Shown here: piece after piece, positions 1 to 41,821 of the stretch
Position numbering within the stretch: the stretch's first letter is position 1
Layout of the letters: every line of letters starts with the position of its first letter
Source: Archaeoglobaceae archaeon
Lineage (GTDB): Archaea > Halobacteriota > Archaeoglobi > Archaeoglobales > Archaeoglobaceae
NCBI GenBank assembly: GCA_027064525.1
Contig: JAMOPJ010000027.1
Location: 1-41,821 of the forward strand
Reading direction: 5' to 3'
Length of the DNA: 41,821 bases
Made by a program: the position numbers and the translations under genes
Notes under the pieces: generated by a model
The model's input: only the letters and a program-made list of their open reading frames with translations
Database searches by the model: none
Told to the model about the DNA's origin: nothing

Positions 1-20
1 GATCGAGGATATGAAGAAGA

Positions 21-1112
21 ATGAAGATTCTTTGGGGTGACGAGTCGATTTTTAAGGACGAGAGTGTGTTCGATCCGGAATACCTTCCCGAAGTTTTACT
101 GCACAGAGATAGACAGCTGGACTCTATTGCAGTAAATCTGAGACTAGCTGTTAAGGGTAAGAGTCCAATACATACGGTATGCATAGGCCCACCAGCGACT
201 GGTAAAACATCGTGCGTCAGATTCATTCTGAACAAACTTCGAGATTTTGACGTTAAATCCGTTTATATCCGATGTCTGACCTACAGAACGGAATACAACA
301 TAGTCTCGAAGGTTTACGAAATCGTGTGCGAGAAGTTGGCTCCGCAGAAGGGAGTTCCGATTTCGAGCATGCTTTCGGACATATCTGAATCTCTCAGTTC
401 AGTCATCGTTTTGGTGTTGGATGACGTAAATCTTCTCAACGTTGCGATTATCGATGACATTCCCTACGACTTCTGCAAGATGCACGAGGAGTTTAGCGTT
501 AGGATCGGGATAATCTGTATATCGACGGACGTCAGATTTACGGGTATGCTCCAGAAATCCGGCTCCGTTTTTCATCCCGACGACATATACTTCCCCCTAT
601 ACGGTGAATGCGAGATCGAAGACATACTCGGGTGGAGAATCGAGAGGGGATTCTATTCCAACGCTGTGAGCGACGAGGCGCTCGATGAGATAGTCAGTCT
701 GACGGTTAAGCACGGAGATCTTAGGTTAGGCTTGTATCTGCTTAGAATGAGCGGCATATCAGCAGAGAGGAGAGCTTCGAGAAGGGTAGAGGTTGAAGAC
801 GTTAAGAACGCCTACGAAGGAAGCATGAAAGTATTCGTAGCCAAGAGCATCTCTGCGTTGAATTCGGACGAAAGGGAAGTTTTGATGACGATCTACCTGA
901 TAGACGAGGAAGTTAGTTCTGGAGACCTCTATACCATAATCTACAACGAGGTAAAGATGAGCTACACACGATTTTACGAGATTCTTGAGAAGCTCGAAAG
1001 GCTCAGGCTGATAGATGTCGTGATGGGCAGTAAGGGCAAAAGAGGAAGAACAAGGTATATCATAAAGAGGTATAAGCGAGTCATGATCCTTGAGGCGCTC
1101 AAGGAGTTTTGA
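21..1112 (+). CDS. Orc1/Cdc6-type AAA+ ATPase
   Basis: This is a replication-initiator-type AAA+ ATPase that would bind origin DNA and load the MCM helicase. The Walker A motif GPPATGKTS is at residues 56-64 and the Walker B strand VIVLVLDDVN at 128-137. A sensor-1-like stretch CISTDV follows, then a sensor-2-like GDLRLGLYLLR. The last ~80 residues, with a basic KGKRGRTRY segment, fit a winged helix. At 363 residues it is slightly shorter than typical Orc1/Cdc6 (~400). The Walker B signature reads DDVN where DEID/DEAD is usual, so it may be a divergent paralogue. The ATG overlaps by ATGA a frame that enters from the window edge. No origin-like repeat array is visible beside it. The family call is firm; an initiator role for this copy is inference. 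Confidence 0.88.
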   Translation: MKILWGDESIFKDESVFDPEYLPEVLLHRDRQLDSIAVNLRLAVKGKSPIHTVCIGPPATGKTSCVRFILNKLRDFDVKSVYIRCLTYRTEYNIVSKVYEIVCEKLAPQKGVPISSMLSDISESLSSVIVLVLDDVNLLNVAIIDDIPYDFCKMHEEFSVRIGIICISTDVRFTGMLQKSGSVFHPDDIYFPLYGECEIEDILGWRIERGFYSNAVSDEALDEIVSLTVKHGDLRLGLYLLRMSGISAERRASRRVEVEDVKNAYEGSMKVFVAKSISALNSDEREVLMTIYLIDEEVSSGDLYTIIYNEVKMSYTRFYEILEKLERLRLIDVVMGSKGKRGRTRYIIKRYKRVMILEALKEF

Positions 1113-1159
1113 TCTTTATCTCCTCATAACACTGGCTGTCATCCACCTACAGATTGAAA

Positions 1160-1495
1160 TCATCCAGGAACAGTTTGCAAGTTCGATAAATCTTTTATAT
1201 ACTTTATCTTGCTCTCTCCTTTGATCTTTTTGAAGTATTCGATCTCTTCTCTCATTCCTTCTGTTATCTCGTCTCCAAACACCCAAAGTTCATCACAAAA
1301 TTCAAGCAACTTCTTGTTCATTTCCAAGGCTCTCCTTCGATCTTCTGGATTGAGATCGTCCATGAACTGGCTGAAATAAACGTGAGGAGCTATCGGAATG
1401 TAGCCCATATCAACGAGCATTCTGCAATATCTCTTTGCCTTCTCAATATTCTCCTGCTTTCCTTGAAAAGGAGAACAAACAAATATGACCTTCAC
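1160..1495 (-). CDS. DUF4406/nucleoside 2-deoxyribosyltransferase-like protein
   Basis: This is a Rossmann-like small protein of 111 residues. It opens with KVIFVCSPFQG and continues with an MGYIPIAPHVYFSQF segment, FCDELWVFGDEITEGM and a C-terminal EIEYFKK helix. This is the layout of the DUF4406/DUF7768 group, which resembles nucleoside 2-deoxyribosyltransferases and is common in phages and accessory regions. The true substrate is unknown. I chose a GTG start at 1495 because it sits just after the stop of the upstream PIN gene (1500) with GGAAGGGTGAG as ribosome site; the frame is open further upstream but would overlap the PIN gene. It is the third gene of an AbrB-PIN-DUF4406 operon, which suggests co-transfer or shared regulation. 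Confidence 0.72.
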   Translation of the reverse strand: MKVIFVCSPFQGKQENIEKAKRYCRMLVDMGYIPIAPHVYFSQFMDDLNPEDRRRALEMNKKLLEFCDELWVFGDEITEGMREEIEYFKKIKGESKIKYIKDLSNLQTVPG

Positions 1496-1499
1496 AATC

Positions 1500-1868
1500 T
1501 CACCCTTCCAAATCTTCGAGCTTGATTCTCTTAATTCCGAGCTTATCAAAGACAGAGTCGGAACTGATTATAGTTCCATCGCAGTGGGCTGCGTGAAAGG
1601 CGTCGAAGACTCCAACACCGTAATCTCTGATATAGATAGCAGCTTTTAGGAGTCTTTCGTCGTCTATACCACAGATAGCCATGACACTCGTAGTAATCTT
1701 TACCGGATCGAGGTCGTAACGCTTGGCAAGGAGCATGAGTTCGATGAAAGTAACTTCTGAAGTGGTTATCTGACCTTTGTATTTGTTGAGAATTGCTTTA
1801 GCTTTGTCTTTCAGCCAGTCCTTGGGTTTCAGCAAAGCAAGGAAGAAATCGGTATCTGCGTAAATCAT
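1500..1868 (-). CDS. VapC-type PIN-domain ribonuclease toxin
   Basis: A 122-residue PIN domain, the usual size of VapC toxins. It begins MIYADTDFFLALL, supplying the first acidic residues. TTSEVTFIEL carries the central Glu, and GVFDAFHAAHC and IISSDSVFD supply the later Asp residues of the Mg-dependent RNase site. The product should cleave a specific RNA (tRNA or rRNA in characterised VapCs) when released from its antitoxin. The ATG overlaps the stop of the upstream AbrB-type antitoxin (ATGA at 1865-1868), so translation is coupled. All recognisable PIN acidic residues are present and nothing suggests decay. Confidence 0.88.
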   Translation of the reverse strand: MIYADTDFFLALLKPKDWLKDKAKAILNKYKGQITTSEVTFIELMLLAKRYDLDPVKITTSVMAICGIDDERLLKAAIYIRDYGVGVFDAFHAAHCDGTIISSDSVFDKLGIKRIKLEDLEG

Positions 1869-2092
1869 TCAAGCTCCTCCATCGCCTGCTTTAGAATTTC
1901 CTTCTTAAGCTCTTCAATCGGTTTATCCGGCAGACGTTTGCCGATTTCTTCCAATTCTCGCACCGGATCTTTAGGTTTTGGAATTACGATTATTCCGTCA
2001 TCCATTTCGACGAGATACACTTCATTGCCAAGTTTTTCCCTCATCTTCTTTGGAATGTAAAGCCTACCCTTTGAGTCTATTCTAGCCAACAT
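1865..2092 (-). CDS. AbrB/SpoVT-family antitoxin (VapB-like)
   Basis: A swapped-hairpin AbrB DNA-binding domain (MLARIDSKGRLYIPKKMREKL, then EVYLVEMDDGIIVIP) is followed by a helical toxin-binding tail ending KQAMEELE. I prefer the ATG at 2092 because GGTGGG lies a few bases before it and the AbrB fold begins there; the open frame reaches 2146. A TATA-like AATATTATAC lies upstream at about 2115-2130. The gene overlaps the downstream PIN toxin by 4 nt. Antitoxins of this kind normally repress their own operon. Confidence 0.85.
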   Translation of the reverse strand: MLARIDSKGRLYIPKKMREKLGNEVYLVEMDDGIIVIPKPKDPVRELEEIGKRLPDKPIEELKKEILKQAMEELE

Positions 2093-2191
2093 TTTCCCAC
2101 CAAGAATGCATAAGTGGGTATAATATTTGAATGTTTCCCACTCCACATGCTTTCCTTGAAAATTTTCTACGGGATTGGCAAGTGATTATTG

Positions 2192-2467
2192 ATGGAAGAG
2201 ATATCTGTTAAGGTTCTGGGAGATTTGGTTAGGATTCTAAAGGTGAGAGATGAGGACGTTCCGAAGCTCGTCAGGCTCTACTTAGCTATCGAGCTGTATA
2301 GAGAGGGAAAGGTCAGCTTAGGAAAAGCCGCTGAGATTGCTGGAGTTTCTAAGTGGGAAATTATGGAAATTTTGGCATCTAAGAATATTCCGATACAATA
2401 TTATGTAGAAGATTTGGAGAAGGACATAAAGACTTTGGAAGAGTTATTATTGATTTTGACGTTCTAA
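2192..2467 (+). CDS. UPF0175-family antitoxin-like protein
   Basis: The centre of this 91-residue protein, ELYREGKVSLGKAAEIAG, is the helix-turn-helix signature of UPF0175 proteins, which are usually antitoxins for PIN (DUF3368) toxins. The stretch NIPIQYYVEDLEKDI is the family's C-terminal end. The N-terminus (EEISVKVLGDLVRILKVRDED) is not the ribbon-helix-helix seen in the paralogue at 3022-3321. No toxin gene lies on this strand on either side, so it appears to be an orphan. ATG 2192 is chosen over TTG 2189; both are possible. Confidence 0.75.
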   Translation: MEEISVKVLGDLVRILKVRDEDVPKLVRLYLAIELYREGKVSLGKAAEIAGVSKWEIMEILASKNIPIQYYVEDLEKDIKTLEELLLILTF

Positions 2468-2488
2468 CTCTTTTAATATACGCTCAAT

Positions 2489-2917
2489 CTAATGTTTAAA
2501 TGTTGGTAAATCATTTTTTATGGTTTCCCAGACGATGGGCAAGCTGACGCCAAAATAGGAGTGAATTAGTTTATCCCTTATACCAGCTATTGCTTTCCAA
2601 GGGATTTCAGGGTATTTATCCTTAATATCTTCAGGTATGTTTTTGGCAGCTTCACCTATGATTTCCAAATTTCGAATGACTGCATTTTTTGTCTTTTCAT
2701 CGTGAATAAATTCGTCGTAGCTCATTCCTCCTGTATAACTCTCAATCTTCGCAATAGCTTCGAGTATATCTTCTTTTTTCAGCTGAGGATAGTTTTCGAG
2801 AATTTCCTCATAGCTCCAACCATTCGCAAGTAATTCAAGTATAAATTCGACAGTTATCCTTGTTCCTTTAATTACTGGCTTTCCTCCGCAAATGTTTGGA
2901 TTTATCTCTATCGGCAT
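2489..2917 (-). CDS. DUF433 antitoxin domain fused to HepT-like (DUF86/HEPN) toxin domain
   Basis: Residues 1-55 are a DUF433 domain (INPNICGGKPVIKGTRITV, then ILELLANGWSYEEILENYPQL). From about residue 49 the protein becomes a HepT-type HEPN RNase: IESYTGGMSYDEF, NAVIRNLEIIGEAAKN, YPEIPWKAIAGIRD, and the R-x4-H-x-Y motif at R114/H119/Y121. The segment EDILEAI at 49-55 fits both the end of DUF433 and the first helix of HepT, so the join is seamless. DUF433 normally pairs with a DUF5615 PIN-like toxin and HepT with an MNT nucleotidyltransferase; neither partner is adjacent. GGTGAT precedes the ATG. Function is uncertain: a self-inhibited toxin, or a product of a deletion. Confidence 0.82.
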   Translation of the reverse strand: MPIEINPNICGGKPVIKGTRITVEFILELLANGWSYEEILENYPQLKKEDILEAIAKIESYTGGMSYDEFIHDEKTKNAVIRNLEIIGEAAKNIPEDIKDKYPEIPWKAIAGIRDKLIHSYFGVSLPIVWETIKNDLPTFKH

Positions 2918-3021
2918 GATATCACCTTATCCCTCCTAACCCTTATAAACGTTCCTAGGCTTTATAAGCTCTATAATCATCAAAGTCTCATCTTTTTCGA
3001 GCCTTTATGCTTATACAATAG

Positions 3022-3321
3022 TCATTTCGTTGCCCAAACTATATCAACTTCAAGATCTTCCAAGTCATATCTAAACGGTATGTTCCTCTTCTTTAGCTCT
3101 TCTAAAGCTTCCCTATACGTTATCCCCGCTATTTCAGCCGCTTTCCATAGGGAGACTTTACCCTCTCGATATAGTTCCAAGGCCTTTTTAATTTTGTATT
3201 CTTTGAGCGATTCTGCTATAAGCTTACGAATAAGCGTTCCTTTGTCTATTCCTTCCTCTTTGCTCAATTTCTCAATCTCTTCAACCATATCCTTCGGCAG
3301 TCTGACTGATGTGGTTACCAT
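3022..3321 (-). CDS. Ribbon-helix-helix plus UPF0175 antitoxin
   Basis: The N-terminus MVTTSVRLPKDMVEEIEKL and GIDKGTLIRKLIAESLKEY form a ribbon-helix-helix DNA-binding unit. The C-terminus ALELYREGKVSLWKAAEIAG with NIPFRYDLEDLE is a UPF0175 domain, close to the paralogue at 2192-2467. UPF0175 antitoxins are normally followed by a PIN (DUF3368) toxin. Here the next gene on the strand, 104 nt on, is the DUF433-HepT fusion and no PIN gene is visible. The ATG at 3321 is preferred to the GTG at 3327. Likely an orphan or reassorted antitoxin. Confidence 0.82.
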   Translation of the reverse strand: MVTTSVRLPKDMVEEIEKLSKEEGIDKGTLIRKLIAESLKEYKIKKALELYREGKVSLWKAAEIAGITYREALEELKKRNIPFRYDLEDLEVDIVWATK

Positions 3322-3360
3322 CTTCACAATTACATCTTAAGTTTTCGGTTTGACAAACAG

Positions 3361-4014
3361 CTAAATCCACTTACGGATTATATTCAGGATAATCCTTTGG
3401 CTGAGAGCGTTTCTGAAATCTTTTGAAGAATAGAAATTTTCTACTGAATTTTGAGCGATTTCTCTTCCTTTCAACAATATATCTTCAAATGCTTTCTTAA
3501 GCTCAAAGCTAATGAACTCTAGTAGAATTTCATGAACGATGTTAATATTACTAAATGCAAGCCTTCCAAATTCTTTCAGATCAACTTCTTTTTCTATTTT
3601 CTCCATAATTCTCTTTACTGTATCTTCATTCAAAAAGAAGTCTTTATAGGCTTTAATTAGTCTCTCTCTTTGTTTTTCATTAGCCTTGGCGGCTATTTCG
3701 ATGATCTCAAACTTTTTCTGTGAGTCTGGATATGTTAGGGATATTTGAAGAGGACTTCTCGATTTTTTCATAATCCTTGCATTCTTATTTTTTGTAAATG
3801 TTGAAATGATATCTTGGAGAAGCAATTCGGGCTCTACATGCCTTGCAATCCAGTTTTTTAGATCTTTATCGTTAATGCTCTCAAGGAATTTTTCAAAACT
3901 TGTTTCTTCTTCAATTATAGTGCTTATTCTGTTAGCTACTTGGGATATCTTTATTGCAATTTTCTCCTCATGCCTTTTCAGAAAGTAGTTAAATATATAC
4001 CGAGTAATATGCTG
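3361..4014 (-). pseudogene. C-terminal part of frameshifted membrane protein (out of frame with 3989-4399)
   Basis: This open frame has no ATG, GTG or TTG until a TTG at 3825, yet it reads as coding from about 4000 ([37 protein letters not shown]). It is charged and helical, coiled-coil-like, and ends RIILNIIRKWI. It overlaps the end of the membrane gene 3989-4399 in the +1 frame exactly where that gene stops, inside a short TATATA tract at about 3993-3999. Restoring one TA unit would join the two into a single ~345-residue protein: an N-terminal membrane part and a cytosolic helical part. It is therefore either a pseudogene by dinucleotide slippage, a phase-variable gene or a programmed shift. 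No family is recognised. Confidence 0.6.
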
Positions 4015-4399
4015 CTATTATCTGAAAGAACTTATCGTGTGGTTTATAGTTTGCCCATCCAAGGAGATAGAAAGCACCAGAGAGGCTAAGCCATACTAAA
4101 AAAACTGGGAAGAGATAGTAAAGAGTGTTGAAAAACGTTTGTTTTAAAATTGTCAGAATACTAATCTTAGCAAATTTCCATTTGTTTTCAATCCCAATAT
4201 TAAACTGTTCAAACCATCTTCCCTTTTTCGTAAAAGTTTCAAATAACCAAAGTATCCAATCTGTCTTTATTATAGCAAGCGAGAATATGAAAAAGAAGAT
4301 ATAGCCGACAATATCATTCCCTGGAAGAAATTTCTTAAATAAAAATCCAAGAATATCAATAATCCTTAAAACCAATATTAAGTCAAGATATAGCTTCAT
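3989..4399 (-). CDS. Multi-pass membrane protein, N-terminal part of a frameshifted gene
   Basis: A 136-residue protein with about three hydrophobic segments ([30 protein letters not shown]...ILWLF, and [22 protein letters not shown]). Its ATG overlaps the TGA of the EVE-domain gene by ATGA, so the two are co-translated. The frame stops at 3989 in a TATATA tract, and a coding-like frame continues at +1 (see 3361-4014). I do not recognise the family. Pairing of a membrane protein with an EVE domain in an accessory island suggests defence or stress, but that is inference. Confidence 0.6.
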
Positions 4400-4839
4400 T
4401 CAACCTTACTTAGGATTAGTTTAAAATCTTCTTTGGGAATTTCCCTCATGGCTTTGCCTTGGATGTGTCCTGTCCATCTCTTCTTGTTCTTGATAAATTT
4501 GAGCTCTGGAATCAAAGATTTGAAGTCTAAAGGTTTTTCAAATATCTTGATTGGTTTTAGTTTAATTCGGTAAGGGTAGATTTCACTACTCTTTCCCGAT
4601 GGTGATTTAAAAATCCTTGATCGGTCTTCAAAGACTTCTGAAATTACCTCATATGCCGCAACAATCCTTGGTGGGATCACATCTTTATCCCTTTTTGTGG
4701 ACATAACGTAGATTAGGCACTTATCTCCAGGCTTTACCTTGGCAATCGTGTTTTTATGCCTTTGCTGAACACCCCAAATATTCTTCTCTTTTATTACTTT
4801 CCAGTTTTCCTCTGTTGTAATACAAAGCCAATAGGACAT
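4396..4839 (-). CDS. EVE-domain protein (PUA-like modified-base reader)
   Basis: This is a stand-alone EVE domain of 147 residues. It starts [24 protein letters not shown], has [13 protein letters not shown] in the middle and [19 protein letters not shown] near the end, the usual order for this fold. EVE domains bind modified bases in DNA or RNA, and are frequent partners of restriction-like nucleases and other defence genes. I chose ATG 4839, which follows GGGTGAT at the right spacing; a GTG at 4848 would overlap that site. A TATA-like GTTAAATAATTTTTAC lies upstream at about 4858-4873. It overlaps the following membrane-protein gene by 4 nt and no nuclease is adjacent. Low GC suggests transfer. 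Confidence 0.85.
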
Positions 4840-5047
4840 AAAAATCACCCTACAAGTAAAAATTATTTAACAATTTCTAAAGATTCGATGAGATTAGCAA
4901 TCATTAAGGTTATCTCAATCACACCCAATGGAAATCATCCAAATACATATCTGCAAAGCCCTTTAAACATAGTATTCTGGCTAACGTAAGCTGAATAATA
5001 GGCTAAGTTAGATAGAAAAAGAGAGATAAGGTAATTGAGGGGCTATA

Positions 5048-5227
5048 ATGAGTAGAAATTTCATAGAAGGGATTATAAGGATACTCCTAGTGATTGTAAT
5101 CTTTTTCTGGGTTCTCCCAGAACTGACTAAAATTACTGGACTTTTGAGCGTAAGATTTTACCGGTTACTTGGAGCTATCTTAATAATTGTCATAGTTCTT
5201 TCATTAGTAAGAAGATGGAATCAGTAG
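5048..5227 (+). CDS. Small two-helix membrane protein
   Basis: A 59-codon frame opens with ATG AGT AGA AAT TTC and is preceded by GAGGGG five bases upstream. It encodes two hydrophobic segments, IIRILLVIVIFFWVLPEL and LLGAILIIVIVLSLV, ending with the basic tail RRWNQ. Size, ribosome site and amphipathic layout support a real small membrane protein. No family is recognised. It lies alone between the EVE operon and aspartate kinase. The ~200 bases either side (4840-5047, 5228-5436) hold promoters at most; I see no other gene in them. Confidence 0.6.
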   Translation: MSRNFIEGIIRILLVIVIFFWVLPELTKITGLLSVRFYRLLGAILIIVIVLSLVRRWNQ

Positions 5228-5436
5228 CTGTATGTCCATTACTATCGTAAAGATAGGCGGTATCTATCATCATCGTTATCCCAAATTGTTCCATTGCCTC
5301 AGTATGCCTCCCGCCTTCGGTACTCTTTCTTCTGATTCTATTACTTTCAGACTTCTTGTATCTTAATCTTAAGAAGACATTATAGTTCGTAGAACTACAG
5401 AGGAGTCAAAGAGATTTGTAAAAGGTGCTTCTGAAA

Positions 5437-6828
5437 TCATTTAGCTCCTAAGTTAAATTCGTCATGAATAACCTTCACAGCCTTGCGTCCGTCCTCCTTG
5501 GCTACAGCAAACGAAACGTTGTATTCTGAACAGCTCTGGCTTATCATGATCACGTTTATGCCGTTTTTTCCCAATGCGGAGAAAATCCTTCCTGCCACAC
5601 CCGGAGTTCCAGCCATTCCTGCTCCCACCGCACTTACAACAGCAACGTCATCCTTCTTCGAAACTTTCGCTACTCCGTTGTTTAAGCCGGAAAGTGCCTT
5701 TAGGGCCTTGTTTATGTCTGCCTTATCGACGACTATCGACAGGTTCAGCTCCGAAGAGCTTTGGGCTACCATTATCACGTTAACCTTGGCCTTTGCGAGC
5801 CTCCTGAATACTTCGGACATTATCTCGGCAAAATCGAATCCAGCCCCGCTGATGTTTATTATTCCAGCCTTCTCAACCAAGCTTATTGCCTTGACTATGT
5901 CTTTCGTCGATTTTGTCTCCTCCTTAATTACAGTGCCATCCGCATCTGGGTTGAACGTATTCTTTATTCTCACTGGAATCTTCTTCGCCATTACAGGTTC
6001 CAAAGCACGAGGATGCAAAATCTTGGCACCGAAATGCGACAGCTCCATGGCCTCTTGATACGAGATTTCAGGAATGACTCTCGCCTCCGGCACTATCTTT
6101 GGGTCTGTAGTCATGACTCCATCCACTTCCTTCCAGAGCCAAACCTCATCGGCATCGAGAGCTGCTGCTATCAGCGTTGCCGTAAGATCGCTACCGCCCC
6201 TACCCAGTGTAGTGATCACACCATCCTCAGTTACTCCTATAAAGCCAGTCACAACTGGAACAGTCCTCTTTATCGCTATGAGGGGTTCTAGTCTGTTCTT
6301 TATGATCTCGTAGGATTCTGGCAAAGGCTTAGCCCTTCCGAAGTTGTTATCCGTAATTATCCCCGCATCTCCTCCGGTTAATGCGACGGAATCGACACCT
6401 ATTGAAAGCAGAGAAGCCGAAAAGATAGGAGCGAGCAAACGCTCGCCGAAGGAGAGAATGTAATCTTCACTTCTCTTCGTCAGCTCGCCCAAATAGCTTA
6501 TGCCCGTAAGAACCTTCTCAAGTTCATCGATGAGGTTATCTATCGTAGATAAAACCTTAGGCTTAATATTTCTGTTTTTAACCGCCACCTCTACAGCCTC
6601 GTAGTGTCTCTTGGCTAAATCGGCTATGAACGATTTGATGAAACCCAATGAGCGTTCGTAACAACATTTGTAAGCGGCATTGACGAGTGAATCGGTAACA
6701 CCAGACATTGCAGAAACGACGACAACGATCTCATTATCTTTCGCATACCTCTTAACCAAATTCGCACAATGAAGAATGTTCTTTCCATCTTTCACACTCA
6801 CGCCACCGAATTTCATAACCACTCTCAT
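5437..6828 (-). CDS. lysC: Aspartate kinase
   Basis: Phosphorylates aspartate, the first step towards lysine, threonine and methionine. The amino-acid-kinase fold begins [12 protein letters not shown], with [40 protein letters not shown] and [13 protein letters not shown], which place the ATP and aspartate sites. Two C-terminal ACT domains follow ([14 protein letters not shown] and [19 protein letters not shown]), implying feedback control by an end-product amino acid. At 463 residues it is the normal length for an archaeal monofunctional enzyme. A TATA-like ATTTATATT at about 6853-6861 lies ~25 nt before the ATG, so the mRNA is probably nearly leaderless. Confidence 0.95.
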
Positions 6829-6942
6829 GCCCGAACTCGTCGAATGTCTAAGAATATAAATGTTAAGATTATGGATTAAAGATGACCGTTATTGTTTCAG
6901 CCGATCACTAGGCAGCATACCTTTTAAATATTTAAATTAGAA

Positions 6943-7003
6943 GGTCGTGACTCCACATTGTGTGTGATTTAAATAATACCATCAACAGTATTGCAACACC
7001 ACC
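6943..7003 (+). repeat. 61-bp dispersed repeat, copy A
   Basis: A 61-base stretch that recurs in the same orientation at 41176-41236 with about 55 matches. The best conserved block contains TGATTTAAATAATACCATC. It sits in the gap before the FilR1-type regulator. Its AT-rich core could act as a TATA element, but the second copy does not precede a rightward gene, so a mobile or structural origin is as likely. Confidence 0.8.
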
Positions 7004-7065
7004 AATTAGAAAATATAAATAAAAATAAAACGTAAATGCTATAAAGGTCATTGCAAAATGCTAAC

Positions 7066-7851
7066 ATGGATCTACTTAAATTCCTGTGTAGATCTCAAGT
7101 GAGAAGACAAATTTTATTTCAGCTCAAAAACGGCCCAAAAACTCTTAAAGAATTAGGGAAAAATGTATCGGCTAAAAAGGAGGTATTAGCCCGTGAGTTA
7201 AAAAAAATGGAAGGTATGGGCCTAACTTATAAAGAGAGATGTTGGAGCTTAACTGAAAAAGGATATTTAATTGCAGAAGAATTTTTTAAATTTGGTATGT
7301 TGTTAGATATATTGAACAAAGATGAGGAATTCTGGAACGGAGCGGCAATCGACAAAATTCCTGAAGAATTTCGATTGAAGCTGTGGAAGATCAAAGATTA
7401 CGAAGTACTTCGGATTCATCCGGGGGATATTGATGTAATCGAAAGAAAGTATGAAAGAGAGCTATTGAAACCGGAAGTCAAGTGGATAAAAGGTGTTTCC
7501 CCGGTATATCACCCAAATTGGCCCAAACTTTACGTTAAACTTGCAAGGCATGGAAAAATAATTTCGCTAGTTTTAACTGAAGATGTTTTGAGACATGTGA
7601 TTGAAGAGTATGGAGAGAAAATTGCGGAGGAGTTCTTTGAGTGTTGTAGAAACTGTAAAGTATTTATCTGTAGAGAGATCGTTGGGTTATCCTTCACAGT
7701 TACCAATCGATTTCTTACACTTGCTTTATTTGGAAGAGATGGAAGATATAGGGGAAATCAGGTCTTATGGAGCTATGAGAAATCGGCAGTTGAATGGGCT
7801 TTGGGACTTTTTGATTACTATGTGCAAGTGTCGGAACAGCTCAGGTATTGA
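7066..7851 (+). CDS. Winged-helix transcription regulator, FilR1/DUF1724 family
   Basis: This is a DNA-binding regulator. The N-terminal winged helix spans about residues 1-75 (LLKFLCRSQVRRQILFQL, GPKTLKELGKNVSAKKEV, MEGMGLTYKERCWSLTEKG). The C-terminal ~180 residues match the methanogenesis-regulator FilR1 / DUF1724 sensing domain common in Archaeoglobales and methanogens (RIHPGDIDVIERKYERE, LVLTEDVLRHVIEEYG, FTVTNRFLTLALFGRDG). ATG 7066 is chosen; TTG 7051, which has AAAGGT before it, is an alternative. A TATA-like AATATAAAT sits at about 7012-7020. The gene is AT-richer than its neighbours and directly precedes a cluster of TTGATC boxes, its most likely operators. Confidence 0.85.
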   Translation: MDLLKFLCRSQVRRQILFQLKNGPKTLKELGKNVSAKKEVLARELKKMEGMGLTYKERCWSLTEKGYLIAEEFFKFGMLLDILNKDEEFWNGAAIDKIPEEFRLKLWKIKDYEVLRIHPGDIDVIERKYERELLKPEVKWIKGVSPVYHPNWPKLYVKLARHGKIISLVLTEDVLRHVIEEYGEKIAEEFFECCRNCKVFICREIVGLSFTVTNRFLTLALFGRDGRYRGNQVLWSYEKSAVEWALGLFDYYVQVSEQLRY

Positions 7852-7918
7852 TCAGTTTGATCAATTTTGAATTTAAAGATCAACATTGATCTCATTGATT
7901 AAGAAAGATTTTTATATA
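7848..7918 (+). promoter_or_regulatory. TTGATC operator cluster with TATA box
   Basis: Five TTGATC-type elements fall within 55 bp: TTGATCA at 7848-7854, the 8-bp palindrome TTGATCAA at 7857-7864, GATCAA-CA-TTGATC at 7878-7891 (two perfect inverted arms), and TTGATT at 7895-7900. A TATA box TTTTTATATA follows at 7909-7918, about 40 nt before the ATG of the secreted-protein gene. The arrangement looks like an operator array for the adjacent FilR1-type regulator; that pairing is inference. Confidence 0.65.
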
Positions 7919-7954
7919 GAAAGCAAAGATGGGTAAAAATGTGAAGAGGTAAAA

Positions 7955-8683
7955 ATGAAGGTAATTTTAGCATTACTGGTGTTAGTTATGCTTGGTATAG
8001 CGCTGGATGCTGCAGCGGCGGAAGAAACTTGTAAGCTACATACAAGATCTATCGGTAATCCACCGGGAGTTATCAAATTGGATAAGCTAAATAGATACAT
8101 GAAAATCGATAGAAATAACAGCATTCACTTCGATATCAAATCAGCCATTGAAGATGGTTTACCGCCCAGAGTTATCTATTTCGGGCTAAAAGCTGAAAAA
8201 GTCATAAACAAAATGATTTACGAAGTAAAGACTTACGAAAAAGTGTCTGAAGAAACCATTAGAGAAATAGATGCCTTATTTGGCCCATCATTTAAGTATA
8301 CGAGTCTGTCATGGGGTGAGGCTTGCGGTGGGGGATATGACAACCCACATCCTTGCCCACCGAGGGAGAGTTCTGGGATTTATAGAGATACAAAAGATGA
8401 GATAAAGGAATATCTTCTGTCCCAAGGATTCCATGTAGTTCCAAGATATGCTACCTATTCTTACGGAGACGACTTTGCGAAAGTGGTATCCGCATATGGA
8501 TGTGATTGGGGACCATTTAGATATGAAGCTTGGCCAGTTCAGAGTGGAGCTAAATGGACATATCAATATCAAACACCTGAACCAAACCCTGAAATTTTAG
8601 CATACCGGTGGCCAGCATGGTGGTGGGGACCGTTAACTGGTGGCATAGGAGTTACTGCTGAGGGTTTTGGTTATGAAAACTAA
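7955..8683 (+). CDS. Secreted protein of unknown function
   Basis: Residues 1-22 form a signal peptide (MKVILALLVLVMLGIALDAAAAEE, cleavage probably after the Ala run). The mature ~220 residues include GEACGGGYDNPHPCPPRESSG, several conserved-looking Cys, and a tryptophan-rich end (RWPAWWWGPLTGGIG). The ribosome site GAGGT lies just before the ATG, ~37 nt after a TATA box. No family is recognised. Position between a regulator with operator boxes and a membrane protein whose start overlaps its end suggests a regulated export or surface unit. Confidence 0.75.
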   Translation: MKVILALLVLVMLGIALDAAAAEETCKLHTRSIGNPPGVIKLDKLNRYMKIDRNNSIHFDIKSAIEDGLPPRVIYFGLKAEKVINKMIYEVKTYEKVSEETIREIDALFGPSFKYTSLSWGEACGGGYDNPHPCPPRESSGIYRDTKDEIKEYLLSQGFHVVPRYATYSYGDDFAKVVSAYGCDWGPFRYEAWPVQSGAKWTYQYQTPEPNPEILAYRWPAWWWGPLTGGIGVTAEGFGYEN

Positions 8684-9101
8684 AGTTATAGAATTTGTCA
8701 AAATTTTTTCTTTTTCCTATATTTTTATTGGAATTAGTTATGTAATTTTTGAGCGTCTCTATGCATTTATCAAAGGCTATGAAACTACATTCAGTGTATT
8801 CGTTGATCTCATTATAGCAGCACCTTTTTGGCCGCTGATACCGGAGGTAAATTTGATCGGCGCAATGGCGATGATAACAGTTGGCATGATGCTTCTGAAG
8901 TTCAAGGCGTTGAACTATAAGATGATCGAAAGTATCGTTACGGTATTCCAAATTTTTCTCTTTACTGCTATAGTGTTTACTTTTGGAATATATTTACTTG
9001 GAATTTACGGTATCTGTCTTAACAGCTCACTTCTGTTTCTTTTACCTTTTATAACGGTTGGAGTTATCTATGCAGTAATTAGGTTCAAGCGGTCGCAATA
9101 G
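8673..9101 (+). CDS. Multi-pass membrane protein of unknown function
   Basis: A 142-residue protein with four or five hydrophobic helices (FSFSYIFIGISYVIF, FVDLIIAAPFWPLI, GAMAMITVGMMLL, TVFQIFLFTAIVFTFGIYLL, LLFLLPFITVGVIYAVI) and a basic tail. The ATG at 8673 lies inside the last codons of the secreted-protein gene (11-nt overlap), so the two are translated together. No family is recognised; a membrane partner of the secreted protein is plausible. Confidence 0.7.
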   Translation: MKTKVIEFVKIFSFSYIFIGISYVIFERLYAFIKGYETTFSVFVDLIIAAPFWPLIPEVNLIGAMAMITVGMMLLKFKALNYKMIESIVTVFQIFLFTAIVFTFGIYLLGIYGICLNSSLLFLLPFITVGVIYAVIRFKRSQ

Positions 9102-9171
9102 AGAGTTGAAAGATAACGAGCGAATCGGGCAAGAGTAAATAATAACAACAATAGATTCAAAAATTCTGAAG

Positions 9172-10284
9172 ATGCTCAAGCTATGCACGAAATGCCATAG
9201 AAGGCTCAGGATCTACTGTGAGTTGGTCAGGCCCGAAAGCTGTATGATCTGCTCGGGATTACTCTGGAAGATAGATGAGATCTCCGATGAGATAGCCGAA
9301 AAACTGAAGGAATACGAATTCGAAACTTTCTCAGTTGGAAGTAGGATTTACGGAAGTCTGAAGGCTTTAGAGGATTATCTCAACGAACTAATCGGCTTAA
9401 ACGGTAAGAGTCTGAAGGTTCAATTTAACAGAGAACTGAGCAGAAAGCTTGCGGAAAAGCTCAACGCGAAGCCAACCCATCGGGATCCAGATATTACGAT
9501 AATCTACGATTTGGAAAATCCAAGCTTCGAAATCCAGATCAGACCGCTCTACATCTACGGAAGATACAAGAAGAGGGTTAGAGGAATCTCTCAAACGAGA
9601 TGGCTCTGCACAAGATGTGACGGAAAGGGATGCGAGGTATGCAACTGGTCTGGCAAGAAATATCCCACTTCCGTAGAGGAGCTGATAGGCGAAGCTATGC
9701 TTGAGATATTCAGGGGGACCGGTTACATCCTACATGGATCCGGTAGGGAGGATGTTGATGCAAGGATGCTGGGGAGCGGAAGACCGTTCATAATTGAAAT
9801 TCAGAATCCAAAGAAGAGGTTCGTAGATCTGAAGGAAGTTGAAGAGTTCGTGAACAAGAAAACGAAGGGAAAGGTCGTTATATTAGATCTCAAATTTGCA
9901 AAACCAAAGGATGTGGAGTTCCTCAAGTCTGCTGGCTTCAGAAAGGTTTACAGGGCTAAAGTTGAGTTTGAAAGAGAGGTCAGCAGAAAGGAGCTTGAAA
10001 AAGCCGTTAGAGCGATAAGCAACACGATAATCGAGCAGAGAACTCCCAAGAGGGTTCTGCATCGCAGGGCCGATCTGCTCAGGAAGAAGAGGACTTACAA
10101 CATAGAAATTCTTTTGCATAGAGGAAAGGTTGCCGTTCTCAAGATCGAAGCGGACAGCGGACTTTACATCAAAGAACTAGTTAGTGGGGATGAAGGGAGA
10201 ACGAGGCCAAGCTTGAGCGAAGCCTTAGGCGTTCCAGCGAAGGTTACCAAGTTGGATGTGATCGAGGTTAAGGGCGGTCTTTAG
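9172..10284 (+). CDS. pus10: tRNA pseudouridine synthase Pus10
   Basis: Archaeal Pus10 makes pseudouridine 55 (and often 54) in the T-loop of tRNAs. The N-terminus holds the Cys pairs C5/C8 and C24/C27, and CTRCDGKGCEVC at 146-157 gives a further metal-binding set. A THUMP-like region precedes the catalytic core, where GREDVDARMLGSGRP (catalytic Asp around 196) and IEIQNPKKR are the family signatures. The C-terminus ELVSGDEGRTRPSLSEALG is also typical. At 370 residues it is slightly compact but complete. Confidence 0.95.
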   Translation: MLKLCTKCHRRLRIYCELVRPESCMICSGLLWKIDEISDEIAEKLKEYEFETFSVGSRIYGSLKALEDYLNELIGLNGKSLKVQFNRELSRKLAEKLNAKPTHRDPDITIIYDLENPSFEIQIRPLYIYGRYKKRVRGISQTRWLCTRCDGKGCEVCNWSGKKYPTSVEELIGEAMLEIFRGTGYILHGSGREDVDARMLGSGRPFIIEIQNPKKRFVDLKEVEEFVNKKTKGKVVILDLKFAKPKDVEFLKSAGFRKVYRAKVEFEREVSRKELEKAVRAISNTIIEQRTPKRVLHRRADLLRKKRTYNIEILLHRGKVAVLKIEADSGLYIKELVSGDEGRTRPSLSEALGVPAKVTKLDVIEVKGGL

Positions 10285-10320
10285 AGCAAATCTAACATAA
10301 CGTAAAGGTGAGTTTATGAT

Positions 10321-10860
10321 ATGAAGGTGCTCGTAATAGGTGACACCCACATACCCAACAGAGCGAAGTGGTTGCCGAAGAAGATCGACGATTTCCTCTT
10401 CTCAAAGCGTTTCGATTTCATCATGTGCACCGGAGATCTGACCGATAGAAAGGTGCTGGATTATCTCAAAAAATTGAGCGATCGGGTCGTTGTTGTTTCG
10501 GGCAACATGGATCATCTACCTTTTCCGGAGCAACAGACGCTTAAGGTCGAAAATCTAAGATTTGGGATAATCCACGGTCACCAAGTTTATCCGAGGGGAG
10601 ATGTTTCTCAGCTTAGGGAGATTGCGTTCGAATTGGGAGTTGACGTTCTGATTCACGGGCATACACATTCAGCGGACATATACTTTGAGGATGTTCTACT
10701 GCTGAATCCCGGATCGGCAACGGGCGTTTGGAGTGGTGGAAGGGCATCTTTGATCCCATCTTTCATGGTTTTGAATGTCGAAAGAAATAATTTGGATGTC
10801 GAACTCTTCGAGCTAAAGGAAGGTGAACTTAGGGTTACGAGGAGGTCGTTTGAGCTTTGA
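10321..10860 (+). CDS. MJ0936/YfcE-type metallophosphoesterase
   Basis: A calcineurin-like phosphodiesterase of 179 residues. The two-metal motifs are all present: GDTHIPNR (D8, H10), CTGDLTD, SGNMDHLP, IIHGHQVYP and HGHTHSAD, followed by LNPGSATGVW. Homologues such as MJ0936 hydrolyse artificial phosphodiesters; the physiological substrate is unknown. Its TGA overlaps the TTG start of the next gene by 4 nt, so the two are coupled. Confidence 0.9.
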   Translation: MKVLVIGDTHIPNRAKWLPKKIDDFLFSKRFDFIMCTGDLTDRKVLDYLKKLSDRVVVVSGNMDHLPFPEQQTLKVENLRFGIIHGHQVYPRGDVSQLREIAFELGVDVLIHGHTHSADIYFEDVLLLNPGSATGVWSGGRASLIPSFMVLNVERNNLDVELFELKEGELRVTRRSFEL

Positions 10861-11843
10861 ATGCCGAAGAGAAGATACTGAAGTTTCTAAGAGAAAGAGG
10901 GGAAGAAGGGGCTCTGCAGAGCGAGATTCCAAAAAACCTTAGGCTGTCGAAATCGACAGTCTCGGAGATAATTCAGAGGCTCGAAGACAAAGGTATCGTT
11001 GTTAGGGAAAGGATAGCTGGAAAGTCGATGAGGGTCTGGCTTTCCGAATTCTCGCCCAAGCCAGTGGAGGGTCTAATAAGGGTTGGAGTGTTGAGGGCTT
11101 CGGAATATCCCCATGTTCTCCTTGCGTGTGAGGATGTAGGTGCAATCGTTAAAGTATTCGATAGTGCACTCGAACTGACGAAGTCGTTGGCGTTTGGAGC
11201 TTTGGACGTTGGAGTCTCCCCCTTCGTAACCCAAACGATGTTTGCATTAACGCTAAGATCGATAAGGATTCACTGCGTAGTTGCATTTAACGGAAGTGGT
11301 GTTTTGATGAAGAGAAAGCTTAAAGAATGCAAAAAGTTTGCAACTTCAGAACTTTCGGCGATGGAGAGCAATCTGAAGCTTTTTTTGGAAAGATTCAGTT
11401 TCGACATATCCAAAGCATCGTTTAGATATTTATCATCCCCGGAATCCATGATAGAACGCTTTGGAGAATGTGAATTCGATGCTATGGCGATCTGGGAGCC
11501 ATACTTTACTATGCTCAAGAAGGATTTTGAGCACATGGAGTTTAGAGAGGTTATAGGAGACTACCCTTGCTGTTCGCTCGCTTCGAACGTTCAATTCTAC
11601 GAAGCACAGAGGAAATTGCTTGATAAGTTTATCGAGAGGTTGGAAGAATATGCTAAGGGATTCGACAAACGTAAAGCTTCCAAACTGATTGCGGAGAAGA
11701 TGGGGTTCGACGAGAGGCTCGTCCTTAAATCTTTCAAAAGCTACAGATTTTCGGCCGAATTAAGCAGAGAATCTTTCAGGTTTTTGGAGAATTACGGCCT
11801 AAAGCTGACAGATGAAATTATAAAAAGGATTGCGGACGTTTAA
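10857..11843 (+). CDS. Winged-helix protein fused to a periplasmic-binding-type (NMT1/SsuA-like) domain
   Basis: Residues 1-65 are a winged helix (KILKFLRERGEEGALQSEI, LRLSKSTVSEIIQRLEDKGIV, then a wing KSMRVWLSEF). From about residue 72 the protein reads as a type-2 solute-binding fold like NMT1/THI5/SsuA: LIRVGVLRASEYPHVLLACE, LAFGALDVGVSPFV, MIERFGECEFDAMAIWEPY. No signal peptide is present, so the binding domain must sense a small ligand in the cytoplasm. TTG 10857 is the start, with GGAGGT ten bases upstream and no in-frame ATG nearby. The ligand is unknown. Confidence 0.8.
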   Translation: MNAEEKILKFLRERGEEGALQSEIPKNLRLSKSTVSEIIQRLEDKGIVVRERIAGKSMRVWLSEFSPKPVEGLIRVGVLRASEYPHVLLACEDVGAIVKVFDSALELTKSLAFGALDVGVSPFVTQTMFALTLRSIRIHCVVAFNGSGVLMKRKLKECKKFATSELSAMESNLKLFLERFSFDISKASFRYLSSPESMIERFGECEFDAMAIWEPYFTMLKKDFEHMEFREVIGDYPCCSLASNVQFYEAQRKLLDKFIERLEEYAKGFDKRKASKLIAEKMGFDERLVLKSFKSYRFSAELSRESFRFLENYGLKLTDEIIKRIADV

Positions 11844-12187
11844 GTTCTGATCTCAGCCCACTTGTCCGGATTCTCATAAACTTTAACCCTAACAACCTTC
11901 AAATTTCTCAGCCTATCTCTGATCTCATTGAATATTGCTAAGCAGATGTTTTCGCAAGTCGGATTCTCTATCAAGTCGTTTATCAACCTGTGATCGTATT
12001 TGGCGACGATCTCCTTAAGCAGAGCTTTTAGATCTTCGAAGTCTATCACCATGCCATCTTTAAGCTCCCCTTCAACCTCTACTTCGACCTTGTAGGTATG
12101 CCCGTGCACCTTTCCGCATTTCGGATGATTCGGGAGGAAGTGGGCCGAATCGAAGCTCTCGGAAACTCCTACGATCATCCTGATCAT
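11840..12187 (-). CDS. queD: 6-carboxytetrahydropterin synthase (QueD)
   Basis: Converts dihydroneopterin triphosphate to 6-carboxytetrahydropterin in the route to preQ0 and archaeosine. The T-fold carries the zinc ligands H16, H28 and H30 (FDSAHFLPNHPKCGKVHGHTY) with Cys24 as catalytic residue. DFEDLKALLKEI and YDHRLINDL complete the active site, and the C-terminal VRVKVYENPDKWAEI is typical. It overlaps queE by ATGA at 12184-12187 and ends in a 4-nt convergent overlap with the regulator gene on the other strand. Confidence 0.93.
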   Translation of the reverse strand: MIRMIVGVSESFDSAHFLPNHPKCGKVHGHTYKVEVEVEGELKDGMVIDFEDLKALLKEIVAKYDHRLINDLIENPTCENICLAIFNEIRDRLRNLKVVRVKVYENPDKWAEIRT

Positions 12188-12870
12188 CTCACCCCCAGAT
12201 ACTTGTGAACCTGTGGGATTATTCTCGTTTCCTTGATATCCATGAGCCTTTTCTGAAGATCCATGAGGATTTTAATATTTTTATGCCCGAAGACGGGTTG
12301 CAAAACGAAGCACTCAACGTAGTCTTTGATCGATTCCGCATTACTTACAACTTCATCGAGCTCGAACTTATCTGGCAGAACGATCTTACAGAATGTCAAC
12401 CTTCCCCTTCTATTCCTCAGGATTTTGAAGCTCCTAATAGTTCTCTCGACAATCTCATCGTAGTCGCAGTTCGGCAGAGCCTCTCTAATTTTGAGATCTC
12501 CGGCGACGAAATCAACGACGTTTTTTATCTTTTTGGCCTCATCCGGCAATGTCATGTTCGTCTCCAAGTAAAAAGGTTTGACTTTCTCGACATTCTTTAT
12601 AAAATCTGCGTAGAGCAACGGTTCACCCCCAGTAAAACTTATCGAGTGAACTTTGACGGATTTTATCACGTTCGACACGTATTCTGCTGAGATTGGATTT
12701 CTAAGCGTTCGATTTGAGACGTAATCCCTGCAGAACTTCGAATTCTTGTGTGTATCGCAGTATGTGCACGCCAAGTTGCATCTCGCGAAGCGAACGAACA
12801 CCTGTCTGACTCCAACCAAAATCCCCTCTCCCTGTATTGACTCGAAGATCTCGCTTATCTCCGCTTGCAT
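12184..12870 (-). CDS. queE: 7-carboxy-7-deazaguanine synthase (QueE), radical SAM
   Basis: Performs the ring contraction of carboxytetrahydropterin to 7-carboxy-7-deazaguanine using SAM and a [4Fe-4S] cluster. The cluster motif is CNLACTYC (C31, C35, C38), followed by SISFTGGEPLLY and YLETNMTL. The N-terminal SEIFESIQGEGILVGVRQVFVRF is the QueE signature. At 228 residues it is normal length. It overlaps queC upstream by 16 nt and queD downstream by 4 nt, so the three form one operon. Confidence 0.94.
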   Translation of the reverse strand: MQAEISEIFESIQGEGILVGVRQVFVRFARCNLACTYCDTHKNSKFCRDYVSNRTLRNPISAEYVSNVIKSVKVHSISFTGGEPLLYADFIKNVEKVKPFYLETNMTLPDEAKKIKNVVDFVAGDLKIREALPNCDYDEIVERTIRSFKILRNRRGRLTFCKIVLPDKFELDEVVSNAESIKDYVECFVLQPVFGHKNIKILMDLQKRLMDIKETRIIPQVHKYLGVR

Positions 12871-13571
12871 GTTCTCTTGTAAATCTCAACTGCCTTTTCC
12901 CATTCTTTATCGCTCAAAGCGGGATCTTTAACTCCGTTCTTAAGGAAGGCTTCCGTCCTTTCAATGCAGGCACCGCAGCTCAGGCAAGGTCTCTCCTTAC
13001 CTTCGTAGCAAGTCCAAGTGAGGTGATATGGAGCTCCCAACTTCAAACCTAACTTAATTATCTCAACTTTGTTCATGTCTATGAAAGGGGCTTTGATTTC
13101 GACGGGCGTAAAGATGTTCGCCAAATAGACCGCCGTATCCATGGCCTTTACGAACTCCTTTCTGCAATCCGGATAGTTCGCGTAATCTCCTCTGTGGGCC
13201 GAATAATAGACTGCATTATCCCCTACTTTGATCGCGTATCCAACGGCTATAGAAAGGAAGATCATGTTTCTATTTGGAACAATCGTTACTCTCTGAGCTT
13301 CATCCTCGTAGTGCGCTTTGGGCACCTCTTCATCGCCGGCCAAAGCTCCTACCGCTATTAGATCTCTGATTGAGGATATGTCCACGATCATGTGTTCTAC
13401 TTCCATCCCTTCATCTCTGGCGAGATCCACTATTTTCTTCGCATGCTCTATCTCCTTTGCGTGCCTCTGTCCGTAGTTGAAAGTCAAAGCGTGAATTTTC
13501 TCTGCTTTCTTGGCGAGAAACCAGAGTAAGGTTGTGGAATCCAATCCACCGCTGAATATCAGCACCGCCAC
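12855..13571 (-). CDS. queC: 7-cyano-7-deazaguanine synthase (QueC)
   Basis: ATP-dependent conversion of carboxydeazaguanine to preQ0, which archaea insert into tRNA G15 as archaeosine precursor. The PP-loop FSGGLDSTTLLWFL opens the protein, with HALTFNYGQRH and IVPNRNMIFLSIA as family motifs. The zinc site CYEGKERPCLSCGACIERTEAF is at the end. I place the start at GTG 13571 because the conserved fold begins there and a TATA box lies exactly ~25 nt upstream; the open frame to 13652 would run into the divergent MEMO1 gene. Confidence 0.92.
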   Translation of the reverse strand: MAVLIFSGGLDSTTLLWFLAKKAEKIHALTFNYGQRHAKEIEHAKKIVDLARDEGMEVEHMIVDISSIRDLIAVGALAGDEEVPKAHYEDEAQRVTIVPNRNMIFLSIAVGYAIKVGDNAVYYSAHRGDYANYPDCRKEFVKAMDTAVYLANIFTPVEIKAPFIDMNKVEIIKLGLKLGAPYHLTWTCYEGKERPCLSCGACIERTEAFLKNGVKDPALSDKEWEKAVEIYKRTCKRR

Positions 13572-13591
13572 GGAATCCGTTTTGCGGCTGA

Positions 13592-13600
13592 GTATAAATA
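13592..13600 (-). promoter_or_regulatory. TATA box of the queC-E-D operon
   Basis: Read on the minus strand, TATTTATAC is centred about 25 nt upstream of the GTG at 13571. Archaeal transcription starts at that distance, so the operon mRNA is probably leaderless. No ribosome site precedes the GTG, which agrees. Confidence 0.6.
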
Positions 13601-13643
13601 GATAAGCGACATGCTTAAGTATGACATGGCCAAATAGCCAACT

Positions 13644-14435
13644 ATGAGACATCCGGTAGTGGCAGGTTCGTTTTATCCGTCGAATCCCGACTCACTACTT
13701 GCAATGCTCAACGAGTTCGTTCATCCGAATCCTGATCCTTCAGTAATCGCCTGCGTCGCTCCTCATGCTGGTTACATGTATTCCGGTAGAACAGCTGGAA
13801 GAGTTTATTCTCTTATCCCTCAGGTTGAGACATACGTGATAGTTGGCCCCAATCATACTGGCTACGGTTCGGCTGTGGCTGTCTCAACCGACACTTGGCT
13901 AACGCCTTTGGGAGAGGTTGAGGTAGATAGGGAGTTCGTCGATGCTCTACCGAAGAGAATAATCGATTTGGACGAGATAGCGCATAGATACGAACACTCT
14001 TTGGAAGTTCAAGTCCCTTTCCTTCAGTTCATCAATCGGGGTAGGGATTTCAAGATCGTCCCGATCTGTCTGGGTTTGCAGGATGAGGAAGTTGCCAGAG
14101 AGGTTGCCGAAGAGATAATAATCGCAAAAGAGGAGACAGGAAAGGATATCGTCGTAATAGCATCATCGGACATGCACCACTATCTGCCGGATGAGGAGTG
14201 CAGGAGGTTGGATGAGATCGTGATCAGAGCGATTCTCAGCATGGATGTCTCGAAGTATTACAAGACGATATACGATCTGCAGGCGAGTGTATGCGGTTAC
14301 GGAGCAATCGCCGTAGCTATGCTCTATGCCAAGCATTACAATGCCTATGCGGAGCTTGTAGATTACTCCACGAGTGGTGATGTGGCGGATAAAAGCCAAG
14401 TCGTTGGTTATGCGGGCATAGTATTTAGGGTGTGA
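13644..14435 (+). CDS. MEMO1-family protein
   Basis: The archaeal MEMO1 family is related to class III ring dioxygenases and its reaction in archaea is not settled. Signature stretches are MRHPVVAGSFYPSNPDSLL, CVAPHAGYMYSGRTAG, VIVGPNHTGYG, EHSLEVQVPFLQF and IASSDMHHY, with the metal-binding His of the eukaryotic proteins (H40s, H81-like, H170s-like) all present. The C-terminal VCGYGAIAVAMLYAK and SQVVGYAGIVF are also standard. The 263-residue length is typical. It diverges from queC and is followed at 4 nt by the TPR gene. Confidence 0.92.
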   Translation: MRHPVVAGSFYPSNPDSLLAMLNEFVHPNPDPSVIACVAPHAGYMYSGRTAGRVYSLIPQVETYVIVGPNHTGYGSAVAVSTDTWLTPLGEVEVDREFVDALPKRIIDLDEIAHRYEHSLEVQVPFLQFINRGRDFKIVPICLGLQDEEVAREVAEEIIIAKEETGKDIVVIASSDMHHYLPDEECRRLDEIVIRAILSMDVSKYYKTIYDLQASVCGYGAIAVAMLYAKHYNAYAELVDYSTSGDVADKSQVVGYAGIVFRV

Positions 14436-14439
14436 TAGG

Positions 14440-16116
14440 ATGTTTGGTGAGTTTGTGGATTTTGCTAAGTCGATTTTGGAGAAGAAGGACAGCGAAGAGA
14501 TAAGGAAACTTGTCGAAGAGATCGATGAGATTTCAAATGAGGCAAACGAGATGTTCAAGAAGCTTGAAGAGGAGGGAGGAGACGTAGAGGAATTGCTTAA
14601 GGTAGAGCCGAAGCTGAGAGAGAGCCTGAGAAAGATACTCGAACTCGCCTTAAGCGAGGAAGCTTTCGAGCTTGCGAAGCATCTTGCAGTTTTAAACGGC
14701 GATATCGTGAAGGATGTCGCTGAGGAGATATATTCGGAAAAGTTTGAAGACTATCCGGCGCTGATCGACGAGTTACTATCGCTTGGAATTCTTGAGGATT
14801 CTAACTTCACATTTAGGCTCAGTAAGACCGCCAAAGAAATCCTCGAAGATTTTGAAAAAGAAGACTATCACAGGCTTGCGATTAAATATTACGAGAAGCT
14901 CACCGAAAGCTTGGATAATCGAGCGTATTTGGCATATCACTGTCTAAAAGCTGGAGAGACCGATAGAGCTTTAAATCTGTTTATAGAAACTGCAAATAAA
15001 CTCTACGGAAGACACTCATGCGTAGATACGCTACTCGAAGTTGGAGAGAAGCTCGTTAGTAGAATAGATGACAACGACACGAAGTGCAGAGTTTTAGGGA
15101 CTTTAGGCAACCTTTATCTTCTTATCAAGAAGTATGAAGAAGCAGAAGCTTACTACAAGACTGTTCTGAACTACTACGCTAAAAAAGCTAAAGAGGACCC
15201 AAGTTACCGCAGGTTCGTTGCGGGTGTTTTGAGCAACTTGGGTAATCTCTACTTCGCGAAGGGAGAACTCGGAAAGGCTGAGAACACATACACAGAATGT
15301 CTGAAAGTTATGATGGAAATGGAAGATGAGGATGGTATGATTCCAATTTTGATCTCGCTTGGAGATCTCTACATGGCTAAGGAGGACTACGATAATGCTG
15401 AAAAGTGTTTCCACGACGCTTTGAGAATCGAGTTGAAGAAATCTAAGGAAGACAGTAGCAGGATGACAAACGTTGCGATGATTGTAAACAATTTGGGATA
15501 CCTATACAGCAGGAAGGGAGATTCGGAGAAAGCCGAAAAGTTTTACAAGGAGGCGATAAGGTTGTTCGGTGACCTTTCTAAGGACGATCCAGACATGCTT
15601 GGAAACTTGGTAACCGCTCTGAACAACCTGAGCTCTTTATACATGAACACCGGAAATGTCGATAGCGCCATGGATGTGCTCGAAGCTATCAAGGAGTATT
15701 GGGATGTAATTCCGCCGGATGTGAAAGCTACTTTCTACATGAACTTGGCGAGGGGCTTGGAGAGCAAGGGAGATGCAAAGGCTGCAGAGTTCTATCTCAA
15801 AGCTGGTGCTTTGGGCTTCATGATATTCAGAAATTACGGAATCACAGCGATAAACTTCATGCACTGCTTTGATAAGGCTGAGCAGTTGGGGAAGGGAGAT
15901 CTGAAAGGTGACGCAAAGCTGATAAAATCCGTGATTATGAGGATGTATTACGGAGTGAAATCAGAACTGCCTGAGGTTGAGAGATACAGCAAGAGGGGTG
16001 AAATAATTCTCAAAGCTTCGAACGGGGAAAGGATAGAGAACATCGAGCTTAAAGATGAGGTAGATATGGCAGTTTACATCTTGGCAAACGAGCTTTTGGC
16101 CCAAAAGAGGGCCTAA
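14440..16116 (+). CDS. Tetratricopeptide-repeat protein
   Basis: A 558-residue cytoplasmic protein. The acidic helical N-terminus (to ~residue 170) includes a winged-helix-like segment around SLGILEDSNFTFRLSKTAKEIL. From about residue 205 at least six TPR units follow, for example GTLGNLYLLIKKYEEAEAYY, SNLGNLYFAKGELGKAENTY, ISLGDLYMAKEDYDNAEKCF and NNLGYLYSRKGDSEKAEKFY. Such solenoids mediate protein contacts. No catalytic domain is seen and the partner is unknown. It starts 4 nt after MEMO1, so it is probably co-transcribed with it. Confidence 0.85.
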   Translation: MFGEFVDFAKSILEKKDSEEIRKLVEEIDEISNEANEMFKKLEEEGGDVEELLKVEPKLRESLRKILELALSEEAFELAKHLAVLNGDIVKDVAEEIYSEKFEDYPALIDELLSLGILEDSNFTFRLSKTAKEILEDFEKEDYHRLAIKYYEKLTESLDNRAYLAYHCLKAGETDRALNLFIETANKLYGRHSCVDTLLEVGEKLVSRIDDNDTKCRVLGTLGNLYLLIKKYEEAEAYYKTVLNYYAKKAKEDPSYRRFVAGVLSNLGNLYFAKGELGKAENTYTECLKVMMEMEDEDGMIPILISLGDLYMAKEDYDNAEKCFHDALRIELKKSKEDSSRMTNVAMIVNNLGYLYSRKGDSEKAEKFYKEAIRLFGDLSKDDPDMLGNLVTALNNLSSLYMNTGNVDSAMDVLEAIKEYWDVIPPDVKATFYMNLARGLESKGDAKAAEFYLKAGALGFMIFRNYGITAINFMHCFDKAEQLGKGDLKGDAKLIKSVIMRMYYGVKSELPEVERYSKRGEIILKASNGERIENIELKDEVDMAVYILANELLAQKRA

Positions 16117-16125
16117 AATAAATTT

Positions 16126-17670
16126 TTAATCCTTAGGCCTTCTGACAACCCTATAAATATCGTTCTTGAGCTTCCTGCCGGTCTTTTTCTCCCATTCCTC
16201 AATCGGAATTCCAAACTGCTCGTGAATCTTGTCCCTATATATTTCGGGCAGGACATTGAAAGCACAGAATGGAATTATCCTTCCATCCGGCGTTCCGTAG
16301 TGGATCACGCATCTCTTGACTCTCTCGATATCGTAGTTGTAGAGATCTTGGAAGTGCATCATTCCGATAAACAGAGTTCTCGCGTGGAACTCTCCGAGGG
16401 CTGTGTAGTCATGCTTAACCAAAACGTCGAACAATATCCTGCTCACATCAAGACTCTTCGGAGCATTCTTCGAATCTACGAATTTCCTCAAGTCGAGAAT
16501 ACTTTTCAAAGCTCTAAGACTCTTTATTTTGCTGCTCTTCAGCTCTTCGGCTTTCTCGTCCAAATATTCAAAGAATGCCTCAACATCGACAAACCTCGTA
16601 ATCGGGATGAGCTTTCCACCCTCCTTGAAAACGTATGTCGCCATTCCACATGCGAAGTGGCAGGTAAACTCATACTGTGGCTTCCCAGTCAGTGCTTCTA
16701 CGAAGTGGGAGATCGGCGTCACACTTGGGACGGGATAGAAATCCTCTCTTGAAATCTCACCGTTAGTCTGCTCTTCAATCCTCTTTATCACATCTGGAAT
16801 AGTTATCCTATATTTTTCACGCTCCTTTCTCGGCATACTTCCAACCAAGCTGACAGGCTGGATGTTCACACCCCTAATTATATCTATGTTGTCAGCAGCA
16901 AATCTAATTATGTCTCCAAGCTGGTGATCGTTTACCGTCTTTATTACAGTGGGAACCAAAACAAGACCAAGTTCAGCTCTCCTACAGTTTTCCAATATCG
17001 CCGGAACCTCCTTTATGTTCTTCGGATTTGTCTTTTCATCTACACCATCAAACGACAGATATACTGTGTTTACTCCAGCTTTCCTAACCTCCAGAGCGAA
17101 ATCCTTCTGAAGGGCAAGCCTAATACCATTCGTGTTCAGCTGGACATGATCTATTCCCTCAGCCTTGATAGCCTTTATTATGTCTATTAGATCATCTCTG
17201 AGCGTTGGCTCTCCGCCAGTAAGTTGCACCGCATTGCATCCGACTGGTTTCATGTTCTTAGCGGTTCTAACCATCTGAACTATTTGATCAAGAGTCGGTT
17301 CATACACGTAACCGGCTCTTTTAGCGTAGAAGAAGCAGTACCAACATGCTAAATCACATCTATTAGTCAAAACAATATTTAATAGAGCAGTGTGACTTTT
17401 GTGCAAGTTGCATAAACCGCATGAGAAGGGGCAACCGTTCTCATTCTTGGTTATAGGAGTCCAGATACCCAAGCCGTCATGTCTGAAACGAGAAGCCTTC
17501 TTAAAAAGCTTGACATCTCCCCAATAAACGTCAACGAACTCACCGTGCTCCGGACAAGTCTTGCGGATCATGACCTTACCGTTTTCCTCATAAACTTCAG
17601 CTTCTAAAACCTTTAGACATTCCGGACAGAGTGAGCGTGTCTTGTAAGGAAGCTTAACCTCATCTTCCAT
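16126..17670 (-). CDS. tes: Radical SAM enzyme, tetraether lipid synthase (Tes/MJ0619) family
   Basis: Members such as MJ0619 join the phytanyl chains of two archaeal lipids to form membrane-spanning tetraethers. The N-terminus has a rubredoxin-like Cys set (CPEC at 15-18, CPEHG at 39-43). CPFSCGLC (C80, C84, C87) and KSHTALLNIVLTNRCDLACWYC follow, with the radical SAM cluster at C105, C109 and C112. LTGGEPTLRDD and LNTNGIRLA are core motifs. FTCHFACGMATYVF and GRIIPFCAFN carry further Cys. Length (514) fits. GGAGGTG precedes the ATG. The divergent lipid gene carS beyond the gap supports a lipid role. Other MJ0619-like radical SAM activities are possible. Confidence 0.85.
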   Translation of the reverse strand: MEDEVKLPYKTRSLCPECLKVLEAEVYEENGKVMIRKTCPEHGEFVDVYWGDVKLFKKASRFRHDGLGIWTPITKNENGCPFSCGLCNLHKSHTALLNIVLTNRCDLACWYCFFYAKRAGYVYEPTLDQIVQMVRTAKNMKPVGCNAVQLTGGEPTLRDDLIDIIKAIKAEGIDHVQLNTNGIRLALQKDFALEVRKAGVNTVYLSFDGVDEKTNPKNIKEVPAILENCRRAELGLVLVPTVIKTVNDHQLGDIIRFAADNIDIIRGVNIQPVSLVGSMPRKEREKYRITIPDVIKRIEEQTNGEISREDFYPVPSVTPISHFVEALTGKPQYEFTCHFACGMATYVFKEGGKLIPITRFVDVEAFFEYLDEKAEELKSSKIKSLRALKSILDLRKFVDSKNAPKSLDVSRILFDVLVKHDYTALGEFHARTLFIGMMHFQDLYNYDIERVKRCVIHYGTPDGRIIPFCAFNVLPEIYRDKIHEQFGIPIEEWEKKTGRKLKNDIYRVVRRPKD

Positions 17671-17768
17671 AATTACACCTCCATTGGCTTTTGAAACTGA
17701 AGTATATTAACTTTTACTACATTGGCGTTTTTCGAAACTTCCCACAACCAGCATTTAAATCTGAAAGT

Positions 17769-18041
17769 ATGGATTTAGAAAAATCGTTCTATAATAATCT
17801 GTGTCGGTCGTTTGAACCATCCTCAATTCGGAATTCTCCAAAAGTTCAGGCGAGAGATCACATAAAAAAAGAAAAACTTAAAAATATAGTGATCATAAAC
17901 GGAATTATGTTTTGTCAAAAAAGATTGAGGAACATAAGTAGGATGGAATGCAATTTCTGGAGCTGTAAATACTGGGTAGGTAACGGCGGTATATGTATTC
18001 CCAAGTTTGAGGATGTTGAGGAGTCGTATGGGCTTGTGTAA
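17769..18041 (+). CDS. Possible small Cys-containing protein in the tes-carS gap
   Basis: The 403-base gap 17671-18073 has one frame of note, 90 codons from ATG 17769. It is lysine-rich in the middle (ARDHIKKEKLKNIVIINGI) and has several Cys near the end (MECNFWSCKYWVGNGGICIP). No ribosome site is clear, although a TATA-like CATTTAAAT lies just upstream. No family is recognised, and it may be chance. The rest of the gap holds the promoters of tes (about 17695-17705) and carS (TTTTATAT at 18043-18050). Confidence 0.3.
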   Translation: MDLEKSFYNNLCRSFEPSSIRNSPKVQARDHIKKEKLKNIVIINGIMFCQKRLRNISRMECNFWSCKYWVGNGGICIPKFEDVEESYGLV

Positions 18042-18073
18042 CTTTTATATCACACTCCAATCTCCAACATTTT

Positions 18074-18610
18074 ATGTTTGATATTGCAAAGACGATCTGG
18101 TTGCTTCTACCAGCCTACACGCCAAACAACTTCGCAGTAGTATTCGGCGGTGGAACCCCTTTGGACTTCGGAAAAAACTTTATCGATGGAAAGAGGATTT
18201 TGGGTGATGGAAAGACGATAAGAGGATTCGTGGCTGGGGTTTTGGGTGGAATACTCGTCGCACACCTTCAGCTTTTAATCGAAAGGATACTTGGATTTCA
18301 AATCTATTCCAAGCTCCAATACCATCAGTTTCTCCAGCTGGTCTTTCTATTAGCCTTCGGAGCGATGGCCGGAGATTCTTTGGGCAGTTTCATAAAAAGG
18401 AGGTTCGGGGTTGAGAGGGGTAAATGCTTCCCTATCTTGGATCAGCTGACGTTTTTGCTCGTTGCATATGCGTTCGCAAGTCAATCACCAGCCTTTGGGT
18501 CTCTATTTACCCCAAAGATAATCCTCATCGGAATCGTTATAACACCACTGCTACACTTAGCCGTAAACGTAGTGGCTTACGTCCTAAAACTGAAGGAGGT
18601 TCCATGGTGA
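18074..18610 (+). CDS. carS: CDP-archaeol synthase (CarS)
   Basis: Membrane enzyme that activates unsaturated archaetidic acid with CTP, feeding polar head-group addition. About four or five hydrophobic segments are visible. The DUF46 family signatures are PAYTPNNFAVVFGGGTPLDFG, GKTIRGFVAG and FGAMAGDSLGSFIKRR, with RGKCFPILDQLTFLL near the C-terminus. At 178 residues it is complete. The TATA box TTTTATAT at 18043-18050 is ~26 nt before the ATG, so the message is probably leaderless. It overlaps pyrE by 7 nt. Confidence 0.94.
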   Translation: MFDIAKTIWLLLPAYTPNNFAVVFGGGTPLDFGKNFIDGKRILGDGKTIRGFVAGVLGGILVAHLQLLIERILGFQIYSKLQYHQFLQLVFLLAFGAMAGDSLGSFIKRRFGVERGKCFPILDQLTFLLVAYAFASQSPAFGSLFTPKIILIGIVITPLLHLAVNVVAYVLKLKEVPW

Positions 18611-19113
18611 AAGAAGAGTTGATCAGGAGGCTTAAGGAAGTGGGAGCACTCAAGTTCGGGGAATTCGTTCTATCATCTGGGCAGAGAAGTAACGTTTACA
18701 TCGACATCAAGCACGCGTGCACGTATCCAGACGTTCTCAAGCTCATAACGGAGCTTATGGCCGAAAGAGTAAAAAACGTCGATTTCGACAAAATAGCATG
18801 CATAGAGCTTGGAGGAGTTCCTTTGGCTGTTGCATTATCGTTAAGGCTGAATAAACCGCTTGTGATCTTCAGAAAGCAGAAAAAAGACTACGGAATCGAA
18901 GACGACTGCATTGGAGTAATCGAACCCGGAGAGAGGTTTGTGGTGGTTGAGGATGTAACAACAACGGGCAGATCTGCTCTATCCGTCGTTGAGAGAGTTG
19001 AGAAGAGAGGTGGCATTGTGAAGGCGATCTTAAGCGTTGTAAACAGGGGTGCAGAAATTCAGAACTTGATATCTATTCTAACGCTCGACGAACTCATTTC
19101 AGAATCCTCATAA
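18604..19113 (+). CDS. pyrE: Orotate phosphoribosyltransferase
   Basis: Converts orotate and PRPP to OMP in pyrimidine synthesis. The 169-residue protein begins MVKEELIRRLKEVGALKFGEF, continues VLSSGQRSNVYIDIKHACT and has the PRPP-binding motif VVVEDVTTTGRSAL. I chose ATG 18604, which has GGAGGT four bases before and overlaps the end of carS; the longer open frame is not used. The 3' end overlaps convergently with the XRE-CBS gene by 20 nt. Confidence 0.95.
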   Translation: MVKEELIRRLKEVGALKFGEFVLSSGQRSNVYIDIKHACTYPDVLKLITELMAERVKNVDFDKIACIELGGVPLAVALSLRLNKPLVIFRKQKKDYGIEDDCIGVIEPGERFVVVEDVTTTGRSALSVVERVEKRGGIVKAILSVVNRGAEIQNLISILTLDELISESS

Positions 19114-19636
19114 CATCTTGTTTCGTAATTATCCCGATCAAATTTCCACTTTCAACGACCAAAACTGCCGGATTTTCAAGCAACAGCTTGGAAATCATAT
19201 CAACACTCTCAGATGGATCGACCATCGGAAAGGGCTTCTCCATGCAGTCCTTTGCTTTTAGTCTGTTTGCCTTACCCTTAGAAAGTATCGCCCTTATAAT
19301 CGAGCTTTCGGTAATGCTACCCGCAACTTTACCCGATTCCAAAACTGGCATCTGAGAAATTCCTTTTTCCATCATTATCTCCATGATTTCCTCAAGCGGA
19401 GTTTCTGGAGTGGCATAGATTACGGGAGAGTTCATAACATCCTTAGCCGTTATCTTCTTCCCCTCAAGCTCGTCCAAAACTTCGAGGATCCTCTTAACGA
19501 GTGAAAGCTTCGGATCGATGGATCCGGATTCAATCCTCGCAATGAGCGGCTGGCTAACGCCTACAAGTTTGGCCAACTCTTTTTGAGTTAAGCCCAGTCT
19601 CTTACGTCTTCTCTTTATTTCCTCAAGATCGAACAT
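19094..19636 (-). CDS. XRE-type helix-turn-helix regulator with two CBS domains
   Basis: Residues ~8-55 are a Cro/CI-type HTH (RKRLGLTQKELAKLVGVSQ, PLIARIESGSIDPKLSLV). Two CBS domains follow, from about 64 (TAKDVMNSPVIYATPETPLEEI) and about 125 (KAKDCMEKPFPMVDPSESVDMI). CBS pairs usually bind adenine nucleotides or SAM, so this is probably a regulator sensing such a ligand. HTH-CBS proteins are common in archaea but targets are mostly unknown. An inverted repeat at 19643-19657 lies directly upstream and may be its own operator. Confidence 0.9.
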   Translation of the reverse strand: MFDLEEIKRRRKRLGLTQKELAKLVGVSQPLIARIESGSIDPKLSLVKRILEVLDELEGKKITAKDVMNSPVIYATPETPLEEIMEIMMEKGISQMPVLESGKVAGSITESSIIRAILSKGKANRLKAKDCMEKPFPMVDPSESVDMISKLLLENPAVLVVESGNLIGIITKQDVMRILK

Positions 19637-19642
19637 CGTATG

Positions 19643-19657
19643 TTAGGTTAGTCCTAA
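19643..19657 (-). promoter_or_regulatory. TTAGG-N5-CCTAA inverted repeat
   Basis: The sequence TTAGGTTAGTCCTAA lies 6 nt before the ATG of the XRE-CBS gene and just downstream of an AT-rich AAAATATTTTA. The arms are identical to those of the feoA operator at 20597-20610 but with a 5-nt instead of 4-nt spacer. It is placed to block initiation. Confidence 0.5.
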
Positions 19658-19792
19658 AATATTTTGAACTTTTTGGCAGCCGTGAAGATTCGCTCTCGAC
19701 CTGTTGGGTAGGAATCTTATCGAATTCGTGGAGAATTTTTCGGTTGAGTTCTTGTTGGACTACAAATAAAAGAAGGGATAAACACCATGGAG

Positions 19793-19874
19793 CGCCGGGG
19801 GTGGGATTCGAACCCACGCGGGCACACGCCCAACGGCTTAGCAGGCCGTCGCCTTACCACTCGGCAACCCCGGC
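19793..19874 (-). tRNA. tRNA-Ser(GCU)
   Basis: The 82-nt minus-strand sequence folds as a class II tRNA. The acceptor GCCGGGG pairs with CCCCGGC, the D stem is GCC/GGC and the anticodon stem ACGGC/GCCGT carries loop CTGCTAA with anticodon GCT. A long variable arm has the stem GGGC-GTGT-GCCC, and the T arm is GTGGG-TTCGAAT-CCCAC. The discriminator is G and CCA is not encoded. No intron is seen. It reads the serine codons AGC and AGU. Confidence 0.96.
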
Positions 19875-19963
19875 TCAGATTTATATCTATTTGCATGATT
19901 TTTAAAGGTTTTGCAAGTATTGGGTATTAAAAATTTATATATAAAAATAAAATATTACAAAAA

Positions 19964-19996
19964 TTTTATATACTGGTTATGCTAACTTTAAGTTAA
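19964..19996 (+). promoter_or_regulatory. hsp20 promoter with HSR1-type heat-shock operator
   Basis: A TATA box TTTTATATA lies at about 19964-19971. Ten bases on, CTAAC-TTTAA-GTTAA at 19982-19996 matches 9 of 10 fixed positions of the CTAAC-N5-GTTAG operator described for the Archaeoglobus heat-shock repressor HSR1. The element overlaps the expected transcription start (~19993), as for a repressor that acts in the absence of heat stress. A ~40-nt leader with GGGAGGTGATGG follows. Confidence 0.7.
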
Positions 19997-20038
19997 GGAA
20001 ATTTAGTAAAGAAAATGAGGTTAGGGAGGTGATGGAAA

Positions 20039-20458
20039 ATGATATTCGATCCGTTCGAGGAGATTAAGAGAATGCAGGAGAGGTTGAACAGACTTTTTGA
20101 GGAGTTTGAGAGAATTGGTCCAAGAACCATAGCTGTAGAGACATTCCCAGTAGATGTGATTGACGAGGGAGATAACTTAAAGATAATCGCCGATCTGCCG
20201 GGATTCAACAAGGAAGACATAGAGATCTGGGTCGAGGACGGAGATTTAGTTATCAAAGCCGTCAGAAAGGAAGAAAAGGAGGAAAAGACTGAGAATTACA
20301 TAAGAAGGGAGAGGAGGTTCGGAGAGGTTTACAGGAAGATAGCGATACCAGTGGAAGTCGACGTTGACAAGATAAAGGCTACATACAACAATGGAGTCCT
20401 TGAAATAGTTCTACCGAAGACCGAGAAGGCTAAGAAGAAGGTAATTAAGATTGAGTAA
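20039..20458 (+). CDS. hsp20: Small heat-shock protein (Hsp20/alpha-crystallin)
   Basis: ATP-independent chaperone that forms oligomers and holds unfolding proteins. The 139 residues comprise a short N-arm (MIFDPFEEIKRMQERLNRLF), the alpha-crystallin domain at about 35-125 (FPVDVIDEGDNLKIIADLPG, NKEDIEIWVEDGDLVIKA, FGEVYRKIAIPVEVD, TYNNGVLEIVLPK), and the C-terminal IKI anchoring motif in KKVIKIE. The ribosome site GGAGGTGATGG is strong. A heat-shock operator is upstream and a T-rich run just downstream. Confidence 0.96.
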   Translation: MIFDPFEEIKRMQERLNRLFEEFERIGPRTIAVETFPVDVIDEGDNLKIIADLPGFNKEDIEIWVEDGDLVIKAVRKEEKEEKTENYIRRERRFGEVYRKIAIPVEVDVDKIKATYNNGVLEIVLPKTEKAKKKVIKIE

Positions 20459-20474
20459 TTTTTATTTTTATTAT
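20459..20474 (+). terminator. T-rich terminator after hsp20
   Basis: Directly after the stop codon comes TTTTTATTTTTATTATT, a poly-T type signal typical for archaeal termination. The following bases to 20580 hold no gene. Confidence 0.5.
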
Positions 20475-20596
20475 TAGTTGTTACATTTGGCTCTGATTTA
20501 CTCCATTAATTACTGTCTTTCGATCCTCTTTTCATCGAGTCAAATAACAAAGGTGTTGCTAACGTCATTTAGGTAAACCGAAAAGCTTAAGTATAT

Positions 20597-20610
20597 TTAG
20601 GATATCCTAA
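20597..20610 (+). promoter_or_regulatory. Perfect palindromic operator of feoA
   Basis: TTAGGATATCCTAA is a perfect 14-bp palindrome lying between the TATA-like GTATATTTA (20591-20599) and the ATG of feoA at 20616. It resembles DtxR/IdeR-type boxes. The gene two places on encodes a DtxR-family repressor, its obvious candidate ligand. Confidence 0.7.
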
Positions 20611-20615
20611 TTTCG

Positions 20616-20861
20616 ATGAGCCTAAATTCTAAAGTTCCCCTAATTATGCTCAGAGAGGGTGATGAAGGTGTTGTAGTTGATATCATCGGCGGAAGAGGAG
20701 CTGTATCTAAACTCTTAGCTTTAGGAATAGTTCCCGGCAAGAAAGTCAAGGTTTTGGGGAATAGGGGCGGAGCGATTCTGATCTCTATAAACGGTTCAAA
20801 GTTCGTCGTTGGTAGGGGTTTGGCTATGAAGGTGATCGTTCATGCTAAGCAGAAGAACTGA
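20616..20861 (+). CDS. feoA: Ferrous iron transport protein FeoA
   Basis: An 81-residue SH3-like protein that assists FeoB. It shows MLREGDEGVVVDIIGGRGA, KLLALGIVPGKKVKVLGNRGG and NGSKFVVGRGLAMKVIV, the full FeoA fold. It starts 6 nt after the palindrome, so it is probably read from a near-leaderless mRNA. The DtxR-family gene begins inside its last 20 nt. Confidence 0.93.
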   Translation: MSLNSKVPLIMLREGDEGVVVDIIGGRGAVSKLLALGIVPGKKVKVLGNRGGAILISINGSKFVVGRGLAMKVIVHAKQKN

Positions 20862-21303
20862 AGACTATTTAGAGGCGATCTACGAGCTTAGCAGTAAGAG
20901 GGGTTTTACGAGGGTTAAGGAGATCGCAGAGAGGTTAGGTGTTAAACCTGCTACGGTTTCAGAGATGCTCGAAAGGCTCGCAAGGGAGGGCTATGTCGTT
21001 CATAAAAAGAGGCTCTACGTGGCACTTACGGAAAAAGGGAAAGAGATTGCAAAGAGCGTTAGGGAGAGAAGGGAGATCTTGGTTAGGTTTTTGGTGATGC
21101 TCGGAGTTCCGAAGGATATTGCTGAGGAGGATGCTTGCACTATAGAACATGTTCTTCACCCTGAAACGGTCAAACAGCTCAAGAACTTCGTGAGATTCGT
21201 TGAAGAGTGTCCGTTCGATCCAAAATGGCTCAAACACTTTAAGGATTTCTGTGAAACTGGCGTTCATCCTTGTGAGAGAATGAAAGTTTCAGTTCAGCAT
21301 TAA
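20842..21303 (+). CDS. DtxR/MntR-family metal-dependent repressor
   Basis: The N-terminal winged helix is RRTEDYLEAIYELSSKRGFTR through KPATVSEMLERLAREGYVVH. The dimerisation domain has the metal ligands Cys99, Glu102 and His103 (DACTIEHVLHPE), aligned with the primary site of this family. Asp8 occupies the place that is Asp in MntR and Met in DtxR/IdeR, while Cys99 is DtxR-like, giving a mixed site. The C-terminus is short (CPFDPKWLKHFKDFCETGVHPC) and there is no SH3 domain. It overlaps feoA by 20 nt and probably controls the feo genes with iron. Confidence 0.92.
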   Translation: MLSRRTEDYLEAIYELSSKRGFTRVKEIAERLGVKPATVSEMLERLAREGYVVHKKRLYVALTEKGKEIAKSVRERREILVRFLVMLGVPKDIAEEDACTIEHVLHPETVKQLKNFVRFVEECPFDPKWLKHFKDFCETGVHPCERMKVSVQH

Positions 21304-21310
21304 TTTAATA

Positions 21311-21334
21311 AAAATCTTAAATATTTAAGATTTT
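21311..21334 (+). promoter_or_regulatory. 24-bp perfect palindrome between the dtxR-like gene and feoB
   Basis: A perfect palindrome with half-site AAAATCTTAAAT begins 8 nt after the regulator's stop. A second inverted pair follows, TTTAGG at 21332-21337 and CCTAAA at 21353-21358, sharing the TTAGG/CCTAA arms of the feoA box. A TATA-like TTTAATAA at 21370-21377 is then ~28 nt before the feoB ATG. The palindrome could be an operator or a weak hairpin; placement upstream of a separate feoB promoter favours regulation. Confidence 0.5.
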
Positions 21335-21401
21335 AGGCTATTTTCTTAAAAACCTAAAGGATGCAAAGGTTTAATAATCTAAGGCCTTTTCGCTATGTTA
21401 A

Positions 21402-23096
21402 ATGAAAATCGCAATGATTGGAAATCCCAACGTAGGAAAAACGGCTTTGCTAAACGCTTTAACCGGCGGAAACTTTGAGGTAGGTAACTTTCCCGGAACT
21501 ACGGTGGAGAAGAAGGAGGGAAAAGCTAAGATCGACGGTAAGGAAATTTTATTCGTTGATCTACCCGGAATATACAGCTTGGAAGCACACAGCTTGGATG
21601 AGAAGGTTGCAAAAGATTTCCTGACTAAAGAGAGACCAGATCTCATTTTGAACATTGTAAATGCATCGAATTTGGAGAGGAACCTCTATCTCACTCTTCA
21701 GCTTGTCGATTTTAAAATTCCAATGATTTTGGTTCTGAACATGATCGATGAAGCTGAAAAGAGGGGAATTAGAATTGATGCCGAAAGATTATCCAAAATT
21801 TTGGGAATTCCAGTCATTAAGACGGTTGCAGTAAAGGGGATAGGGATAGAAGAGCTGAAGAGGGAAATCCTTAGGGGCGGAAAGGTTCCAAGGGTAGAGA
21901 TCGAAGGGAACATCATCAAGACGGCTGAAAAGATAGCTAAGAAGGTAGTAAGGGTGGAAGAAAGGAGGATAGATCTAACAGAGATTCTCGATGATGTATT
22001 CATGGATAAGCACTTGGGAATTCCCATTTTCATCGCCTTCATGTGGATGATGTTTACGTTCACATTCACAGTCGCTACCCCTCTTACAGATCTGATCGAT
22101 TCCGCATTCTCAGTCTTGGCTGAGTATGTGTCGAGCTTGAACGGAATCGTTTTTTCGCTGATCGGGGACGGTGTGATAAAAGGTGTCGGAAGCGTCTTGG
22201 TCTTCCTTCCAAACATCGCTTTTCTGTTCGTAGCCCTATCTCTGCTTGAGTTGAGTGGATATATGCCAAGAGCGGTCTATCTAATGGACAAGATCATGAC
22301 GACCTTTGGCCTAACTGGAAGATCGGTGATTCCGCTCATTATGGGTTTCGGTTGCAATGTTCCGGCTGTGATGGCTACGAGGTCGATAGAAGACGACAGG
22401 GTAAGGATTGCGACGTTGCTCGTCAACCCGTTCATCTCCTGCAGTGCAAGACTTCCGATATACGTTCTCTTCGCTGGTCTGTTCTTTCCAAACGCTAAGA
22501 CGATCGTTATAATGAGTCTATATGCTTTTGGAGTTGCGATTGCGTTGATTTCAGCTCTAATCTTCCGAAAGGTGTTGTTGAGGGGAGAGGCAGAATATAT
22601 AATCGAACTTCCACCTTACAGGATCCCCAATTGGAGGGATGTCTGGATTCTGACTTGGAATAGAACCAAGCACTTCCTTCAGAAGGCTGGGACTGTAATT
22701 CTGGGAATGTCCGTCGTTATATGGTTTCTGACGAACTTCCCAACTTCAAACATCGAAAGTAGCTATGCAGGAACGCTCGGCAAGTTGCTACAGCCGATAT
22801 TTGCTCCGATGGGATGGGACTGGCAGTTCGTCTTAGCGATTCTAATGGGAGCTGTTGCTAAGGAGGTGGTCGTCGAAACTCTCAGCATATTGAATACGCC
22901 GATATCTCAGATCATGACAACTTCGCAGGCTTTGGCGTTTATGGTGTTCTCTCTACTCTACATGCCCTGCATCGCAACCCTCGCAACTATAAAGGCTGAA
23001 GCGGGCTGGAAGTGGTCTATCTTTGCGGTTATCTACAGCTTCACCGTAGCATATTTCGTAGCCTTCGTCGTGGAGGTGATAGCACGATTGATCTGA
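21402..23096 (+). CDS. feoB: Ferrous iron transporter FeoB
   Basis: GTPase-coupled Fe(II) uptake in the membrane. The G domain has G1 GNPNVGKT at 7-14, the switch region NFPGTTVEKKEG, G3 DLPG and G4 NMID. Membrane helices start near residue 205 and include LIMGFGCNVPAVMATRSIED with its Cys, NPFISCSARLPIYVLF (FeoB gate signature) and AILMGAVAKEVVVETL. At 564 residues it is shorter than bacterial FeoB (~750) but in the normal range for archaea, where the linker domain is reduced. It is transcribed with feoA and the DtxR-like gene or from its own promoter. Confidence 0.95.
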   Translation: MKIAMIGNPNVGKTALLNALTGGNFEVGNFPGTTVEKKEGKAKIDGKEILFVDLPGIYSLEAHSLDEKVAKDFLTKERPDLILNIVNASNLERNLYLTLQLVDFKIPMILVLNMIDEAEKRGIRIDAERLSKILGIPVIKTVAVKGIGIEELKREILRGGKVPRVEIEGNIIKTAEKIAKKVVRVEERRIDLTEILDDVFMDKHLGIPIFIAFMWMMFTFTFTVATPLTDLIDSAFSVLAEYVSSLNGIVFSLIGDGVIKGVGSVLVFLPNIAFLFVALSLLELSGYMPRAVYLMDKIMTTFGLTGRSVIPLIMGFGCNVPAVMATRSIEDDRVRIATLLVNPFISCSARLPIYVLFAGLFFPNAKTIVIMSLYAFGVAIALISALIFRKVLLRGEAEYIIELPPYRIPNWRDVWILTWNRTKHFLQKAGTVILGMSVVIWFLTNFPTSNIESSYAGTLGKLLQPIFAPMGWDWQFVLAILMGAVAKEVVVETLSILNTPISQIMTTSQALAFMVFSLLYMPCIATLATIKAEAGWKWSIFAVIYSFTVAYFVAFVVEVIARLI

Positions 23097-23365
23097 TCTA
23101 CGCAGTGATCTTCGGTGTTCTTGCTTGGTTTGAAGTGAAGAGATCTTTTATGAACGCTTTCGTCCTTGCAGTAATTTCAGTAACGTTCTTAAAGGGTTTC
23201 ATCGTGAAGAAGAGATCTTACGGCTTCGTAGCTTCAATCATAGCGGTTATTTTCGCATTTCTGATGACATTAGTGTTTCTTGCAGTCGGAACCTTTAGCT
23301 ACGGCATATTCGGATACTTTGCACTTCCTGCCTTTATATGGTATAGAAAGAGACTTGCAGTTTAG
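23087..23365 (+). CDS. Small hydrophobic FeoB-associated protein
   Basis: A ~92-residue membrane protein with three hydrophobic segments (DLIYAVIFGVLAWFEV, NAFVLAVISVTFLKGFIV and IAVIFAFLMTLVFLAVGTFSYGIFGYFALPAF). It overlaps the end of feoB. The ribosome site GGAGGTGA at 23072-23079 is spaced correctly for an ATT at 23087, while the first GTG in frame is at 23105; either may be the start. An accessory in iron uptake is inferred only from position. Confidence 0.6.
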   Translation: MDLIYAVIFGVLAWFEVKRSFMNAFVLAVISVTFLKGFIVKKRSYGFVASIIAVIFAFLMTLVFLAVGTFSYGIFGYFALPAFIWYRKRLAV

Positions 23366-23399
23366 AAAACTCTTTTAGACTGCCAGAATTCTTCAGAAT

Positions 23400-24629
23400 A
23401 TGGTTGACATTGAGAGAGGATACAGAAAGATCGAGTGGGCTGAGAGGCACATGAAGGTTCTCGCAAGAATAAGAGAGGAATTCGAGAGAGACAAACCGCT
23501 TGAGGGATTCAGAATTGGGATGGCTTTGCATGTCGAAGCTAAGACGGCCGTTCTCGTCAAGACACTTGTAGCTGGAGGAGCTGAAGTTGCAATAACGGGC
23601 TGTAACCCTTTAAGCACGCAGGATGACGTTGCAGAGGCTTTGAGAGATATGGGAATCAAATGCTTCGCAAGAAGGGGAATGAGCAGAGAAGAATACTATG
23701 AAGCTCTAAATAAAGTTATAGACTCCAAGCCGGACATAATAGTCGACGATGGAGCCGATCTAATCTTCCTTCTTCATGGAGAAAGGAATGATTGGGCTGA
23801 CAATATATTGGGAGCGAGCGAAGAAACCACCACTGGTGTCATAAGGCTCAGGGCGATGGAGAGGGAAGGTGTGTTGAGGTTTCCTGTCATAGCTGTGAAC
23901 GATGCTTATACCAAGTTCTTGTTCGACAACAGATACGGAACAGGCCAATCGACTTGGGACGGAATCTTCAGAGCTACGAACATACTGATAGCAGGAAAGA
24001 ACGTCGTTGTAGCAGGATATGGTTGGTGTGGAAGAGGAATAGCAATGAGAGCGAAGGGTTTAGGAGCGAACGTAATAGTTACGGAGGTCGATGAGATCAG
24101 AGCGCTCGAAGCTGTTATGGACGGATTCAGAGTTATGCCGATGGAGGAAGCGGCCAAGGTGGGGGACATATTCATCACTGCAACTGGCAACATAAACGTC
24201 ATAAGGGAGGAGCACTTCAAACTTATGAAGGACGGAGCGATTTTAGCCAACGCAGGGCATTTCAACGTGGAAATCTCGATTCCAGATTTAGAGAAGTTAA
24301 GCAAGAATGTCAGGCAGATCAGGGATTACGTGACAGAATACGATTTGGGAGATAAGAGAATCTATCTGATAGCCGAAGGAAGGCTTGTGAATTTAGTCGT
24401 AGGCGATGGTCATCCCATAGAGGTTATGGACATGAGCTTCTCCGATCAGGCTTTAGCGATTCGATACATAGCGGAAAACCATGAAAAATTAGAAAAGAAG
24501 GTTTACAGGCTTCCAGAGGAGCTCGATAGGAAGGTAGCAAGGCTCAAGCTTGAAACGATGGGCATAAAGATCGATGAGCTAACGGAGGAGCAGATCAAAT
24601 ATCTGAGCGATTGGAGGCATGGAACGTGA
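23400..24629 (+). CDS. ahcY: Adenosylhomocysteinase
   Basis: Hydrolyses S-adenosylhomocysteine (or inosylhomocysteine, in some archaea) to homocysteine, keeping methyltransferases working. The 409 residues show [46 protein letters not shown] and [18 protein letters not shown], and the NAD-binding [21 protein letters not shown]. The C-terminus LSDWRHGT replaces the K-Y end of bacterial forms, as usual in archaea. The gene stands alone. Confidence 0.95.
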
Positions 24630-24654
24630 TCACTTTGCTGGTCTTCTTTCCATA

Positions 24655-25296
24655 CTAACTATTTTTCTCAAACTCCTCTTTGCTTAGATACTTCGGCTCA
24701 TACGTAGCACCCCATGTTCTCGACGTTCGACACGAAAGCTCTTGGATGGTTTCTTCATCAGGTTTTCATAGACCAGCCTTATATCGCTCTTGTTCGTATG
24801 GCTTAGGCACTTCTGGAGATCCACGATGTCGAGCTCTTCGATCATCGCTCCAATCTTAAGTGCATCCAATGCCGACTTCAAACCTTCTGCAACGAGCTGG
24901 TCGTATAGATCCTTGAACTTAGGATTCGAGAACTCTCCAATTTCCTTGGCCTCAGCCGGATTACGGCATCCATGTGCGTCTGCTCACTCTTGGCTATGTT
25001 CTGGAATATTCTTAGCTTCCATTTATTGTAGAGCGTTAGATAGACATCCCTCGCAAGTTTCTCCTCTTCTCTCGTGTGGAGTATGTCCTCTTTCTCTTGC
25101 TCTGTCAGAGTGCCAGCCTTTATGCTCTTGATTTCATCCCATACCGTCTGAACGTTGACACTTCAATTACCATGCATTGTCTCATTTCTCCACCCGGCCC
25201 TTTTCCACCTTGTCCAGTTGGAGCAGAGGGTTGTTCGGTTGTTGCACAGCCAGCGATTGCAACTGCAACGAGCAACAGAATCAACAACCTTCTCAT
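24655..25296 (-). pseudogene. Decayed DUF2202 (ferritin-like) lipoprotein
   Basis: Read on the minus strand from ATG 25296, the gene begins with a lipoprotein signal (LLILLLVAVAIAGC, lipobox Cys). It then shifts frame near 25160 into EIKSIKAGTLTEQEKEDIL and LARDVYLTLYNKWKLRIFQ, shifts again near 24962 into FSNPKFKDLYDQLVAEGLKS and MIEELDIVDLQKCLS, and at least once more near 24725-24740 before YEPKYLSKEEFEK. Together these form a DUF2202 domain, a ferritin-like four-helix family. Three or more frameshifts in 640 bases, beside intact genes, mean real decay. The 25297-25377 gap holds an AT-rich promoter only. Confidence 0.85.
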
Positions 25297-25377
25297 TTAT
25301 AGCCACCATAATAATGGTTTACGTGTATAGTCATTGATAAAATTATATTTTTAAAATAAAATATTCATGCAATTTAT

Positions 25378-26151
25378 TTAAATTCTTAAATAAATCTTAC
25401 CCTTGGCCTTCCTCTCTGCGTGATCCCCAGAGAAAACCTTAAATCTGCCTTCGAACTTCTCACCTTCGATCTCTGGATTTTCCTCCTCACCTTCTTCAAA
25501 GAATCCGGGTAGAAGCTCATCAACATCGTTAACTACTATGCTTCCAGCCGTCATTCCAGCACCGGGCCTCGATTTTGCCTTGTTTATAACCATAAGTCCG
25601 CCCTTCATACTAACCCCTGCAAAATCGTCAGCAATTCCTTCTACTACGATCTTTCCTCCTCTCATGTAGCTTCCTAATTCTTTGCCGACGTTTCCCTTTA
25701 CAATTACCGTTCCTCCACTCATTCCTCTCCAATCTCCTCGATAACTCGCGCAAAGATAATCTCCAGCATTTCCTTTGATTATCATCTCCCCTCCACTCAT
25801 GTTTAATGCTGAGAAGTGGCCAACATCACCCTCAACTATTATTCTACCGTTACTCATGAAAGCACCCAGATACATTCCCGCGTTGCCTCTAACGATTATC
25901 TCTCCTCCGTCGAGCTTCCAGCCGATCCTCTTAACCCTGCTCATATCTCCTTCAAAGACAACCCTCGGAGTCTCAGATTTCTCAACGGAGATGTCGAAAA
26001 ATTCTGAGAGCTTGACCTTTCGATTTCCGTATTGGATAGGAAGGTTTTCTATCTCCCCAACGTCTTTCTCTACAATAACGTTCGGTAGAATTCCCTCAAC
26101 TTCCAAGCAGAGATCTGGCTTTTCTTTGAGCTTTAGAATCAGCTCACGCAT
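25378..26151 (-). CDS. fwdC: Formylmethanofuran dehydrogenase subunit C
   Basis: A right-handed beta-helix subunit that scaffolds the Fwd/Fmd complex. The repeats are clear: GGEIIVRGNAGMYLGAFM, NGRIIVEGDVGHFSALNM, GGEMIIKGNAGDYLCA, GGTVIVKGNVGKELGSYM, GGKIVVEGIADDFAGVSM. They match the GXXGXXXG pattern shared with glutamate synthase C-termini. The 257 residues are standard. It overlaps fwdA by 13 nt and is the last gene of the five-gene operon that starts at 32309. Confidence 0.94.
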   Translation of the reverse strand: MRELILKLKEKPDLCLEVEGILPNVIVEKDVGEIENLPIQYGNRKVKLSEFFDISVEKSETPRVVFEGDMSRVKRIGWKLDGGEIIVRGNAGMYLGAFMSNGRIIVEGDVGHFSALNMSGGEMIIKGNAGDYLCASYRGDWRGMSGGTVIVKGNVGKELGSYMRGGKIVVEGIADDFAGVSMKGGLMVINKAKSRPGAGMTAGSIVVNDVDELLPGFFEEGEEENPEIEGEKFEGRFKVFSGDHAERKAKGKIYLRI

Positions 26152-27812
26152 ACTCTCTCACTCCTTCTTAATTCGTTCTCTCCGATCACATAATTCGAAA
26201 GGCTTACGGAATAGTATCTCTTGAAGTAGTAATCGAGATCCTTCTCGATCAGGGACCTATCGACTTTACTCATCGCATCTACCCAAAACGTTCGGCCGTG
26301 CGTTACTTTAACTATCTCACCTTCCCTGACGAGTATCTCTCCTCCCTTTATCGTTAAGTATGCGTTACTCAAAGCCTTCTCAAGCTTCTCGTAATCCTTA
26401 GGATTGAACTCAAGCGGGTTTATGTCGTAAACTGCTATGTCAGCATCCGCCCCAACTCCCAAATGACCCTTATTCGGCATTCCTGCCGCTTTCGCCGGAT
26501 TCGTCCTCGTTATCATTGCGATCTCGTAGAAGTCGTATTCCTTATCTATCGTCGGCAATACGGTTCTGTGTTCGGTAGATCTGTGCACTATAGCAAGCAT
26601 GTCCTCTCTAGCCTTTTTGCTCATCAGCCACGCTATGACCTTCGGATAGTTCGTGAATATTCCACCGTTCGGGCTGTCCGTCGTTAATATGACCTTCTCT
26701 GGCTTAATCAGCAGTGCTAATTCTATTCCAACAGCCCATTGAACAGCATTTACAAGCACCTTTGGCGAATATATATATGGTGTCACACCCGGAGCGGTTT
26801 CAAGCTCAACATCCTTATTTACCCACTTTAAGCCGGTTAGGAGATGAAGGTCGTATTCCATGGGAGCATCGGCAGTCATTGTCGTTGTATCGCCAAATAC
26901 AATGTTTCCGGTATCTATTATTACGTTGTCGTTCTTGTTGACCTCTTTCGCAACTTCATCGGCTTTGGATTCGAACGTCTTCCAGCTGTCTCCGCCATAG
27001 CTGTGGAATTGAAGATGGGTAACATATAGCGACTGTCTTCCGTCGAAATCCTTGTGTCTGACGAGCTGAAGGGTTTTTATTGTGATCTCATAGTTCCCCG
27101 GCTCTCCCAAGCAGTTGCAGTGGAGGTGAACGGAATGCGGAAGGTTGAGATCGTTGCAGGCATCGACTAAACTCGTGATTATCTCTCTCGGCGTAACTCC
27201 GAAGTATGGAACTTCGTCATCCAAATCGTGGACGTTCTTCCTCCATCCCCAAGCTTCAGTTCCACCGGGATTCACAACCTTCACGGAGTATCCCTTCGTA
27301 GCCCAGAGAAGCCATGCAACGTAAGCTTTAAGCTCATCAAACTTCTCTTCGCTTATGTATTTCATGACGAACCAGTTTCCATCGTAAAGCGGGAATGCAG
27401 CTTTGTCTATCATGGGAATCTCGTTAAGCTCATGATGAGTGTGTCTCGCAAGTAATGGAGGCATTGCCGGAGTTATGACCGTTGTATATCCCATCCTCGC
27501 GTAATCGTATCCTATCAGATGGACTGAGGGAACGGAATATCCACTACCACTCCTCAGCCCGTTCTTTCTTGCAACTAGCCTTCTCAGGCTATCTTCAGGC
27601 CTGAAAAGCCTTCCGACGTTGACCTTTCCTCCAGCTATGTGGCTGTGGATGTCAAATCCAGCGGGCATCACGAGCTTACCGCTCACGTCGATCTCCTTTG
27701 CAAATCTGACCTTCTCGACTATCTTTCCATCTTTTATGCATATGTCCATCTTTTCTCCATTTATTCCGTTAGCAGGATCGTAAACTATCCCGTTCTTCAG
27801 TATTAGCTTCAT
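26139..27812 (-). CDS. fwdA: Formylmethanofuran dehydrogenase subunit A
   Basis: The amidohydrolase-type subunit that condenses formate with methanofuran (or the reverse). Metal ligands H56 and H58 lie in [11 protein letters not shown]178 ([11 protein letters not shown]) is the carboxylated lysine, at the same number as in the Methanothermobacter wolfeii structure. H229 and H231 (SVHLHCNC) and catalytic D379 (TTDSPNGG) follow. At 557 residues it is full length. It overlaps the HdrA-MvhD gene by 4 nt. The tungsten/molybdenum subunits B and D are not in the window, so they must come from another locus. Confidence 0.96.
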
Positions 27813-30199
27813 AACTTCTCACCAGCCTCAACTTCAATTTTCTTCATGTCTTTACCCTCATAAATCTTGAGCGGACTCGGGCCGAGCCTCTTAAGCTCCT
27901 CAACGAACTCTCTAATCACCCTCGCGAACTTCTCTCCTTCTGGCGCAGAGATCCACTCCAATCTTAACCTCTCCTTCTCTATTCCCAAATCTTCAAGCAT
28001 CTTCCACATCTTCTCAACCCTTCTCTTAGCCTTGTAGTTTCCGGTGAGGTAGTGACAATCACCAAGATGACAACCTGCAACGAGAACTCCATCCGCTCCG
28101 CTGACGAAGGCTTTCAGAATGTAGAGCGGATCAACCCTTGCAGTGCACATGACTCTGATCGCTCTCACGTTTGGCGGATACTGCATCCTCGCCAAGCCAG
28201 CGGTATCGGCTCCGGCGTAACTGCACCAGTTGCAGAGGAATGCGATTATCTTTGGCTCTATCTCCTCGTTTGGCAAGAAAGCGTTCTCTATTTGGGCGAA
28301 TATCTGCTTGTCCGTGAAGTTTCTTATCTGGATCGCTTTGGTTGGACAAGCTGCAGCACATGCTCCACATCCAGTGCAGACAGGCTCCTTCACGTATGCG
28401 GAGCCGTAAACTATTCCTATCGCGTTGAAGTCACAAACCTCTTTGCATAGTTCGCATCCGAAGCAGAGTTCCGAATCTGCTATGTATGCCGTAATAGGCT
28501 CGACGTCGATCTCACCCTTGGCCATGAGTGTTGCTGCTCTGCTTGCAGCTCCACTGGCTTGAGCTACACTTGTAGGTATATCCTTCGGCCCTTGACAAAC
28601 TCCAGCCAAGAATACTCCAGAAACCATGGTATCCAAAGGCTTGAGCTTCGCATGAGCCTCCATGAAGAACCCATCTGGCGTCGTCGCCAAGCTCAGAATC
28701 TTTCTAATCTTCTCCGAATCTGCTCTCGGCACTATTGCTGGAGCCAAAACGACCATATCCACTATCACTTCCATGGGCTCACCAGTAATCGTGTTCTCGA
28801 CGAAGATGTGTAGATTATGATCTTTGTCTTCTACAATCCTGCTCGGCCTTCCCCTGATGAACTTTACACCCATGTCCCTCGCCCTTGCATAGAACTCCTC
28901 GTATCCCTTTCCAGTCGTTCTAATGTCCATGTAGAAGACATAAACCTCAGCATCTGGCATCTTCTCCTTTATCTGCTGAGCGTGCTTCAGCGTATACATG
29001 CAACAGATGCCCGAGCAGTATCTCTTGTGCTTCTCGCTCCTGCTTCCAACACACTGGATGAACGCTATTCTCTTTGGAGTTTTTCCATCTGAAAGTCTGA
29101 TTATCTTTCCTTCAGTCGGGCCTGAAGCGTTTATCAGTCTCTCGAATTCGAGAGATGTAATCACGTTCTTATAGCGCTTGTATCCGTATTCCTTCACCTT
29201 GCTTACATCGTAGATGTCAAATCCCGTTGCGACTATTATTGTTCCAACTTCCACTTCGATTATCTCATCCTGCTGGTTGAAATCTATCGCATTTCTCTCG
29301 CAAACGGCAACGCAGAGTCCGCAACCAATACAGTGCTCCGGATCGATTGTATATTGCTGGGGAACCGCCTGCGGGAACGGGATGTAGATCGCCTTCCTAT
29401 TCGCCAAACCGCAGTCGAACTCGTTTGGGACTTCGATGGGGCAGAACTTCGCACAAACACCACATCCGGTGCATGCTTCGGTGACGAATCGAGCTTTCTT
29501 CCTGATCTTAACCTTGAAGTTTCCTACGTAACCTTCAACCGATTCGACTTCAGAGTAAGTGAAAACGTGAATCTTCTCATGCTTGTAGGCATCAACCATC
29601 TTTGGGCCTAATATGCAGATCGAACAGTCCATGGTTGGGAACGTCTTATCTAATTGGGCCATGTGCCCGCCCAAGGAAACATCCTTCTCAACCAAATAAA
29701 CCTCAAAACCCATGTCGGCCAAATCTAAAGCGGCCTGAATTCCCGCAACTCCTCCTCCAATAACGAGACACTTCGGAATTACCTTAACTTTCTTCTTCTC
29801 GAAAGGTTCCAAATATCGAGCCTTCGCAACAGCCATCCTAACTAAGGCCTTGGCTTTCTCAGTAGCCTCCCTTGGCTGGTTCATGTGAACCCAAGAGCAG
29901 TGCTCTCGAATGTTTGCTATTTCGAGCAAGAAAGGATTTAGCCCGGCCTCCTCAAGTGTCTTCCTGAAAGTTGCTTCGTGCATTCTTGGACTACAGCATG
30001 CGATAACGACTCTATCGATGTTGTGCTCTTTGATAGCTTTCTTTATCTCATCCTGTCCGCTGCTCGAGCATACGTATTTGTTGTCGATCGCAAAGACTAC
30101 ATCTTCAAGCGTCTTCGCGTATTCGACTACCTCCTTAACGTTCACCGTTCCGGCTATGTTCTTTCCGCAGTGACAGACGAAAACACCTATCCTCACCAT
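27809..30199 (-). CDS. hdrA: HdrA-MvhD fusion, flavin electron-bifurcating subunit
   Basis: HdrA is the FAD subunit of heterodisulfide reductase that splits electron pairs. The N-terminal part has Cys9, Cys11, Cys44 and Cys101. The FAD fold is [19 protein letters not shown] from ~146, [11 protein letters not shown] (~191-201) adds cluster ligands, and four ferredoxin-type motifs follow ([46 protein letters not shown]). From ~649 to the end is an MvhD [2Fe-2S] domain with C656, C659, C685, C710 and C715. The fusion provides a docking site for a hydrogenase or F420 partner. It overlaps both neighbours by a few nt. Confidence 0.95.
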
Positions 30200-31533
30200 A
30201 CTCTTCCCCCGCTCAGATATCTAACGTTTAAAGCTCCCAACTGGTGAACAGCCCTCTCAAAGCTCTCAAACTTCTTGAGCAACTCCTGCCTGTTTCTCTC
30301 TCCAGTTTCTCTCTTCTTCTCCGCAAACTTCCTGAACTTCTGGATTATCTCCTCACCCGGATCTCCTATCCTGAGGTATCCTTCTCTCGAAGCGGCCTTT
30401 ACGAGCTCCTCTCCGAATTCCGTTCTCGTGATTATCAGAGCCCAACCTTCCTCGGTGATGTGGCTCACGGAGATATCCGCAAACTCTGCATAGAAATCCG
30501 TGCAGAGCTTACACGCCAAGGGAACCTTCTTCTTGTAGCTTCCTCTCGGGCAGAAGAGTCCGATTATTAGCTTGAGTTGCTTCGTCCCCAACCTCTCGAA
30601 CTTCCTGAAGGCTAAGACGTTGCAAGGGACTCCGACAGCCCCAATCGAGCTGAATCCAATCTTCAAAGCCTCTTTTAGCATGGAAACGTTGGGAACTATG
30701 GAGAACCTTTCGGAACAGTTGAGAATTTCCTCTGTTTTCGTTGCGAGCATCGGTTTTTCTCCATCCGTTATGATCGCACACTCTATTATTCCCTTCTCCA
30801 AAGCGTATGCAAACAACGAAGATATCACGCCATGTCTCTTCTCATCACCAAATTTCCCTTTAGCAAGGTAGATTCCAATCTCCTCATTCGGCTCGATCTC
30901 AACCAAAGCGGTCTTCGGACATCTGACCATACAGGATGCGCAGTTCACGCAGTCCTTAATCAAAACGGGAACATCCCTAATTTCGATCGCATCCTTTCCA
31001 CAAGATGCAACGCAAGCACCGCAAAGGGAACAGAAGTCGTTAGAAATGATCTGCTCTTCCAAAATACCGAAGACATCTCCTCTCCTTTCGAAGACATCTA
31101 TCAGATTTCTCATCTCAGCCGGAGTTATGTCCACATCCTCTTCGAAAAGCCTTCTTATCAATCCGGTTGACATACATTCCGCAACAACCTGAATTCTCCT
31201 CAAAAGCTCACGATTGATCTTGTAGGTAATCTCAACCTTCTTCTCCACTTTTTTTTCTTCTACCTCCTCCTTAACTTCTTCAAAGATCTCTTCAGACTTC
31301 TTAAACTCTTTAATCGGCCTCGTTTCGATCTTCAAAGCTCCAAAAGGACAATACTTAACGCAGACACCACAAAGAGGACATTCCTCAACCTCTGCGTAAC
31401 CATCCCTAACCTTAACGCTTATTCCTCCTCCTTTTCCTCCCATCGCTCTAACGTCTAGGGAGAGATTGAGTGGGCAGACGACGACGCAGTTCCCACAGCC
31501 GATGCACTTCTCCTTTTCGTAGATCAGCCTCAT
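30193..31533 (-). CDS. FrhB-like F420-oxidoreductase with four [4Fe-4S] motifs
   Basis: The N-terminal ~210 residues carry ferredoxin motifs [12 protein letters not shown] (10-21), [12 protein letters not shown] (52-63), [11 protein letters not shown] and [12 protein letters not shown], with a charged linker between the pairs ([13 protein letters not shown]). From about 218 the FrhB/FdhB domain follows: [58 protein letters not shown] and ADISVSH. This domain binds FAD and coenzyme F420 in F420-reducing hydrogenase. It overlaps the HdrA-MvhD gene by 7 nt and the polyferredoxin by 4 nt, implying it feeds the HdrA-MvhD module from F420H2. Confidence 0.9.
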
Positions 31534-32309
31534 CCTATCACCCTCTTGAAAGCCTCCTCATGAACCTTAGTCCAAGGACCCTTTGCGAGAGAGATCACGC
31601 TTACACTCTTTCTCTTAACCTTTATAGCTTCAACAGCACACACCTTCTCGCAGGCTTTACAGTAAAGGCAGACCTCCTCGTTGATCTCTATCTTTTTCTC
31701 CTTCGGGAATCTGATGGCGTTCGTAGGGCAAATCTCGGCACAAGCACCGCAAACTTGGCACTTCTCCTCATCAACACTAATCTCGCCCATTATCGGCTTC
31801 TCAACGAGTATAGCGTCTTCAGGACATGCCAACTTGCAGTTCGTGCAGTAGATGCAAAGATCCTCGTTTCTCAGGATGACTGTTTTGCCATCTCTCGTCT
31901 CACACTTCAAAGCATTCCTCGGGCAAGCTAATTCGCACGCGTTGCAACCTTCTGGACATTTGGAGGTGTCTATGTCGTAGATGACGGCGTATCGTGGGGA
32001 ACACGGAAAGTCCTTTATCCTTTTGCCGTTCGATGTAACCTCTATGGCGTTGAATATGCAGACTTCGCTACAAACTCCACACAGGTAGCAGTTCTCCGCA
32101 TCTATAACGACTAAATGAGCGTGACCCTTTACCGAGGGAGGATTCAACTCAATACAGCCTGCTAAGCAAGCTTCAGCGCACATACCACATCCTACGCACA
32201 ATTCAGCGTTATAGACGAGTCTCCTCTCCTCAAGATGAGTTTTCCTCGTTATGGTAAACCTATTTCCTTCGACTTTCGTCGAGATCGTTAGTTTATTGTC
32301 GATTTCCAA
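31530..32309 (-). CDS. FwdF-like polyferredoxin with six [4Fe-4S] motifs
   Basis: An electron wire of 259 residues. The Cys motifs in order are CVGCGMCAEAC, CYLCGVCSEVC, CPEGCNACELAC, CIYCTNCKLAC, CQVCGACAEIC and CLYCKACEKVC, that is six clusters. The third has one extra residue between its first two Cys. FwdF in methanogens holds eight clusters and links Hdr to the Fwd core. The start is TTG 32309 with GGGGGTGAG just upstream, and there is no in-frame ATG nearby. It is the first gene of the operon. Naming it FwdF rests on context and size. Confidence 0.82.
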   Translation of the reverse strand: MEIDNKLTISTKVEGNRFTITRKTHLEERRLVYNAELCVGCGMCAEACLAGCIELNPPSVKGHAHLVVIDAENCYLCGVCSEVCIFNAIEVTSNGKRIKDFPCSPRYAVIYDIDTSKCPEGCNACELACPRNALKCETRDGKTVILRNEDLCIYCTNCKLACPEDAILVEKPIMGEISVDEEKCQVCGACAEICPTNAIRFPKEKKIEINEEVCLYCKACEKVCAVEAIKVKRKSVSVISLAKGPWTKVHEEAFKRVIG

Positions 32310-32423
32310 CGGCTCACCCCCTTGGGTGGTTTAAACTTGATAGGGCTGTTTGTTATGGTTCTTGGTTAAGTATTTAAGATTTTTGCAAAAACTTCATAAT
32401 CAATAAATGTAAATACATTCCGC
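32310..32423. promoter_or_regulatory. Divergent promoter region of the two Hdr transcription units
   Basis: On the minus strand, TCTTAAATACTT at about 32367-32378 can serve as TATA box for the FwdF-FrhB-HdrA-FwdA-FwdC operon, leaving a leader of ~40 nt. On the plus strand the AT-rich CATAATCAATAAATG near 32394-32409 lies ~25 nt before the hdrC ATG at 32424. Both units can therefore be co-regulated from one 114-bp gap. Confidence 0.5.
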
Positions 32424-32915
32424 ATGGAATTGGTTATGAAAGTTAATGATATATCTAAGTGCTACCAGTGTGGAACATGCACGGGCGATTGTCCGGTGGC
32501 ATGGGTAAACAGGGAGTTCAATCCTCGGAGAATAGTCCTGAGTCTCCAGACTAACGGTCATAATTTTGAAAACGAAGAAGTTTGGCTCTGTGCTATGTGT
32601 TTTAAGTGTTTACGCTGCCCACGGGACGTCAAGCCCGTTGAAGTTTTCTCCAATCTAAGAAAAATGGCTATATCAAAGGGTGTTGACAATGTCGGGACGA
32701 AGCTCGTTAAGGCATTTGTTGAAGTTGTTAGGGAGTATGGAAGGCTTGTCGAAACGAAGTTCATGATGAAGTTCATGGGACTCGATTCGCTTAAGATGTT
32801 ACCTCCAAGCGTTGCGTTCAAGATGTGGAAGGTTGGGAAGGTCTCCCTCTCAGCCAAAAAGGCTGAGTGTGCCGAAGAGGTGAAGACGATATTCGAGGTG
32901 TGTGAAAATGCTTAA
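32424..32915 (+). CDS. hdrC: Heterodisulfide reductase subunit C
   Basis: The iron-sulfur subunit that carries electrons from HdrA to HdrB. The first motif CYQCGTCTGDCPVAW has C13, C16, C19 and C23, the standard CX2CX2CX3CP. The second motif CAMCFKCLRCPRDVKP has C56, C59, C62 and C65, i.e. CX2CX2CX2CP, one residue shorter than normal. Length (163) is normal. The next gene, hdrB, starts inside its last codons. It diverges from the FwdF-HdrA operon. Confidence 0.92.
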   Translation: MELVMKVNDISKCYQCGTCTGDCPVAWVNREFNPRRIVLSLQTNGHNFENEEVWLCAMCFKCLRCPRDVKPVEVFSNLRKMAISKGVDNVGTKLVKAFVEVVREYGRLVETKFMMKFMGLDSLKMLPPSVAFKMWKVGKVSLSAKKAECAEEVKTIFEVCENA

Positions 32916-33756
32916 GTTCGCATACTTCCCCGGCTGTTCAGCTGAATCGAGTGCAGTGGAGTATGATATGTCCACAAGGGCCGTTTGCAAAAAGCTTGGA
33001 ATTGAGCTCGTCGATATTCCGTTCAACTGCTGTGGAACGCACATAGTTGAAGAGTTTAACGAATGTGCATGGCTCGCTTTGAACGCGAGGAACTTGGCTT
33101 TGGCTGAAGAGCTCGAATTGGACATCGTCACGATATGCTCAAGTTGTTTCTTCAACATGAAGAAAGCCAACGCGATGATAAGGCAAAACGAAGAGATTAG
33201 AGCGAAGGTGAACGAGGTGCTGAGCAAGATCGGTAGGAAATATGAGGGGAAGGTCGAAGTCAAACACATCTTAGGGGTTCTCGTCGATGATTACGGCATA
33301 GACGGAATAATAAGGAACGTTGAGAAGCTTATCGAGGTCAAAGCTTCGCCTTACTACGGCTGTCTCATTCTCCGCCCAGAAGAAATCGTTCAATTCGACA
33401 ACGCGGAAGCGCCTAAGAAGATGGAAGAGCTGTTGGAGAACATCGGTTGCGAGATCGCTGACAACCCGTTCAAAGCGGATTGCTGTGGAGCTCCGATAAT
33501 GCTCATAGACAAGGAATCCCACCTCAAAATGGTGAAGAAAATATTGGAAGGAGCAAGTGGAGCGGATTGCATCGTAACGGTCTGCCCGCTCTGTCACTAC
33601 GCTTTGGATGTCGGACAGGCTGTTTTGGGCATGCAGAGGATTCCCGTTCTGCACGTGACGCAGATAGTTGGCTTGGCCTTGGGAATCCCTGCGGAGAAGC
33701 TCGGCTTGGACAAGAACATAACTCCAACCCAGCCACTGCTCAAGAAGATTATTTAA
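32908..33756 (+). CDS. hdrB: Heterodisulfide reductase subunit B
   Basis: Catalytic subunit with two CCG domains binding non-cubane [4Fe-4S] clusters. The first set is YFPGCSAESS, FNCCGTHIVEEF and ICSSCFFNM; the second is YYGCLILRP, ADCCGAPIMLID and CPLCHYALD. All ligands are present. The 282 residues are full length. ATG 32908 follows GAGGTG by 8 nt and overlaps hdrC by 8 nt; GTG 32902 is an alternative. In sulfate-reducing archaea its disulfide substrate is not established. Confidence 0.94.
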   Translation: MLKFAYFPGCSAESSAVEYDMSTRAVCKKLGIELVDIPFNCCGTHIVEEFNECAWLALNARNLALAEELELDIVTICSSCFFNMKKANAMIRQNEEIRAKVNEVLSKIGRKYEGKVEVKHILGVLVDDYGIDGIIRNVEKLIEVKASPYYGCLILRPEEIVQFDNAEAPKKMEELLENIGCEIADNPFKADCCGAPIMLIDKESHLKMVKKILEGASGADCIVTVCPLCHYALDVGQAVLGMQRIPVLHVTQIVGLALGIPAEKLGLDKNITPTQPLLKKII

Positions 33757-33776
33757 TTCATAACCCTACATTTCTC

Positions 33777-35021
33777 ATGGTCAGGCTGAAGGGATTCAAG
33801 GAGAGAGCATCGGTAGATCAGGCCTTAAGATCATTCTCGGAAATTGAAATTAAGAGAGTAGAATCCGAATCCGTTTCCATTTTTGAAGCTTGCGGTAGGA
33901 TTTTAGCTGAAGATATCGTCGCCAAGTGGGACGTTCCCCATTTTGATAGATCCGCAGTCGATGGATACGCCGTTAGGGCTGAGGACACATTTGGCGCTTC
34001 GCCTACTAATCCGATAATCCTCAAACTTGCCGGAGAGGTTGAGATCGGAGAAAAACCATGTGAACTCAAGCAAGGAGAGGCTGTAAAAGTTTCTACCGGC
34101 TCCGCTCTACCCAAAGGTGCGAATGCGGTTGTGATGCTCGAATACACCAAGGAGTTTAACGGAAATGTGGAGATATATAAGGCAGTAACGCCATGGGAGA
34201 ACGTTTCGAGAAGGGGTGAGGACGTTAAAGCTGGGGAAGTCGTGCTTAAGAGGGGAGAGATTCTACAGCCTCAGGATGTAGGGATAATCTCTGCCTTGGG
34301 CTATTCTAAGGTTAGGGTTTTGAGAAGACCAAAGGTTGCAGTTATAGCAACTGGAAATGAACTCGTTGAAGTTGGCAAAGCTCCGAAAATCGGTAAGGTC
34401 GTAAACTCAAATTCACCGATGCTATGCTGTGCGATAAGGGAATTCGGATGTGAACCGATCTATTTTGGCATAGCGAAGGACGATTTAGATGTTATGGCTG
34501 AGAAGATCGAGAAAGCAACGAAATCGGCGGACGTTATTGTCGTAACAGGGGGGACATCCGTAGGAAAGAAGGATCTCGTGCCAGAAGTCGTTAAAAGGCT
34601 TGGGAAGCTTGTGGTTCATGGAGTTGCGATGAAGCCGGGAATGCCTACTGGGTTGGGAGTCATAGACGGTAAGCCAATTCTACTCTTACCCGGTTTTCCC
34701 GTTGCAACGCTCATAGCTTTCTATACGTTCTTTCCGGAAATTTTGACGAAAATCACAGGTGTTAAAGTTGTTGCCAAGAAGTGGAGCGTCGTCAAGGCAA
34801 AGCTTGCGAGGAGAATTCCCTCTCAGCCTGGAGTGAGAACGTTTGCGAGGGTTGTGCTGAAAGAAGGAGTTGCAGAGCCTTTGAGAACTTCCGGTTCAGG
34901 CATTCTGACTTCGATGATAAGGGCAAACGGACTGATAGTCATCCCAGAGGACAAGGAGGGGTTCGAAGAAGGGGAAGATGTCGAGGTTATCCTGATCAGA
35001 GATATCGTTAGAGTTTTTTGA
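33777..35021 (+). CDS. moeA: Molybdopterin molybdotransferase MoeA
   Basis: Inserts molybdate or tungstate into molybdopterin. The 414 residues show KWDVPHFDRSAVDGYAVRAED, KVSTGSALPKGANAVVMLEY, PQDVGIISALG, VAVIATGNELVEVGK, VVTGGTSVGKKDLV, VHGVAMKPGMPTG and LLPGFPVA, all MoeA signatures. I use ATG 33777, with a TATA-like ATTTAATT ~25 nt before it, so it is probably leaderless; the frame is open much further upstream inside hdrB. The neighbourhood fits a role in cofactor supply to the Mo/W-dependent formylmethanofuran dehydrogenase. It ends convergently with a 14-nt overlap with the aminotransferase gene. Confidence 0.95.
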   Translation: MVRLKGFKERASVDQALRSFSEIEIKRVESESVSIFEACGRILAEDIVAKWDVPHFDRSAVDGYAVRAEDTFGASPTNPIILKLAGEVEIGEKPCELKQGEAVKVSTGSALPKGANAVVMLEYTKEFNGNVEIYKAVTPWENVSRRGEDVKAGEVVLKRGEILQPQDVGIISALGYSKVRVLRRPKVAVIATGNELVEVGKAPKIGKVVNSNSPMLCCAIREFGCEPIYFGIAKDDLDVMAEKIEKATKSADVIVVTGGTSVGKKDLVPEVVKRLGKLVVHGVAMKPGMPTGLGVIDGKPILLLPGFPVATLIAFYTFFPEILTKITGVKVVAKKWSVVKAKLARRIPSQPGVRTFARVVLKEGVAEPLRTSGSGILTSMIRANGLIVIPEDKEGFEEGEDVEVILIRDIVRVF

Positions 35022-36156
35022 CGAATTCCTCTATTCTGTCCACAGCCTCCTTAAGCTTCTCCATTGTAACGGCGTAGGCACACCTAATGTATCCTTCTCC
35101 ACAATCCCCAAAAGCGTTTCCGGGAACGACAGCAACACCCTTCTCTAAAAGCAATCTCTCGGCGAACTCCTCACTGTTAAGCCCGTAGCCCTCTATCTTT
35201 GGGAAAGCGTAAAACGCTCCGTCTGGCTTTCGAATTTCGAAGATCTTACTCAATCTCTTTACGAAGAAGTTCCTTCTTCTCATGTATTCAGCCCTTATGT
35301 TGTCCAGCTCCTCCTCACATCCCCTCAAAGCCTCCAAAGCCCCAATTTGGGCGGTAATAGGAGCACAGAGCATGCAGTATTGATGGATCTTGAGCATAGC
35401 CTCGGCTATATCCGAAGGGGCGATGACGTAACCGACTCTAAGTCCAGTCATCGCAAAGGCTTTGGAAAATCCATTCAAAATCACAGTTCTGTCTTCCATC
35501 CCATTCAGCGAAGCGATGGAGATGTGCTTTCCAGAATAAGTTAGCTCTGCGTATATTTCATCCGAAATAACAACCATATCAAACTCTATGGCTAAATCGG
35601 CTATCTCCTCAAGATCTTTCCTCGAATAACTGACTCCAGTTGGGTTGTTCGGGTAGTTTATTACTATCGCCTTCGGATCGCATTCTTTGGCGTATCTCGC
35701 CAGAAGCTCGTAAGTCGGCTTGAATTCTGGTGTGGTTGGAATCGCTATCGCATCTCCTCCGGCCAATATCGTGAGGGGCTTGTATGAAACGTATGCGGGC
35801 TCAGGAATTAAAACGGCATCCCCTGGATTTAGAAGAGCTCTCAAGGCTATGTCTATCCCTTCGCTAACACCGGTGGTTATTATCACGTCGTTCGGATCAA
35901 TATTCCTCACGTTGAACTTCCGATAGTATTCTGCTATCGCCTCTCTAAGCTCAGGCAAGCCATGGTTTGAAGTGTAAGAGGTGATACCCTTCTCAAGAGA
36001 GTATATCATCTCGTCTCTTATCCTCCAAGGAACCGGAAAATCGGGCTCGCCAACTCCCAAGCTGATAACGTCCGGCCTACCCATCACGAGGTCGAAGAAC
36101 TTCCTTATTCCAGAAGGTTTGATCGAATCTACCCTCTCACTAATCCTACGGGGCAA
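35008..36156 (-). CDS. Aminotransferase, class I (AspC/alanine type)
   Basis: A PLP enzyme of 382 residues. It begins RISERVDSIKPSGIRKFFDL and has SLGVGEPDFPVPW, YTSNHGLPELREAIAEYY, INYPNNPTGVSYS and VISDEIYAELTY. The PLP lysine is in ILNGFSKAFAMTGLRVGY, and PDGAFYAFP comes late. Substrates are probably aspartate or an aromatic/alanine amino acid; sequence alone does not decide. I place the start at TTG 36156 because AGGAGG lies seven bases before it; ATG 36180 also lies in the same frame. It overlaps the end of the Lrp gene by 11 nt, making an operon. Confidence 0.9.
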   Translation of the reverse strand: MPRRISERVDSIKPSGIRKFFDLVMGRPDVISLGVGEPDFPVPWRIRDEMIYSLEKGITSYTSNHGLPELREAIAEYYRKFNVRNIDPNDVIITTGVSEGIDIALRALLNPGDAVLIPEPAYVSYKPLTILAGGDAIAIPTTPEFKPTYELLARYAKECDPKAIVINYPNNPTGVSYSRKDLEEIADLAIEFDMVVISDEIYAELTYSGKHISIASLNGMEDRTVILNGFSKAFAMTGLRVGYVIAPSDIAEAMLKIHQYCMLCAPITAQIGALEALRGCEEELDNIRAEYMRRRNFFVKRLSKIFEIRKPDGAFYAFPKIEGYGLNSEEFAERLLLEKGVAVVPGNAFGDCGEGYIRCAYAVTMEKLKEAVDRIEEFVKKL

Positions 36157-36634
36157 ACGCGAGCCTCCTGTCCTCTTCATCCTTAAATAGCAAAACACCC
36201 TCCTCCTTATAGCTCCTCAAAACGAAGTGTGTAAAGGTGTCCCTCACTTCGGGAATTGTGGATATCTTCTCCGCAACGAAGAACGCAACGTCCTTGAGAG
36301 ATTTCCCCTTAACCACGACCTGAAAATCGTAGTCTCCGCTTATGAGCCGAACTGCATGAACCTCCGGATACTTGGCGATCCTCTTCGCTATATCGTCGTA
36401 GCCCTTTTCTCTGGAAAGAGTCACCCTGACATCTATTATCGCGTAAACGATCTCTTCTCCGGCCTTTTCCCAATCTATTAGGGTCTTATACTTTAGAATT
36501 GTTCCGTCCTCTTCTTTAGCTTTGATTATCTCTTCGACCTCTTTCTCGTCGTATCCGGTCATCTCGGCTATCTCCTTTGGCGTGAGCCTCGCGTTGTCTT
36601 CGAGGATCTTCAAAATTTCGATGACCTTATCCAT
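36146..36634 (-). CDS. Lrp/AsnC-family transcription regulator
   Basis: The winged helix is KVIEILKILEDNARLTPKEIAEMTG plus EVEEIIKAKEEDGTILKYK. The RAM ligand domain has VYAIIDVRVTLSREKGYDD, YPEVHAVRLISGDYDFQVVV and IPEVRDTFTHFVLRSYKEEG. ATG 36634 is used because CAATAAATATCC at about 36655-36666 is a TATA box ~25 nt upstream; the frame is open to 36694. Such regulators bind amino acids, and it is directly upstream of an aminotransferase, so it probably controls it. Confidence 0.92.
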   Translation of the reverse strand: MDKVIEILKILEDNARLTPKEIAEMTGYDEKEVEEIIKAKEEDGTILKYKTLIDWEKAGEEIVYAIIDVRVTLSREKGYDDIAKRIAKYPEVHAVRLISGDYDFQVVVKGKSLKDVAFFVAEKISTIPEVRDTFTHFVLRSYKEEGVLLFKDEEDRRLAFAP

Positions 36635-36749
36635 TGGACAAGATTTATCATGAGGATATTTATTGCTTTCCTCAGTCAGCCGATCCTTCATCACCTCTCA
36701 GCGCTCCACGGCATCATCATCGGTATGAGAATCTCGTCTTATCGGTGTA

Positions 36750-38201
36750 TCACATTATCGCTTCAAACTCCTTGATAAGCCTCTCCTTCTTGTAGCCATG
36801 ATCTATGAAGTCCCAAGGTAACACCCTATCGACTGGAATCTCTTCCAAATACTTTAAAAGTCCAAGCTTCTCAGCAGCTTTGAGCGTTGCCCTGCCCATA
36901 TCTATAAGATCGGCCACATCTTCCTCTCCCCTCGAAAGTATCGTCTGCAGGGCAAAGCTGTCAACTTTCTCGATTGAAACCTCAGCCATCTTAGATAGCT
37001 CCTTTCTTATAAGCTTGGATCTTCTGTTCAGCTCTATCATTCCTTCCCTCACGTTTTTAAAACCGGTATAGGGCAACCACTGGAAGGGTGTGTGGGGTTT
37101 CGGAACCAACGGATTTATAGAAACCGAAACCTTTGGAATGATCTCTCTGACCTTCCTCACTAGCTCGATCATCTCGTGGATGTCCTCTTCTGTTTCGGTC
37201 GGAAGGCCTATCATGAAGTATAGCTTGACGCTCATTATACCCTTCTCTCTTGCTATCTTTGCGGCGTTCAGAACGTCCTCCTCGCTTATTCCCTTCTTTA
37301 GAATCTCCCTCAGCCTCTCGCTTCCGGCTTCAGGTGCTATCGTGAAACTTTTCAGCCCACCAGCTACGAGCAACTCCATGAGCTCGTCATCGACCGTATC
37401 TGCTCTTATGGAGGATGGGGAGACCATGAAACCCATTTCCACGAGTCCAGCTATCAGCTCCTTTATCTTGGGATGATCCGAAACAGAGGGAGCGATGAGT
37501 GCGATCTTGTTCACGACGCCTTTATAGGCTTCCGCAACCTCAAGCAAGAGCTTAACGTCCCTCCACCTTGGAGGGGAGTAGATCTGCCTCACAACGCAAA
37601 ATCGGCAATGTCTCACACAACCTCTTCCGACTTCGAGCAAAACGCACCTTCCGTAAGCTCCTTCTCCTATTATCTGCTGCTTAAGATGAAAATCGAGCTT
37701 TTTTGGTTTTATCCTTCTCACCCTATCTTCCAAACCGGTGTATATTCCTTCGATTCCGGCCAGATCTTCTTTGCTTTTAGCTTCGAGAATGTAATCGATG
37801 ACTCGGCTGTTCTCAACCTCACCTATCACGAAGGCGTCGAAGAATCTGAGGATAGGTTTTGGATTCAACATACAGCAAGGCCCACCGGCAACCTTCAGAC
37901 CTTTGAATCCGCTCTTCTTCAGAATTCTGACGGCCTTAAAGTAGTCTTCCTCATACTGAAGCGAGAAGAATGCTATATCGAAATCCTTCAAACTTCTTCC
38001 GCTTTCAACACTCCTCAAACCATTGAAAACGTCCAAATAGAATCGTTCGCACACGAAATCCTCTCTCGAATTTATTTCAGCATAAATATATTGCAATCCT
38101 ATGTTTGAGATTCCACCGACGTATCTGTTTGGATAGACCAAGGCTACGCTCTTCAATCCCTTCCTCCAAGCCTTCAGGAATGGGTTGTCCTCTTTCAACA
38201 T
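36750..38201 (-). CDS. Radical SAM protein with B12-binding-type N-terminus
   Basis: A 483-residue protein. The N-terminal ~170 residues have a B12-binding-like Rossmann layout (SVALVYPNRYVGGISNIGLQ, FDIAFFSLQYEED, FKGLKVAGGPCCMLNPKPIL, FDAFVIGEVEN). The radical SAM core has CVRHCRFC, then RADTVDDELMELLVAGGLKS, IAPEAGSERLREILKKGI and KLYFMIGLPTETEEDI. It belongs to the TIGR03960-like radical SAM proteins; substrate unknown. ATG 38201 is chosen since it is ~22 nt after a TATA element; TTG 38207 also precedes it in frame. Confidence 0.88.
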   Translation of the reverse strand: MLKEDNPFLKAWRKGLKSVALVYPNRYVGGISNIGLQYIYAEINSREDFVCERFYLDVFNGLRSVESGRSLKDFDIAFFSLQYEEDYFKAVRILKKSGFKGLKVAGGPCCMLNPKPILRFFDAFVIGEVENSRVIDYILEAKSKEDLAGIEGIYTGLEDRVRRIKPKKLDFHLKQQIIGEGAYGRCVLLEVGRGCVRHCRFCVVRQIYSPPRWRDVKLLLEVAEAYKGVVNKIALIAPSVSDHPKIKELIAGLVEMGFMVSPSSIRADTVDDELMELLVAGGLKSFTIAPEAGSERLREILKKGISEEDVLNAAKIAREKGIMSVKLYFMIGLPTETEEDIHEMIELVRKVREIIPKVSVSINPLVPKPHTPFQWLPYTGFKNVREGMIELNRRSKLIRKELSKMAEVSIEKVDSFALQTILSRGEEDVADLIDMGRATLKAAEKLGLLKYLEEIPVDRVLPWDFIDHGYKKERLIKEFEAIM

Positions 38202-38217
38202 CGACAATGCGATAGTT

Positions 38218-38228
38218 GTTTATATTAC
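38218..38228. promoter_or_regulatory. Shared divergent TATA element
   Basis: GTTTATATTAC lies in the 45-bp gap between the radical SAM and the NSUN gene. It is centred ~22 nt from the minus-strand ATG (38201) and ~24 nt from the plus-strand ATG (38247). A single element, or two overlapping ones, would give leaderless messages both ways. Confidence 0.55.
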
Positions 38229-38246
38229 GGTTACGTAGCTGGTTCG

Positions 38247-39209
38247 ATGGTCTTGGACTTTCCATCGACGCCGCTGTCGAAGGAGATAGCCAAGAGATAT
38301 GGCTACGACGAGTTCATCATAAGGAGGTGGCTCAGATTCTTTGGAGAGGAAGAAACCCTCAGGCTCGTCGAGGCAATGGAGAGGGGGATTCCAAAGCACA
38401 TCCGCGTTAACACGCTGAAGATTGCTGAAGACGAGCTGATCGGGAGGCTTGAGGAGAGAGGATTTATTTTGGAGATGACGGAGGTTCCGTTCTGCTATAA
38501 AGTCTTAGAAGAGCCGTTTTCAATCGGAGCTACGCCTGAATATCTGATGGGTTACTACTATGTCATGGAGAAGAGTTCGTGCGTTCCTCCTCTCGCTTTG
38601 GATCCTAAGCCCGGAGAGATCGTTGCAGACTTTGCATCCTCCCCCGGAGGGAAAACGACATTCCTGGCCCAGCTCATGCGTAACAAGGGAGTCATAATTG
38701 CTATTGAGGCGAACGAGGAGAGGATTCCCCCGCTCATAGACAACATCCACAGGATGGGAGTTCTGAATACGGTTGTGCTGAAGATGAACGCTGTAAAGTT
38801 TAAAAACTTAGGAATAAAGGTCGATAAGGTTTTGCTCGACGCTCCGTGCAGTGGGGAAGGTGTTATCCATAAGGACAAGTCGAGAAAGACGGATAGAGGG
38901 GCAAAGGACATTGAATTCTGCTCCACACTGCAGAAAGATTTGATAGAATCCGCCATAAAGAGTTTAAAGGTCGGAGGGGTGCTCGTCTATTCCACGTGCT
39001 CTCTTACTCCTGAAGAGAACGAGCTCATAGTTCAGTGGGTTCTCGACAGGTTCGACGTTAAGCTTGAGGAGATCGAGTGGGGTGAGCCGGCTTTGACGGA
39101 GATTCCGGGGATAGAGCTCAGCGACGAAATTGGAAAGTGCAGGCGTTTCTATCCGCACAAACATGAGACATCGGGCTTTTTCGTCGCTAAGATCGTAAAA
39201 CTTGGATAG
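38247..39209 (+). CDS. NSUN/Trm4-type RNA (cytosine-5) methyltransferase
   Basis: Makes m5C in tRNA or rRNA with SAM. Motifs: KHIRVNTLKI in the N-terminal region, then EPFSIGATPEYLMGYYYVME and VADFASSPGGKTTFLAQLM (SAM loop), LLDAPCSGEGVIHKDKSRK (motif IV Cys) and VYSTCSLTPEENELIVQW (motif VI catalytic Cys). At 320 residues with a basic C-terminus it matches archaeal Trm4-like enzymes. The exact RNA target cannot be told. The end is 1 nt from the convergent membrane protein gene. Confidence 0.93.
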   Translation: MVLDFPSTPLSKEIAKRYGYDEFIIRRWLRFFGEEETLRLVEAMERGIPKHIRVNTLKIAEDELIGRLEERGFILEMTEVPFCYKVLEEPFSIGATPEYLMGYYYVMEKSSCVPPLALDPKPGEIVADFASSPGGKTTFLAQLMRNKGVIIAIEANEERIPPLIDNIHRMGVLNTVVLKMNAVKFKNLGIKVDKVLLDAPCSGEGVIHKDKSRKTDRGAKDIEFCSTLQKDLIESAIKSLKVGGVLVYSTCSLTPEENELIVQWVLDRFDVKLEEIEWGEPALTEIPGIELSDEIGKCRRFYPHKHETSGFFVAKIVKLG

Positions 39210-39210
39210 T

Positions 39211-39519
39211 TCATCTAAACAAACTTTCGATGAGGTCGCCAATGATAGTTCCGATTATGAACGGAATCGCTATCGTGAGTATGAGCATCGTGAATGCAAC
39301 TATGGACATTCCCACGGCGAACAAGCTTAGGATTCCGGGGAGAAAGATCGCTATGAGGAGACCGAAGATCAGGCCGAGCAAAAATCCTATTCCTAAAGTC
39401 TTTTTGAGCATCTTTATTCTATCTTCTTTGCCCGGATGAAGAAATCCGTAGATCACGCCTAATATGAAGAATACGAGCGGCAGATTTGGAATTGGAAATA
39501 TGACACCCCACATCCTCAT
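39211..39519 (-). CDS. Small membrane protein
   Basis: A 102-residue protein with three or four hydrophobic segments: LVFFILGVIYGFL, IGFLLGLIFGLLIAIFLPG, LFAVGMSIVAFTMLILTIAIPFIIGTIIGDLI. A basic stretch KEDRIKMLKK lies between the first two. No family is recognised. It follows the Sua5 gene by 11 nt, so the pair is probably one operon. Confidence 0.7.
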   Translation of the reverse strand: MRMWGVIFPIPNLPLVFFILGVIYGFLHPGKEDRIKMLKKTLGIGFLLGLIFGLLIAIFLPGILSLFAVGMSIVAFTMLILTIAIPFIIGTIIGDLIESLFR

Positions 39520-39530
39520 GCGAACACCTC

Positions 39531-40526
39531 CTAAACCTCGATTACCTCATCTGATGCTTTTAGGAGTCTGTTCATAATCGCTTTGGCCAATCCCCTACCT
39601 CTGATGCTTTCGACAATTCCAACATCCACCCTATCGAACTTCCTGAGAGTGTCGAAGATTTTCCTTGCATACTCCTTTGTGTCTTCACCCATCTCTATTA
39701 CCAGATCGGCTTTGATTGGCCTATCGAGCTTTTTGATGCCTACTCCAACCTTTAGCCCCTTCCGTCTGAGCTCTGTGGCAATTTCTGATATCTTTTCTAA
39801 AATTTTATCCCTGCTATCACCGAACACAACTATAAGCCTCGCATTTGGCTTATAATGGGTGTATTTCATGCTCGGAGCTTCAGTAACTTCAACTTCACCA
39901 ACGAGTTCCTCGATCTCCTCAGCTGGAATAGCCCCTAACCTTAAAATTTTCGGAGGTTTTGTTGTCGTGTCTATCACCGTGGATTCAATTCCTATGCCAG
40001 TTTCTCCTCCATCCACTATCGCATCTATTTTTCCCATGAAATCCTCAATTACATGCTCCGCTTTGGTTGGCGAAGGTTTTCCGGAGATGTTAGCTGAAGG
40101 AGTTGCTAAGGGAACTTCAGCAAGCTCGACGATCTTCAGAGCTATCGGATGGTCGGGCATTCTAACAGCCACCTTGCCAGTTCCGGCTGTAATTGTGCTT
40201 GGAACCTTCGGCTTGGCCTTCATAACGACGGTTATCGGGCCGGGAAAGAAAGCTTTGATTAACTTTTTTGCAGTTTCGTTAACCTCAGCAAGCTGTTCGA
40301 TTTGCTCGAAACTCGATATCAGAACAGAAACGGGGTTGTCAGGAGGACGTTGCTTCACTTCGAACAGCCTTCTAACGGCGATCTCGTTGAAAGCGTTCGT
40401 GCCTAAGCCATAAACGGTTTCAGTTGGAAAAGCTACGAGTCCACCGTTCCTGGCAATCTTGGCAACTTTCCTGAGTTCATCTTCCTTTGGGTCTTTCGGG
40501 TCGATCTTGACGATTATCGTTTTCAC
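39531..40526 (-). CDS. sua5: Threonylcarbamoyl-AMP synthase (Sua5)
   Basis: Makes the threonylcarbamoyl-AMP used for t6A at tRNA position 37. The YrdC part has GGLVAFPTETVYGLGTNAF, VKQRPPDNPVSVLI, FPGPITVVMKAK, VAVRMPDHPIALKI and PSANISGKPSPT. The extra C-terminal Sua5 domain runs from about 225 (MKYTHYKPNARLIVVFGDS) to the end. At 331 residues it is the long form. The start is GTG 40526, with a TATA-like CTTAAAAATA at about 40541-40550 upstream. Confidence 0.94.
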   Translation of the reverse strand: MKTIIVKIDPKDPKEDELRKVAKIARNGGLVAFPTETVYGLGTNAFNEIAVRRLFEVKQRPPDNPVSVLISSFEQIEQLAEVNETAKKLIKAFFPGPITVVMKAKPKVPSTITAGTGKVAVRMPDHPIALKIVELAEVPLATPSANISGKPSPTKAEHVIEDFMGKIDAIVDGGETGIGIESTVIDTTTKPPKILRLGAIPAEEIEELVGEVEVTEAPSMKYTHYKPNARLIVVFGDSRDKILEKISEIATELRRKGLKVGVGIKKLDRPIKADLVIEMGEDTKEYARKIFDTLRKFDRVDVGIVESIRGRGLAKAIMNRLLKASDEVIEV

Positions 40527-40626
40527 AGGAGTTAAATATTTTTAAGTGGATTTAAAAGATTAAGGGCAGCTATAATAATTTAATTTAAAATTAATATAAT
40601 AAAATATATAAAAATACTTAATATTT

Positions 40627-41097
40627 TTAAGCTCGTTTGGCTATTAAAATCGTATCGAGAAGCAACTGACCTGTTGGTATATACTTTACTGTTACCTTTA
40701 CTTTATCTGCAGGATATATAATATTGCTCTGGTTGTAAGCGTTTACTTTTAGTATATTTCCTTCAATTGTGATATTTACATTATTTGATGTCGAAGTTAT
40801 AGTCCAAGAGTTTGATGTATTGTAATCCATGAGAGCAATCTGAATATCATCTTTCTTTAGCACATCAGCATCAGCCCCAGCAATTGTAAAGATCATTGTC
40901 CAATTTCCATTGGTAGTGTTAGTAACTATGAGCTCACCATTTGCCAATTGAATATCCAACGGCTTTTTCGGAGGATTAAACCCTCCCAAAAATCCCATGA
41001 CAATTGTTGCGATAACTATCGTTGCCGCGACCATCAGTATAACGCCCACCACTGGAGACACTGCTTTTCTATCCTTATACAATTTAGCCACCTTCAC
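40627..41097 (-). CDS. Type IV pilin-like protein (archaeal pilin N-terminal domain)
   Basis: A short basic leader, KLYKDRKA, is followed by VSPVVGVILMVAATIVIATIVMGFLGG, the class III signal and hydrophobic stalk of archaeal type IV pilins (DUF1628/DUF1628-like). Prepilin peptidase would cut just before VSPVVG. The remaining ~115 residues are Asn/Thr-rich beta structure (TNTTNGNWTM, NTSNSWTITST), as in surface subunits. No other pilus gene is nearby. Surface-adhesin or secretion-filament roles are possible. Confidence 0.88.
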   Translation of the reverse strand: MKVAKLYKDRKAVSPVVGVILMVAATIVIATIVMGFLGGFNPPKKPLDIQLANGELIVTNTTNGNWTMIFTIAGADADVLKKDDIQIALMDYNTSNSWTITSTSNNVNITIEGNILKVNAYNQSNIIYPADKVKVTVKYIPTGQLLLDTILIAKRA

Positions 41098-41175
41098 AGC
41101 AAAACTTTTTGAATGTAAACTTTATAAAATTTTTCATTTTCATAATGATCATAGTTAATTTTTCGAACTCTCGTT

Positions 41176-41236
41176 GGTCGTGGCTCCACATTGTGTATGA
41201 TTTAAATAATACCATCAACAGTGTTGCATCACTACC
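41176..41236 (+). repeat. 61-bp dispersed repeat, copy B
   Basis: Same orientation as copy A at 6943-7003, about 55 of 61 bases identical; differences are scattered substitutions and there is no gap. It lies in the gap between the pilin gene and the ATPase gene, whose 3' end is 7 bases on. The flanks of the two copies differ, so the repeat edges are near these coordinates. Confidence 0.8.
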
Positions 41237-41242
41237 CTCTCG

Positions 41243-41821
41243 TTATATCTCTTCTAGAATTTTTCTGATTGCGAGCAGATCCAAACGTGATTGAGGTTTG
41301 AGAAACCTTTTGCGTGGATCCAGAAAGAGAACATTCTTTTTAACCGCCCACTCGACCTCCTCTCCAACATCCTCACATATCACGACATCGGTCTTCTTGA
41401 ACCGCTCGAAGAGTTTGATCACCCCATCGAACAAATCTCTTTTTTCTCTTTTAAGACTTTTTAGGGAATAAACGATGACGCTGAATCTCTCTTCGAACAT
41501 ATCCTCGCAAAATTTTCTGAGATCTTCTTTGTTGGCTTTAACCTTCACCGCTTCGACGAGATATATCGGCTTACCGCCAAAGTATTGCCATACGAGTTCG
41601 ATCTCCTCCTCACTAAACCCGTATTTTCTTAGGAATCCCTTAGTAGTTTCAAAATCGAAGTCATCGACAAGTAGATACCTACAACGCCCGTGAAGCATAG
41701 CCTCCTCGTAAACTCTCTCCAAAAACAGAGAATCGGATGTGATCGCAAAAACGTGGCAGATGTGTAGTTCCTTCGTAAGCCTGATGAAGAAGTTGAAGAG
41801 CTTGTAAATCAGAAGACCGTC
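41243..41821 (-). CDS. Archaeal ATPase (AAA, PF01637-like), C-terminal part
   Basis: The frame is open to the window edge, so the 5' half with the P-loop is missing. The visible ~192 residues include IYKLFNFFIRLTKELHICHV and FAITSDSLFLERVYEEA (sensor-1-like, ..SDS), a helical segment FDFETTKGFLRKYGFSEEE, YFGGKPIYLVEAVK and a C-terminal nuclease-like stretch SLKSLKREKRDLF with VVICEDVGEEVEWAV. The pattern is that of the archaeal MJ-type ATPase family. Its partner or target is unknown. Confidence 0.75.
   Translation of the reverse strand, partial: DGLLIYKLFNFFIRLTKELHICHVFAITSDSLFLERVYEEAMLHGRCRYLLVDDFDFETTKGFLRKYGFSEEEIELVWQYFGGKPIYLVEAVKVKANKEDLRKFCEDMFEERFSVIVYSLKSLKREKRDLFDGVIKLFERFKKTDVVICEDVGEEVEWAVKKNVLFLDPRKRFLKPQSRLDLLAIRKILEEI

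Follow-up and report, generated by a model that had tools for sequence, protein, structure and literature searches.

Type VII toxin–antitoxin (TA) systems pair the toxin HepT (PF01934) with MntA, and the RX4HXY motif of HepT contains the predicted catalytic arginine and histidine together with the tyrosine that is the MNT modification site in these systems (PMC7641770, PMC11586414). Makarova et al. (PMC2701414) described HEPN-MNT as a strictly unique pair apart from domain fusions; the same work covers DUF433 (COG2442), the antitoxin of PIN/DUF5615-type pairs, and paREP1 of Pyrobaculum, an RHH-HEPN fusion. In its passages on the DUF86 group, the HEPN census (PMC3710099) names MNT, REase and methylase fusions, with no DUF433 fusion among those named there. 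Beyond the 2009 and Synechocystis papers, the one further paper found to contain both DUF433 and HEPN mentions the two separately. Here we analyze a window, the whole 41,821-nucleotide stretch of an Archaeoglobaceae archaeon (GCA_027064525.1, contig JAMOPJ010000027.1), in which DUF433 and HepT/HEPN domains form a single in-frame fusion (Table 1).

The DUF433–HepT reading frame and its predicted fold

The fusion ORF encodes 142 residues on the minus strand, running from an ATG at 2917 down to a TAG at 2489, and holds both Pfam domains in a single frame, as a sequence-only reading of this DNA had proposed. PF04255 (DUF433) matches residues 3–56 with 97 bits against a cut-off of 23.6 (E = 5.5e-28; profile positions 1–54 of 56), and PF01934 (HepT-like) matches residues 51–141 with 112 bits against a cut-off of 23.5 (E = 1.6e-32; profile positions 1–114 of 120). 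Both scores lie far above their cut-offs, and the domains are as recognisable as that reading had claimed; their spans overlap solely in the EDILEAI segment. The NCBIfam HepT_toxin model, stricter than that of Pfam, gives 44 bits, below its cut-off of 60. Residues 1–55 share 91–93% protein identity with free-standing DUF433s of the same family (93% with that of genome G014), and the HepT half shares 81% with the nearest free-standing HepT (genome G017), so the domain matches are no chance resemblance. The fusion keeps all columns that are invariant among the aligned HepT relatives, and the RX4HXY motif, described earlier as intact, is indeed so (R114, H119, Y121).

Table 1. Features of the fusion locus, in window coordinates
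Feature	Position	Strand	Basis
Convergent UPF0175 antitoxin-like gene	2189..2467	+	same gene and orientation beside the G017 HepT
Untranslated HepT remainder, IERILKELERQNQ then TAA	2447..2488	-	aligns with the G017 HepT tail
TAG stop truncating the HepT C-terminal helix	2489..2491	-	alignment; no PylS over cut-off
Fusion ORF, DUF433 N-terminal part and HepT/HEPN in frame	2489..2917	-	ORF and Pfam
HepT-like RNase domain, residues 51-141	2495..2767	-	Pfam; DNA 83% to G017:C6 HepT
RX4HXY motif, R114-DKLI-H119-S-Y121	2555..2578	-	sequence; roles from PMC7641770, PMC11586414
DUF433 domain, residues 3-56	2750..2911	-	Pfam; DNA 82% to G018:C65, protein 93% to G014
Junction tract, codons E49-I55 (EDILEAI), shared GATATNCTCGAAGCTATT	2753..2773	-	DNA comparison
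Upstream spacer with TATA-like TTTATAAG; a Shine-Dalgarno-like GGTGAT closely precedes the ATG	2918..3021	-	promoter read by eye
RHH-UPF0175 antitoxin-like gene	3022..3327	-	relatives G018, G023, G009 compared

The HepT domain of the sequence-only reading stands in its fold match and motif, but it is C-terminally truncated by the TAG, which that reading had overlooked. The stop removes 13 HepT codons whose sequence is still present beyond it: the frame after the TAG, IERILKELERQNQ-TAA, aligns with VERILRELEQDQ-TGA of G017, the nearest HepT, and the relative L041 has QVESILKDLRD, with Q at the position of the window's TAG. The good preservation of this tail suggests that the nonsense codon may be young. 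Decoding of the TAG as pyrrolysine was ruled out: the best match to pyrrolysyl-tRNA synthetase in the organism's own genome reached 27 bits against a cut-off of 178, and the TAG is therefore taken as a stop.

In the AlphaFold2 model of the fusion (mean pLDDT 87.8; structure models are of monomers), residues 45–62 form one helix that both closes the DUF433 domain and serves as helix 1 of HepT. Its counterpart in the G017 HepT model, residues 6–24, has the same span; helix 1 has thus been rebuilt and not shortened, and its loss could be ruled out. With this helix rebuilt in register, the fusion protein is predicted still to fold. The last HepT helix, 28 residues long in the parent (88–115), is about 12 residues shorter in the fusion, where it ends at residue 141. 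Loss of the HepT N-terminus may not matter, since S. oneidensis HepT itself begins close to the junction position. A Foldseek search with the fusion model returned the HepT structures 5yep and 6m6u and the DUF433 structure 2ga1 (rmsd 0.5 over 44 columns for the latter), all at E > 0.01 with a probability of 1.00.

Compared with G017, dN/dS is 0.22 for the HepT half, 0.16 for the neighbouring UPF0175 gene and 0.19, over 9 codons, for the tail beyond the stop. The DUF433 half is better conserved than the HepT half, with pN 0.043 and pS 0.76, a mark of strong purifying selection acting mostly in pre-fusion time. Since these comparisons mostly cover the time before the fusion, they indicate that the parents were constrained and are not evidence for constraint on the chimera.

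Mosaic DNA and missing partner genes

The window is DUF433-gene-like to the left of the junction and HepT-like to the right. The first 165 bp of the fusion are 82% identical to the free-standing DUF433 gene of G018 and 77% to that of G014; from the junction onward, 82.6% identity to the G017 HepT locus extends over ~598 bp, past the HepT stop and into the convergent UPF0175 gene, which is common to the window and G017 and makes the HepT side syntenic. The two DNA homologies overlap by ~18 bp, in the EDILEAI codons only (window, GAAGATATACTCGAAGCTATTGCG; G018, GAGAACATACTCGAAGCTATTAGC; G014, GAAGATATTCTCGAGGCTATAAGC; G017, TACGATATTCTCGAAGCTATTGCA), which places the junction inside the shared segment where it had been proposed. 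Flanking differences, with an ATA codon as in G018, narrow the crossover to CTCGAAGCTATT at 2753–2764, a stretch identical in the window, the G018 DUF433 gene and the G017 HepT gene. At this tract, the G014 DUF433 and G017 HepT genes have 16 of 18 bases in common, in register (DILEAI on DILEAI). In a control of 25 codon shuffles of a DUF433–HepT pair, the best agreement anywhere was 15 of 18, a modest statistic; the in-register position of the common tract is the stronger point. At the level of sequence, the mosaic match to a DUF433 gene and a HepT locus shows that the fusion is chimeric in origin and bears out the earlier suggestion of recombination at a short homology.

The DUF5615 and MNT partners, which the sequence-only reading had supposed lost, are both absent at the locus and both present beside the separate genes of relatives. 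A DUF5615-type gene lies directly downstream of DUF433 in G018 and G014; in G017, MNT lies directly upstream of HepT and overlaps the HepT start. In the fusion, HepT sequence follows DUF433 in place of the DUF5615/PIN-like toxin gene, no MNT gene lies directly upstream of HepT, and DUF5615 has no match anywhere in the organism's own genome. Among the protein matches of 55 family genomes, there was neither an unrecombined DUF433-DUF5615-MNT-HepT array nor a DUF433 adjoining MNT-HepT.

The genome's own MNTs are located on other contigs. Two genes of the same subfamily, on contigs C37 and C36, are 52% and 47% identical, respectively, to the G017 MNT. The C37 MNT adjoins an open HepT; the C36 MNT, itself open, adjoins a frameshifted HepT paralogue (L055, G000:C36:27248-27807) with residues lost in the region of the catalytic motif (VRNIIIH), and is an antitoxin without an intact toxin. 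The HepT genes of relatives L023, L027 and L030 are broken by frameshifts or stops, so HepT decay looks common in the family.

Loss is also seen upstream of the fusion. A DUF3368-type toxin gene directly follows the RHH-UPF0175 gene in G018, G023 and G009 (the one toxin scored gave a DUF3368 match of 23 bits, below the cut-off of 27.3). In the window, homology ends at the stop codon of the RHH-UPF0175 gene, so the DUF3368-type toxin is missing; the spacer at 2918–3021 contains no remnant of such a toxin and has no homologue in the loci compared. Between 1500 and 4850, the window is a patchwork of a VapBC-like pair, two UPF0175 genes, the fusion and an EVE-domain gene, in which the best match of each piece is a different family genome; pieces of the window 1.5–4.8 kb long find their matches in different genomes, each on another contig. 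Antitoxins outnumber toxins in this patchwork, as expected where modules decay. Elsewhere in the window, a ~100-bp element at 6927–7029 has 87–91% identical copies on the genome's own contigs C21, C45 and C2 and no match in Rfam.

Other DUF433–DUF86 fusions, which the sequence-only reading had proposed to look for, did not emerge: no second case was found among the matches listed for some 1,270 genomes and for plasmids, phages and viral contigs. One of these searches ran without a positive control, and distant fusions with another linker, or weak scorers, could have escaped. Protein searches of genomes from the family (55), the phylum (393) and the phyla of three other hits (398, 19 and 395), and of GTDB contigs, IMG/VR, PLSDB and INPHARED, turned up DUF433 or HepT solely as separate genes. 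In the 55 same-family genomes no other match spans both halves. The apparent spans of both halves in G324 (12–137, with stops), L048 and L049 were traced to ordinary HepT or DUF433 genes. A match on a Delftia plasmid (24–140) is annotated as a DUF86 protein.

Origin of the fusion and its present state

We consider it most probable, at roughly 60%, that the fusion is a recent recombination chimera that is now a decaying, non-toxic relic. In the proposed event, two ancestral modules, DUF433-DUF5615 and MNT-HepT, were joined by the loss of everything that separated a short tract in one from its match in the other: the codons for EDILEAI in the DUF433 helix and those for DILEAI in helix 1 of HepT. 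The HepT frame would since have been driven by the start signals of DUF433 and its first ~50 codons, with both partner genes gone. The adjacent starting order and the deletion, as opposed to an insertion or conversion, are inferred. A later nonsense codon took away the last 13 HepT codons. Once the cognate MNT was lost, variants would be expected to persist only if their HepT part is harmless, and with the antitoxin gone, the C-terminal helix cut and the surroundings decaying, the protein is most likely a toxin no longer. The relic is also supported by the DUF3368-type toxin lost beside RHH-UPF0175, by the frameshifted C36 HepT and by the occurrence of the fusion in one genome only. Against it stand an ORF that is otherwise open, the retained invariant HepT residues and start signals that look intact, along with the closeness in dN/dS of the HepT half to the UPF0175 gene, of which the underlying divergence is perhaps mostly pre-fusion, the strong purifying selection seen in the DUF433 half, with the same caveat, the start of S. 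oneidensis HepT near the junction position, and the lack of an intermediate DUF433-DUF5615-MNT-HepT array in the family genomes compared.

The intact catalytic residues and modifiable tyrosine would also suit a working hybrid, a doubtful reading in which DUF433 contributes steric masking, DNA binding or both, and the HepT RNase is checked by the fused domain or by the C36 or C37 MNT AMPylating Y121; self-inhibition and control by MNT in trans had also been raised in the sequence-only reading. The confident model with both folds on one shared helix, its Foldseek matches (5yep/6m6u and 2ga1), the same-subfamily MNT genes, of which that on C36 is without an intact HepT partner, and the precedent of the Pyrobaculum paREP1 RHH-HEPN fusions (PMC2701414) all speak for it; however, the long C-terminal helix lacks its final 12 residues, HEPN helices 1 and 6, the MNT docking sites according to PMC11586414, are altered, the genome's MNTs are just 47–52% identical to the G017 MNT, and the collections searched hold no second instance. 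The nonsense codon in HepT and the decay of neighbouring TA modules favour the relic over such a hybrid. It is unlikely that the protein is a functional cross-type hybrid, with a HEPN RNase and a type II DNA-binding antitoxin domain joined via the shared helix and under the control of the fused domain or of an MNT acting in trans; if true, a helix that is similar by convergence can be the site at which two unrelated TA families recombine and yield a new regulator. That the chimera acts through its DUF433 half alone seems quite improbable, whether this half is an orphan repressor that binds DNA or an anti-addiction antitoxin that counters DUF5615-type toxins as they come in, HepT serving in either role as a passive tail for dimerisation. 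The better conservation of this half and the neighbouring UPF0175 genes, likewise orphan antitoxins, fit this idea, but the genome has no DUF5615 gene to neutralise, and what DUF433 has lost is its C-terminal stretch, some 20 residues beyond EDILEAI; in antitoxins, such C-terminal tails often bind the toxin.

An assembly artefact that joined two separate loci at the common tract is highly improbable, even though the assembly is a draft of 53 contigs, a contig end is 2.5 kb away and the pieces around the site match different genomes. The sequence-only reading had allowed for such a join between genes that are separate in relatives: the separate genes are found there, but the leftover halves that a mis-join should have placed elsewhere are absent, with no DUF5615 and no G017-like MNT in an assembly that is 99.99% complete. 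Moreover, the exact tract common to the relatives of the two parents, ~12 bp, is short for an assembler, and the 3' side is syntenic with G017.

Comparison with known toxin–antitoxin systems

As a probable relic seen once, the fusion has modest general weight. It offers a case of TA gene shuffling resolved at the DNA level: one can name the types of the parental genes, the tract at which they crossed over and both partners that were lost. Because HEPN-MNT has been regarded as a unique pair (PMC2701414), the capture of HEPN by another antitoxin family bears on the exchange of parts between TA systems; it also bears on the fate of a toxin after loss of its antitoxin.

The fusion is like the type VII HepT toxin in its fold, RX4HXY motif and all invariant residues, with the G017 protein nearest at 81%, and differs from it in that the N-terminal ~11 residues are swapped for DUF433, the C-terminal helix is short and no MNT gene adjoins. 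Residues 1–55 are nearly those of a free-standing DUF433 antitoxin (91–93% identity), yet the ~20 residues with which such an antitoxin ends are missing, as is the DUF5615 toxin gene, and the protein carries a HEPN domain instead. Pyrobaculum paREP1 is likewise an archaeal fusion of a DNA-binding, antitoxin-type domain to HEPN (PMC2701414), but its domain is RHH and its family lineage-expanded, whereas the domain here is DUF433 and the case a single one. HEPN fused to a DNA-binding domain was known before; the DUF433–HepT fusion is so far a one-off, with no second case in the collections searched.
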